Source of the DNA: a virus
IMG/VR virus record: IMGVR_UViG_3300046028_003758
Location: 1 to 43,465 of that record
Reading direction: 5' to 3' (one strand)
DNA length: 43,465 nucleotides
Part shown: one piece after another, positions 1 through 43,465 of the stretch
Layout: each line of letters begins with the position of its first letter
How positions within the stretch are numbered: position 1 is the stretch's first letter
Notes under the pieces: model-generated
Database searches by the model: none
What the model was told of the DNA's origin: nothing
What the model saw: the letters and a program-made list of their open reading frames with translations, nothing else
Translations under genes and position numbers: made by a program

Positions 1-158
1 CAGTATATGCTCCATATATTCCAATTATGATGACTCCTACTGTTCTTGACCCTGAGAATTTCACACCAAGAAAAGGAATTCAAACAAGGTATGCCAAGAA
101 AATGGTAAGACCTGAATTCTATGGTAAGATTTATGTAGGAGGTCTTGAGACCATCTAA
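1..158 (+). CDS. 23: Major capsid protein gp23, C-terminal 51 residues (partial)
   Basis: The window opens inside this gene. The frame read from base 3 gives about 51 residues ending in TAA at 156-158. The tail contains APYIPI, then DPENFTPRKGIQTRYAKK, and ends FYGKIYVGGLETI. This matches the C-terminus of T4 gp23, where an APYVPL-like segment is followed by a GFKTRYG-like segment and a final YVKGI-like strand. gp23 forms the hexameric capsomers of the T4-type head. An intrinsic terminator follows within 30 bases, as expected for a very strongly expressed late gene. The family call is confident; the rest of the protein lies outside the window. Confidence 0.85.
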   Translation, partial: VYAPYIPIMMTPTVLDPENFTPRKGIQTRYAKKMVRPEFYGKIYVGGLETI

Positions 159-180
159 AAAATATTATAGATAATATTAC

Positions 181-214
181 AAAGAGACTCTAATTTTTAG
201 GGTCTCTTTTTTTA
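181..214 (+). terminator. Rho-independent terminator after the capsid gene
   Basis: An 11-bp stem (arms 183-193 and 197-207, one G-T pair, loop TTT) is followed at once by a run of T. It ends the capsid transcript before the PhoH gene. Confidence 0.85.
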
Positions 215-220
215 TTTATG

Positions 221-230
221 TATATTTATA
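221..230 (+). promoter_or_regulatory. TATTTATA promoter-like element upstream of phoH
   Basis: TATATTTATA lies directly after the terminator and 23 bases before the phoH ATG. The same octamer precedes many other transcription units here. A promoter role is inferred from recurrence and position. Confidence 0.45.
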
Positions 231-253
231 TATGAATACCAAACAATAAATAA

Positions 254-910
254 ATGAGTGAAAACAAAGAGAAGAGGACACCGAAGTCAGATGTTAAATT
301 TTCAATCTCATTATCAGATGAGCAAAGAGTAGCAAAGGAGCAAATATTAAGACATCCCTACAGTTTTGTACTAGGAGAGGCAGGAAGTGGGAAAACTCTA
401 TTAAGCATACAGATAGCCTTAGATAAGTATTTTAAGAGAGAGGTCAATAAGATAATAATATCGAGACCTACGGTAGCTAATGAGAATAATGGTTTCTTGC
501 CCGGCACGATAGAGGAGAAAATGCAGCCATGGTTAATACCCATCATAGATAATTTAAGAAAAGTATATAATAAGAATGTAGTTATAGATAAAATGTTGGA
601 AGAAAAGTCCATAGAAATAGTATCACTATCCCATTTTAGAGGTAGAACTTTTGACAATGCAGTTTGTATACTAGATGAATGTCAAAATTTAACTTCAGAG
701 CAAACAGCTATGTGTTTAGGGAGATTAGGTAAAGAAAGTCAAATGATATTCTGCGGAGATATGAAGCAGGTTGATTTAAAAAACTTATATGATAGCGGAT
801 TATCTAGGTTATCTAAATTAAAAAACAGTTCATACGTGTATATAGTAGAATTGGAAGAGAACCACAGGCATCCTGCATTAAAAGAAGTTTTAGGATTGTA
901 TTATTCATAA
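254..910 (+). CDS. phoH: PhoH-like P-loop ATPase
   Basis: A 218-residue P-loop NTPase of the PhoH family. The Walker A motif is GEAGSGKT (residues 41-48, Lys47). After it comes a PhoH-typical segment, SRPTV...GFLPGTIEEKMQPW. The Walker B motif is ILDECQN (Asp141, Glu142), followed by a sensor-like segment FCGDMKQVD. The length matches phage PhoH proteins, which consist of the ATPase core alone. PhoH is a frequent auxiliary gene in marine T4-like phages; its role is unsettled, with phosphate stress and RNA metabolism both proposed. The gene has its own upstream TATTTATA element after the capsid terminator and is followed 14 bases later by a small gene. The family call is firm and the biological role is not known. 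Confidence 0.9.
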   Translation: MSENKEKRTPKSDVKFSISLSDEQRVAKEQILRHPYSFVLGEAGSGKTLLSIQIALDKYFKREVNKIIISRPTVANENNGFLPGTIEEKMQPWLIPIIDNLRKVYNKNVVIDKMLEEKSIEIVSLSHFRGRTFDNAVCILDECQNLTSEQTAMCLGRLGKESQMIFCGDMKQVDLKNLYDSGLSRLSKLKNSSYVYIVELEENHRHPALKEVLGLYYS

Positions 911-924
911 AGTAAAATAGTAGT

Positions 925-1281
925 ATGAAAGTTTTTAAAATGCCTTGGAAGCAGCAGACAGTTAATTTAGAATCTGTAATTTTAGTTGAGAAGATGTCTT
1001 CTAAAAGTAGATTAGATTTAGAAGAAATAATTATTACAGATGATGATATTGAATGTATTAATTGGAAATCCAATTATAAATTAGTTGGATTATATGAAGT
1101 TTATGTGGATAAAGAATCTTATGAAAAAAGAGTTATTCCTATTGATATTGTAAAATATACTATTGAAAAATCTTGGGAAGATGTTCAATCAAAAGATATA
1201 TCAGACATACTTTTAGAAACTATGCATACCTATAAGTTAGATACTCAAGAATTTTCTAAAGGAGAAGTAGTTATATTATAG
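925..1281 (+). CDS. Hypothetical protein, 118 aa
   Basis: I do not recognise this protein. It starts at ATG 14 bases after phoH and so is probably co-transcribed with it. It is acidic and mixed alpha/beta in character, with an Asp/Glu-rich stretch (EEIIITDDDIE) near residues 32-42. There is no signal peptide, membrane segment or cysteine cluster. The codon use is typical of the window and nothing suggests a broken frame. It could be a small cytoplasmic phage factor, but no function is supported. Confidence 0.7.
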   Translation: MKVFKMPWKQQTVNLESVILVEKMSSKSRLDLEEIIITDDDIECINWKSNYKLVGLYEVYVDKESYEKRVIPIDIVKYTIEKSWEDVQSKDISDILLETMHTYKLDTQEFSKGEVVIL

Positions 1282-1301
1282 AATAATATATAAAACTGTA
1301 C

Positions 1302-1309
1302 TATTTATA
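1302..1309 (+). promoter_or_regulatory. TATTTATA promoter-like element
   Basis: The octamer lies 12 bases upstream of the ATG at 1322 and opens the structural cluster 1322-2250. The promoter role is inferred from recurrence. Confidence 0.45.
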
Positions 1310-1321
1310 TAAAAGAATAGT

Positions 1322-1720
1322 ATGGCAGCAGGTTTATATAATTTCATAATAGAACAAGGTACAACTGTAGATTTAAGAGTTGACTATAAAGACTCTAACG
1401 GAGTTCCATTTGACTTAACTAATTTCAGTGCAAGAATGCAGATACGAAATGCACCTAAAGGTTCAATAGTATATGCAAGACTTACATCGGCAATGACTCA
1501 ATGTGGAACAGGACTTGATTTAACCCCTACTGTAGGCAATCTAACGTATCCAAAATCTTCAGGTAGTATAGGCATTAGTATAAGTGCTGCATCATCATCT
1601 GCGTTCTCATTTGACCAAGCTTACTATGATTTAGAAATAGTTAGTGGTAGTGGTGCTTGTGAAGTTGTTACAAGATTATTACAAGGAAAAGTAAAACTAA
1701 GTAAAGAGGTAACATTCTGA
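1322..1720 (+). CDS. Small phage structural protein, 132 aa
   Basis: The N-terminus reads YNFIIEQGTTVDLRVDYKD, then a polar loop and FDLTNFSARMQIR, with predicted beta structure throughout. From memory, this pattern (an 'IEQG..F.L...Y.D..G.P.DLT...ARMQIR' head) is common in small virion proteins of marine T4-like phages, often beside fibre genes. The stop codon overlaps the next ATG by one base (TGATG at 1718-1722), so the two are translationally coupled and probably act in the same substructure. A fibre or baseplate accessory role is inference. The protein is Gly/Ser-rich toward the middle and has no catalytic motif. Confidence 0.6.
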   Translation: MAAGLYNFIIEQGTTVDLRVDYKDSNGVPFDLTNFSARMQIRNAPKGSIVYARLTSAMTQCGTGLDLTPTVGNLTYPKSSGSIGISISAASSSAFSFDQAYYDLEIVSGSGACEVVTRLLQGKVKLSKEVTF

Positions 1721-2250
1721 TGTCAAGGAGAATAGTAATAAACAATGACGATGAGAGAATAACACTGAATTCCCGAAGTTCACCTGAGATTGTTGTAGTA
1801 AGTAAGAATGAAACTAAGGTAGTTACAGTAAGTTCGGTAGGGCCGAGAGGGCCGAGAGGATTCCTCGGTGGAACATTATTTGGTCAAACGGGAAGTTTCT
1901 ATACTACTACTAATAATTTAAAGGTAACAGGTTCTTTATATGCTTCCCAATTTTTTGGAAGTGGGAATGGTCTATATAACATACCAACAACATCAATAAT
2001 AAATTTTGATTCAGAAGTTTCAAAGTCAATGTTTCCGTATGTAGGAAAAGCTGAGATAACAGGTTCTGTACAAATATTAAGACCTAATATAATAGCAGGT
2101 TTAGATTTTTTTATAATAAGGTCAGGTTCTTTTAATGCTCTTACAGTAACATCAAATGGAGTACTTAAATTAGGTGAGTTCAATGAATTACCACCACCTG
2201 TTGCAGGAGGATTAGCCTATAGTAAAGCAAATTTTTGGATAGGAGTATAA
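1720..2250 (+). CDS. Fibre-associated structural protein with short collagen-like motif
   Basis: A 176-residue protein. The N-terminal domain is basic and beta-rich, followed by a single GPRGPRGFLGG collagen-like bridge near residues 42-52. The rest has the low-complexity, Gly/Ser/Asn-rich beta style of phage fibres (VTGSLYASQFFGSGNGLYNI). The phrase 'GNGxGLxxI/L' also occurs in the next fibre gene (GNGAGLTGL). Its coupling to 1322-1720 suggests a short fibre or adaptor. It has no S74 chaperone and no propeller. Its start overlaps the upstream stop. The role is inferred from composition and context. Confidence 0.6.
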   Translation: MSRRIVINNDDERITLNSRSSPEIVVVSKNETKVVTVSSVGPRGPRGFLGGTLFGQTGSFYTTTNNLKVTGSLYASQFFGSGNGLYNIPTTSIINFDSEVSKSMFPYVGKAEITGSVQILRPNIIAGLDFFIIRSGSFNALTVTSNGVLKLGEFNELPPPVAGGLAYSKANFWIGV

Positions 2251-2276
2251 TAATGATTTTTTCTTAAATAAATATA

Positions 2277-2284
2277 TATTTATA
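2277..2284 (+). promoter_or_regulatory. TATTTATA promoter-like element
   Basis: The octamer sits in an AT-only stretch, 22 bases before the ATG at 2307 of the first large fibre gene. The role is inferred from recurrence. Confidence 0.45.
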
Positions 2285-2306
2285 GTAAATATAAAACTAC
2301 GTAACA

Positions 2307-3239
2307 ATGGCTCAATGGAAAAAAGTATTAGTAAGTGGTTCTAATGCACATGTAACATCGATAACTTCTTCAGTACTAACTAATGATAACTTAGTCATTG
2401 CAGGAGTTGGTGGTAGATTAGAATCAAGTGGTCTTACATTTAATGGAACTAAACTTAATCTAACAGCAGCAACAGTAATATCAGGTTCTATTTTTTCAGG
2501 TTCATTTGTAGGAAATGGTGCAGGATTAACAGGCTTAGTTTCTGCATTAACTATAGTAGATGAATTTGCAGGTTCGGGTACTGTATCACTAAAAACACAA
2601 AATCTAACTGTAACGGGAGGTGAAGGTATTGACACAGCAATGTCAGGACAGACACTAACCATTTCAGGTGAAAATTCATCATATACAAATAAAGGTGTAG
2701 CATCATTTTCAAGTGGTAGTTTCTCGGTTAGTTCGGGACATGTTTCACTTGCTAATGCCACAACAGGAGCAGTATTAAGTATTCTAGGAACTGCTAATGA
2801 AGTTACTGCATCAAGAACTAATGGTACGGTAACTATAGGATTACCTGACAATGTTATTGTTACAGGAGATTTAACTGTAGGAGGTGATTTAGCAGTAAGT
2901 GGAGATTTAACTTATATTAACACAACTAATTTATTAGTTAAAGACCCATTTATACTAGTTAACTCAGGCTCAGTAAATACTGATTCGGGTATAGTATTTG
3001 GAGGTAGTACAGGTGTAGCAAATAGTGGTTCAGCATTATTTTGGGATGTTAGCTATAATACTAATGATGGTAGATTAGCTGTTGCAAATAATATATCTTG
3101 GAATAATACAGGAAATCAAACACCAAGTTATTATGTGGCAGGTGTATTTGAAGGAACTGAAGCTAATGCTGCTACTGCTGAAGCTGACCATGTAGGTAAT
3201 ATAAGAGTAGAAAGTGGACAAATATATATTTACGTATAA
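2307..3239 (+). CDS. Tail-fibre-like structural protein, 310 aa
   Basis: The N-terminus, AQWKKVLVSGSNAH, nearly matches that of the S74 fibre at 3599 (PNWKKVIVSGSNAE), so the two probably dock on the virion in the same way. The body is a Gly/Ser/Thr-rich beta repeat protein. It contains VTGDLTVGGDLAVSGDLTYINTTNLLVKDPFILVN, written here in two parts: a shaft-like 'GDL' triple repeat, then a conserved NLLVKDPFILVN block seen in fibre proteins of marine T4-like phages. There are no cysteines and no enzyme motif. The next gene starts two bases after its stop. The assignment to fibre or virion surface rests on composition, the shared anchor and context. Confidence 0.65.
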   Translation: MAQWKKVLVSGSNAHVTSITSSVLTNDNLVIAGVGGRLESSGLTFNGTKLNLTAATVISGSIFSGSFVGNGAGLTGLVSALTIVDEFAGSGTVSLKTQNLTVTGGEGIDTAMSGQTLTISGENSSYTNKGVASFSSGSFSVSSGHVSLANATTGAVLSILGTANEVTASRTNGTVTIGLPDNVIVTGDLTVGGDLAVSGDLTYINTTNLLVKDPFILVNSGSVNTDSGIVFGGSTGVANSGSALFWDVSYNTNDGRLAVANNISWNNTGNQTPSYYVAGVFEGTEANAATAEADHVGNIRVESGQIYIYV

Positions 3240-3241
3240 AT

Positions 3242-3496
3242 TTGAAATTGTTAATAAATAAAATATTAAAAGTTTTGCCAACAGTTATTAAAAAAGGAAT
3301 TGCAAGAAGTCTTTCTCCAACCTATACAGAAAGTGGGGAAGAAGTACAATCAAAAATAACATACACTCCTGAAGAATTACAATATGTAATAACAGTATTG
3401 GGAGAACAAACATTTAAAATAAAAGATATAGAATTTATATATAATCTTATAATAAAATTACAAGAAGATTATATACAACAATCAAGTAAAAAATAG
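3242..3496 (+). CDS. Small hypothetical protein, TTG start
   Basis: An 84-residue, Lys-rich protein. The only in-frame start that uses the whole open frame is TTG at 3242-3244, just two bases after the stop of the upstream fibre gene, so reinitiation or coupling is likely. It begins with a basic helix (KLLINKILKVLPTVIKKGIARSL) of about 23 residues, split here as KLLINKILKVL and PTVIKKGIARSL. It ends in a predicted helical hairpin rich in Glu and Lys. It is too small for a fibre; an accessory or chaperone role for 2307-3239 is possible but unproven. Confidence 0.5.
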   Translation: MKLLINKILKVLPTVIKKGIARSLSPTYTESGEEVQSKITYTPEELQYVITVLGEQTFKIKDIEFIYNLIIKLQEDYIQQSSKK

Positions 3497-3544
3497 TGTT
3501 TTATAATAATATATAGAATATTAAATAAATTTATTATTGGCCCT

Positions 3545-3583
3545 ATGGGGAAGTGGGCTTCGAATAGAAGTAACCAACCATAA
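3545..3583 (+). other. Possible 12-codon leader peptide in the gap before the S74 fibre
   Basis: The 102-base gap 3497-3598 holds an ATG at 3545 opening a 12-codon frame (MGKWASNRSNQP) ending in TAA. The patch from about 3538 to 3575 is GC-richer than the flanking DNA and contains GCCC and GGGC arms that could pair weakly. Whether it is translated cannot be told from sequence alone. Confidence 0.2.
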
Positions 3584-3598
3584 TAAAAAATATAAGAA

Positions 3599-5392
3599 AT
3601 GCCTAATTGGAAAAAGGTGATAGTCAGTGGTTCTAATGCAGAACTAAACAAGTTAAATGTATCTACATCATTTACAGCAAGTGGTTTATTATACCCTACA
3701 GCAGATGGAGTATTAGGACAAGTTTTAGGAACTGATGGTTTAGGTAAATTATCATTTAGTAATGTAACAGTATCTCAAGTAAACACTATAGCTGCATCTT
3801 TTACAGCTACCTCATCTATAACAGTACCTCATAATTTCAATTCTAAAAATGTAATAGTATCGGCTTATGATGCTTCTGATTTTTACTTTGTTCCCGAAAC
3901 TATAAATTTACTTGACAATAATAGAGTAAAATTAACATTCTCTAACCCATCTACAGGACATGTTGTAGTGGCTAAGGGAGGTCATATAGTTAGTGCAAGT
4001 ATGCAGGGAAACCAAGGACTTGTAGGTGCACAAGGATTTCAAGGACTTAGAGGTTTCCAAGGATTTCAAGGTTTCCAAGGATTTCAAGGTATTCAAGGCC
4101 CTATAAGAGAAGTTAGCGAGGTATTCACAGTATCTGCATCTTTTTCCGCTACCTCATCTATAACAGTAACACACAATTTTAATTCTAAAAATGTTATAGT
4201 TTCTGTTTATGATGCTTCTGATTTTTACTTCGTACCTAATCAAATTAAATTACTAGACAATAATAGGGTAAAACTATCTTTTATTAGCCCATCAACAGGA
4301 TATGTCGTTGTAGCAAAAGGAGGACATATTGTTAGTGGTAGTTTATATATAGCAGGCCCACAAGGTCTACAAGGCACTACAGGAATACAAGGAACACAGG
4401 GTACACAGGGTACACAGGGTACACAGGGTACACAGGGTACACAGGGAAACCAAGGTATTCAAGGAACTAACGGAACAGTAGGTGTTAATGGAGCTCAAGG
4501 CAATCAAGGAACTCAAGGTAACCAAGGTGCTCAAGGAAACCAAGGTGCTCAAGGAACTCAAGGTAACCAAGGTGCTCAGGGTAACCAAGGTGCTCAAGGT
4601 ATTCAAGGAACAGCAGGTACAAACGGAGCTCAAGGAAACCAAGGTGCTCAAGGTAACCAAGGTATTCAAGGTACAGTAGGTACTCAAGGTTTCCAAGGCA
4701 ATCAAGGCCCTACAGGAATTCAAGGTACAGTAGGAACTCAAGGAGCAACAGGAGCAAGTGCAGGAATAACATCATACACAAACCCTGCTGATAATAGAGT
4801 ATTAACATCGGTATCATCAACAGCTATAAATGCAGAAGCAAATTTAACATTTGATGGAAGTACATTAGGTGTATCGGGGCTTACTTACACATCGAGATTA
4901 CAGGTAGCTGGAAATGGGTCAGATGCAGGTTCTCAGTTATCTCTTTGGGCTGATGCAAATGGTAATACAGGTATAGCAGGATTTAACATTACTTTTAATA
5001 CAGGTGGTAATAATGCAAGAACACAAAGTTTATTTATATCCAACACAGGAGCAGCTACTTTTAGTAGTACAGTTACTTGTACAACATTAACAGAAACTTC
5101 AACTATAAGGATAAAAGAAAATGTAGAAGATATTGAAAATCCCTTAGAAATAGTTAAAAAGTTAAGAGGCATACAATACAACAAGATAGGAAACAATAAC
5201 AAAGAAATAGGTGTTATAGCAGAAGAAGTATACGATATTTTACCACAGATTGTTAACTTGGACGATGAGAATCAACCATCTTCTGTGTCTTATGGTAGAT
5301 TAACAGCATTATTAATAGAGGTTGTGAAAAAACAAGATGAGCAAATTGAAAATCTAACAAAAAGGATTGAGGAGTTAGAAAATAAATTATAA
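3599..5392 (+). CDS. Collagen-like tail fibre with C-terminal S74 intramolecular chaperone
   Basis: A 597-residue fibre. Residues 1-15 (PNWKKVIVSGSNAE) share an anchor with the fibre at 2307. Two homologous beta domains of about 65 residues follow. Each has an 'ITV.HNFNSKNVIVS.YDASDFYFVP' core and ends in VVVAKGGHIVS. They are separated by a short GFQ-rich collagen-like run (residues 137-168). Residues 253-387 form a long Gly-X-Gln collagen-like shaft. The last ~100 residues are a Peptidase_S74 chaperone: STIRIKENVED, then IGVIAEEV, and a heptad-like tail (EQIENLTKRIEELENKL). S74 domains fold the trimer and then cut themselves off. The Ser501/Lys506 pair has the same spacing as the known Ser-Lys dyad, so cleavage before Ser501 is expected. 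The Asp usual after the Ser is Thr here. Confidence 0.85.
   Translation: MPNWKKVIVSGSNAELNKLNVSTSFTASGLLYPTADGVLGQVLGTDGLGKLSFSNVTVSQVNTIAASFTATSSITVPHNFNSKNVIVSAYDASDFYFVPETINLLDNNRVKLTFSNPSTGHVVVAKGGHIVSASMQGNQGLVGAQGFQGLRGFQGFQGFQGFQGIQGPIREVSEVFTVSASFSATSSITVTHNFNSKNVIVSVYDASDFYFVPNQIKLLDNNRVKLSFISPSTGYVVVAKGGHIVSGSLYIAGPQGLQGTTGIQGTQGTQGTQGTQGTQGTQGNQGIQGTNGTVGVNGAQGNQGTQGNQGAQGNQGAQGTQGNQGAQGNQGAQGIQGTAGTNGAQGNQGAQGNQGIQGTVGTQGFQGNQGPTGIQGTVGTQGATGASAGITSYTNPADNRVLTSVSSTAINAEANLTFDGSTLGVSGLTYTSRLQVAGNGSDAGSQLSLWADANGNTGIAGFNITFNTGGNNARTQSLFISNTGAATFSSTVTCTTLTETSTIRIKENVEDIENPLEIVKKLRGIQYNKIGNNNKEIGVIAEEVYDILPQIVNLDDENQPSSVSYGRLTALLIEVVKKQDEQIENLTKRIEELENKL
4355..4759 (+). repeat. Collagen-like Gly-X-Gln repeat with pure 9-base tandem units
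   Basis: This is the coding repeat of the S74 fibre shaft, with triplets such as GTQ, GNQ, GAQ, GIQ and GFQ. At 4400-4444 the DNA is five perfect copies of the 9-mer GGTACACAG, so the shaft length could change in frame by slippage. Confidence 0.9.
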
Positions 5393-5411
5393 ATAAACTA
5401 AATAAACTAAA

Positions 5412-5654
5412 ATGAAAAAGTACTATCAAGTAGAGAATTATGGAAATGGGTTTATTACTCACCAAGAAAATGAAACGGCACATGTTGCAGGATATCCGGG
5501 CAATATTTGGGTGACAGAAAACACAACATGGGCACAAAGAGTAAATGCTGTTGAAAAGACTAAAGCGGAGGCACAAGCTATTGTAGATGCTGCTGTCGAG
5601 GCAAGTTATGTCCCACCCAATAGCACAACACCTCCACCTATTGTTTTACCTTAA
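5412..5654 (+). CDS. Small hypothetical protein with Pro-rich tail
   Basis: An 80-residue protein starting 19 bases after the S74 fibre. It has an aromatic, polar N-terminal half (YYQVENYGNGFITHQ), an Ala-rich helix (residues 49-66, EKTKAEAQAIVDAAVEAS) and a Pro/Thr tail (PPNSTTPPPIVLP). Short proteins with this 'helix then Pro-rich end' plan occur after fibre genes in marine phages and may be fibre chaperones or tip proteins, but I cannot name the family. Its close spacing with its neighbours suggests one transcript. Function unknown. Confidence 0.6.
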   Translation: MKKYYQVENYGNGFITHQENETAHVAGYPGNIWVTENTTWAQRVNAVEKTKAEAQAIVDAAVEASYVPPNSTTPPPIVLP

Positions 5655-5663
5655 AAATTAAAT

Positions 5664-6347
5664 ATGAGTAAAGAGTTGCAGATTACGGAAGATTTACGAG
5701 AGATTGTAAATGTTTTAAATGAAGAAGATGCTAATACTATTTTATCATTAAAAGATGAGTTAGTTGATAATTGGCATAAGAAGCAGATTTTTAGAACAGA
5801 GACAGAAATGAGAGTCTCTGTTTTAAATGACGCTAAACACCCTACAAATGCTTCTAAATATTGGCAATCAGTCAGAGAGATGTCAGCACATTTTGATGCA
5901 TTGATGAATTTATCTTTTGATTTGAGAAAGAATACGGTAGAGAATTTAAGATATAATAGACAGATGGAAGAGTATACGGAAGACCCTAATGCTAATAGAT
6001 TTGACATCATGGAACTTGAAATTGATATTGATAGAAATTTATATGATAGGTCATGTATGTTACAAGTAGCTAAAGATAGGGTTAGGGAATTAAGTTTATG
6101 GAGTACAATTAAGAAAGAATTAGACGATAATTCTTTTGATGCAGAAAATGTAAACACTCACCAAGCAGAGTCTTTGCATAGGTATTTTGAGAATAGGGTT
6201 AAGTCTTTAAATGATTCATCTGCCCCGGGGGAAATCATCAATGCCATGGGCCCGTACCTATCCTTCAATCGATTAAAAACAGATGATGGTAAATTAAGAA
6301 ATTTTTTGGGAGAAGTATCTGAAGACACTAAAAAGAAGTTAAACTAG
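5664..6347 (+). CDS. Conserved phage hypothetical protein, 227 aa
   Basis: A mostly alpha-helical, charged cytosolic-type protein without signal or membrane segments. Visible features are NHW-type aromatic patches (NWHKKQIFRTETEMR near residues 36-50) and a KYWQSVREMSAHFDALM helix. I recall similar proteins beside oxygenase and fibre genes in marine T4-like phages, annotated only as hypothetical. The 3' part (about 6221-6270) is locally GC-rich (CCCCGGGG, GGGCCC), unlike the rest. It lies directly upstream of three oxygenase genes and is probably co-transcribed with them; a substrate adaptor role would be speculation. Confidence 0.6.
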   Translation: MSKELQITEDLREIVNVLNEEDANTILSLKDELVDNWHKKQIFRTETEMRVSVLNDAKHPTNASKYWQSVREMSAHFDALMNLSFDLRKNTVENLRYNRQMEEYTEDPNANRFDIMELEIDIDRNLYDRSCMLQVAKDRVRELSLWSTIKKELDDNSFDAENVNTHQAESLHRYFENRVKSLNDSSAPGEIINAMGPYLSFNRLKTDDGKLRNFLGEVSEDTKKKLN

Positions 6348-6351
6348 TTTT

Positions 6352-6936
6352 ATGACCAATTTCATTTATGCTAAAAAAAATGCTATATCAATTAATACAT
6401 GTTACAATCTGATAAAAGCATTTGAAGAATCTGATTTAAAACAAGCAGGAGTTCTATACGGCCCAAACGGAATATCCTCAGACAGCGACAAGAAATCCAC
6501 AGACATCACATTTGACCCATCGTTCCTAAAGAAAGAACCATGGGCAATGTTATTAGAAGAGGTAATCTCATCGGTTCAAAATGGAGCACTAGACTATTTG
6601 AATAGACATTCCACAGCTATGACTAAAATGGATGCTATTGATTTGTACACTTATTTTAATATTCAGAAGTATGAACCTAACGAAGGATTCTTTGGATGGC
6701 ATTGCGAAAGAGCAGGTAATAAACATTCAGATAGATTACTAGTTTGGATGATATATTTAAATGATTTAACGGACAGAGGAGAGACGGAGTTTTTTTATCA
6801 GCAGCATTTTGAGACACCTGAGAGAGGAAAACTATTGATATGGCCCTCCGATTGGACTCACCTGCATAGAGGAGTTCCGTCTCCTACTCAAACAAAGTAT
6901 ATATTAACAGGTTGGTTTACCCATATAAAAAATTAA
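6352..6936 (+). CDS. 2-oxoglutarate/Fe(II) oxygenase, prolyl 4-hydroxylase-like
   Basis: A 194-residue double-stranded beta-helix dioxygenase. The first metal-binding segment is GWHCE (His117, Glu119), an HxE variant of the usual HxD. LNDL...GETEF follows, and then the distal ligand region DWTHLHRG, where either His170 or His172 can serve; the HRG phrase argues for His172. A Lys in TQTKYILTGWF (about residue 182) would bind 2-oxoglutarate. The order and spacing match phage P4H-like proteins. It would hydroxylate a protein or small-molecule side chain using O2 and 2-oxoglutarate. It stands first of three such genes, next to collagen-like fibres. The 5' half uses more C-ending codons than its neighbours. 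The fold is confident; the substrate is unknown. Confidence 0.8.
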   Translation: MTNFIYAKKNAISINTCYNLIKAFEESDLKQAGVLYGPNGISSDSDKKSTDITFDPSFLKKEPWAMLLEEVISSVQNGALDYLNRHSTAMTKMDAIDLYTYFNIQKYEPNEGFFGWHCERAGNKHSDRLLVWMIYLNDLTDRGETEFFYQQHFETPERGKLLIWPSDWTHLHRGVPSPTQTKYILTGWFTHIKN

Positions 6937-6939
6937 GTT

Positions 6940-7536
6940 ATGGAGTTTAGTGTTCATCAAGAGAATTGGTTTTCCACTCCAATATGGGAATCCGAAATAA
7001 AGAATATAAACAATCAGGAAATTAAAGATTACTGTTTATATTTGAAAGACAATACTAAGGGAGTTAATATTTCGAATAGGGGAGGATGGCATAGCAGTGA
7101 GATATTACTCCCAATGCCACAAGATTTGAGAAGTTTGTTTAGCAATCTTGAAGTATTTGTGAATGAGAATTGCTTTAAAGAAATGGGAGTACCTAATTTA
7201 AAGTTTGGTAATTTTTGGGTAAATATAAATACACCTAACTCCTACAACCTTGCACACGACCATCAAAATAGTATATTATCAGGAGTGTATTATGTTTCTG
7301 TACCTCACGACAATATGGGTGATTTAGTTTTGCATAGAGGAGATACAGCAGAGTATTTCTTAAAATCAGATGTAGAAAGAATTGGCACAAAAGCAAACTC
7401 TTTTGTAGCGGTAAAAAAACCTATAGAATCTGTCTTTTATATATTTCCATCATGGGTTAAGCATCATGTGGAATCGAATAATTCGCAAGGAGATAGAATA
7501 TCAATAGCATTTAATTTCATCGCAGAAAATAAATAA
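6940..7536 (+). CDS. Putative 2OG-Fe(II) oxygenase (2OG-FeII_Oxy_5-like)
   Basis: A 198-residue protein with the layout of the small phage oxygenases often labelled 2OG-FeII_Oxy_5. It starts with a WFSTPIW opening. An AHDHQNSILSGVYYV block (His106, Asp107, His108) supplies the first ligands. The FPSWVKHHVESN block (His175/His176) supplies the distal histidine, and RISIAFNF is the strand carrying the 2-oxoglutarate-binding Arg. It is 3 bases downstream of the P4H-like gene and 4 bases upstream of a paralogue, so the three are one operon. The target may be a virion protein or a nucleotide sugar; nothing in the sequence decides. Family call good, reaction inferred. Confidence 0.75.
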   Translation: MEFSVHQENWFSTPIWESEIKNINNQEIKDYCLYLKDNTKGVNISNRGGWHSSEILLPMPQDLRSLFSNLEVFVNENCFKEMGVPNLKFGNFWVNINTPNSYNLAHDHQNSILSGVYYVSVPHDNMGDLVLHRGDTAEYFLKSDVERIGTKANSFVAVKKPIESVFYIFPSWVKHHVESNNSQGDRISIAFNFIAENK

Positions 7537-7540
7537 AGTT

Positions 7541-8179
7541 ATGAACGCACAAGTTTATCCCATATTTCCAACACCTCTATATGTTGTAAATTATGATAAA
7601 GATTTAAAACATGTAATAGATTATTTTGACAGTTCAGAAATGCAAGATACTAAAGCAGGATATGGAATGATATCTACTAATAGTTACATTTTAGATAATC
7701 CTATATGCAATGAATTAAATACATTTCTTATGTCATGTTTTGAAGATTTTGCAACAAACATTATGAGATATAGATTTAAAAAATTAGGATTTGCACAATC
7801 ATGGTTAACATATAAGAATCCCAACCAAATTCATAAAGCACATACTCATCCAAATACATTATTAGCGGGAGTATTCTATTATGATGCACATGAGGATGAT
7901 GCTGCTATATGTTTTTCAAAAGATGTTAAATCATTTAATAGGTCATACTTCGAACCATCTTTACATGACGATTATCAAAACCATGTATTTTCACAAGAAG
8001 AGATTTACTACATGCCAAAGAAAAATGATTTCCTCATATTTCCATCATGGTTAACACATGGTGTACCACCTAACAAAACAAACAGAGTGAGAAAAGCATT
8101 AGGAGTAAATGCCTTAACGAAAGGAACATTAGGAGATAAAGAAACCATATCTGAAATAATTTTTGGAAGATACGCATGA
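7541..8179 (+). CDS. Putative 2OG-Fe(II) oxygenase, second 2OG-FeII_Oxy_5-like copy
   Basis: A 212-residue paralogue of the preceding gene. It shows the IFPTPLYVVNY opening, AHTHPNTLLAGVFYY (His101, His103), and FPSWLTHGV (His173) followed by RKALGVN. Compared with its neighbour, the metal segment is HxH rather than HDH, so the carboxylate ligand is not obvious. Either a different residue is used or the metal site is altered. The 3' end overlaps the sulfotransferase start by four bases (ATGA at 8176-8179), which ties oxidation and sulfation genes into one translational unit. A hydroxylation role is probable but unproven. Confidence 0.7.
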   Translation: MNAQVYPIFPTPLYVVNYDKDLKHVIDYFDSSEMQDTKAGYGMISTNSYILDNPICNELNTFLMSCFEDFATNIMRYRFKKLGFAQSWLTYKNPNQIHKAHTHPNTLLAGVFYYDAHEDDAAICFSKDVKSFNRSYFEPSLHDDYQNHVFSQEEIYYMPKKNDFLIFPSWLTHGVPPNKTNRVRKALGVNALTKGTLGDKETISEIIFGRYA

Positions 8180-8994
8180 AACAGAAGATATTTTTTAATT
8201 CCACATTACCAAGAAGTGGTAGTACCTTATTACAAAACATAATGGGACAAAATCCTGAATTCTTTGTAACACCGACATCAGGTCTAATTGATTTGATGTT
8301 AGGAGCAAGAATAGGATACAATCAAAACTATGAATCAAAGGCAGGTGATACAGAAATGTGGAGAGAAGGATTCTATAAATTTTGCGGGGAAGGAATAAAA
8401 GCATATATAGCATCACAAACATCAAAACCATATTACTTAGATAAGAATAGAGTGTGGGGATTTTACTACAATTTATTAACGCATATTGTAGAAAAACCAA
8501 AAGTGTTATACATGGTTAGAGATTTACCATCTATCTTCGCATCTATGGAAAAGAAGTTTAGAATGAATCCTGACAAAGATGATGGTACTATGGATAATGT
8601 AAAGATGAAAGGAACTACAACACATAAGAGAGTTGAATTATGGGCTCAATCACATCCTGTAGGTTATTCATTAGAAAAATTATATCAGACTTTGTTGGAT
8701 GGTACAGCTTCCAACTTTTTATTTATTAGATATGAAGATTTATGTAGTAATCCTGACAATGTAATGAAAAGCATCTATCAATATTTGGAGTTAGATGAAT
8801 TTAAACATGATTTCCAACATATAAGTCAAGTCACTACCGAAAATGATGCAATACATGGAATATATGGAGACCACATCATAAGAAATTCTCTTAAAATGTT
8901 GCCAAATGATTCAAAAGAAATATTAGGAATGCATACGGTAGATTTGATTAAAGAGAATTATAAATGGTATTATGATTTCTTTGGGTATAAATAA
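8176..8994 (+). CDS. Sulfotransferase family protein
   Basis: A 272-residue PAPS-dependent sulfotransferase-like protein. The 5'-phosphosulfate loop is LPRSGSTLL (residues 11-19) after a hydrophobic strand (KIFFNS). The 3'-phosphate-binding segment is LYMVRDLPSIFASM near residues 113-126, with the conserved Arg and Ser in the right relative order. FLFIRYEDLCSNP, typical of the family, lies near residues 182-194. It would move a sulfuryl group from PAPS to a hydroxyl or amine on a glycan, a protein or a small molecule. The upstream coupling to oxygenases and the glycosyltransferases 3 kb away suggest a decorated glycan or fibre as the acceptor; that is inference. Sulfotransferases are uncommon in phages. 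Confidence 0.8.
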   Translation: MKQKIFFNSTLPRSGSTLLQNIMGQNPEFFVTPTSGLIDLMLGARIGYNQNYESKAGDTEMWREGFYKFCGEGIKAYIASQTSKPYYLDKNRVWGFYYNLLTHIVEKPKVLYMVRDLPSIFASMEKKFRMNPDKDDGTMDNVKMKGTTTHKRVELWAQSHPVGYSLEKLYQTLLDGTASNFLFIRYEDLCSNPDNVMKSIYQYLELDEFKHDFQHISQVTTENDAIHGIYGDHIIRNSLKMLPNDSKEILGMHTVDLIKENYKWYYDFFGYK

Positions 8995-9007
8995 AGTTGG
9001 GATAGGA

Positions 9008-9015
9008 TATTTATA
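9008..9015 (+). promoter_or_regulatory. TATTTATA promoter-like element
   Basis: The octamer lies 10 bases before the ATG at 9026 and opens the tandem propeller genes. Role inferred from recurrence. Confidence 0.45.
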
Positions 9016-9025
9016 ATAAAAGAAT

Positions 9026-9991
9026 ATGGCTAAATTACAGAGTAGTGAAATAGTAGGTGTTGCTAATAGACCTGCAACAATATGTTCAAATACGATGTGC
9101 ATTTGGTTTGACACAACAAATTTAAAAACGGTTATTTCCTATTGTGGATATAGTGGAGCAGGTACTTGGTCAGTAGGGGGTGCACTGATAACGGCAAGAG
9201 GCAGATTAGGTGGTGCAGGTACACAAAATGCAGGTATTGCTATGACGGGTTTTACAAATATAAATGTAACATGTACTGAAGAATACAATGGTGCTACATG
9301 GGCAGTAGGGGGTGCTGTTATAACTGCAAGAAACCACCCCGCAGGTGCAGGAACACAGAATGTTGGCGTTTTATTTGGTGGTTTTAATGGGGCTCATCTC
9401 TCATGTACTGAAGAATACGATGGTACATCTTGGTCAGCAGGAGGTGCAATGATAATAGCAACTCATCTACATATAGGTGCAGGTTCACAGAATGAGTCAC
9501 TTTCATCAGGAGGTTATGTAAACGGCCCTCAATTATGTACAGAAGAATATAATGGTACAAGTTGGTCAGTAGGGGGTGCATTAATTAACAATAGAAGTTA
9601 TTCAGCAGGAGCAGGTACACAGAACTCAGGTTTAATTATTGGTGGTAGGATTGCAGGTAATGTTATGGTATCATGTACAGAAGAATATAATGGTACATCT
9701 TGGTCATCAGGAGGGGGTTTAATAACTGCAAGACGTAGTATGGGTGGGTCAGGTTTGCAAAATGAAGCATTGTCAGCAGGTGGTTATACTGCGGGTGCAA
9801 GAATTGCATGTACCGAAGAATATAATGGTACATCTTGGTCAACTGCAAGTCCTGTTACAGTGGCTACTTGGTATGGCGCAGGAGCAGGTACACAAGGAGA
9901 AACTATTGTTTTTGGTGGTTATGTGAGTTCGGTTGTAGCATGTACCCAAGAATACAATAAACCATTAGCAATAATAGATTCAACACAATAA
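9026..9991 (+). CDS. Six-bladed kelch-like propeller protein, copy 1
   Basis: A 321-residue protein. A 45-residue head (AKLQSSEIVGVANRPATIC, then MCIWFDTTN and a VISYCGYSG strand) is followed by six repeats of about 44 residues. Each repeat reads roughly W-S-x-G-G-A-x-I-T-A-R, a variable loop, G-A-G-T-Q-N, G-G, a second variable loop, then C-T-E-E-Y-N-G-T. This W/GG/TEEY pattern is kelch-like, and six repeats make a six-bladed propeller. Propellers of this kind occur in fibre tips of marine phages and probably bind glycans or proteins on the host. The gene has its own TATTTATA element and starts a tandem of three paralogues. It has no shaft, so it must attach via its head or a partner. The binding target is unknown. 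Confidence 0.75.
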   Translation: MAKLQSSEIVGVANRPATICSNTMCIWFDTTNLKTVISYCGYSGAGTWSVGGALITARGRLGGAGTQNAGIAMTGFTNINVTCTEEYNGATWAVGGAVITARNHPAGAGTQNVGVLFGGFNGAHLSCTEEYDGTSWSAGGAMIIATHLHIGAGSQNESLSSGGYVNGPQLCTEEYNGTSWSVGGALINNRSYSAGAGTQNSGLIIGGRIAGNVMVSCTEEYNGTSWSSGGGLITARRSMGGSGLQNEALSAGGYTAGARIACTEEYNGTSWSTASPVTVATWYGAGAGTQGETIVFGGYVSSVVACTQEYNKPLAIIDSTQ

Positions 9992-9992
9992 T

Positions 9993-10946
9993 ATGGCAAA
10001 ATTACAAAGCACAGAGATAGTAGGTGTTGCAAATAGACCTGCAACAATATGTTCCAATAGTGTTTGTATTTGGTTTGATACAACTAATACTAAAATAGTT
10101 TATTCATATTGTGGGTATAGCGGAGCAGGTGTCTGGTCAGCAGGGGGTGCAATGATAACTGCAAGATATGGTTTAGCAGGGGCGGGAACTCAAAATGAAG
10201 GACTTGCAGCAGGAGGTGTTACTGTAACATGCACAGAAGAATATAATGGTACGTCTTGGTCAGTAGGGGGTGCGTTGATAACAGCAAGGTATTATTTAGC
10301 AGGAGCAGGTACACAAAATACAGGACTTGTAGCAGGAGGTTATAATGGTGCAAGTCTTTCTTGTACAGAAGAGTATAATGGTACATCTTGGTCAGTAGGT
10401 GGGGCATTGATAACTGCAAGATATTATTCAGCAGGAGCAGGTACACAAAATATAGGTCTTGTAGCGGCAGGTTATTCAAATGCAGCTTCAGTATGCACAG
10501 AAGAATACAATGGCACATCATGGTCAGCAGGGGGTGCATTGATAACAGCGAGGGGTTATTTGAGCGGTGCAGGAACACAGAATGAAGGATTTGTTGCAGG
10601 AGGTTATAGTCCTACAACATTATCATGCACAGAAGAATATAATGGTACGTCTTGGTCAGCAGGTGGTGCTTTAGCAACTGCAAGATATGGTTCAGCAGGA
10701 GCAGGTACACAAAATGAAGGACTCGTAGCAGGAGGTTACTCATCAGGAATTGGCAATCTTTCATGTACCGAAGAATACAATGGCACATCTTGGTCAGCAG
10801 GAGGGGTGTTGATAACAGCAAAGCACTATATGGCTGGAGCAGGTATACAAGGTGCAGGACTAATAGCGGGAGGTTATTCAAATGCAGCAGTAGCCTGCAC
10901 CGAAGAATACAATAAAGCATTAGCAATAATAGACTGTATTAAATAG
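9993..10946 (+). CDS. Six-bladed kelch-like propeller protein, copy 2
   Basis: A 317-residue tandem paralogue beginning one base after the stop of copy 1. It has the same head (AKLQSTEIVGVANRPATIC) and again exactly six blades. Blades differ mainly in two places: just after 'ITAR' (YGL, YYL, YYS, GYL, YGS, HYM) and just after 'AGG' (for example YNGAS, YSNAA, YSPTT). This is what is expected if those loops face the ligand. The final blade ends CTEEYNKALAIIDCIK instead of NGTSW, marking closure. It is the most regular of the three copies and the closest to the propellers of the big fibre at 16601. Confidence 0.75.
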   Translation: MAKLQSTEIVGVANRPATICSNSVCIWFDTTNTKIVYSYCGYSGAGVWSAGGAMITARYGLAGAGTQNEGLAAGGVTVTCTEEYNGTSWSVGGALITARYYLAGAGTQNTGLVAGGYNGASLSCTEEYNGTSWSVGGALITARYYSAGAGTQNIGLVAAGYSNAASVCTEEYNGTSWSAGGALITARGYLSGAGTQNEGFVAGGYSPTTLSCTEEYNGTSWSAGGALATARYGSAGAGTQNEGLVAGGYSSGIGNLSCTEEYNGTSWSAGGVLITAKHYMAGAGIQGAGLIAGGYSNAAVACTEEYNKALAIIDCIK

Positions 10947-10956
10947 AATATACAAT

Positions 10957-11931
10957 ATGGCAAAATTACAGAGTAGTGAAGTTGTTGGAGTTGCAAATAG
11001 ACCTGCAACAATATGTGTAAATACGGTATGTTTATGGTTTGATACAACAAATTTAAGACCAATGGCATCTTATTGTAAAAGAAGTGGAGCGGGAGTTTGG
11101 TCAGCAGGGGGTGCATTGATAACTGCAAGATATGGTGTCGGTGCAGCAGGAACACAAAATGAAGGACTTGCTGCTGGTGGGTATGTAAATACTGCTGCAG
11201 GTGTTAGTTGTACAGAAGAATATAATGGCACAAGTTGGGCGGTAGGTGGTGCATTAATAGTGGGTAGAATTTATTTAATCGGTATTGGTTCTCAAAATAG
11301 TGGACTTGTTGCGGGTTGTTATACGACAGGTGCATGTACTGAAGAATATAATGGTACATCTTGGTCAATTGGAGGTGTATTAATAACAGGCCGATATGGT
11401 ATAGGTGGGGGTGGAACTCAAAACGAAGGATTAGCAATAGGCGGTGTTTCAACAACAAACTTAGCATGTACAGAAGAATATAATGGTATAAGTTGGTCAA
11501 CAGGTGGCGCATTAGCAACAGCAAGAGGATGTACAGCAGGTGCAGGAAGTCAGAATAGCGGATTAGGGTTTGGTGGTCGTACTAATGCAGGTGTAAACGT
11601 AACATGTACAGAAGAGTATAATGGAACATCATGGTCAGCAGGTGGTATATTGATAAATAGTCGTAGATTTGCTGCAGGATTTGGAACACAAAATGAAGCA
11701 TTAACTACAGGCGGAAATGCTGTAGGCAATTTATTAACATGCACTGAAGAATATAATGGTACAAGTTGGTCAACGGGTGGCTCATTAGCAACAGCAAGAT
11801 ATTTAGTTAGTGGAGGAGGCTCGCAAGGTTCGGGATTTATTGCTGGTGGATATGTTTCAGCAAATCCTGGAGTTGCTTGCACTGAAGAATACCTAAAATC
11901 ATCATACACAATAGTAGATTGTATCTTATAA
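10957..11931 (+). CDS. Six-bladed kelch-like propeller protein, copy 3
   Basis: A 324-residue third tandem paralogue, with the same head (AKLQSSEVVGVANRPATIC) and six blades. It is the most diverged: blades 2 and 3 have GRIYLIGIGSQ and GRYGIGGGGTQ, and one GG is GC (VAGCYTTGA). The loops are again the variable parts. It ends CTEEYLKSSYTIVDCIL. The gap to copy 2 is 10 bases, so the three are transcribed together. Divergence rather than identity among the tandem copies suggests they are kept for different binding specificities. It may be mounted on the virion as an alternative tip; direct evidence is lacking. Confidence 0.75.
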   Translation: MAKLQSSEVVGVANRPATICVNTVCLWFDTTNLRPMASYCKRSGAGVWSAGGALITARYGVGAAGTQNEGLAAGGYVNTAAGVSCTEEYNGTSWAVGGALIVGRIYLIGIGSQNSGLVAGCYTTGACTEEYNGTSWSIGGVLITGRYGIGGGGTQNEGLAIGGVSTTNLACTEEYNGISWSTGGALATARGCTAGAGSQNSGLGFGGRTNAGVNVTCTEEYNGTSWSAGGILINSRRFAAGFGTQNEALTTGGNAVGNLLTCTEEYNGTSWSTGGSLATARYLVSGGGSQGSGFIAGGYVSANPGVACTEEYLKSSYTIVDCIL

Positions 11932-11952
11932 TAAACAAATAAAAGTTATAAT

Positions 11953-12828
11953 ATGAATAAATACATTGTTTGGCACATTCAAGGTGGGTTAGGAAAGAAT
12001 GTTGCAGCAACAGGATTACCAAAGACAATAAAGGAAGTGTATAGTGACAGACAACTTATAATGGTTGTATCATATCCCGAAGTTTTCCTAAATAATCCAT
12101 ACGTTGACAGAGTATATCCATTAGGTAATTGCCCCTACTTTTACGAGGATTTTATAGAGAATAAGGATACCCTTGTTTTTAGGCATGAGCCGTATCATCA
12201 AACAGGACACATTTTAAAGCATAAGCATTTAATTAACAATTGGTGTGATTTACTTGGAATAGAATACAGCAATCAAACACCTCAATTATATCCAAATTAC
12301 TCAGAGAAGATAAATGCGAAGAAATGGTTTAGAGATAAGCCTGTCGTAGTATTACAAACATCAGGTGGTGAATTAGAATCAAAAAATGTTTATTCATGGT
12401 GTAGAGATATGCCACAAGATATAGCACAGTTAATTGTAGATAAATATAAAGATTCATTTCATATATTTCATGTATCAAGGCAAGGAGGATATGTTTTAAA
12501 TGATGTTGAAAGAATTGATACAAAGTTATCTAATATGGAATTATTTAGCATGTTAACTGTATCATCTAAGAGATTTTTAATTGACTCATCTTTGCAACAT
12601 GCAGCGGTAGCCATTAATTTACCATCTGTTGTATTTTGGGTTGGGACATCTCCGCAAGTTTTTGGTTACGATATGCATACGAATATTGTGGCGAAGCAGA
12701 TTAATAATAAAAATCATTTAATTGGCTCTTACCTATTTGACTTTCAGTTTGATTATAATGTGCATGAATGTCCGTACAGTACCTTAGAAGAAATGTTTGA
12801 TATAAATGATGTAATTAATAAGATATAA
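11953..12828 (+). CDS. Glycosyltransferase family 9-like (GT-B) protein
   Basis: A 291-residue protein resembling heptosyltransferase-type GT9 enzymes. It has a Gly-rich N-terminal turn (HIQGGLGKNVAATGL), VVSYPEVFLNNPYVDRVYPLG like the 'P.....N..++.+...' segment, and VVLQTSGG starting the second Rossmann half. The C-terminal donor-site block is FLIDSSLQHAAVAINLP, then VVFWVGTSPQVFGY. The block 'IDSSxxHxAxAxxxPxVxxxGxxxPxxFGY' is the GT9 signature. It should add a sugar from a nucleotide donor; acceptor and sugar cannot be read. It follows copy 3 by 21 bases and touches the next glycosyltransferase, as part of a four-gene sugar cluster inside the fibre region. Confidence 0.7.
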   Translation: MNKYIVWHIQGGLGKNVAATGLPKTIKEVYSDRQLIMVVSYPEVFLNNPYVDRVYPLGNCPYFYEDFIENKDTLVFRHEPYHQTGHILKHKHLINNWCDLLGIEYSNQTPQLYPNYSEKINAKKWFRDKPVVVLQTSGGELESKNVYSWCRDMPQDIAQLIVDKYKDSFHIFHVSRQGGYVLNDVERIDTKLSNMELFSMLTVSSKRFLIDSSLQHAAVAINLPSVVFWVGTSPQVFGYDMHTNIVAKQINNKNHLIGSYLFDFQFDYNVHECPYSTLEEMFDINDVINKI

Positions 12829-13746
12829 ATGAAATTTTGCATAGCTACATTGACTCATAGATATGAAGATAGAGATGTTTATTTAAGAAAGACTATAGAA
12901 AGTTTTATAGATAATACAGAATTTCATGGCATGTTTGATTGGTACATTCATTGTAATGGTCAATATGATTTAATGGATGATGTCATTAAAGAGATGACTA
13001 GTAAATATTGGGATAAGATTAATTTTTACTATTCCTCATCTCCTGATAACATGGGAGTAGGTGTTGGTATTAATTATCTGAATTCATTGGTTAGAGATTA
13101 TGAGTATGTTTTATTTTTGGAAGGAGATTGGATTTGTTTGCCCGGCGAAATTTCTGGTCATAATGATTGGTTACGAGATTGCCTTAATTACTTAGACGAA
13201 AACAAAAATATCAGTCAAGTGTTACTAAGAAGATACATAAGTGATTTGGATGATAGGCAGTATGGTTATGGATATTGGATAAGAGAAGATAATATAAAAA
13301 GTGTGGGGAAGTTAAAAAATACATACCTACATTTACATAAGAAAGAATATACCAACAATCCATACATAAGAAGAAACAATGATTTTTATGATAAGAACAT
13401 ATTACCATTAAATGAATTTTATGATGAAAATGGATTACCTAATGAAATTAAAGGTTTATCCATGTGGGGACAAGCTGAGATACAAGCAGAGTCAAAAGGA
13501 TATGAAATAGAATCATGTTATCTAGCATTTGGAAACATGGTACATTGTGAAGCATGGAATTATTATAAAGAGTATGATAAATTAATTGAGGAAGATATGA
13601 CATGTAAAAAGTATTTAGATGTTGGTAAAGCAGGATGTAAATATGGATACTTCTTCCCCGCAAAAAAGTTCTGTGATGTATGTGACCATTCTAAAAACTT
13701 CATGGATTTAGAAAGACACGAACAAGAATACGAAAGTAAATTATAA
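12829..13746 (+). CDS. Putative GT-A glycosyltransferase
   Basis: A 305-residue protein starting immediately after the stop of the upstream gene. The N-terminus, KFCIATLTHRYEDRD, is like a nucleotide-binding first strand. NMGVGVGINYLNSL matches the 'N.G.g.a.N' helix of GT-A enzymes. VLFLEGDWI (Glu98-Gly99-Asp100) stands where the DxD metal motif normally lies, as an ExD variant. A short Cys/His cluster near the end (CKYGYFF...FCDVCDHSKNF) could bind metal. Coupled to the GT9-like gene, it probably acts on the same glycan. Fold call moderate; donor and acceptor unknown. Confidence 0.6.
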   Translation: MKFCIATLTHRYEDRDVYLRKTIESFIDNTEFHGMFDWYIHCNGQYDLMDDVIKEMTSKYWDKINFYYSSSPDNMGVGVGINYLNSLVRDYEYVLFLEGDWICLPGEISGHNDWLRDCLNYLDENKNISQVLLRRYISDLDDRQYGYGYWIREDNIKSVGKLKNTYLHLHKKEYTNNPYIRRNNDFYDKNILPLNEFYDENGLPNEIKGLSMWGQAEIQAESKGYEIESCYLAFGNMVHCEAWNYYKEYDKLIEEDMTCKKYLDVGKAGCKYGYFFPAKKFCDVCDHSKNFMDLERHEQEYESKL

Positions 13747-13750
13747 AGCT

Positions 13751-14680
13751 ATGACACATAAAAGTAATTTTGAGAATGTTTTTTGGCATATTGATAGTAT
13801 GCAATTAATTAGCAACGACTTATATGAAGTAAGTGGTTGGATTTTTAGTACAGAAGGAAGTGTTAAAAAAATAATTATAGGAGACGTAGAATATGCTAAT
13901 CTCCAAAATGGATTGTACCCTAGAAAAGATGTTAAAGAAGTATATAATTATTTACCTAATGATTTAGTAGGTTGGACATTTACAGTATCTAAAGATGTTT
14001 TAAAATCTCCTATAAATATTGTTTTAGATTCAGAATTGCAATATGAAAATATAGGTACTTTAGATTCTTGGCGTGTGTTTAATTCAGGTTTTAACTCTAA
14101 TTCAAATAAAAGTATTATTGTTATAGATAATTTTTATGACAATCCTGATTTAGTAAGAGATTACGCTTTGCATAATTTAAATTATTTAGAATCTGACTAT
14201 CATAAAGGTAGGAGAAGTGACAAACCATTTATATTAAATGGTACATTAGAAAAGTTTGAAGAAATTTTGGGAAGACGTATCTACAATTGGAATCATCCCA
14301 ACTATGCTAATGGAAGATTTCAATACTGTACATCTACTGACCCTATAGTATATCATGTAGACTCTCAGAATTATGCTGCCATGGTTTACCTAACTCCTGA
14401 CGCACCATTACAAAGTGGAACTGCAACTTATAAAAGTATACATACAGGAAAAACAAAATTTGAAGAAGTAGTTGGAGAAGAGTATGAAACAACTTTTAGA
14501 GGAAGGAGTGATGAATTAAATTTCTATGATAAAACATCTTTTGAGATGGTAGATAATATTGCAAATGTATATAATAGATTAGTATTGTTTGATTCAAAAA
14601 ATATACATGCTGCTATAAACTACTTTGGTGACACTAAGGAAAATAGTAGATTTTTTCATTTATTCTTTTTTGATATATGA
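13751..14680 (+). CDS. DUF6445-like oxygenase-fold protein with N-terminal glycan-associated domain
   Basis: A 309-residue two-domain protein. Residues ~1-100 (FWHIDSMQLI...VSGWIFSTEG...LVGWTF) resemble the small beta domain fused to glycosyltransferases, with its 'HIDS', 'SGW.F' and '.GW.F' phrases. Residues ~120-309 resemble DUF6445: VIDNFYDNPDLVRDYAL, YHVDSQNYAAMVYLT, then YNRLVLFDSKNIHAAINYFG and RFFHLFFF. HxD plus a distal His preceding an Arg is what a 2-oxoglutarate/Fe(II) oxygenase would need. It overlaps the next GT by four bases (ATGA at 14677). It probably modifies a sugar or glycoprotein, linking this cluster to the oxygenases upstream. Confidence 0.6.
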   Translation: MTHKSNFENVFWHIDSMQLISNDLYEVSGWIFSTEGSVKKIIIGDVEYANLQNGLYPRKDVKEVYNYLPNDLVGWTFTVSKDVLKSPINIVLDSELQYENIGTLDSWRVFNSGFNSNSNKSIIVIDNFYDNPDLVRDYALHNLNYLESDYHKGRRSDKPFILNGTLEKFEEILGRRIYNWNHPNYANGRFQYCTSTDPIVYHVDSQNYAAMVYLTPDAPLQSGTATYKSIHTGKTKFEEVVGEEYETTFRGRSDELNFYDKTSFEMVDNIANVYNRLVLFDSKNIHAAINYFGDTKENSRFFHLFFFDI

Positions 14681-16509
14681 AGATTAGATTTCATGTTATA
14701 ACTAGATGTACAAGACCTCAAAATCTTTTACAGATATATGATAGTTTCAATTACACTGAGAATAGTAAGTATTTTGTAATTTGGCATGTATTATTCGATA
14801 CTTCATCTTTGATTGATATTGATTCCAAATTGCTTTTAGATTTAGATAGGTTAAATGCTCACTTACATTTTATAGAAAGTGATGGTAGTGATTATCTATA
14901 TCCTCAAATAAGTGAGGTTGTTAGTAATATTAATACGGGATGGGTTGTAATTATGGATGACGATAACATATGCTATCCTAATTATTTTGATATTCTTAAT
15001 GATGAAATAAGAACTAACGTAAAGTCGGCTTATGTTTACGAACAAGAAGTCAATGGAAAAGATTTTACAGGTCTCGATATAAGAAAAGTTGGGGAGCAGC
15101 ACATGAAACTTCAACATATAGATTCAGCACAATATGTTATACACACTTCTTTACATAGAAGATTAAAATACGAATCAGGATATGATGCTGATGGTAAATT
15201 CATAGAAAAATTATATGCTGAACATTCTGATGACTTTCATTTCATAGAAAAACCACTATGTTATTACAATGCTTTAGATAAAGAATCAAAACCAAGAGTA
15301 CCTAAAGTATTATATATAGGAGAAGATACACCACAATTAAAAAGTGTAAAGTATGCAGATTATGAAGATGATTCACTTATAGTTAAACACGTAAAGAATG
15401 ATGATACTATAGATAATGATATAATAGAATTTAAACCTGACTCTATTATAAGCATTTCCAAAGATTATTTCAATGACTATAGAAAGTTATGTCAAAAACC
15501 TATATATGTTCGTAATAAATGGATTAACTTAGATGAGTATGAATCTAATACAGGTGAAATAGCTTACAACTGTGCAATGCATAATATGTTAAGAGCAGAT
15601 TATGATACTACGGTATCATTCTTTACACCAATTTACAACACGAAAGAAAAACTTTGGACAACTTATGACTCAGTAAAGAATCAAACATTTCCGAATTGGG
15701 AATGGGTTATAGTAAATGATTCTTCTGATGGAGGTAAAACTTTAAAGATTGCCTTGGAAATAGCATCACAAGACCATCGAGTTAGAGTATATGACTTTAG
15801 AGAAAAATCGGGAGGAATCATAGGCGAATCTAAATACAGAGCAGCAACACTCACTAAAGGCAGATGGTTAGCAGAGTTAGACCATGACGATTATCTGATG
15901 CCTGATTGTGCTAGGTATATAATAGAAGCATCTGTAAGATTTCCTGATGCAGGATTCATATATACCGATAGCGTAGAACTAGATGAATTCCACAACTCTA
16001 TGACTTATCCTGATGGTTTTTGTTTTGGTTATGGTAAGTATAGAAAAGAATATCATTATGGAAAAACTTGGGATGTTGTAGATTCTGCTAATATAAATCC
16101 AAAAACGATTAGACATATAGTAGGCGTACCTAATCATATAAGAACATGGAGGAGAGATGTATATTTTGAGGTGGGAGGACACAACAGAGATTTAGCTATT
16201 GCGGATGATTATGAATTAATTGTTAGAACATTCTTAAAAACTAAATTTGTACGAATACCTAAATTAGGATATCTTCAATACATATATCACAATGCAAATG
16301 GAAGGAATACTCATGATTTATCAAGAGCTGATATTCAAAGAAGAGTAAGGTCAATAATGTATTTTTATAATGATGCAATAAATGAAAGATTTAAAGAATT
16401 AGGAGTGATTGATTATGCTTATGAAGAGAATAAAGATAATCCTTTAAATGTAGAAAGTAGATTTGGAGAAGATGAAAACTATGTAAATTATATATACAAT
16501 GACTTATAG
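14677..16509 (+). CDS. Two-domain glycosyltransferase (GT-A plus GT2)
   Basis: A 610-residue protein with two glycosyltransferase modules. The first (residues ~1-210) starts KIRFHVITRCTRPQN and has VVIMDDDN (Asp94-Asp95-Asp96), a metal-binding DxD. The second begins near residue 310 with a clear GT2 signature, VSFFTPIYNTKEKLWTTYDS, followed by NWEWVIVNDSSD. It has LDHDD (Asp402, Asp404, Asp405) as its DxD and a later AIADDYELIVR acceptor-site block. Two active modules could alternate sugars as polymerising GT2 pairs do. The gene ends in a frame that overlaps a 20-codon remnant of another GT. Acceptor unknown; fibre glycans or host surface glycans are candidates. Confidence 0.75.
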   Translation: MKIRFHVITRCTRPQNLLQIYDSFNYTENSKYFVIWHVLFDTSSLIDIDSKLLLDLDRLNAHLHFIESDGSDYLYPQISEVVSNINTGWVVIMDDDNICYPNYFDILNDEIRTNVKSAYVYEQEVNGKDFTGLDIRKVGEQHMKLQHIDSAQYVIHTSLHRRLKYESGYDADGKFIEKLYAEHSDDFHFIEKPLCYYNALDKESKPRVPKVLYIGEDTPQLKSVKYADYEDDSLIVKHVKNDDTIDNDIIEFKPDSIISISKDYFNDYRKLCQKPIYVRNKWINLDEYESNTGEIAYNCAMHNMLRADYDTTVSFFTPIYNTKEKLWTTYDSVKNQTFPNWEWVIVNDSSDGGKTLKIALEIASQDHRVRVYDFREKSGGIIGESKYRAATLTKGRWLAELDHDDYLMPDCARYIIEASVRFPDAGFIYTDSVELDEFHNSMTYPDGFCFGYGKYRKEYHYGKTWDVVDSANINPKTIRHIVGVPNHIRTWRRDVYFEVGGHNRDLAIADDYELIVRTFLKTKFVRIPKLGYLQYIYHNANGRNTHDLSRADIQRRVRSIMYFYNDAINERFKELGVIDYAYEENKDNPLNVESRFGEDENYVNYIYNDL

Positions 16510-16561
16510 TGTAGTTGTTCCTACATTATGGAAATCAAATTTATATAAGTGTGATAATTAA
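16499..16561 (+). pseudogene. Truncated glycosyltransferase remnant (20 codons)
   Basis: An ATG at 16499, overlapping the end of the upstream GT, opens a frame reading TYSVVVPTLWKSNLYKCDN before a TAA at 16559. 'SVVVPTLWKSN' is the start of a GT2 domain (compare '.SVVIPT.W.' heads), but no GT follows: the frame stops and the next fibre's promoter region begins. It looks like the stump of a GT gene cut off when the 16601 fibre region was brought in or the gene was deleted. Very short, so convergence is possible. Confidence 0.5.
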
Positions 16562-16574
16562 CTTAATTACTGCA

Positions 16575-16582
16575 TATTTATA
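16575..16582 (+). promoter_or_regulatory. TATTTATA promoter-like element
   Basis: The octamer lies 18 bases before the ATG at 16601 of the largest fibre gene and just after the GT remnant. Role inferred from recurrence. Confidence 0.5.
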
Positions 16583-16600
16583 AGTAATAACATGTAAGTA

Positions 16601-19600
16601 ATGAGAATAGACCAAATAGAATTATCAGGTTCGTTATTTGTCACATCAAGTGCGTCAATTATATTAGGACAGACTAAGATATCCTCTGACAATAACGGGT
16701 CAATATCTTTTACAAATGTTAATAACCCAACTCAAAAAGTAATAGGTTCATATTCGGGTTCATTCACAGGTAGCATAAAATTACCTACAGTACCACAAGG
16801 AGCAGCAGAAACAAATATACTTCTTGTAAACGGTAGTGGTAATGTTGTCTATAGAAGCAACCTATCTTTAACAGGTGCTCAAGGTAATCAAGGTACTCAA
16901 GGAACACAAGGAACACAAGGAACAGTAGGTACACAAGGTTTCCAAGGCAATCAAGGTGCTCAAGGTAACCAAGGTATTCAAGGAACAGTAGGTACACAGG
17001 GTTTCCAAGGCAATCAAGGCCCGACAGGAATTCAAGGTACAGTAGGAACACAAGGAAGTCAAGGAGCAAATATAGCATCCACTGAAACAAGACCATCTCC
17101 CATAAACGCAGACCAAATGTGTTTATGGTTTGACACCACAAGTAAGATGCCAATGGTTTCTTATTGTATTAACACATCATTAGTAGGTGCTTGGTCAGCA
17201 GGGGGTGCATTGATAACAGGAATAAGTGATTTAGCAGGAGCAGGGACACAGAATGCAGGACTTGTTGCAGGAGGAAGGACAAGTGCTGTTGTAACATGCA
17301 CAGAAGAATACAACGGTACATCATGGTCAGCAGGAGGGGCATTGATAACAGCGAGGAGACTTCTAGCAGGCGCAGGAACTCAAAATGCAGGACTTATAGC
17401 AGGAGGTACAACAAATGCAGCAGTGTCTTGTACCGAAGAATACAATGGCACATTATGGTCAGCAGGAGGGGGATTAATAACAGCAAGATGGGGTTTAGCA
17501 GGAGCAGGTACACAAAATGCAGGACTTGTAGCAGGAGGTTATACAAATGTAAATTTAGCTTGCACCGAAGAGTATAACGGCACATCTTGGTCAGCAGGAG
17601 GGGCTTTGATAACAGCAAGACGAGAATTGGCAGGAGCAGGGACGCAAAATGCAGGTCTTGTAGCAGGAGGTTACGAAAATTTGGAATTATCCTGCACCGA
17701 AGAGTATAATGGTACGTCTTGGTCAGCAGGCGGTGCATTAATAACGGCAAGAAGATATTTAGCAGGAGCAGGAACACAAAACGCAGGTCTTGCAGCAGGA
17801 GGTTTTACAACTGTAAATGTTTCTTGCACAGAAGAATATAATGGAACATCTTGGTCAGCAGGAGGTGCATTGATAGTAGTAAGAAGACAACTATCGGCTG
17901 CTGGTACTCAAAACGCAGGACTTGTAATTGGTGGTCTTGTAAGCGCAAATGTCTCATGTACAGAAGAATACAATGCACCTACCGAAATCGTTGACCGTAG
18001 TTTAGACTCATCATATAATACAGCAGAATATTCTGAAAGACCTAACTTAGTTGATGCAGGAATGTGTATGTGGTATGATAAGACAAACAATATGCCAATG
18101 ATTTCCTACAAGAGCAGCACACTATTGATTGGTGCTTGGTCTGCGGGAGGTGCATTGATAACAGGAAGAACAGATATAGGAGTAGCAGGCACACAAAATG
18201 CAGGACTTGCAGCAGGAGGTGCTACAAATATAGATTTAGCCTGCACTGAAGAATATAACGGCACAAGTTGGTCAGCAGGAGGTGCTTTGATAACAGCAAG
18301 ATTTGGTTTAGCAGGGATGGGTACACAAAATGAAGGACTTGTAGCAGGGGGTTATGTATCATGTAGTTCTACTGAAGAATACAATGGTATTTCTTGGTCA
18401 GCAGGAGGGGCATTAATAACAGCAAGATGGGGTTTAGCAGGAGCAGGGACACAAAATGCAGGACTTGTAGCAGGAGGTCAAAATATATCATGTACTGAAG
18501 AATATAATGGTACATCATGGTCAGCAGGAGGTGCTTTGATAACAGCAAGACTCCGTACAGCAGGAGCAGGTACACAGAATGCAGGACTTATAGCAGGAGG
18601 TACAACAAATGCAGCAGTGTCTTGTACCGAAGAATACAATGGCACATTATGGTCAGCAGGAGGTGCTTTGATAACAGCAAGATTTGGTTTAGCAGGAGCA
18701 GGGACACAGAATTCAGGACTTGCAGCAGGAGGTTATGGGAGTGCAGATGTAACATGTACCGAAGAATATGATGGAACATCTTGGTCAGCAGGAGGGGGAT
18801 TAATAACAGCAAGAAGATATTTAGCAGGAGCAGGGTCACAAAATGCAGGACTTGCAGCAGGAGGTCAATCTAACGCAACTCTATCTTGCACAGAAGAATA
18901 CAATGCACCAACCGAAATCGTTGACCGTAGTTTAGACTCATCATATAATACAGCAGAGTATTCAGATAGACCTTATATAGCACAAACAGGAATGTGTATG
19001 TGGTTTGACTCTGTGAATAGAAGACCTATGGTGTCTTATTATGGATTTGAAGGTATTGGTTCTTGGTCAGCAGGTGGTGCATTGATAACGGGAAGAAGCT
19101 TTGTAGCAGGAGCAGGTACACAGAATGAAGCATTTGCAGCAGGAGGAAGTGGCCCTCTAAGTTGCACAGAAGAATATAATGGAACATCTTGGTCAGCAGG
19201 TGGTGCATTATCAGTAGCAAGATATTCAATAGCAGGAGCAGGGACACAAAATTCAGGACTTGCCATTGGCGGTAGATTTGATTATATTTGCACAGAAGAA
19301 TACAATGGCACATCTTGGTCAGTAGGTGGGGCAATGATAGTAGCAAGAGATAATATTGCAGGAGCAGGTACACAGAATGCAGGACTTGCTATGGGAGGTT
19401 TATCATGTACAGAAGAATATAATGGCACATCATGGTCAGCAGGGGGTGCAATGATAACAGCAAGAAGCCATCCATCAGGAGCAGGAACACAGAATGCAGG
19501 ACTTGCAGCAGGAGGAAGGACAAGTATATTTGTAACTTGTACAGAAGAATACAATGGCACATCTTGGTCAGTAGGGGGTGCGTTAGCAAATGCAAGGTAT

Positions 19601-19852
19601 TTTATAGAAGGAGCAGGAACACAGAATGAAGGACTTGTTTTTGGAGGTTTTAATGGTGCATGTCTTTCTTGCACTGAGGAATACGATGGTACATCTTGGT
19701 CGGCAGGAGTTGCATTAGCAACAGCAAGATATGGTATGGGTTCTGCGGGAACACAAAATGCAGGACTTGCATTTGCTGGTAATTTTGGCGCAAATCGTTC
19801 ATGCACCGAAGAATATAATAAACTACTTCAAATAGTTGATTGCTTCTTATAA
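16601..19852 (+). CDS. Large fibre: collagen-like shaft plus three six-bladed propellers
   Basis: A 1083-residue fibre. It has an anchor of type MRIDQIELSGSLFV (shared with 19944-21671), a beta linker ending YRSNLSLTGA, and a Gly-X-Gln collagen shaft (about residues 92-156). Three kelch-like propellers follow, of six blades each: 17189-17973, 18134-18903 and 19060-19819. Each propeller is preceded by an 'RP.....MC.WFD.....M.SY' strand like the head of the 9026 family. The first two end with an identical connector, APTEIVDRSLDSSYNTAEYS. This is propeller duplication within one gene: a shaft carrying three heads. The probable role is host recognition at the distal end of a tail fibre. No S74 chaperone is visible, so folding must rely on something else. 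Confidence 0.8.
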   Translation: MRIDQIELSGSLFVTSSASIILGQTKISSDNNGSISFTNVNNPTQKVIGSYSGSFTGSIKLPTVPQGAAETNILLVNGSGNVVYRSNLSLTGAQGNQGTQGTQGTQGTVGTQGFQGNQGAQGNQGIQGTVGTQGFQGNQGPTGIQGTVGTQGSQGANIASTETRPSPINADQMCLWFDTTSKMPMVSYCINTSLVGAWSAGGALITGISDLAGAGTQNAGLVAGGRTSAVVTCTEEYNGTSWSAGGALITARRLLAGAGTQNAGLIAGGTTNAAVSCTEEYNGTLWSAGGGLITARWGLAGAGTQNAGLVAGGYTNVNLACTEEYNGTSWSAGGALITARRELAGAGTQNAGLVAGGYENLELSCTEEYNGTSWSAGGALITARRYLAGAGTQNAGLAAGGFTTVNVSCTEEYNGTSWSAGGALIVVRRQLSAAGTQNAGLVIGGLVSANVSCTEEYNAPTEIVDRSLDSSYNTAEYSERPNLVDAGMCMWYDKTNNMPMISYKSSTLLIGAWSAGGALITGRTDIGVAGTQNAGLAAGGATNIDLACTEEYNGTSWSAGGALITARFGLAGMGTQNEGLVAGGYVSCSSTEEYNGISWSAGGALITARWGLAGAGTQNAGLVAGGQNISCTEEYNGTSWSAGGALITARLRTAGAGTQNAGLIAGGTTNAAVSCTEEYNGTLWSAGGALITARFGLAGAGTQNSGLAAGGYGSADVTCTEEYDGTSWSAGGGLITARRYLAGAGSQNAGLAAGGQSNATLSCTEEYNAPTEIVDRSLDSSYNTAEYSDRPYIAQTGMCMWFDSVNRRPMVSYYGFEGIGSWSAGGALITGRSFVAGAGTQNEAFAAGGSGPLSCTEEYNGTSWSAGGALSVARYSIAGAGTQNSGLAIGGRFDYICTEEYNGTSWSVGGAMIVARDNIAGAGTQNAGLAMGGLSCTEEYNGTSWSAGGAMITARSHPSGAGTQNAGLAAGGRTSIFVTCTEEYNGTSWSVGGALANARYFIEGAGTQNEGLVFGGFNGACLSCTEEYDGTSWSAGVALATARYGMGSAGTQNAGLAFAGNFGANRSCTEEYNKLLQIVDCFL
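16874..17068 (+). repeat. Collagen-like repeat, shaft of the 16601 fibre
   Basis: Gly-X-Gln triplets in the reading frame. Part of the DNA (about 16990-17060) is almost identical to the end of the collagen tract of the S74 fibre near 4680-4745, so shafts have recombined between genes. Confidence 0.85.
17384..17469 (+). repeat. 86-base exact repeat, copy A (propeller 1 of the 16601 fibre)
   Basis: Identical over 86 bases to 18578-18663. It spans the end of one blade and the start of the next (GLIAGGTTNAAVSC to TLWSAGG). Recent duplication or gene conversion. Confidence 0.85.
18578..18663 (+). repeat. 86-base exact repeat, copy B (propeller 2 of the 16601 fibre)
   Basis: Partner of 17384-17469. 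It lies at a different blade number (4/5 instead of 2/3), so the exchange was not between equivalent blades. Confidence 0.85.
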
Positions 19853-19853
19853 A

Positions 19854-19904
19854 AATTTTGCGAAGAAGAACCAACATAAAAAAACACATGTACAATATAA
19901 ACAA
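19854..19904 (+). repeat. 51-base direct repeat after the 16601 fibre, copy A
   Basis: Starts two bases after the fibre stop and matches 21672-21722 with two mismatches. It marks the 3' edge of a duplicated fibre cassette. Confidence 0.85.
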
Positions 19905-19915
19905 AACAAAATATC

Positions 19916-19923
19916 TATTTATA
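19916..19923 (+). promoter_or_regulatory. TATTTATA promoter-like element
   Basis: The octamer is 20 bases before the ATG at 19944, just after direct-repeat copy A. Role inferred from recurrence. Confidence 0.5.
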
Positions 19924-19943
19924 ATTAATAAACTCTACATTTA

Positions 19944-21671
19944 ATGAGAATAGATAAAATCCAATTATCAGGGTCTTTACTAATATCTTCAAGTTTATCT
20001 CGAAGTCCTTTACGAATAAATGATAACTATTTGTATATAAACCCACAAGGTAACATAGGAATAGGAACTACAAATCCTACCTCAAAATTAGTAGTAACAG
20101 GTAGCATAGCAGTACAAGGACAATTAAGAGCAACAACATTATCAGGCTCATTCACAGGAAGTATTAAATTACCTACTATACCACTAGGAACATCGGAGAC
20201 AAATATAGTATTGGTAGATGGTAGTGGTGGTTTAGTATATAGAAGCAACCTATCTTTAACAGGAGCTCAAGGAACACAAGGAACACAAGGAACACAAGGA
20301 ACACAAGGTACTCAAGGTATTCAAGGTACAGTAGGAACACAAGGATTCCAAGGCAATCAAGGTGCTCAAGGAACACAAGGTACTCAAGGTACTCAAGGAA
20401 CTCAAGGAATTCAAGGAACACAAGGAACTCAAGGAACTCAAGGTAACCAAGGTGCTCAAGGTGCTCAAGGTACTCAAGGTGCAACAGGAGTACAAGGTAC
20501 TAATGGCACTGTAGGTACTCAAGGTTTCCAAGGTAATCAAGGAACAACGGGTTTACAGGGCACTACAGGAGCTCAAGGCACTCAAGGAATACAAGGAACA
20601 GCAGGTACTAACGGAGCTCAAGGTTTTCAAGGTATCCAAGGAACAGTAGGTACACAAGGTTTCCAAGGAAGGCAGGGCCCAACAGGAATTCAAGGAACAG
20701 CAGGTACTAACGGAGTACAAGGATTTCAAGGAGCAGCAGGAGGTACAGGCGCACAAGGAAGCCAAGGAGCAAATATAGCATCATCGGCATCAAGACCATC
20801 TCCTATAAATCTAAATACAATGTGTTTATGGTTTGATACTGCTCTTTCATTACCTATGGTATCTTATTGTGGATATGGAGCAGGTACTTGGTCAGCAGGT
20901 GGTAACTTAATAACAGGAAGACAACAATTAGCAGGTGCAGGAACACAGAATGCAGGACTTGCTTTTGGTGGTGGTGCAAATACAGAAGAATACGATGGTA
21001 CATCGTGGTCAGCAGGTGGTAACTTAATAACATCAAGATTTGGGTTAGCAGGTGCAGGAACACAAAATTCAGGACTTGCCTTTGGGGGGTCTTCTACTTT
21101 AACCTGCACAGAAGAATACAACGGCACATCTTGGTCAGCAGGAGGTGCATTGATAACAGGAAGAGTTCTATTAGCAGGAGCAGGAACTCAAAATGAAGGG
21201 CTTGCTTTTGGTGGTACTGTATCGGGGTTAGGAAACATATCATGTACAGAAGAATACAATGGTACATCTTGGTCAGTAGGAGGGGCTTTGATAATAGCAA
21301 GATGTGCTTTAGCAGGAGCAGGGACACAAAATTCAGGACTTGCCTTTGCGGGGGTTTTTACTTTAACCTGCACAGAAGAATACAACGGCACATCTTGGTC
21401 AGTAGGAGGTTTATTAATAACGGGAAAAAGATGTTTAGCAGGGGCAGGAACACAGAATGCAGGACTTGCCTTTGGGGGGTATCCCAATGGTCTTTGTACA
21501 GAAGAATACAATGGTACATCTTGGTCAGCAGGGGGTGCATTAGCAACAGCAAGATATACATTAGCAGGAGCAGGAACACAGAATGAAGGACTTGCCTTTG
21601 GAGGTTCGGGTAATGTTACTTGCACTGAAGAATATACTAAACCTTTTACAATAGTAGATAGAATCTTATAA
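19944..21671 (+). CDS. Fibre: long collagen-like shaft plus one six-bladed propeller
   Basis: A 575-residue paralogue of the 16601 fibre. The anchor is MRIDKIQLSGSLLIS. It is followed by a segment with YINPQGNIGIGTTNPTSKLVV, the 'GNVGIGT..P..KL.V' phrase common in phage fibres. The shaft (about residues 107-276) is the longest in the window. One propeller of six blades follows (about 20886-21642), with 'GGNLITG', 'GGALITG' and 'GGALIIA' variants. It ends CTEEYTKPFTIVDRIL. Compared with 16601, the shaft is more than twice as long but there is one head instead of three. It likely offers an alternative receptor specificity. The gene is bracketed by copies of a 51-base repeat. Confidence 0.8.
   Translation: MRIDKIQLSGSLLISSSLSRSPLRINDNYLYINPQGNIGIGTTNPTSKLVVTGSIAVQGQLRATTLSGSFTGSIKLPTIPLGTSETNIVLVDGSGGLVYRSNLSLTGAQGTQGTQGTQGTQGTQGIQGTVGTQGFQGNQGAQGTQGTQGTQGTQGIQGTQGTQGTQGNQGAQGAQGTQGATGVQGTNGTVGTQGFQGNQGTTGLQGTTGAQGTQGIQGTAGTNGAQGFQGIQGTVGTQGFQGRQGPTGIQGTAGTNGVQGFQGAAGGTGAQGSQGANIASSASRPSPINLNTMCLWFDTALSLPMVSYCGYGAGTWSAGGNLITGRQQLAGAGTQNAGLAFGGGANTEEYDGTSWSAGGNLITSRFGLAGAGTQNSGLAFGGSSTLTCTEEYNGTSWSAGGALITGRVLLAGAGTQNEGLAFGGTVSGLGNISCTEEYNGTSWSVGGALIIARCALAGAGTQNSGLAFAGVFTLTCTEEYNGTSWSVGGLLITGKRCLAGAGTQNAGLAFGGYPNGLCTEEYNGTSWSAGGALATARYTLAGAGTQNEGLAFGGSGNVTCTEEYTKPFTIVDRIL
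20262..20771 (+). repeat. Collagen-like repeat, shaft of the 19944 fibre
   Basis: About 170 residues of Gly-X-Gln and related triplets, encoded by 9-base units such as GGAACACAA and GGTACTCAA. Triplets with Pro are rare (one GPT), unlike animal collagen. Confidence 0.9.
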
Positions 21672-21722
21672 AATTTTGCGAAGAAGAACCAACATAAAAA
21701 AACAAATATACAATATAAACAA
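21672..21722 (+). repeat. 51-base direct repeat after the 19944 fibre, copy B
   Basis: Matches 19854-19904 with two mismatches. An 11-base core (TGCGAAGAAGA) recurs at 21909-21919 inside the end of the next gene, hinting at where the repeat came from. Confidence 0.85.
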
Positions 21723-21729
21723 CAATAAA

Positions 21730-21933
21730 ATGCCATCAAAAACAGAAAAACAACAAAAATTCTTTCAAATAGTAAAGGCCTACAAAGATAAGAAAATGTC
21801 AGCAGCAGAAGTAGGAAAGAATGTAGAAGATGCGGCTAAAGGTATGTCAAAATCACAAATAGAAAAATTTACTAAGTTAGTTAAGGAAATGATGGATTCA
21901 AAAAATTCTGCGAAGAAGACCCTACAAAAATAA
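21730..21933 (+). CDS. Small basic protein, 'PSKTEKQQKFF' family (DUF3008-like)
   Basis: A 67-residue basic protein. I chose the ATG at 21730: the frame is open further upstream, from a TTG at 21676, but that part falls in the duplicated 51-base repeat. The pattern is PSKTEKQQKFFQIVKAYK, then MSAAEVGKNVEDAAKGMS and IEKFTKL. It resembles the small 'P-[AS]-K-S-x-x-Q-Q-x-F' proteins (DUF3008-like) common in T4-like cyanophages and other marine phages. They are helical and Lys-rich; the function is not known, and DNA or virion association is plausible. The end of the gene contains the repeat core seen behind both fibre genes. Confidence 0.65.
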   Translation: MPSKTEKQQKFFQIVKAYKDKKMSAAEVGKNVEDAAKGMSKSQIEKFTKLVKEMMDSKNSAKKTLQK

Positions 21934-21989
21934 TAAGTAAATAAACAATTAAATAATATAAAAACAAAGTATTTACTATATAGCGTATA

Positions 21990-21997
21990 TATTTATA
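21990..21997 (+). promoter_or_regulatory. TATTTATA promoter-like element
   Basis: The octamer is 42 bases before the ATG at 22040, giving a longer A-rich leader than elsewhere. Role inferred. Confidence 0.45.
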
Positions 21998-22039
21998 GAT
22001 GATAAAGAAACATATTAATAAACTAAAAAATCAAAAAAA

Positions 22040-22390
22040 ATGTCTTTAGGTATTGAAAAATTAAAACCTGCAATTCAACATTTAGCTCAATTGATTTCTG
22101 CATCTACTAAAGTAGATGTGAATGGAAACGGTATAGTTGATACTTCTGAAATTTTCGGTATTGTACAAGTATTAGTATTCAAAGTGATTGCTATTTACGG
22201 AACATTACCTGCTGCTTTAGCAGAATTAAAGGATGTTGACTCTGTAGAGAGAGCTGAGTTAGTAAAGGTATTCAATGAAAACTTCGATTTATCAGATGAT
22301 GTAGTTGAGAGTTTATTAGAGGAGTGGTTTGTATTAATTGACCAAGTTATTACACTATCTTCAAAAACAGTAACTAAATTTTCAAAGTAA
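22040..22390 (+). CDS. Small protein with EF-hand-like Ca2+ loop, 116 aa
   Basis: An unrecognised 116-residue protein. Residues ~25-36 read DVNGNGIVDTSE, an excellent EF-hand/dockerin-type calcium loop (D-x-N-x-x-G-x-x-D-x-x-E). A hydrophobic stretch (IFGIVQVLVFKVIAIYG, about residues 38-54) follows, and then acidic helices. Its promoter-like element upstream and strong terminator downstream make it a stand-alone transcription unit, which usually means high or separately timed expression. It could be an abundant virion protein or a Ca2+-dependent fibre or baseplate factor. The hydrophobic segment could also be a buried helix or a membrane segment. No family name can be supported. Confidence 0.65.
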   Translation: MSLGIEKLKPAIQHLAQLISASTKVDVNGNGIVDTSEIFGIVQVLVFKVIAIYGTLPAALAELKDVDSVERAELVKVFNENFDLSDDVVESLLEEWFVLIDQVITLSSKTVTKFSK

Positions 22391-22427
22391 TCGTAAAGTA
22401 AGCAACTAAGAAGAAAACTAGATTAAG

Positions 22428-22454
22428 AGAACCCCATCTATGATGGGGTTTTTT
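22428..22454 (+). terminator. Rho-independent terminator
   Basis: A perfect 9-bp stem (22430-22438 with 22442-22450, loop TAT) followed by T. It closes the 22040 transcript before the neck and tail genes. Confidence 0.9.
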
Positions 22455-22468
22455 ATTATAATATAATA

Positions 22469-22476
22469 TATTTATA
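22469..22476 (+). promoter_or_regulatory. TATTTATA promoter-like element at the start of the neck-tail operon
   Basis: The octamer is right after the terminator and 43 bases before the ATG at 22520. Role inferred. Confidence 0.5.
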
Positions 22477-22519
22477 GTAAGAATTGGTATTAGGTAATAG
22501 CAAATAAAGTAAGGAAAAG

Positions 22520-23677
22520 ATGGCAAACATCCCTATTTGGCCGGGTTCGGCATCATTCTTTCAAGGAGACACTCCCTATGGAACATATGATAATGAATAT
22601 GCATTTCAGCAAGATGCAGACATGATTGCAGATTGGTGTGCAAGGAGATTAGGCTACCCTATAGTGGATGTAGAATTACAACAATCAAACTTTTTTGCAG
22701 CATTTGAGGAGGCAGTAACTGAATATGGTTCTCAAGTAAATACTTATGTCAGTAGAGATAACTTGCTATATTTATTGGGAGTAAATACAGGTTCTCAAAG
22801 TTTAACTCAAGAGTATGTAGATGCTAACAATTCTTCAATATTCAAGTTATCAGAGCATTACGGAACACCTGTAGGTGTGGGAGGAAATGTTACATATTTC
22901 ACAGGTAGTTTACAAATACGGCAAGATAAACAAACATATGATTTATCTAAGGATACCTCAATTGCACTAGAATCAGGTTCATTTATCAATGGTAATTACA
23001 CAATAAGAAAAATACATCATTATCCAATACCTGCATTAGTAAGGTATCAAGACCCATACGGAGGTTCAGGATTAGGTACACAAGGATTAATAAATGGTTT
23101 TGAACTAGGAGGTTATACGGCTGCTGCAAGTTTCATGCTATATCCTTTAAATGCTGATTTACTTAGAGTGCAAGGAATAGAATTTAATGATTTAATTAGA
23201 AAGAGTGCATATAGTTTTCGTTTAGTAAATAATAGATTAACTATATTCCCAATACCTTTACGAGATACTACACTACACTTTGAGTATACTTTAAATAATA
23301 TGGAAAGTAATCCATTAAAACGGGGGAGAGGACGCATAAGCGATTACTCAAATGTACCATATAGCAACATGGTATACTCACGTATAAATGCAATGGGAAA
23401 ACAATGGATAAAAAAATATACATTAGCATTATCTAAAGAGATGCTAGGATATGTAAGAAGTAAATACAGTTCTATACCGATACCTGAATCAGATATTACA
23501 TTAAATGGTGATGCATTATTAAGTGCGGCAGAAGCAGAAAAAACATCATTAATTGAAGAGTTAAAAGAAATTCTAGACCAATTCTCAAGACAGAATTTAC
23601 TAGAAAGAAAAGCAGCTGAATCAGAAGCATTGCAAGTTGAAATGAGTAGAGTACCTTTAAGATTTTATATAGGATGA
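22520..23677 (+). CDS. Neck/head-completion protein (gp13-like by position)
   Basis: A 385-residue structural protein heading the order neck, gp14-like, gp15-like, gp18, gp19. Its N-terminal third has ADWCARRLGYPIVDVELQ and a following AFEEAVTEYGSQVN helix, a pattern I recall in neck-region proteins of marine T4-like phages. A beta-rich middle (IRKIHHYPIPALVRYQDP) and a C-terminal helical end (EELKEILDQFSRQN) follow. The T4 order places gp13 here, and the protein is larger than T4 gp13 (309 aa). Direct sequence likeness to T4 gp13 is not visible to me, so the name rests on synteny. It would close the filled head and take up the tail. Confidence 0.55.
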   Translation: MANIPIWPGSASFFQGDTPYGTYDNEYAFQQDADMIADWCARRLGYPIVDVELQQSNFFAAFEEAVTEYGSQVNTYVSRDNLLYLLGVNTGSQSLTQEYVDANNSSIFKLSEHYGTPVGVGGNVTYFTGSLQIRQDKQTYDLSKDTSIALESGSFINGNYTIRKIHHYPIPALVRYQDPYGGSGLGTQGLINGFELGGYTAAASFMLYPLNADLLRVQGIEFNDLIRKSAYSFRLVNNRLTIFPIPLRDTTLHFEYTLNNMESNPLKRGRGRISDYSNVPYSNMVYSRINAMGKQWIKKYTLALSKEMLGYVRSKYSSIPIPESDITLNGDALLSAAEAEKTSLIEELKEILDQFSRQNLLERKAAESEALQVEMSRVPLRFYIG

Positions 23678-23691
23678 TAAAGTATTAATAT

Positions 23692-24225
23692 ATGCCATTA
23701 TTCGGAGGTTCGAGAGATGTAAGTTTAATAAGAAGATTGAATAGAGAATTAATTAACTCTATAATCAATACTGAAGTCATAGTATATAAGATAGCTACGC
23801 AGTATACCAAAATAAATATATATGGTGAATCTTCCAAAAAAATATTTTATAATCCAATGAGGGTTAATTCTCTAATAACAAGAGAAGAAAAAGATTATGA
23901 TGGTGATGAATTAACTACATATATTAGAAATATATCATTTTCATTTCTTAGAGATGATTTAAAAGATTTAAATCTTGTAATACAAGAAGGTGATGTCATT
24001 AAATGGGATTCTGAATACTACGAATTAAATTACGTAGGTTCTAATCAATTATGGACAGGACGAAATCCTGATACATTACTAGCAACTGTAGAAGATGGAA
24101 GAGATGCATTTGGTTATAATGTAAGTATTATTGCAAGAGGTATGAAAATAACAGCAGACCGCTTAGGAATTGAAAATGTAATGACTCCGAGAAATAGCAT
24201 ATATGATTTACCAAATAGAATATAA
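23692..24225 (+). CDS. Neck protein, gp14-like
   Basis: A 177-residue protein 14 bases after the gp13-like gene; its stop overlaps the next start by one base (TAATG at 24223-24227). Residues include KINIYGESSKKIFYNP and a strand pair VIQEGDVIKWDSEYYELNYV. The phrase 'EGD.I....+..YE+..V' matches the segment of T4 gp14 that reads EGDLIYFPMDNSLFEINWV. T4 gp14 is 256 residues, so this is a compact form. gp14 with gp13 forms the head-tail joint. Moderate confidence from order plus the short local match. Confidence 0.6.
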   Translation: MPLFGGSRDVSLIRRLNRELINSIINTEVIVYKIATQYTKINIYGESSKKIFYNPMRVNSLITREEKDYDGDELTTYIRNISFSFLRDDLKDLNLVIQEGDVIKWDSEYYELNYVGSNQLWTGRNPDTLLATVEDGRDAFGYNVSIIARGMKITADRLGIENVMTPRNSIYDLPNRI

Positions 24226-25034
24226 TGGCAGAAAATCCTAATATATCATTAACGGGTGTTGACCCACCATTTAACAGAGCGTATGAAACGAGGAGGGATA
24301 ATGACACCTTTAGAACTCCTGCCATAACATTATATGATGTTGATTATGCAGTTATGCATTATTTAAAGAACACAATAAATGCTCAAGTTGAACAGAATGA
24401 TTCAATGATTGATGTTCCTATAGTTTATGCATCTGCCGAAATTTGGAATCAAATACAGGCAAGAGGATACATGAGGGATAAACAAGGGAAGATACTAGCT
24501 CCATACGGAACTATTAGAAGAATATCGATGTCTGAGGATGAAAGATTTAAAAAATTAGATGTTAACTATGGTTCTGCTACGATATCTATAAATCCAAAAC
24601 AAAGGAATTTTGAAAATATCAGAGACCAACATGCAACATTATCTAATTCTAAATTTTCTGATGAATATTACATATCAGTACTACCTGAGTTTTATATAAT
24701 TGAATATGAACTAATATTATTTAGTTATTATATAGAGCAAATGAATTCGATAGTTCAAGATATAATTCCAACAAGTAATTTTAGTTGGGGAGATTCATTT
24801 AAATTTAAGACAAGAGTTGGAGATATAAATTTTGATACTATAAACCCAACAACTACAGAAAGACTAGTGAAGGCTACTACATCATTGACGGTGGATGCAA
24901 GATTACAATCTGAATTTGAATTAAGAAAATCAACAATACAGAAGGCATATACGACTAAAAGAATTGTATTTAGAACGGAACAATCATCATTTGATATAAA
25001 TGCTGTTGATAGATTCCCAAATGAACAGGAGTGA
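24225..25034 (+). CDS. Tail completion and sheath stabiliser, gp15-like
   Basis: A 269-residue protein matching T4 gp15 in length (272) and pattern. PIVYASAEIWNQI matches gp15's PITYASKEHF. PYGTIRRISMS followed by 'LDVNYGSATISI' parallels gp15's LPRINLHL. PEFYIIEYELILFSYYIEQMNSIVQDIIP parallels gp15's IYELSIFTRYEDDMFQIVEQILP (quoted here in parts). gp15 caps the tail tube and binds the top sheath ring. It lies directly before gp18 as in T4. Good confidence. Confidence 0.75.
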   Translation: MAENPNISLTGVDPPFNRAYETRRDNDTFRTPAITLYDVDYAVMHYLKNTINAQVEQNDSMIDVPIVYASAEIWNQIQARGYMRDKQGKILAPYGTIRRISMSEDERFKKLDVNYGSATISINPKQRNFENIRDQHATLSNSKFSDEYYISVLPEFYIIEYELILFSYYIEQMNSIVQDIIPTSNFSWGDSFKFKTRVGDINFDTINPTTTERLVKATTSLTVDARLQSEFELRKSTIQKAYTTKRIVFRTEQSSFDINAVDRFPNEQE

Positions 25035-25058
25035 TATAATTTTGAAAAATTTAAGTAC

Positions 25059-25066
25059 TATTTATA
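25059..25066 (+). promoter_or_regulatory. TATTTATA promoter-like element before the sheath gene
   Basis: The octamer is 36 bases before the ATG at 25103. It would give the sheath its own strong transcript. Role inferred. Confidence 0.5.
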
Positions 25067-25102
25067 TTTAGAAAACAATTATTAAATTCAATAAGATAAA
25101 AA

Positions 25103-26995
25103 ATGGCTAACGAAAGATTTGTAAGTCCGGGTGTATTCACGAGAGAACAAGACCTAAGTTTTCTTCCTCAAGAGATACAATCAATTGGAGCAGCAGTGAT
25201 TGGCCCTACCCTATACGGCCCTGCTTTTAGACCTACCACAGTATCAAATTATTCTGAATACCTTAGAGCATTCGGTAATAGTTTTATTAGTGGTTCAGGA
25301 GCTTTTGCACAAGAATTCAAATTTTTGACAAACTATACTGCACAAGAGTATTTAAGATACGGTGATAATCTAACAGTTGTTAGAATCATAAATAGTAATG
25401 CAACTATAGCCAAAACTAATGTAGTTAGTTCGGGTTCATATAAGGCATTCTTAAACAGAGGTAAGACTAAAACTAATCTTACAGCATCACATTTTAATGA
25501 GGCATCTGCTTCATTTAAAATTCATTTGATGTCTGAAGGTTTGTATGGTAATAGTGGTACTAACATAGCATCTAATAATGGTATTGAAGACCCATCTACA
25601 ACTCAAGCATTAGGATTACTATCATCAACTTATGGTACAAGATATAATTTTAGATGGGAAGTAAACAATGTTAATGTTAGAAGAGGTACATTTAACTTAA
25701 CACTCAGAAGAGGTGATGACAGAACAGGTAGAAAAGTTGTTATTGAACAATTTAGTAATGTGTCACTAGACCCAAATGATGCGGGATATTTACCAAGAGT
25801 TGTTGGAGACCAAGTATATACTTTAAGAGGTACGGGAACAGGAAGACCTTATCTTCAATTATCAGGTTCATACCCAAATCGTTCAAGATACGTTAGAGTT
25901 GAGATTCTAAAGAATACATTAAACTATTTGAATGAAGCAGGTGGTATTAGAAGTGGTGCATTATCTGCATCTTTACCCGCTGCTGTATCAGGAACTTTCG
26001 GATTTGGAAGTGATGGATATGTTCAACATCCAAGAGCTTTTTATAATAGCATTGTAGCAAGTAATACTCAAGGATTTAATTTAGCTCAAGGAGCAGCAGG
26101 AATTAGTGGTTCTACGGCTTATTATGATGCAATTGATATCTTGTCGAATGCTGATGAATATGATATTAACACTCTCTACATTCCCGGTTTACTACAAGAG
26201 GCAGGAGGAAAACACAGTGATATCATCACACATGCCATCGCAATGTGCGAAGAAAGAGGTGATGTCTTCCTAGTAGTTGACCCAACTAAGTATGGTGATT
26301 CTATTGGACAAGCTCAATTAGCAGGTGAAGCAAGAAATTCTAACTTTGCAGCAATGTATTATCCATGGCTACAAGTTGCAGACCCTGACCTTAACAGAAA
26401 CGTATGGCTACCACCATCTTGCTTAGTAGCAGGTGTGATATCGTTTAACGATTATGTTAGTTTCCCATGGTTTGCTCCTGCGGGTTTGAATAGAGGTGGA
26501 ATTGAAATTGCAGTACAAGCTGAGACTAAATTATCTACCTCAATGAGAGATGATTTATATGCAAGTAATATAAATCCGATAGCTACATACCCAAGAGAAG
26601 GTGTTGTAGTTTGGGGTCAAAAGACACTACAGAAAAAACGTTCAGCATTAGATAGAATTAACGTTAGACGTTTACTTATAGCAGCTAAAAAGTTTGTTGC
26701 ATCAACATCAAGATACTTAGTATTTGAACAAAATACAGTACAAACAAGAAAAAGATTTGTTGATATTGTTACACCTTATTTCCAAGATGTAAGACAGAAG
26801 CAAGGATTATACGATTTTAGAGTAGTGATGGATGAAACGAATAATACTGCGGAGGTTATTGACAGGAATGAATTGAGAGGTGCAATATATTTGAAGCCAA
26901 CAAGAACTGCGGAATTCGTTATTATTGATTTCTTTGTACTACCAACAGGAGCTGTATTCCCAAGTGATTCTCCTGAAGGAACAGGCAATGATTAA
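25103..26995 (+). CDS. 18: Contractile tail sheath protein gp18
   Basis: A 630-residue sheath protein, close to T4 gp18 (659). The N-terminus is the classic VSPGVFTREQDLSFLPQ, then IGAAVIGPTLYGPAF and YLRAFG. The C-terminal core has QKTLQKKRSALDRINVRRLLI (in parts) and a FRVVMDETNN...DRNELRGAIYLKPTRTAEFVIIDFFV end. These C-terminal strands exchange with neighbouring subunits in sheath assembly. Sheath rings surround the gp19 tube and contract at infection. It sits between the gp15-like and gp19 genes as in T4. Codon use and start context match its neighbours. Confidence 0.95.
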   Translation: MANERFVSPGVFTREQDLSFLPQEIQSIGAAVIGPTLYGPAFRPTTVSNYSEYLRAFGNSFISGSGAFAQEFKFLTNYTAQEYLRYGDNLTVVRIINSNATIAKTNVVSSGSYKAFLNRGKTKTNLTASHFNEASASFKIHLMSEGLYGNSGTNIASNNGIEDPSTTQALGLLSSTYGTRYNFRWEVNNVNVRRGTFNLTLRRGDDRTGRKVVIEQFSNVSLDPNDAGYLPRVVGDQVYTLRGTGTGRPYLQLSGSYPNRSRYVRVEILKNTLNYLNEAGGIRSGALSASLPAAVSGTFGFGSDGYVQHPRAFYNSIVASNTQGFNLAQGAAGISGSTAYYDAIDILSNADEYDINTLYIPGLLQEAGGKHSDIITHAIAMCEERGDVFLVVDPTKYGDSIGQAQLAGEARNSNFAAMYYPWLQVADPDLNRNVWLPPSCLVAGVISFNDYVSFPWFAPAGLNRGGIEIAVQAETKLSTSMRDDLYASNINPIATYPREGVVVWGQKTLQKKRSALDRINVRRLLIAAKKFVASTSRYLVFEQNTVQTRKRFVDIVTPYFQDVRQKQGLYDFRVVMDETNNTAEVIDRNELRGAIYLKPTRTAEFVIIDFFVLPTGAVFPSDSPEGTGND

Positions 26996-27012
26996 AAAAA
27001 TAATTAACACTA

Positions 27013-27020
27013 TATTTATA
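27013..27020 (+). promoter_or_regulatory. TATTTATA promoter-like element before the tube gene
   Basis: TATATTTATA ends 15 bases before the gp19 ATG at 27036. Role inferred. Confidence 0.5.
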
Positions 27021-27035
27021 TAAAACAAAATAACC

Positions 27036-27563
27036 ATGTCAGCACAATATCGTAATAATTTTCAGTTTGTCGATATGAAGCAGCAAAATCGCTTCATAAT
27101 GAGCATACAGTCCTATTATGAAGCGGGAGAGCAATCATATTTAATCAAGACTACGGATATACCATCTATAGAAAATAATCCTGTAGCTGTCGACACCATC
27201 AACTCTGAATTCAAAATTAAGGGTAAATCAAGATGGCAAGATATTTCAGTAACTTTCTATGACCCTTATGAGTCTCTAACAGCACGTAAAAGTGGTGCTG
27301 CTGTTGCTCATAGTTGGTTAAATGATGACCATCACAATTCAAGAACGGATGTAGATGAGTACATGTCAACTTATAAGAAGAAGATAACATTATACTATGT
27401 TCCACCTCAAGGAGATATTAACGGTCTCACAGGTGCTTATTGGGAATTGAATGGTGCATTTTTTGCGAATATCAATTGGGGTAGTTTTGATGTATCTTCA
27501 GATGATTTAGTAGCTGTTGAAGCTACAATATCTTATGATTGGGCAGAATTCTTTGCGTCATAA
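27036..27563 (+). CDS. 19: Tail tube protein gp19
   Basis: A 175-residue tube subunit (T4 gp19 is 163). It has a single beta-barrel plan, with QNRFIMSIQ near the N-terminus and DISVTFYDPYE in the middle. The final strand block is WGSFDVSSDDLVAVEATISYDWAEF, quoted as WGSFDVSSDDL and VAVEATISYDWAEF. These are typical of T4-type tubes. It follows gp18 by 40 bases with its own TATTTATA element, allowing equimolar high expression with the sheath. The call follows from sequence and synteny. Confidence 0.9.
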   Translation: MSAQYRNNFQFVDMKQQNRFIMSIQSYYEAGEQSYLIKTTDIPSIENNPVAVDTINSEFKIKGKSRWQDISVTFYDPYESLTARKSGAAVAHSWLNDDHHNSRTDVDEYMSTYKKKITLYYVPPQGDINGLTGAYWELNGAFFANINWGSFDVSSDDLVAVEATISYDWAEFFAS

Positions 27564-27611
27564 TCAAAACAATTAGTCTTAAAAAATAGTTATTAATAAA
27601 AAGTTTTAAAT

Positions 27612-28460
27612 ATGAATTTAGATACAAGTTATCCAAAGAAAGATGTTACTTCCGAAACGGAAAGTTCTATCGTAACTCAAGGAGACAAAGAAACTGTAGG
27701 ATACAGAATACCTACAGAAATTATAGACCTACCATCAAGAGGACTACTTTACCCAAAAGATAGTCCTCTTCATAGTGGTACTGTAGAGATTAAATATATG
27801 ACTGCAAAGGAGGAGGATATCCTAACTACAGAGTCTTATATTAAAAAAGGAATCGTAATCGATAAATTCTTAGAATCATTAATAGTCACTGAAGGTATAC
27901 GACTAGATGATTTACTAGTTGGTGACATCGATGCTATTACGGTTGCTGCTAGAATATTCGGATACGGTAGTGAATATGATGTTCATATTGAAACTCCATC
28001 AGGAAAGAAGCAGAGAGAAATTATTGATTTATCTGAAATAAGTTTAAAATACTTAGATGACCAATTTGTAGACACTGTTGGATTAAATGAATTTAAGTAT
28101 GAACTTCCATCATCTAAGGTTAGTATCACCTTTAAGATGTTGAAACAACTTGACCAAAAAAAGTTGCAAGAAGACATAGAAAAGAATAAAAAAATATTTA
28201 ACGGACTATCAAAAATATCTTCAACACAATTGAAACATTATATATTATCAGTAGATGGTAATTATGATGCTAAGTATGTTAGAGATTTTGTGGATAAGAA
28301 CGTATTAGCATCTGATGCGAGAGCTTTGAGAAAATATATTGAAGAAGTTCAGCCCGGTATAAATCTGTCAGTGGAGGTGGCAGATAAAGAAACAGGGGAG
28401 ACCTTTCGCATTAATGCTCCCATCGGGGTACAGTTTTTTTGGCCTGACATTAAGTCATAA
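27612..28460 (+). CDS. Tail/baseplate assembly protein, gp26-like (T4_baseplate family)
   Basis: A 282-residue cytosolic assembly factor. The family pattern is LPSRGLLYPKDSPLHSG, then VEIKYMTAKEEDILT, and a helical section with GDIDAITVAARIFGYGSEY. That is the PF12322 (T4_baseplate, gp26) style: 'PSkG..Y......g.i.ir.mT..de.iL...l...g..id.ll...I.......dl..gD...i....R...yG..Y'. It sits just before the tape measure, where tail assembly chaperones belong. Its 3' end overlaps the next frame by 47 bases around a T run, which may allow a frameshifted longer product. Name from family pattern; exact role inferred. Confidence 0.75.
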   Translation: MNLDTSYPKKDVTSETESSIVTQGDKETVGYRIPTEIIDLPSRGLLYPKDSPLHSGTVEIKYMTAKEEDILTTESYIKKGIVIDKFLESLIVTEGIRLDDLLVGDIDAITVAARIFGYGSEYDVHIETPSGKKQREIIDLSEISLKYLDDQFVDTVGLNEFKYELPSSKVSITFKMLKQLDQKKLQEDIEKNKKIFNGLSKISSTQLKHYILSVDGNYDAKYVRDFVDKNVLASDARALRKYIEEVQPGINLSVEVADKETGETFRINAPIGVQFFWPDIKS

Positions 28461-28623
28461 ACTAGATGTTTATAAACAACTTCTAAACATAAGTTACAAC
28501 AGCAAAGGTTCATTATCATTTACTGAAGTGTATAATCTTCCTGTCTATGTAAGACGTATTTACATAGATGAGATACAGAGGTATGTAAAAGAAGAAAATC
28601 CTAAGCAAAGTAAAAGAAGATAG
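28414..28623 (+). CDS. Short tail-chaperone frame overlapping the gp26-like gene
   Basis: A 69-residue frame that begins inside the 3' end of the upstream gene, one frame over. Beyond the overlap it reads HKLDVYKQLLNISYNSKG, then LSFTEVYNLPVYVRRIYIDEI. 'xVYNLPVYxRRxYI' is the kind of block found in the small second chaperone near the tape measure of tailed phages (gp51 or gpT-like). It could be translated from ATG 28414, or produced as a fusion through a +1 (or -2) shift at the T run 28434-28440. Both parts encode Phe-Phe at the junction, so the fusion would be seamless. Confidence 0.6.
   Translation: MLPSGYSFFGLTLSHKLDVYKQLLNISYNSKGSLSFTEVYNLPVYVRRIYIDEIQRYVKEENPKQSKRR
28434..28441 (+). other. 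Candidate slippery site (T7 G) in the chaperone overlap
   Basis: Seven consecutive T (28434-28440) then G, read TTT TTT TGG in the upstream frame. Skipping one base gives TTT TTT GGC and enters the downstream frame. The -1 frame meets TGA almost at once, so only a +1/-2 shift or transcript slippage would be productive. Confidence 0.4.
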
Positions 28624-28663
28624 TATTATTTAGCAATATTTGTTAAATATAGTATTCATATTA

Positions 28664-28671
28664 TATTTATA
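28664..28671 (+). promoter_or_regulatory. TATTTATA promoter-like element
   Basis: The octamer is 13 bases before the ATG at 28685. A second copy (28678-28685) abuts the start codon. Role inferred. Confidence 0.45.
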
Positions 28672-28684
28672 GTAAAATATTTAT

Positions 28685-28900
28685 ATGAACAAGCATAATT
28701 CAAAAGTTTTGGAAGAGGGGTTTTTAGCGGGTATACTAGCATTATTCTCATTTGGTAAACAAGTGAAGATGTTACAGAGAATGTATACAGCAAGTAAAGA
28801 CCCTGAAATACAAGAGTTGATACATGATATAAAGTTCAATGAACAGCGTTACAAAGATGAGATAAGGAGATTAAAGAAGAAAAATCCTAATGTTAAGTAA
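28685..28900 (+). CDS. Small protein before the tape measure, 71 aa
   Basis: A 71-residue protein. It has a short hydrophobic stretch near the N-terminus (GFLAGILALFSFG, residues 12-24), then a charged helix with a basic C-terminus (KDEIRRLKKKNPNVK). Its stop overlaps the tape-measure ATG by one base, so the two are tightly coupled. Small helical proteins at this spot may bind the tape measure before tail assembly. No family is recognised; the chaperone or pilot role is inference from position. Confidence 0.55.
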   Translation: MNKHNSKVLEEGFLAGILALFSFGKQVKMLQRMYTASKDPEIQELIHDIKFNEQRYKDEIRRLKKKNPNVK

Positions 28901-31900
28901 TGGCTAAACAGAACAAAAATCCTTTAAAAGATATAGAAGATTTAGGAAAAGCAGCGAGAGAAGAGGCTAAGAATTTAGCTTCTGATACTGAACAACTCCA
29001 AACTAGACTAAAGCAATTTTTTAAAGAAAATACTAAATTAACATCAGCTCAATTACGTTCTGTTGCTGATGTATTGAAGAAGTATAAGGAATTACAAAAG
29101 ATATTAAATAATTTAGAAGTAAGTGGTGAGGATTATAAGAATACCGTAGAAAAACTAAGGGATTTATTGGAGGAAACCAATGAGCAGTTAGAGGAAAGTA
29201 AATTTTTATATGATATATTACAAAAAAAGCTTAATGAACAACTGAATAGTTTAGATGAGTTTGCTACGATAAAAGATAAGATAAATAATTTAGACCAAGA
29301 TAGTATAGGATTAGTATCCAAAAATGCTGATAACTTAGATTTGAGTATACAAATATTAAGAGAAAGAGTTAGATTACTAGATAAAGCTCAATCACTTATT
29401 GATATTAAAGAGTCTAAATTATTGGTTGATTCAGGTGTTTTTGATGACTTAGTAAAAAGTGGAGTAGAATTTGAGGAAGGAGTTTCATCAATAAGTAAAA
29501 AACTTAATGAGTTAAAGAATGATAGAAAAGCATTTATAGACGCTAAAGACACGGCTAATGTAAAAATAATTAATGAAGAAATAAATAGTCTTAGTAGTGA
29601 GTTATCAGTGTTAGCCGCTAAAGAAATAGCAAATAAGAAAAAATCAACAAATGCTTTAAAATCTGAGTTAGGAGTTAGAAGAGAGATAAATGATGCATAT
29701 GAAGATTATGTAAGGAGTGTTGATTCATCATATACTAAGTATGCTGCTATAGCTAATCTGATTCCTTTCATAGGAGGTAACATATCAAAAGCATTCTTAC
29801 AAGCTAAAGATATTTCTATAGATGCGGGTAAAGCTATTAGAGATACTTTTATAGAAACTAAAGACCCTATAAAAGCTTTAGCAGCGGGTATGAAAGTTAT
29901 GAGAGGTCATATCGGTATGATGGGCCCTATTATCGGTGGAATGGTATTTGCATTTAAAGCAGTCCATGGTTTACTGAGTTCAATAAATGAGATAACAAAA
30001 GGTATACAAGCTCAAACAGGATTAGCATCTGTACAGGCATACGATTTATATAAGAATGCACTATCTGCACAAACTGCTTTCCATAATCAACTATCTACAT
30101 TAGAAGATATAATTGCTGTTCAAACAGCATATATACAACAATATGGAAGATTTTCACAGTTAACTGACACTACATTAGTTCAGATATCAGATGCTGCTAA
30201 GGTATTTGGATATGCCGCTGAAACTGCTTCTCAATTGCAGGGTACTTTTATGGAGTTGGGTGCTGATGAAAGTATTGCGGGAAATATGCAAGTTGCTGTG
30301 GGTAATTTGGCTAAGGCAAATAAACTCGCACCTGGTGTGATTGCAAAAGACCTAGTAGATAATTCCGAATATCTCGCAACAAATTTCGCAGGAATGCCAA
30401 TCGAAGCAGCAAAAGCAGCTATAGAGGTTCGTAAATTAGGATATAGTCTATCACAAGCAGCAAAAACTCAAGACCATTTATTCGATGTCCAAGGAAGTTT
30501 AACAGCACAGATGGAAGCATCTGTTGCCATGGGTAAATTGATAGATGTGAGTGCTGCAAGGAACTATGCTCTTCAAGGTGATACCGTGAAGATGATGCAA
30601 GAAATCTCCAAGCAATCAGGTACTTATGCTGAGTTCCAAAAAGCTTCAGTACCTCAAAGAATGCTTTTAGCAAAAGCATTTGGTATGGAGGTTGGTGAAT
30701 TGCAGAAGAGTTTATACATACGAGAGAAGTTAACAGGATTATCGGAAGAGGAACAGAAGTATGCTTTAGACCATTTAAAAACTTTGGATGGTGTAGAGAA
30801 GATGAGTGCAGGACAATTAAAGTCTGAAATATCAAAAGCTCAACAAGCTGAAAGATTTGATGTGGCAATAAGCAAAGTTAAGAATGCACTTATAAAAGCT
30901 GTATTACCTGTAGTTGAGTCACTAGTTCCTATATTAGAAACTGTTTCAAATATAATATCAGCATTAGTAATCCCTTTAAAACTAGTAGAATGGATATTCA
31001 TGGGCATTGGATATGTTATTGAGGGTTTGCTAATGCCATTACAATTTATAAATGATATAATAGATGATGGTTTAGCGGGAGCTGTTAAGAAATTTGGAAA
31101 TAGCTTTGCAAATCCTTTAGATGCAATCGCAAAAGTTTCACTAGCAGTAATAGGCATAGGTACAGCTTTTAAAGCTTTATCAAATATAAAATTCGGAAAC
31201 ATCACAGGTATGCTTAATATGGATACCTTAAAAACAAAAGCTAAAGGTATATATGATAGAGTGAAAGGAGCAGTTTCAAGTCGTATGGGAGGTGCTGCAC
31301 CAACTTCACAAGCTAATGCGGGTGGAGGCATAGGCACAGATTTACAAAATAGTATAAAAGCATCAAAACAAATAAAACCTGAATCAGGGCAAATTGTAAA
31401 AGATTTTCTAAAAAGTTTAGCATCAGGTTTGCAATCTATGGGTTCAGGTAAAGCTACTGCGGGTGCAGCAGGATTAACTAAAGCATCTGTAGGATTTACT
31501 GCAATGAAACCTGCACTACCTCAAATAAAAGCATTGTCTAAAATAGATGCAGAGATGTTAAAAAAGAATTTACAAGGTTTAGCTTCAGGACTTAGGTCTA
31601 TGGGTACGGGTAAAACTTTTATGGGTTCTTTAGGATTAGCATTAGCATCCTTAGGATTTATAGTAATGAGACCTGCTATGGTTGGTATTAAAGCTATGGC
31701 ATCTATTGATGGGGAAATGTTAAAAAAGAATTTGCAAGGTATTGCATCAGGACTAAGGTCTATGGGTACGACTAAAGTTCTATTAGGTTCATTAGCATTA
31801 ATATTAGCATCTGTTGGATTCATAGCTGCTATACCTGCTGCAATAGGTATGGCAGCATTAGGTTTAGCTGCTCCATTGGCAGCAACAGGTTTAACATTAT

Positions 31901-32592
31901 TAGGTGTAGCATTAAATACATTCGGGGCTGCAATGGCTAACCCTATGGCACTATTAGGATTAGCATTACTTGTGGGAACAGCCGTAGCATTAGGATATGC
32001 ATTAAGTTTAGCAGCACCTGCTATACAAGCATTTGCAAGTTCTTTAGAATCGATGAGTATGGAAAGAGTACTTGCTATAGGATTGTTAGGCCCTGCATTA
32101 GTACTATTCAGTGCATCTGCTGTTATAGCAAGTTTAGGATTAATGGCAGCATCCATTGGATTTGCAGCATTTGCATTATCTTTTGGATATTTTGGAGACA
32201 AAGTATTACAATATTCTGACCCTATCTCACAACTATCAGATTCTATATTATCTTTAGCTAATAGTTTCAAGGCATTACAATCTGTAGATATGTCTAAAAT
32301 ATCTACAAATGTAAAAACTTTGGGAGATGTTTCAGTAAAATCCAACGCAACTGTAGATACAAAAATAAATTCTAATCCTATAAAAACAAAGAATACATCG
32401 AATGTTGATACAGAAACCAATCCTACATATAAAGATAGCAATACAACATCTCAAAGTACAAATATTAATTATAAATTAGATAGATTACTAAATGTAATGC
32501 AACAGTATATATCCATGTCTCCACAGTTAGTTATTGAGTTTGATGATGGTACGGTAAGTAAATTGAAATCAAAACTTAAAAAAACTATATAA
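28900..32592 (+). CDS. Tape measure protein
   Basis: A 1230-residue protein, the longest in the window. The N-terminal ~300 residues are a long charged coiled-coil region (many Lys/Glu/Leu heptads). The middle is Ala-rich helical. Residues ~835-1010 are a threefold repeat of ~60 residues, each with 'LK..LA/GLASGL.SMG...' followed by a hydrophobic Gly/Ala-rich helix. A run of hydrophobic helices (residues ~970-1085) could be membrane-active, and a Ser/Asn/Thr-rich linker precedes the last basic helix. This is the usual design of tail length rulers, which also form a DNA channel at infection. Its position after tube and chaperone genes agrees. It is much longer than T4 gp29 (590 aa), so the tail may be longer than T4's. 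Confidence 0.85.
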   Translation: MAKQNKNPLKDIEDLGKAAREEAKNLASDTEQLQTRLKQFFKENTKLTSAQLRSVADVLKKYKELQKILNNLEVSGEDYKNTVEKLRDLLEETNEQLEESKFLYDILQKKLNEQLNSLDEFATIKDKINNLDQDSIGLVSKNADNLDLSIQILRERVRLLDKAQSLIDIKESKLLVDSGVFDDLVKSGVEFEEGVSSISKKLNELKNDRKAFIDAKDTANVKIINEEINSLSSELSVLAAKEIANKKKSTNALKSELGVRREINDAYEDYVRSVDSSYTKYAAIANLIPFIGGNISKAFLQAKDISIDAGKAIRDTFIETKDPIKALAAGMKVMRGHIGMMGPIIGGMVFAFKAVHGLLSSINEITKGIQAQTGLASVQAYDLYKNALSAQTAFHNQLSTLEDIIAVQTAYIQQYGRFSQLTDTTLVQISDAAKVFGYAAETASQLQGTFMELGADESIAGNMQVAVGNLAKANKLAPGVIAKDLVDNSEYLATNFAGMPIEAAKAAIEVRKLGYSLSQAAKTQDHLFDVQGSLTAQMEASVAMGKLIDVSAARNYALQGDTVKMMQEISKQSGTYAEFQKASVPQRMLLAKAFGMEVGELQKSLYIREKLTGLSEEEQKYALDHLKTLDGVEKMSAGQLKSEISKAQQAERFDVAISKVKNALIKAVLPVVESLVPILETVSNIISALVIPLKLVEWIFMGIGYVIEGLLMPLQFINDIIDDGLAGAVKKFGNSFANPLDAIAKVSLAVIGIGTAFKALSNIKFGNITGMLNMDTLKTKAKGIYDRVKGAVSSRMGGAAPTSQANAGGGIGTDLQNSIKASKQIKPESGQIVKDFLKSLASGLQSMGSGKATAGAAGLTKASVGFTAMKPALPQIKALSKIDAEMLKKNLQGLASGLRSMGTGKTFMGSLGLALASLGFIVMRPAMVGIKAMASIDGEMLKKNLQGIASGLRSMGTTKVLLGSLALILASVGFIAAIPAAIGMAALGLAAPLAATGLTLLGVALNTFGAAMANPMALLGLALLVGTAVALGYALSLAAPAIQAFASSLESMSMERVLAIGLLGPALVLFSASAVIASLGLMAASIGFAAFALSFGYFGDKVLQYSDPISQLSDSILSLANSFKALQSVDMSKISTNVKTLGDVSVKSNATVDTKINSNPIKTKNTSNVDTETNPTYKDSNTTSQSTNINYKLDRLLNVMQQYISMSPQLVIEFDDGTVSKLKSKLKKTI

Positions 32593-33141
32593 ATGGCAAA
32601 ATCAAGAAGTATATCATCTAGTCCTGTAAATAGTCCTAAATCTTTCAAACCAAGATTTACTCAATTAATATTTAAAATTATACCATTACAATTAACAGTT
32701 ACTTTTCCTGCATATCTAAATACTATATCTTCTAGGTTTGCACCTAATTGGCAAGATTTTACAGAAATTGGCAGAGCTGACTCAAAAGTATTACTAGCTT
32801 CATTTGCAAAGGACGTAGATTTAAATTTTACCGTGGTTGCAGAAGGAGGTAGGTCAGATACTCAATCAATGTTTAATAAATTAGATGATTTAGCAAAAGG
32901 TACACTACCTAATTATTTCGAAGGCAATAAAGGATTTCAAGGTAACTTTGTAAATTTTACAATTGGAGATATATATATTAATGAAATTGGATATATAAAC
33001 TCTTTAGATTACCAATGGGAAAATGATAAAACAAGTTGGATAGATAATTTACCTGTATTAACAACTGTTAATATGACTCTAAGATGGATAGGTAAAAAAA
33101 TGCCATCAGCAGCGGAAAATATATTCAGCAATAGAACATAA
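32593..33141 (+). CDS. Baseplate/tube-initiator-like protein, 182 aa
   Basis: A 182-residue protein starting immediately after the tape measure. It contains APNWQDFTEIGRADSKVLLASF, quoted as APNWQDF and TEIGRADSKVLL, where 'E.GRAD' is a recurring baseplate phrase. It also has LNFTVVAEGG, then INEIGYINSLDYQWEND and LPVLTTVNMTLRWIGKKMP. Similar beta proteins cap or start the tail tube in T4-type tails (gp48/gp54 position) and precede a LysM-like gene. Order in T4 is 29, 48, 54; here it is tape measure, this gene, then gp53-like. Role assigned from pattern and place; T4 gene number uncertain. Confidence 0.6.
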   Translation: MAKSRSISSSPVNSPKSFKPRFTQLIFKIIPLQLTVTFPAYLNTISSRFAPNWQDFTEIGRADSKVLLASFAKDVDLNFTVVAEGGRSDTQSMFNKLDDLAKGTLPNYFEGNKGFQGNFVNFTIGDIYINEIGYINSLDYQWENDKTSWIDNLPVLTTVNMTLRWIGKKMPSAAENIFSNRT

Positions 33142-33146
33142 TACTA

Positions 33147-33455
33147 ATGAACAGGTATAGAAAACTAGCATCGGAAATTAAGGATAAGTCTACTGAGAAT
33201 GAAAGATATAGTTCTACATTTTATCCATCCATACCATTTAGACAAAGCGATTTATATATATATTCTAGGAAATCAGATAGATTGGATTTATTAGCATTTG
33301 AATTTTACAAAGACCAAACATTATGGTGGGTTATAGCAAGAGCAAATGATTTAGGTAAAGGTAGTTTTACAGTTCCGTCAGGACGTAGACTTCGTATTCC
33401 ATATCCTATAGATGAGTTAGAAATTCAAAAATTAATAGAAAATGGACTTACTTAG
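33147..33455 (+). CDS. Baseplate wedge gp53-like (LysM-type) protein
   Basis: A 102-residue protein. The key block is YSRKSDRLDLLAFEFYKDQTLWWVIARAND, given here in two parts: YSRKSDRLDLLAFEFYKD and QTLWWVIARAND. T4 gp53 has the corresponding YYIKGSPRPEELANAIYG...LYWVLLMCND. VPSGRRLRIP follows, a LysM-like ending strand. gp53 joins wedges to the hub. It is about half of T4 gp53 (196 aa). The stop overlaps the next gene's start by 14 bases. Good confidence. Confidence 0.75.
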   Translation: MNRYRKLASEIKDKSTENERYSSTFYPSIPFRQSDLYIYSRKSDRLDLLAFEFYKDQTLWWVIARANDLGKGSFTVPSGRRLRIPYPIDELEIQKLIENGLT

Positions 33456-35475
33456 GCAAAAATTTGATGATACTACATATAGTATAATGTCAACTCGGAA
33501 AAAGTTACATTATGATATGCGAAATGGAGCTGAAGACCTTAGTGGTGATTATAAACGTAGATTACCTGCGTGGGCTAGAATATCAATGCCAAACACTAAG
33601 TATCCGTCTCTTCAATCTAATTTAGGGGGGTATGAACAAAGCTATGACCATCAAGATACTAATAGACCTGTAAAGGCTATGCTAAAAAGTTTAAGTATAA
33701 AGAGAGTTACAGGAAAAGCTGAAAAAATGAATTTAACATTAGAGATAGATGTTGAATTCGAGGTATTTTCTTTTGATGAATTTGTTACTTATTCAAGGGC
33801 ATATTTACGAAGAGAGAAGGATAGGAATCCGATAACGATAGAATGGGGTAATGGTTCTGATTATGGAGGTAGAGGTAGAGTATCCAATAAAATAGAGGGA
33901 GCGTATGTAATAGCGGGAGGTTATTCGAATACAGAATTAAATACATATATATGTAGATTCAATGCGATTGGCCCTGCATCTGCTATAGCAAATCTTGACG
34001 TACTATCATGTGATGTATCTTATGTATTTCCTAATCAAGTATTTAAGTATGGTAGCTTAGCATTCTCAGGTACTGAGAATGTTTCTAGCCTAATTACTAA
34101 GATAATGTATGACTTACAGGAAGGCGGTTCAAAGAGAACATCTCAGTTCAGTGATGGGTACGAACCTAAATCAGTAGGAATGGCAGGGGGAAATCCTGTT
34201 GGAAAGATATACGAATATTTTCCCGGCAGTAATGCCTTCATGGCATTCATATCCTCATTCATGAACAGCAAAGAAGAGAGAACAGGTATAGGCAGTGATG
34301 CTCACGAATATATATCCTTACAATATCTTGTAGATTTAATAAATAAAACTATAATTAAGGCAACTAATGATAAGTGTGGAAATAAATTTAAATTTAGAAT
34401 TGGATTTGAAAAAGAGAATCCATACTCCTCAGTTCCTGCGAATAAGCTAGGTAATAAATTTAGGTCAGGAGACCCTACGTCCGTATTATTTTTGGGGAGA
34501 GGTTCAGGAAATTATAAAAATAATGCAGGAAACGGAAAAGATTTTGAAGTAGGAGGCTCATTCTTTAAGTCTAACTGTTTCTTAGGAGACCGTATTGCTC
34601 ATAGATACATATTAATAAGTAGAAGATTTGTAGTAGATGAGTTACACCTAAAATTTCAAGAATTAAATACTGCTAGAGAAGAATCTACTAAGAACAAAGC
34701 AAATAAAACAGATAGAATCTCAGATGTTACATATAGCATTAAAGAATTCTTTGAAACTATCTTTTCGAGAATATCAAGATGTTCAGGTAATTTTGTTAAT
34801 CTATCATTTAGATTACCTGACCCTACTAAAATAGACGATAAATTTCAATTACAAGAATTAATTATTACAGATGCTTTAGCAGTTAGTGGTGCTCCGCATC
34901 CATTATTTGAGTTAGACCCTATAAAAGGTGATGGAAATTCTCTATCATTAATTGTTGAAGGTAAATTACCAACAGATTTAGTTGATTTAGCATTAGTAAC
35001 GGGCATACGAGAAGGTTCAGGCACTTCAGGTAAAATATCAGAAGACACCGAGTATCCTGACAATGTAGATAAGGAATACAAATCAATTATAAAAAAACTA
35101 ACTTCAACAGATGAAAAAATAGGAGTATATGCTAGAATGGCTAAAAAAGATTTCAGTGAAGATACTATAGCAGATGCATGTTCATCATTGGCTGAATTTA
35201 AAAAAATACATAATGCTATAGAAGTTATTCGAGGTACGAGTACTGATAATAAATTTAGTTTTATGGAATATTTTGATTTAGAAATGAAAATAGAAATGGA
35301 AGGGACATATCCTATCATAGCGGGTAATGTATTCACGTCAACAAATTTACCTGATTTTGCAAGACCTAGCAACGGTATTGGGTTTGTTGTAATGGATGTT
35401 GAAGATAAAATAGATGCTACAGGAGTTTGGACAACATCTATTAGCACGAGGGCATGTCCATATTTAAACATATAA
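33442..35475 (+). CDS. Baseplate hub protein (gp27-like, inferred)
   Basis: A 677-residue structural protein starting inside the gp53-like gene. The N-terminal half is beta-rich, with LKSLSIKRVTGKAEKMNLTLEIDVEFEVFS, quoted as LKSLSIKRVTGKAEKMNL and TLEIDVEFEVFS. It reads like the strand-dense domains of hub proteins that thread on the tail axis (T4 gp27, Mu gp44). A long central helix-rich section follows, then a C-terminal domain with FVVMDVEDKIDATGVWTTSI. No lysozyme domain (as in T4 gp5) is visible, so cell-wall hydrolysis must come from another gene. It is the largest baseplate gene here; the hub role is inferred from size and order. Confidence 0.55.
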   Translation: MDLLRQKFDDTTYSIMSTRKKLHYDMRNGAEDLSGDYKRRLPAWARISMPNTKYPSLQSNLGGYEQSYDHQDTNRPVKAMLKSLSIKRVTGKAEKMNLTLEIDVEFEVFSFDEFVTYSRAYLRREKDRNPITIEWGNGSDYGGRGRVSNKIEGAYVIAGGYSNTELNTYICRFNAIGPASAIANLDVLSCDVSYVFPNQVFKYGSLAFSGTENVSSLITKIMYDLQEGGSKRTSQFSDGYEPKSVGMAGGNPVGKIYEYFPGSNAFMAFISSFMNSKEERTGIGSDAHEYISLQYLVDLINKTIIKATNDKCGNKFKFRIGFEKENPYSSVPANKLGNKFRSGDPTSVLFLGRGSGNYKNNAGNGKDFEVGGSFFKSNCFLGDRIAHRYILISRRFVVDELHLKFQELNTAREESTKNKANKTDRISDVTYSIKEFFETIFSRISRCSGNFVNLSFRLPDPTKIDDKFQLQELIITDALAVSGAPHPLFELDPIKGDGNSLSLIVEGKLPTDLVDLALVTGIREGSGTSGKISEDTEYPDNVDKEYKSIIKKLTSTDEKIGVYARMAKKDFSEDTIADACSSLAEFKKIHNAIEVIRGTSTDNKFSFMEYFDLEMKIEMEGTYPIIAGNVFTSTNLPDFARPSNGIGFVVMDVEDKIDATGVWTTSISTRACPYLNI

Positions 35476-35480
35476 TAAGT

Positions 35481-36002
35481 ATGAGAGAAGTAAAACATAC
35501 CAAAGGTTTAGAATATTATACTATGAATGGTTTAGAGTATGTTGGACAATATTATATAAATCCTGAAAATAACATTGCATATATATATGACGATATGAAG
35601 GTTAATACTAAAATATTAATTCCTAGACATACGTTTAATACAGAAACAATTAGACTTAGAAATATAACTAAGGGAGGTTACGAAGCACCTGTACCTATAA
35701 AAATAAAGCCAACTGATTTGGAGTATTCAGTAGGCATAGTAACAAGGTATTTTGTGCAAAAAAGAAATTCACCATTGAATACTATAGTAGAAATAGACTC
35801 TGAACAATTCAGTAATATAAAATCTAATTCAAAAAAAAGTGGAATAGATTTAAATATATATAATTCAGTAAGTTTTCAATGGATGATTTCAGGTAATTCA
35901 AGGTATGTTCAAAATTTTAATTTAAGACAAATAAGAGATAACTTGAAAGATTTCAAAGGATTAGATAATTTTTTAAAAAATAGTTTGGAATTTTATAAGT
36001 AA
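35481..36002 (+). CDS. Baseplate-associated hypothetical protein, 173 aa
   Basis: I chose ATG 35481 (REVKHTKGLEYYTMNG), five bases after the hub gene. An upstream in-frame ATG at 35454 would overlap the hub gene by 22 bases and is less likely. The protein is mostly beta, with 'YYINPENNIAYIYDDMKVN' and 'FSFQWMISGN'-like phrases in a structural-protein style, and ends in a charged helix. It is the last gene before the replication module. A virion role is inferred from its position; no family is recognised. Confidence 0.55.
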   Translation: MREVKHTKGLEYYTMNGLEYVGQYYINPENNIAYIYDDMKVNTKILIPRHTFNTETIRLRNITKGGYEAPVPIKIKPTDLEYSVGIVTRYFVQKRNSPLNTIVEIDSEQFSNIKSNSKKSGIDLNIYNSVSFQWMISGNSRYVQNFNLRQIRDNLKDFKGLDNFLKNSLEFYK

Positions 36003-36003
36003 A

Positions 36004-36036
36004 TTTCAAAAATTTTAAAATAATACAGTATATTTG
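36004..36036 (+). promoter_or_regulatory. Bacteroidota-type promoter (TTTC ... TAnnTTTG)
   Basis: TATATTTG at 36029-36036 fits the -7 box TAnnTTTG of Bacteroidota housekeeping promoters. TTTC at 36004-36007, 21 bases upstream, is a 3-of-4 match to the TTTG -33 box. It stands 19 bases before the polymerase-like gene. It would serve early transcription of the replication genes by host RNA polymerase. Confidence 0.45.
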
Positions 36037-36055
36037 CATAAAGAAGTTACAAGAT

Positions 36056-37297
36056 ATGAATATAGTTATATGCATTCCAAGCAAGTATGGTCACTATCTT
36101 GACTCTAAGATAGGATTCATGTCTATATATGATGACTTTGATAAGTCCATAAGACATTATCCTATAGATTTGACAGACGTGGAAAATGTGGAATTACCTA
36201 AAATTAGTACGAACTCTATTGTAGTGAATAAGAGATTATTCGATACTCATTATAAATCTATAATATCTTATGATTTAGAGACTCAAGCTTGGTTGGGTGG
36301 TGAATCTGTAGATTTAGATGTTATAAATTTCAGGAAATATCTAAAACATTACAGGAGGTTGGATTACTATAGATATGTTCCATATTATGTATGTGTAGCA
36401 ATGTCTGAGAAACTTATACATACTATTTTAGATTGCAAAAATTGCTTAGACATATCTAAGGCATCTGAATTTTATACAAATGTAGTTTATCCCTCTATAG
36501 AAATTATAGAAAAAAATTGTATGTATGTAGAATTAGATTCTTTCAACTCTAATTTTAATAGAAAATATTCCAATAACTTTATAAAAGTTCTCTATAATAT
36601 TCATACTAAAACAGGTAGACCATCTAATGTATATGATGGAGTTAACTATTCAGCTATAAATAAAAAAGATGATAGTAGATTGAATTTTATAAGTAGATTT
36701 GATAGTGGGTATCTAGTTGAGTATGATTTTGACTCCTATCACATTAGGATTATTGGAAAGTTATTAAACTATGATTTTTCAGATATAGAATCATTACACA
36801 CACATTTTGCAAAAATGTATTTTAATACGGATACTATTACAGAATCTCAATATGAGGATAGTAAGAAGATAAGTTTTACTTTACTATATAAAGATGATAA
36901 AGACTTATGTGATAGGTATAATGTAGATTTTTTTAATAAAGTATATTCACTTAAAGAAAAAATTTGGGAGCAGTACCAAACTATAGGATATATAGAAAGC
37001 CCTATAACTCAAAGAAAACTTTCAGTAAGTGATGAAATGAATAAATCAAAACTATTCAGTTATTATATACAAATGATAGAAACTGAACTTTCTATGCTAT
37101 TTATACATGGAGTGAATACCTTGTTAGACAACAAAAAATCTAAGATGATATTATACACCTATGATTCAATATTAATAGATTATAACGTAGAAGATGGTTA
37201 TGATTTATTAAAAGATGTAAAAAAAATATTAATTAATAGCAAGGTAAAAAAAGGACAAAACTACAAAGATATGGAGCTATTTAGCATCGTATGCTAA
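36056..37297 (+). CDS. Divergent small family-A DNA polymerase (palm/fingers only)
   Basis: A 413-residue protein carrying the family-A polymerase motifs in order. They are TGRPS (residues 186-190), as in 'TGR.S'; motif A, YDFDSYHIRI (Asp224); motif B, KKISFTLLY (Lys270, Phe274, Tyr278, matching Lys758, Phe762 and Tyr766 of E. coli Pol I); and motif C, TYDSILID (Asp370). Deviations: His replaces Glu710, the motif-B Arg754 position is Tyr, the Gly after Tyr766 is Lys, and the Glu of HDE is Ser. No 3'-5' or 5'-3' exonuclease motifs are visible in the ~180 residues before TGR. It could be the replicative or a repair polymerase; T4 itself uses a family-B enzyme. Fold call moderate to good; activity not assured given the substitutions. 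Confidence 0.65.
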   Translation: MNIVICIPSKYGHYLDSKIGFMSIYDDFDKSIRHYPIDLTDVENVELPKISTNSIVVNKRLFDTHYKSIISYDLETQAWLGGESVDLDVINFRKYLKHYRRLDYYRYVPYYVCVAMSEKLIHTILDCKNCLDISKASEFYTNVVYPSIEIIEKNCMYVELDSFNSNFNRKYSNNFIKVLYNIHTKTGRPSNVYDGVNYSAINKKDDSRLNFISRFDSGYLVEYDFDSYHIRIIGKLLNYDFSDIESLHTHFAKMYFNTDTITESQYEDSKKISFTLLYKDDKDLCDRYNVDFFNKVYSLKEKIWEQYQTIGYIESPITQRKLSVSDEMNKSKLFSYYIQMIETELSMLFIHGVNTLLDNKKSKMILYTYDSILIDYNVEDGYDLLKDVKKILINSKVKKGQNYKDMELFSIVC

Positions 37298-37312
37298 CCA
37301 AAAAGATTTATT

Positions 37313-37744
37313 ATGAAAGGACAATTTTTATGTACATTTACTTCTAATGATTCGCTGAGTCTAACTGTTGATTACTTATCAACGTATTATAAAATATATA
37401 ACAATAAGTTTTATATGTATACAGACAGAGACAATCCACATAGCTCGGTATTAGTTTATAATACTGAAGACAATTTGAGAGATGGTTTGGCTAAGAACAC
37501 TATATCAATAAATAAGAAGAAACACACAAATACCTTATACACCATTAATGCATTAAATTCATTAATCAAGGTATTGAACAATGGAATTTTAGATAAGAGT
37601 TATCAAATAGATTGGGAAAACTATAGGGATGTACTTCTTATAGTGAAGAGATTTCCTGCTGACGAACAGTCTACTTCAGAAGCATATTTTGAAGAGAGAT
37701 TAGTTTTTGTAAATTTGGATTTTAAAAAATCAATATATCTTTAA
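37313..37744 (+). CDS. Hypothetical protein, 143 aa
   Basis: An unrecognised protein between the polymerase-like gene and gp32, 15 bases after the former. It is mixed alpha/beta with Tyr-rich strands (YLSTYYKIYNNKFYMYTD) and a basic loop (NKKKHTN), and ends in an acidic stretch (DEQSTSEAYFEERL). There is no signal, membrane segment or catalytic triad. Placement suggests a replication accessory role. It could be an early host-takeover protein instead. Function unknown. Confidence 0.6.
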   Translation: MKGQFLCTFTSNDSLSLTVDYLSTYYKIYNNKFYMYTDRDNPHSSVLVYNTEDNLRDGLAKNTISINKKKHTNTLYTINALNSLIKVLNNGILDKSYQIDWENYRDVLLIVKRFPADEQSTSEAYFEERLVFVNLDFKKSIYL

Positions 37745-37766
37745 TTTTAAACAAAATTTTTAAGTT

Positions 37767-38657
37767 ATGCCAATTAATTTCTCAGCTATTCAAGATGATA
37801 TTAATCGCTTGAATAAAAAAACGTCAAAAGATTCAGCAAAGAATGATGATTTATTTTGGAAACCTGAAAAGGAACACATCATTAGAATCGTCCCCTACCC
37901 ACACGACTCATCAGATTCACTAAGAAGAATTTACTTCCATTACGGTTTATCAGAAAAACCTATTGTCTCACCTGTGACTTACGGAATGGATGACCCAATT
38001 ATGCAGTGGGCTAAGAAACTACAAGCAGAGGGAAACAAAGATTCTTGGATAAGAGGGAAGAAGTTAGAACCTAAATTGAGAGTATATGCTCCAATTTTGG
38101 TAAGAGGGGAAGAAAGCAAGGGAGTTAGATTTTATGGTTTTACGGAAGCTGTTTATGCAACTTTAGCCAAATTTTTAAACAGTGGAGACTACGGAGATAT
38201 ATCAGACTTGACAAATGGTAACGACATCTATGTTGAGTACCATAAGAAGCAAGGAGATGGATATCCTAGTACTTCAATTATGATTAAGCCTAATAAGACC
38301 GCTGCGTTTTCTGATAATGAAGTAGGTGCTAAAGCACTATCTGAAGTGCCAAAATTGGAAGATATTTTCAAAGCACCAACGAAAGAGGAGTTGATTAAGG
38401 TATTGGAAAATTATCTTTATCCAAAGCCTAATACAGATTTTGTAGATAAGGCAATAGGTAATCATATGGCAGGTAATATTGCACCAACTTTTACTCCTAA
38501 TAATAGTGGTGAAATTTCCCAATCATTCATCACCCCGTCACCAACTGTTGAATCATCAAATTCATCAAATGCTTTCTCAAGCAATCCGATGACTGCTGAG
38601 TCTCCTCAAGTGTCAAACGCTATGCTAGAATTCGAAAGGTTACTTAATTCCAAATAA
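37767..38657 (+). CDS. 32: Single-stranded DNA-binding protein gp32
   Basis: A 296-residue gp32 homologue (T4: 301). A short basic N-terminus (INRLNKKTSK) matches the cooperative LAST-like element. An OB-fold core follows, with FWKPEKEHIIRIVPYPHD, then YFHYGL, DPIMQWAKKLQ and VRFYGFTEAVYATL. A Ser/Asn-rich linker and short acidic C-terminal helix (LEFERLLNSK) form the partner-binding tail. No cysteines occur at all, so the T4-type Cys/His zinc site is absent. It coats ssDNA and recruits UvsX and the helicase. It heads gp32-uvsX-rnh-41 in one run. The name is secure. Confidence 0.85.
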   Translation: MPINFSAIQDDINRLNKKTSKDSAKNDDLFWKPEKEHIIRIVPYPHDSSDSLRRIYFHYGLSEKPIVSPVTYGMDDPIMQWAKKLQAEGNKDSWIRGKKLEPKLRVYAPILVRGEESKGVRFYGFTEAVYATLAKFLNSGDYGDISDLTNGNDIYVEYHKKQGDGYPSTSIMIKPNKTAAFSDNEVGAKALSEVPKLEDIFKAPTKEELIKVLENYLYPKPNTDFVDKAIGNHMAGNIAPTFTPNNSGEISQSFITPSPTVESSNSSNAFSSNPMTAESPQVSNAMLEFERLLNSK

Positions 38658-38664
38658 CTAAATA

Positions 38665-39810
38665 ATGTCTAAAAAAAATCATAACTCGATAGAGGAAGAT
38701 TTAGCTGACTATGTAAACGGTATATTTAAAAAATCTACTGATAAGGTTGCCTATTTCTTAGACGGTTCAGATTCGAATCCATCTGATATATCAGATTGGG
38801 TATCCTCAGGGAATGATATGTTAGACATTGCTATTTCAAATAGAAAAAACGGTGGTTTTCCTGTAGGGAGAATCACCGAAATTTCGGGAATGGAGGCATC
38901 AGGTAAATCATTATTGGCTTGTCATGCAATGAAATCAACCCAAGAAAAAGGTGGAATAGCTGTTTATATAGATACTGAGAATGCGGCAAGTGAGGAATTC
39001 ATGAAAGCTATAGGTGTCAATGTGTCTAAGATGTTGTATTTATCAATGTATACTGTAGAAGATATATTTGATACGATAGAACAAATGATTATTGAAATCA
39101 GGAAAAAAAATCCTGACATACTACTTACTATTGTTATTGATTCCATAATGGGAGCAACTACCAAAGCAGAAAAAGCTATTGGATTTGATAAACAGGGTTG
39201 GAATACTAGTAAGTCCATAATCATATCTCAGGCAATGAGAAAGATTACAAATTATATAGGCAGACACAAAGTATGTCTTATAATTACTAATCAACTTAGA
39301 GTAAGATTGGGAGCATTGGGTGGTGACATATATACTACTTCAGGAGGAAAAGGTATACCATTCCACTCATCTGTTAGACTAAGACTAGAAGCAGGTAAAA
39401 AAGTATCTGTAGAAAAGAATGGTAAGAAACATCATATCGGAGTAGAGTCTGTTGCTCATGTGAAGAAGAACAGATTAGGGCCTGCCAATAGAAGTATTAG
39501 CTATAAAATCTATTATAATTCAGGTATGGACAACTACGGTTCATGGTTGGATGAGATGTCTAATAGAAAGATAGTTGATTTAAACGGTGCATGGTATACT
39601 TACAGGGTTGTAGATAAAGAAACAGGAGAGGTACTTGAAGAGATTAAATTCCAATCTAAACAATTTTACGATAAGATTATATCAAATCCAAAATATAAGG
39701 AAATTGTTTATAATCATTTATGTGATGAAATGATATTCAAGTATAATATAAATGAAGCTTTGGATACCGACACTATAATAATTGAAGAGGATAACGAAGA
39801 TGATTACTGA
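38665..39810 (+). CDS. uvsX: UvsX recombinase (RecA-like)
   Basis: A 381-residue RecA/UvsX strand-exchange protein, close to T4 UvsX (391). The Walker A motif is GMEASGKS (Lys81), in the UvsX style of 'G.....GKS'. The Walker B strand is LLTIVIDS (Asp159). A RecA-type L1/L2 region follows, with TNQLRVRLGALGGDIYTTSGG, quoted as TNQLRVRLGAL and GGDIYTTSGG. HSSVRLRL, and at the end an acidic tail (IIIEEDNEDDY), are typical of UvsX contact tails. It works with gp32 and the FEN nuclease in recombination-dependent replication. The 3' end overlaps the nuclease gene by 11 bases. Confidence 0.85.
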   Translation: MSKKNHNSIEEDLADYVNGIFKKSTDKVAYFLDGSDSNPSDISDWVSSGNDMLDIAISNRKNGGFPVGRITEISGMEASGKSLLACHAMKSTQEKGGIAVYIDTENAASEEFMKAIGVNVSKMLYLSMYTVEDIFDTIEQMIIEIRKKNPDILLTIVIDSIMGATTKAEKAIGFDKQGWNTSKSIIISQAMRKITNYIGRHKVCLIITNQLRVRLGALGGDIYTTSGGKGIPFHSSVRLRLEAGKKVSVEKNGKKHHIGVESVAHVKKNRLGPANRSISYKIYYNSGMDNYGSWLDEMSNRKIVDLNGAWYTYRVVDKETGEVLEEIKFQSKQFYDKIISNPKYKEIVYNHLCDEMIFKYNINEALDTDTIIIEEDNEDDY

Positions 39811-40834
39811 TTCATTTGAGGAATTTAAAAAGTTTAAGGAGAGTCAATCCTCAGAAAATGTAGTAGAGGATAAGATTTTGATTGTGGACGGCTTGAATGT
39901 TTTTATTAGAAATTTTCAAGCTGTCCCTACATTAAACTATGAAGGAGACCATGTTGGTGGAATACTAGGATTTTTCAGAACTATATATAAAGCAATAGTA
40001 GATTACTCGCCAACGTCTATATATGTAGTATTTGATGGAAAAGGTGGAAGTGTTAGGAGAAGACATTTGCATAAAGAATACAAGCAAAAAGTATTAAGTG
40101 CGGGTAGTTTCAATAGATTTGCTGATACTAGAGGAATTCTAAATGAGAATGAATCTAAAAGAATGCAGTTAAATTTATTAGTTAATTCTCTATCAATAAT
40201 GCCTGTTAAAACAATTATAATAGATTGTGTGGAGGCTGATGATGTGATAGCATATCTATGTAAACAGGTTCTTAGTAAGGAATCTTCCAAAATTATTATG
40301 AGTTCTGACAGAGATTATTTGCAGTTAATAGATGAGAAAACTTTTGTATATTCGCATGAGAAGAAACTATTAATATCGGAAGAATCTACTGTATCATTAT
40401 ATGGTTATACTCCATTAAATTACTTAACATACAGATGTTTTGTAGGTGATAGGACTGATAACATAGCAGGTGTAAAACAAGTTGGAGAAGTAGGATTGAA
40501 TAAGCATTTCAATTTAAATACAACAGACAAACACATAACTATAGATGATATAGTAGAGCAAAGTAAGATACAGTACAGTGCGAATCCTAAAGCAAAGATA
40601 TTCGAAAATATAGTAAATCAGAGTGAGATTGCCTATAGGAATTACGAACTTATGCAATTGCTAACACCCAATATGTCAGGGGATATACAATCTAATATAT
40701 TAGCAATTTCAAAGAGAGACTTACCTGAATTAGAAGTACAGAAGTTACAAACCATTTTTTTCCATATAGAATTATGTAAAAATGAACATGATTTTTTATT
40801 TTGGAAAAATTATTTAAAAAACTTAAAGAAATGA
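39800..40834 (+). CDS. rnh: RNase H / 5'-3' flap exonuclease (T4 Rnh/FEN family)
   Basis: A 344-residue FEN nuclease. I start it at ATG 39800, which overlaps the uvsX end by 11 bases; a TTG at 39782 is a weaker choice. Metal ligands come in the expected order: ILIVDGLNVF, then YVVFDGKGGSVRRRH, VEADDVIAYL, MSSDRDYLQLI and FVGDRTDNIAGV. The basic loop after FDG and the 'GD.+DNI.GV' helix-hairpin are diagnostic. It would remove RNA primers and flaps from the lagging strand, as T4 RNase H does. The stop overlaps the helicase start as ATGA. High confidence. Confidence 0.85.
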   Translation: MITDSFEEFKKFKESQSSENVVEDKILIVDGLNVFIRNFQAVPTLNYEGDHVGGILGFFRTIYKAIVDYSPTSIYVVFDGKGGSVRRRHLHKEYKQKVLSAGSFNRFADTRGILNENESKRMQLNLLVNSLSIMPVKTIIIDCVEADDVIAYLCKQVLSKESSKIIMSSDRDYLQLIDEKTFVYSHEKKLLISEESTVSLYGYTPLNYLTYRCFVGDRTDNIAGVKQVGEVGLNKHFNLNTTDKHITIDDIVEQSKIQYSANPKAKIFENIVNQSEIAYRNYELMQLLTPNMSGDIQSNILAISKRDLPELEVQKLQTIFFHIELCKNEHDFLFWKNYLKNLKK

Positions 40835-42195
40835 CAAACATCATAAGTAGTTACGGTAAAGATTTCGAATACAAATTAATTGTATCGTTAATTGATAATA
40901 CTGCATTCCTAACTCAAATTTCGGATATATTAAAGCCAACTTATTTTTTTAGTAATGCATCTCAGTGGATTATAAAAAGTACACTAGATTATTATTTTAA
41001 ATATGGACAATCCCCATCAATTACTGTGTTCAGTACTGAATTAGCTAAGTTGCCTGATACTCAAAGTCTACTCAAGCAAGAGATACAAGAGTATTTTAGG
41101 AGGGCTGAAATGTATGCTAATTCGAATGATTTAAAATATGTACAAGAACAATCTGTAGATTTTTGCAGAAATCAAGAAATTAAAAGAGCAATATTAGAAT
41201 GTGTAGAATTACTTAATGCTTCGGATTATGATGGAGTAAAATCTACATTAGATTCTGCATTGAAATCAGGCTACACAAGAGACATAGGTCATATATATAA
41301 AGACCAATTTGAAGAAAGATATAGTGAAAATTTTAGAAATACAGTTACTACAGGTTGGGAATGTATTGATGATTTACTTCAAGGTGGTTTAGCATCGGGA
41401 GAACTAGGGATAATAATAGCACCTGCGGGAGCAGGAAAATCATGGGTACTATCAGCTTTAGGTGCTAATGCATTAATTGCAGGAAAGACCGTAGTACATT
41501 ATACACTAGAGTTAAATAAAATATATACTGCAAGGAGATATGACAGTATTATCACAGGGCTAAACAATTCAAATTTATTACTACATAAGGATAAAGTTGA
41601 GGATAAGGTAAAAAATTTAAAAGGAACTTTAATAGTAGAACAGTTTGCTGCAAAAACTGCTTCGATATTAACTATGAAATCTCATATCGATAGATGCATA
41701 GGACAATCAAATACACCTGATTTGATAATAGTAGATTATGCTGATTTATTAAAAGGTCATAATAAAGAGTTGAGATTTGAATTAAAGCAAATTTATGAGG
41801 GACTTAGAAGTTTATCAGCAGAATATAACTGTCCTATATGGACAGCTTCTCAAACAAATAGGTCAAGCCTAGATTCAGAAATTATAGAAGCAGATAAAAT
41901 ATCTGAAGATTATAGTAAGATAGCTATTGGTGATTTTATAATGTCATTATCACGAAGAGCTGAAGATAAAGTATTAGGTATTGGAAGATTTCATGTTATT
42001 AAAAATAGATTTGGAGCAGATGGTGTAACATTCCCGACAAAGTTTGATGCTTCTAATGGTAATATAGAAATATTCAGAGAAAATTCGGGAGATGCTATGA
42101 AAATTAAAAAAGACGTATCATCTTTAGATAGTTCGAAAAGAGCTGAAGAAAGAGAATCTTTTTACAATATGTTTGCAGAATTCAAAAATTCTTAG
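40831..42195 (+). CDS. 41: DnaB-like replicative helicase gp41
   Basis: A 454-residue hexameric helicase with start ATG 40831 coupled by ATGA to the nuclease. The N-terminal helical domain (residues ~1-150) contains FEYKLIVSLIDN. The RecA-like motor then shows APAGAGKSW (Walker A Lys203), the TLEL block of DnaB helicases, and DLIIVDYADLL (Walker B). WTASQTNRSS matches motif H3, and SLSRRAEDKVLG with RFHVIKNRFGADG holds the arginine finger. The order and length match T4 gp41 (475). It unwinds the fork and works with the primase, which must lie outside this window. Confidence 0.85.
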   Translation: MTNIISSYGKDFEYKLIVSLIDNTAFLTQISDILKPTYFFSNASQWIIKSTLDYYFKYGQSPSITVFSTELAKLPDTQSLLKQEIQEYFRRAEMYANSNDLKYVQEQSVDFCRNQEIKRAILECVELLNASDYDGVKSTLDSALKSGYTRDIGHIYKDQFEERYSENFRNTVTTGWECIDDLLQGGLASGELGIIIAPAGAGKSWVLSALGANALIAGKTVVHYTLELNKIYTARRYDSIITGLNNSNLLLHKDKVEDKVKNLKGTLIVEQFAAKTASILTMKSHIDRCIGQSNTPDLIIVDYADLLKGHNKELRFELKQIYEGLRSLSAEYNCPIWTASQTNRSSLDSEIIEADKISEDYSKIAIGDFIMSLSRRAEDKVLGIGRFHVIKNRFGADGVTFPTKFDASNGNIEIFRENSGDAMKIKKDVSSLDSSKRAEERESFYNMFAEFKNS

Positions 42196-42206
42196 TGAAT
42201 ATATAA

Positions 42207-42214
42207 TATTTATA
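42207..42214 (+). promoter_or_regulatory. TATTTATA promoter-like element before nrdB
   Basis: The octamer is 34 bases before the ATG at 42249. It starts the ribonucleotide reductase unit, so the element is not limited to virion genes. Role inferred. Confidence 0.45.
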
Positions 42215-42248
42215 GTTGCTTGAAATCATAACAAGAATAAACATTATC

Positions 42249-43232
42249 ATGAAAAAGAAAAACATATTTGAGAGAAGAGTAAATATTCTTCCATATGAAT
42301 ATCCATCTTTATTAAAATACAAAGATGCTATTAGACATTCGTATTGGATTGATACAGAATACAATTTCACTACAGATATAAATGATTACAAAGTTAACAT
42401 ATCTGATGTTGAGAGAAGTATCATTAAGAAAACTATGTTAGCTATATCTCAAATAGAGGTTAATGTAAAAACTTTTTGGGCTGACATGTATAAGAGAATG
42501 CCCATAACGGAAATTGGTGACGTTGGTATGACATTTGCCGAGAGTGAAGTTCGTCATAAAGATGCATATGCAAGATTACTTAGAATATTAGGATTAGAAG
42601 ATGAGTTTAGAACTGTCGTTGAAATCCCTGCTATAAGAGATAGGATAGCTTACCTTTCAAAATACTTAGATGGTACTCGTAGTAGAGATGATAAAATGTA
42701 TACTAAATCTGTATTATTATTTTCACTATTTATAGAGCATGTATCATTATTTTCACAATTTTTGATAATGATGTCTTTTAATAAAGAGAGAAACATATTT
42801 AAAGGAATTTCAAATGTTGTAGAAGCTACATCTAAGGAAGAGGATATTCATGGAAACTTTGGTGCTGAAATTATAAATATAGTTAAGGAAGAGAATCCTG
42901 AATGGTTTGATGATGAATTTAATAGTTTGATATACTCTGCATGTCAAAAGGCATACAAGTCTGAATGTAAAATATTAGATTGGATTTTTGAAGATGGAGA
43001 GTTAGATTTCCTACCAAAGGAAACTATTAAACATTTTATAATGAATAGATTTAATAATTCTTTGAATAGAATTCAAATGGATAGTATATTTGAGGTTGAC
43101 AAAGATTTATTAAAAAATGTTCATTGGTTTGATTTAGAGATTATGTCAACAAAGGAAGGTGATTTCTTTTATAAAAGACAAATAGATTATTCCAAAAAAA
43201 CAAAATCCATAACTGAAGACGATTTATTCTAA
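42249..43232 (+). CDS. nrdB: Class I ribonucleotide reductase beta subunit
   Basis: A 327-residue NrdB with start ATG 42249; a TTG at 42216 is open but less likely. Iron ligands are visible. ESEVRHKDAY gives E100-x-x-H103 and the radical Tyr107 at the E.coli-type spacing (E115, H118, Y122). FIEHVSLF carries the third Glu. KEEDIHGNFG gives the last Glu-x-x-His pair. It therefore seems a class Ia/b-like radical subunit that passes its radical to NrdA in the next gene. nrdB stands before nrdA, the reverse of the usual bacterial order. It supplies deoxynucleotides for phage replication. Catalytic residues are all present. Confidence 0.85.
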   Translation: MKKKNIFERRVNILPYEYPSLLKYKDAIRHSYWIDTEYNFTTDINDYKVNISDVERSIIKKTMLAISQIEVNVKTFWADMYKRMPITEIGDVGMTFAESEVRHKDAYARLLRILGLEDEFRTVVEIPAIRDRIAYLSKYLDGTRSRDDKMYTKSVLLFSLFIEHVSLFSQFLIMMSFNKERNIFKGISNVVEATSKEEDIHGNFGAEIINIVKEENPEWFDDEFNSLIYSACQKAYKSECKILDWIFEDGELDFLPKETIKHFIMNRFNNSLNRIQMDSIFEVDKDLLKNVHWFDLEIMSTKEGDFFYKRQIDYSKKTKSITEDDLF

Positions 43233-43252
43233 ACTAAACAACTGAAAAAAAA

Positions 43253-43465
43253 ATGAATTATAAAGATTATTATTGGCTTAATGAAGATTCTAGGACATTT
43301 TTGTCAAGAGGTTACATATCAGAATCTGCTGAACAGAGAGTGAGAGAAATTTCAAAAGCAGCTGAAAGTATACTTGAAATAGAAGGATTTGCTGATAAGT
43401 TTGAAAACTATATGTCTAAAGGTTTCTATAGTTTATCGACTCCTGTATGGATTAACTTTGCAATC
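43253..43465 (+). CDS. nrdA: Ribonucleotide reductase alpha subunit, N-terminal 71 residues (partial)
   Basis: Reading from ATG 43253, 20 bases after nrdB, the frame stays open to the window end. It contains TFLSRGYISESAEQRVREIS, AAESILEIEGFADKF, then YMSKGFYSLSTPVWINFA. This is the N-terminal half of the RNR large-subunit fold, with the 'LSRGY' and 'GFYSLS.PVW.NF' landmarks. No ATP-cone precedes it, so allosteric activity control may be absent. The active-site cysteines lie outside the window. The family call is good. Confidence 0.85.
   Translation, partial: MNYKDYYWLNEDSRTFLSRGYISESAEQRVREISKAAESILEIEGFADKFENYMSKGFYSLSTPVWINFAI

Follow-up and report, generated by a model that had tools for sequence, protein, structure and literature searches.

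Known EF-hands function mostly as pairs, and a Glu at position 12 of the loop serves as a bidentate ligand and is typical of sites selective for Ca2+. Many phages need Ca2+ for infectivity or stability, though which of their proteins binds the ion is often not known. Among the accessory proteins of phage T4, Soc and Hoc are small late head decoration proteins, possibly abundant and non-essential to the core plan, and fibritin, the neck whisker, is a long trimeric coiled coil with a C-terminal foldon. A protein of Acinetobacter phage phiAC-1 has been annotated with an EF-hand (PMC5795418), and another phage study reports a screen of structural proteins for EF-hand signatures in which none was found (PMC5889276). 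Here we analyze a 43,465-base virus sequence, referred to in its full length as the window. It covers part of the genome of a T4-like phage, and among its products is a small protein that has one EF-hand loop.

The EF-hand gene and its loop

The window opens with the 3' end of the gp23 major capsid gene (positions 3-158, + strand; the last 51 codons of a gene cut by the window start), identified by a translation near-identical to the C-terminus of gp23 (PF07068) in a 102-kb relative, G001. This is followed by a PhoH gene (254-910, labeled by eye), a stretch of about 20 kb with fibre genes and diverse cargo, the EF-hand gene, and neck and tail genes. The gene after the EF-hand gene (22520-23677, + strand) encodes a gp13-like neck or head-completion protein of 385 aa, which matches phrog_211 'head-tail adaptor Ad2' (E 3e-13) and, at 38%, the 'putative head completion protein' of Flavobacterium phage immuto; a sheath gene (25103, phrog_23) and a tube gene (27036, phrog_4542) lie further downstream. 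Since the nearest named phages in the gp13 comparison were Microcystis phage Mel-JY01 (51%), followed by the Flavobacterium phages 'immuto' (38%), and the Mel-JY01 and immuto groups were again the top matches for the sheath, the phage host is probably a member of the Bacteroidota. Mel-JY01 itself is recorded with a cyanobacterial host, unlike the host proposed here.

The EF-hand gene (22040-22390, + strand) encodes a protein of 116 aa that is predicted to be all-helical. A first-pass annotation had described this protein as carrying a perfect EF-hand loop, together with a promoter-like element and a terminator; the ORF, loop, element and terminator were all located where it had placed them, and the loop proved to match the consensus and to be unique in the window. 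Homologues with 64-100% identity were found in 18 other IMG/VR contigs out of 2.9 million, where they make up four sequence groups with identities of about 97-100, 82, 76 and 64-65%; a second scan using one homologue and a DNA-pattern scan yielded no further contigs. Counts given below as x/19 refer to the window and these 18 contigs. Pairwise dN/dS values were 0.04-0.22 in 17 of 21 pairs, those that were computable. As judged from these comparisons, the EF-hand gene is real and under purifying selection.

The loop, DVNGNGIVDTSE (residues 26-37; 22115-22150, + strand), agrees with the EF-hand consensus at all ligand positions. It is the sole match to a PROSITE-type EF-hand pattern among the 42 window genes and the 312 six-frame ORFs of at least 40 aa; shuffled proteins gave an expectation of 0.08 matches per window, and a stricter pattern was matched 0 times in 400 shuffles. 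In an alignment of 10 members, D26, N28, G31, D34 and E37 are invariant and residue 30 is N or D, giving the 12-residue layout D1-N3-N/D5-G6-V/I8-D9-E12. Acidic or polar ligands thus occupy loop positions 1, 3, 5, 9 and 12, with Gly at 6, and position 8 is hydrophobic (V or I in 10/10 rows). Residues 27, 29, 32, 33, 35 and 36 are all variable in the same alignment, and fixed ligands among varying neighbors are the pattern expected of a metal site that is in use.

All 10 aligned members match Pfam EF-hand_1 (PF00036), with a best E of 1.3e-4; the window protein itself scores below the curated cut-offs of EF-hand_1 (12.6 vs 25.4 bits) and EF-hand_7 (14.7 vs 30). Solved EF-hand proteins gave weak sequence matches (best E 0.21). 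The PROSITE-type pattern detected no second canonical loop in the chain, and comparison of the N- and C-terminal halves detected no internal EF-hand duplication (hhalign probability 0.2 of 100). An EF-hand pair could therefore form only between two chains. Because there is only one loop and the two halves are dissimilar, we term the protein EF-hand-like and do not place it among the paired EF-hand proteins.

The single loop, with no canonical partner and no internal repeat, also speaks for an explanation in which it fixes a helix-loop-helix turn or binds Mg2+, so that Ca2+ would neither regulate nor stabilize the protein, and in which the terminator and gene position serve transcription insulation only. 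We consider this unlikely, given that the Glu at position 12 is invariant and that the ligands are kept over about 35% sequence divergence.

Loops of comparable appearance were seen in two other places. Phage immuto encodes an 843-aa hypothetical protein with the EF-hand-like loop DINNDGKVDKTD upstream of its terminase gene (L054, ORF 249-2777), and a 418-aa ORF in another gp13 contig (L158, 5541-6797) carries two dockerin-like loops, DVNMDGAVNVND and DINLDGQVNVND.

Predicted structure

An AlphaFold2 model built with ten relatives (pLDDT 73, pTM 0.56) consists of five helices, spanning residues 4-22, 35-53, 56-64, 69-82 and 86-115, with the EF loop between the first and the second. Mean pLDDT around the loop is low, at 55 for residues 21-30 and 65 for residues 31-40. 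The model of a 65%-identical homologue has a similar layout (pLDDT 72), in which the first helix reaches into the loop as far as residue 28 (pLDDT <50 there). Foldseek searches of the PDB with both models and of BFVD with one model returned no match at E <= 0.001. The best VIA-align hits (Z 5.0) were to helical proteins such as Smac, in a range that is uninformative for helical models. Since the models are of moderate confidence, the missing fold match proves nothing.

The second helix is very hydrophobic: the 19 residues starting at residue 38 average 2.08 on the Kyte-Doolittle scale. It combines high mean hydrophobicity with a low hydrophobic moment. These properties would suit a small membrane-associated late protein, of a lysis-timing or holin-like kind, whose membrane segment would be helix 2 (residues 38-56), just after the EF loop. 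Within that segment, however, K48 and Q43 are invariant; AlphaFold2 predicts five helices, and Pfam, PHROGs and NCBIfam contained no holin family that matched. A strong terminator of its own is, moreover, unusual for a holin. We regard a membrane role as the least probable of the explanations weighed here.

Transcription and translation signals

A late-promoter-like element, TATTTATA, lies on the + strand at 21990-21997, 50 nt upstream of the start codon of the EF-hand gene, and the form TA[TC]TTATA starts 49-52 nt ahead of the ATG in 19/19. The first-pass annotation had given the gene a promoter-like element of its own; the element is present but is not private, preceding 12 genes of the window. 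Thirteen of its 16 + strand copies sit 7-51 nt before a gene, with sites at 223, 1302, 2277, 9008, 16575, 19916, 21990, 22469, 25059, 27013, 28664, 28678 and 42207. The copy at 22469-22476 (+ strand) belongs to the gp13-like gene, and the sheath and tube genes, both late structural genes, also carry it. TATTTATA is a shared late-type element, and the idea of a special promoter for the EF-hand gene was dropped on account of this common use. A scan for sigma-70-type promoters gave no excess over shuffles.

The element is the exact reverse complement of TATAAATA, the T4 late promoter (PMC2984593). When octamers were counted over the 70 bases preceding genes or ORFs, TATTTATA was the commonest in the window (11/39 ORFs, vs 1 for TATAAATA), in the relative G001 (102 kb; 17/95 vs 2) and in Flavobacterium phage immuto (10/29 vs 3), and tied for first in G003 (8/59 vs 1); it preceded 3/13 in Mel-JY01 and 0/17 in Rhodothermus phage RM378. 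With the annotated starts of immuto, 13/13 TATTTATA sites fall 12-76 nt before a gene. A T4 late region has 13 TATAAATA sites, 8 of them before genes, and two TATTTATA sites, one of them before a gene. This phage lineage may therefore use an inverted late promoter, and the motif is perhaps as interesting as the EF-hand protein itself. A literature text search on TATTTATA as a phage promoter returned no title about phage late promoters.

The EF-hand gene is followed by a strong intrinsic terminator (22426-22454, + strand) with a 13-bp stem, a 3-nt loop and a T tail, at -17.5 kcal/mol (z -3.4); 0/200 shuffles were as stable. In 19/19, a hairpin of -12 to -16 kcal/mol and a T-rich tail lie after the stop codon, and the stem bases differ between the sequence groups. 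A comparable terminator (181-209, + strand), with a perfect 13-bp stem (-14.5 kcal/mol) and a T tail, follows gp23. Scanning both strands of the window for hairpins with T tails gave 10 sites (7 on the + strand, 3 on the - strand), of which 7 are inside genes and one, on the - strand, mirrors the EF-hand gene terminator. Perfect stems just after a gene were limited to two, at 181-209 (gp23) and 22429-22451 (EF-hand gene). A simple terminator scanner run over 14-33 kb returned 10 sites vs 6.9 expected and missed the terminator of the EF-hand gene.

The earlier claims of a strong terminator in a sequence with almost no others are thus borne out within the window. It had further been suggested that such isolation is shared only with the capsid gene, which is true of the window but not of the 102-kb relative G001, where three more + strand hairpins were found. 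The same scan detected 8 + strand hairpins there, of which two are inside long ORFs, one follows gp23, two overlapping ones follow the EF-hand gene, and the remaining three, at 28355, 82813 and 95251, are not within any long ORF; the 3 - strand hairpins are all inside long ORFs. The gp23 and EF-hand genes keep their terminators in G001, though they are not alone there.

The translation start region (22025-22039, + strand) is A-rich, with 13 of 15 bases being A, including those at -3 and -6, and with no Shine-Dalgarno sequence seen; it is the most A-rich of the 42 window genes. An A at -3 is reported to favor initiation in Flavobacterium (PMC6847099). The predicted mRNA fold around the start is mid-ranked (20th of 42). 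In codon likeness to sheath and tube the gene ranks 3rd of 42, and in G001 its likeness to gp23 ties for 6th-7th of 91; as the two reference genes, sheath and tube, come out no higher than 10th and 25th, the codon index says little and was dropped as a sign of expression. The gp23-like isolation by a terminator, the A-rich start and the sharing of TATTTATA with sheath and tube together suggest strong late expression.

Neighborhood, distribution and possible function

The gene downstream of the EF-hand gene is gp13-like in 17/19, although one of these 17 (L005) has a gp13 reading frame that breaks off after 113 codons. A 132-aa ORF intervenes in the other two contigs, with gp13 next in the one that was checked. 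The upstream gene is variable and differs between clades, encoding a repeat-rich fibre-like protein, a basic protein of 65-67 aa or a small product resembling a lipoprotein; in two contigs, the DNA fetched contains no ORF upstream. In one clade, comprising 6 of the 18 contigs (L008 and L024-L028), the upstream product has 72-94 aa and a lipobox-like N-terminus (KTLLKLLVVTVVLSSCS and variants). Superinfection-exclusion lipoproteins have a lipobox N-terminus, and this protein is a possible member of that type.

In the window, the slot between PhoH and gp13 (254-22040) is filled by about 20 kb of genes that, by eye, resemble those for fibres, glycosyltransferases and oxygenases. The cargo of other gp13 contigs is quite different here, so that a variable island adjoins the neck gene. 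Immediately before gp13, various loci carry fibres and methyltransferase- or glycosyltransferase-like genes (by eye). Five window genes (9026-11931 and 16601-21671), three of them tandem paralogues, are built from one repeat, variants of GGALITAR..LAGAGTQN.GLAAGG...CTEEYNGTSWS, and are probably interchangeable fibre or adhesin modules. A short repeat, AATTTTGCGAAGAAGAACC with variants, closes successive genes at 19853-19885, 21672-21704 and about 21904-21932, and recurs at the EF-hand gene junction in several relatives; it could be a recombination point for the swapping of cargo genes. Because the slot before gp13 holds such varied cargo, the neighborhood is weak evidence for a role in the neck.

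To place the gene more widely, tblastn with two different members was run against 50,697 phage records and found no relative, and no family in Pfam, PHROGs or NCBIfam exceeded threshold for the window protein. Searches of phage records, these three family databases and solved-structure sequences thus gave no homologue of known function. A weak PHROGs match, phrog_8384, touches residues 63-96 in 8/10 members (best E 0.017); it was not used, since among 7 records only the two carrying the EF-hand gene responded. A full-text literature search returned no publication about this protein, as judged by title and the start of the abstract.

We also examined the loci of the best 80 of 589 gp13 relatives. 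Two were set aside as family members, and three as near-copies or repeat contigs; the 75 other loci contained no + strand ORF matching the EF profile better than E 0.8; 4 of these loci have <100 bases, and 11 have <600 bases, upstream of gp13. The profile found nothing in 12 related phage records or in 395 genomes of the order to which one of two Flavobacteriales metagenome-assembled genomes (MAGs) belongs, both searches being run without a positive control, and a scan of genome contigs gave no match. The two MAGs, likewise searched without a positive control, gave one weak match (E 0.001) inside a 365-aa ORF, by eye the host GTPase YchF, which was rejected as chance. A core T4-like protein overlooked by annotation was rejected, there being no relative in the 75 other gp13 loci. 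Being found in one phage lineage, the gene looks like a fixed accessory of that lineage, and such a distribution argues against a core part of the virion.

This restricted distribution and the location in the variable PhoH-gp13 slot would equally suit a soluble, abundant late protein that stays out of the virion and binds a host or phage target, with a structural or Ca2+-sensing loop and a role in host control, progeny protection or superinfection exclusion. The lipobox-like upstream protein of one clade (6/18 contigs) points the same way, but the upstream gene differs between clades, and the capsid-like transcription layout and fixed place beside the neck gene count against such a protein. 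We regard this as possible, though less probable than the explanation that we favor.

That explanation, which we hold tentatively and rate slightly short of an even chance, is an abundant late helical accessory of the virion or its assembly, with a single Ca2+ site and encoded next to a neck gene. It draws on the ligand-specific conservation, the EF-hand_1 matches and the predicted helices flanking the loop; on the promoter spacing and terminator in 19/19 and the hairpins after both gp23 and the EF-hand gene in G001; and on the A-rich start, the gp13-like neighbor in 17/19 and the presence of TATTTATA on late structural genes. Against it stand the absence of a homologue of known function or fold in the searches above, the lineage-specific distribution and varied cargo slot, the extra hairpins of G001, the mid-ranked mRNA fold, the sub-cut-off Pfam scores, and the hydrophobic helix 2, which could be a membrane segment. 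In order of probability, the virion or assembly accessory is followed by the soluble non-virion protein, then by the purely structural loop, and last by the membrane or lysis protein.

In the proposed model for the virion or assembly accessory, the EF-hand gene would be transcribed as its own unit from the late-type TATTTATA and ended by the strong terminator, a layout seen elsewhere in the window only at the capsid gene. The terminator would also shield the low-copy neck operon downstream from the strong EF-hand transcript. The protein, an accessory of the head or neck region, would fold or assemble in the Ca2+-poor cytoplasm, and its site would load Ca2+ after release of the particle, or during assembly. 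The bound Ca2+ would then lock helices 1 and 2 and stabilize the contacts of the protein. A more specific version, which we think improbable, is a new family in which a single EF-hand acts as a Ca2+ switch in an abundant virion protein, apo and competent for assembly in the host cytoplasm, where Ca2+ is low, locked by Ca2+ in lake or sea water, and unlocked again at genome delivery on contact with the Ca2+-poor interior of the cell.

A small late phage protein such as this, with a capsid-like transcription layout, one clean EF-hand and no relatives known, is a tractable candidate Ca2+ binder; if absent from the virion, it would still be an uncharacterised conserved late phage protein. Named decoration proteins gave no sequence or fold match in PHROGs and Foldseek, and the likeness to T4 Soc and Hoc would be a functional analogy, for which this protein is a candidate only. 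The T4 wac gene occupies the same slot, directly upstream of a gp13-type neck gene, but encodes 487 aa vs 116 aa here, and in place of the fibritin coiled coil the window protein is predicted to form five separate helices of 9-30 residues. The EF-hand protein of phiAC-1 is also a phage-encoded prediction, from a different phage and in a passage that gives neither function nor sequence. With EF-hand_1 proteins, the window protein shares the 12-residue loop and a predicted helix after it, and it differs in having one canonical loop, no partner in the chain and a score below the curated cut-off. It represents a new protein family in which a site of known type occurs, unusually, as a single copy.
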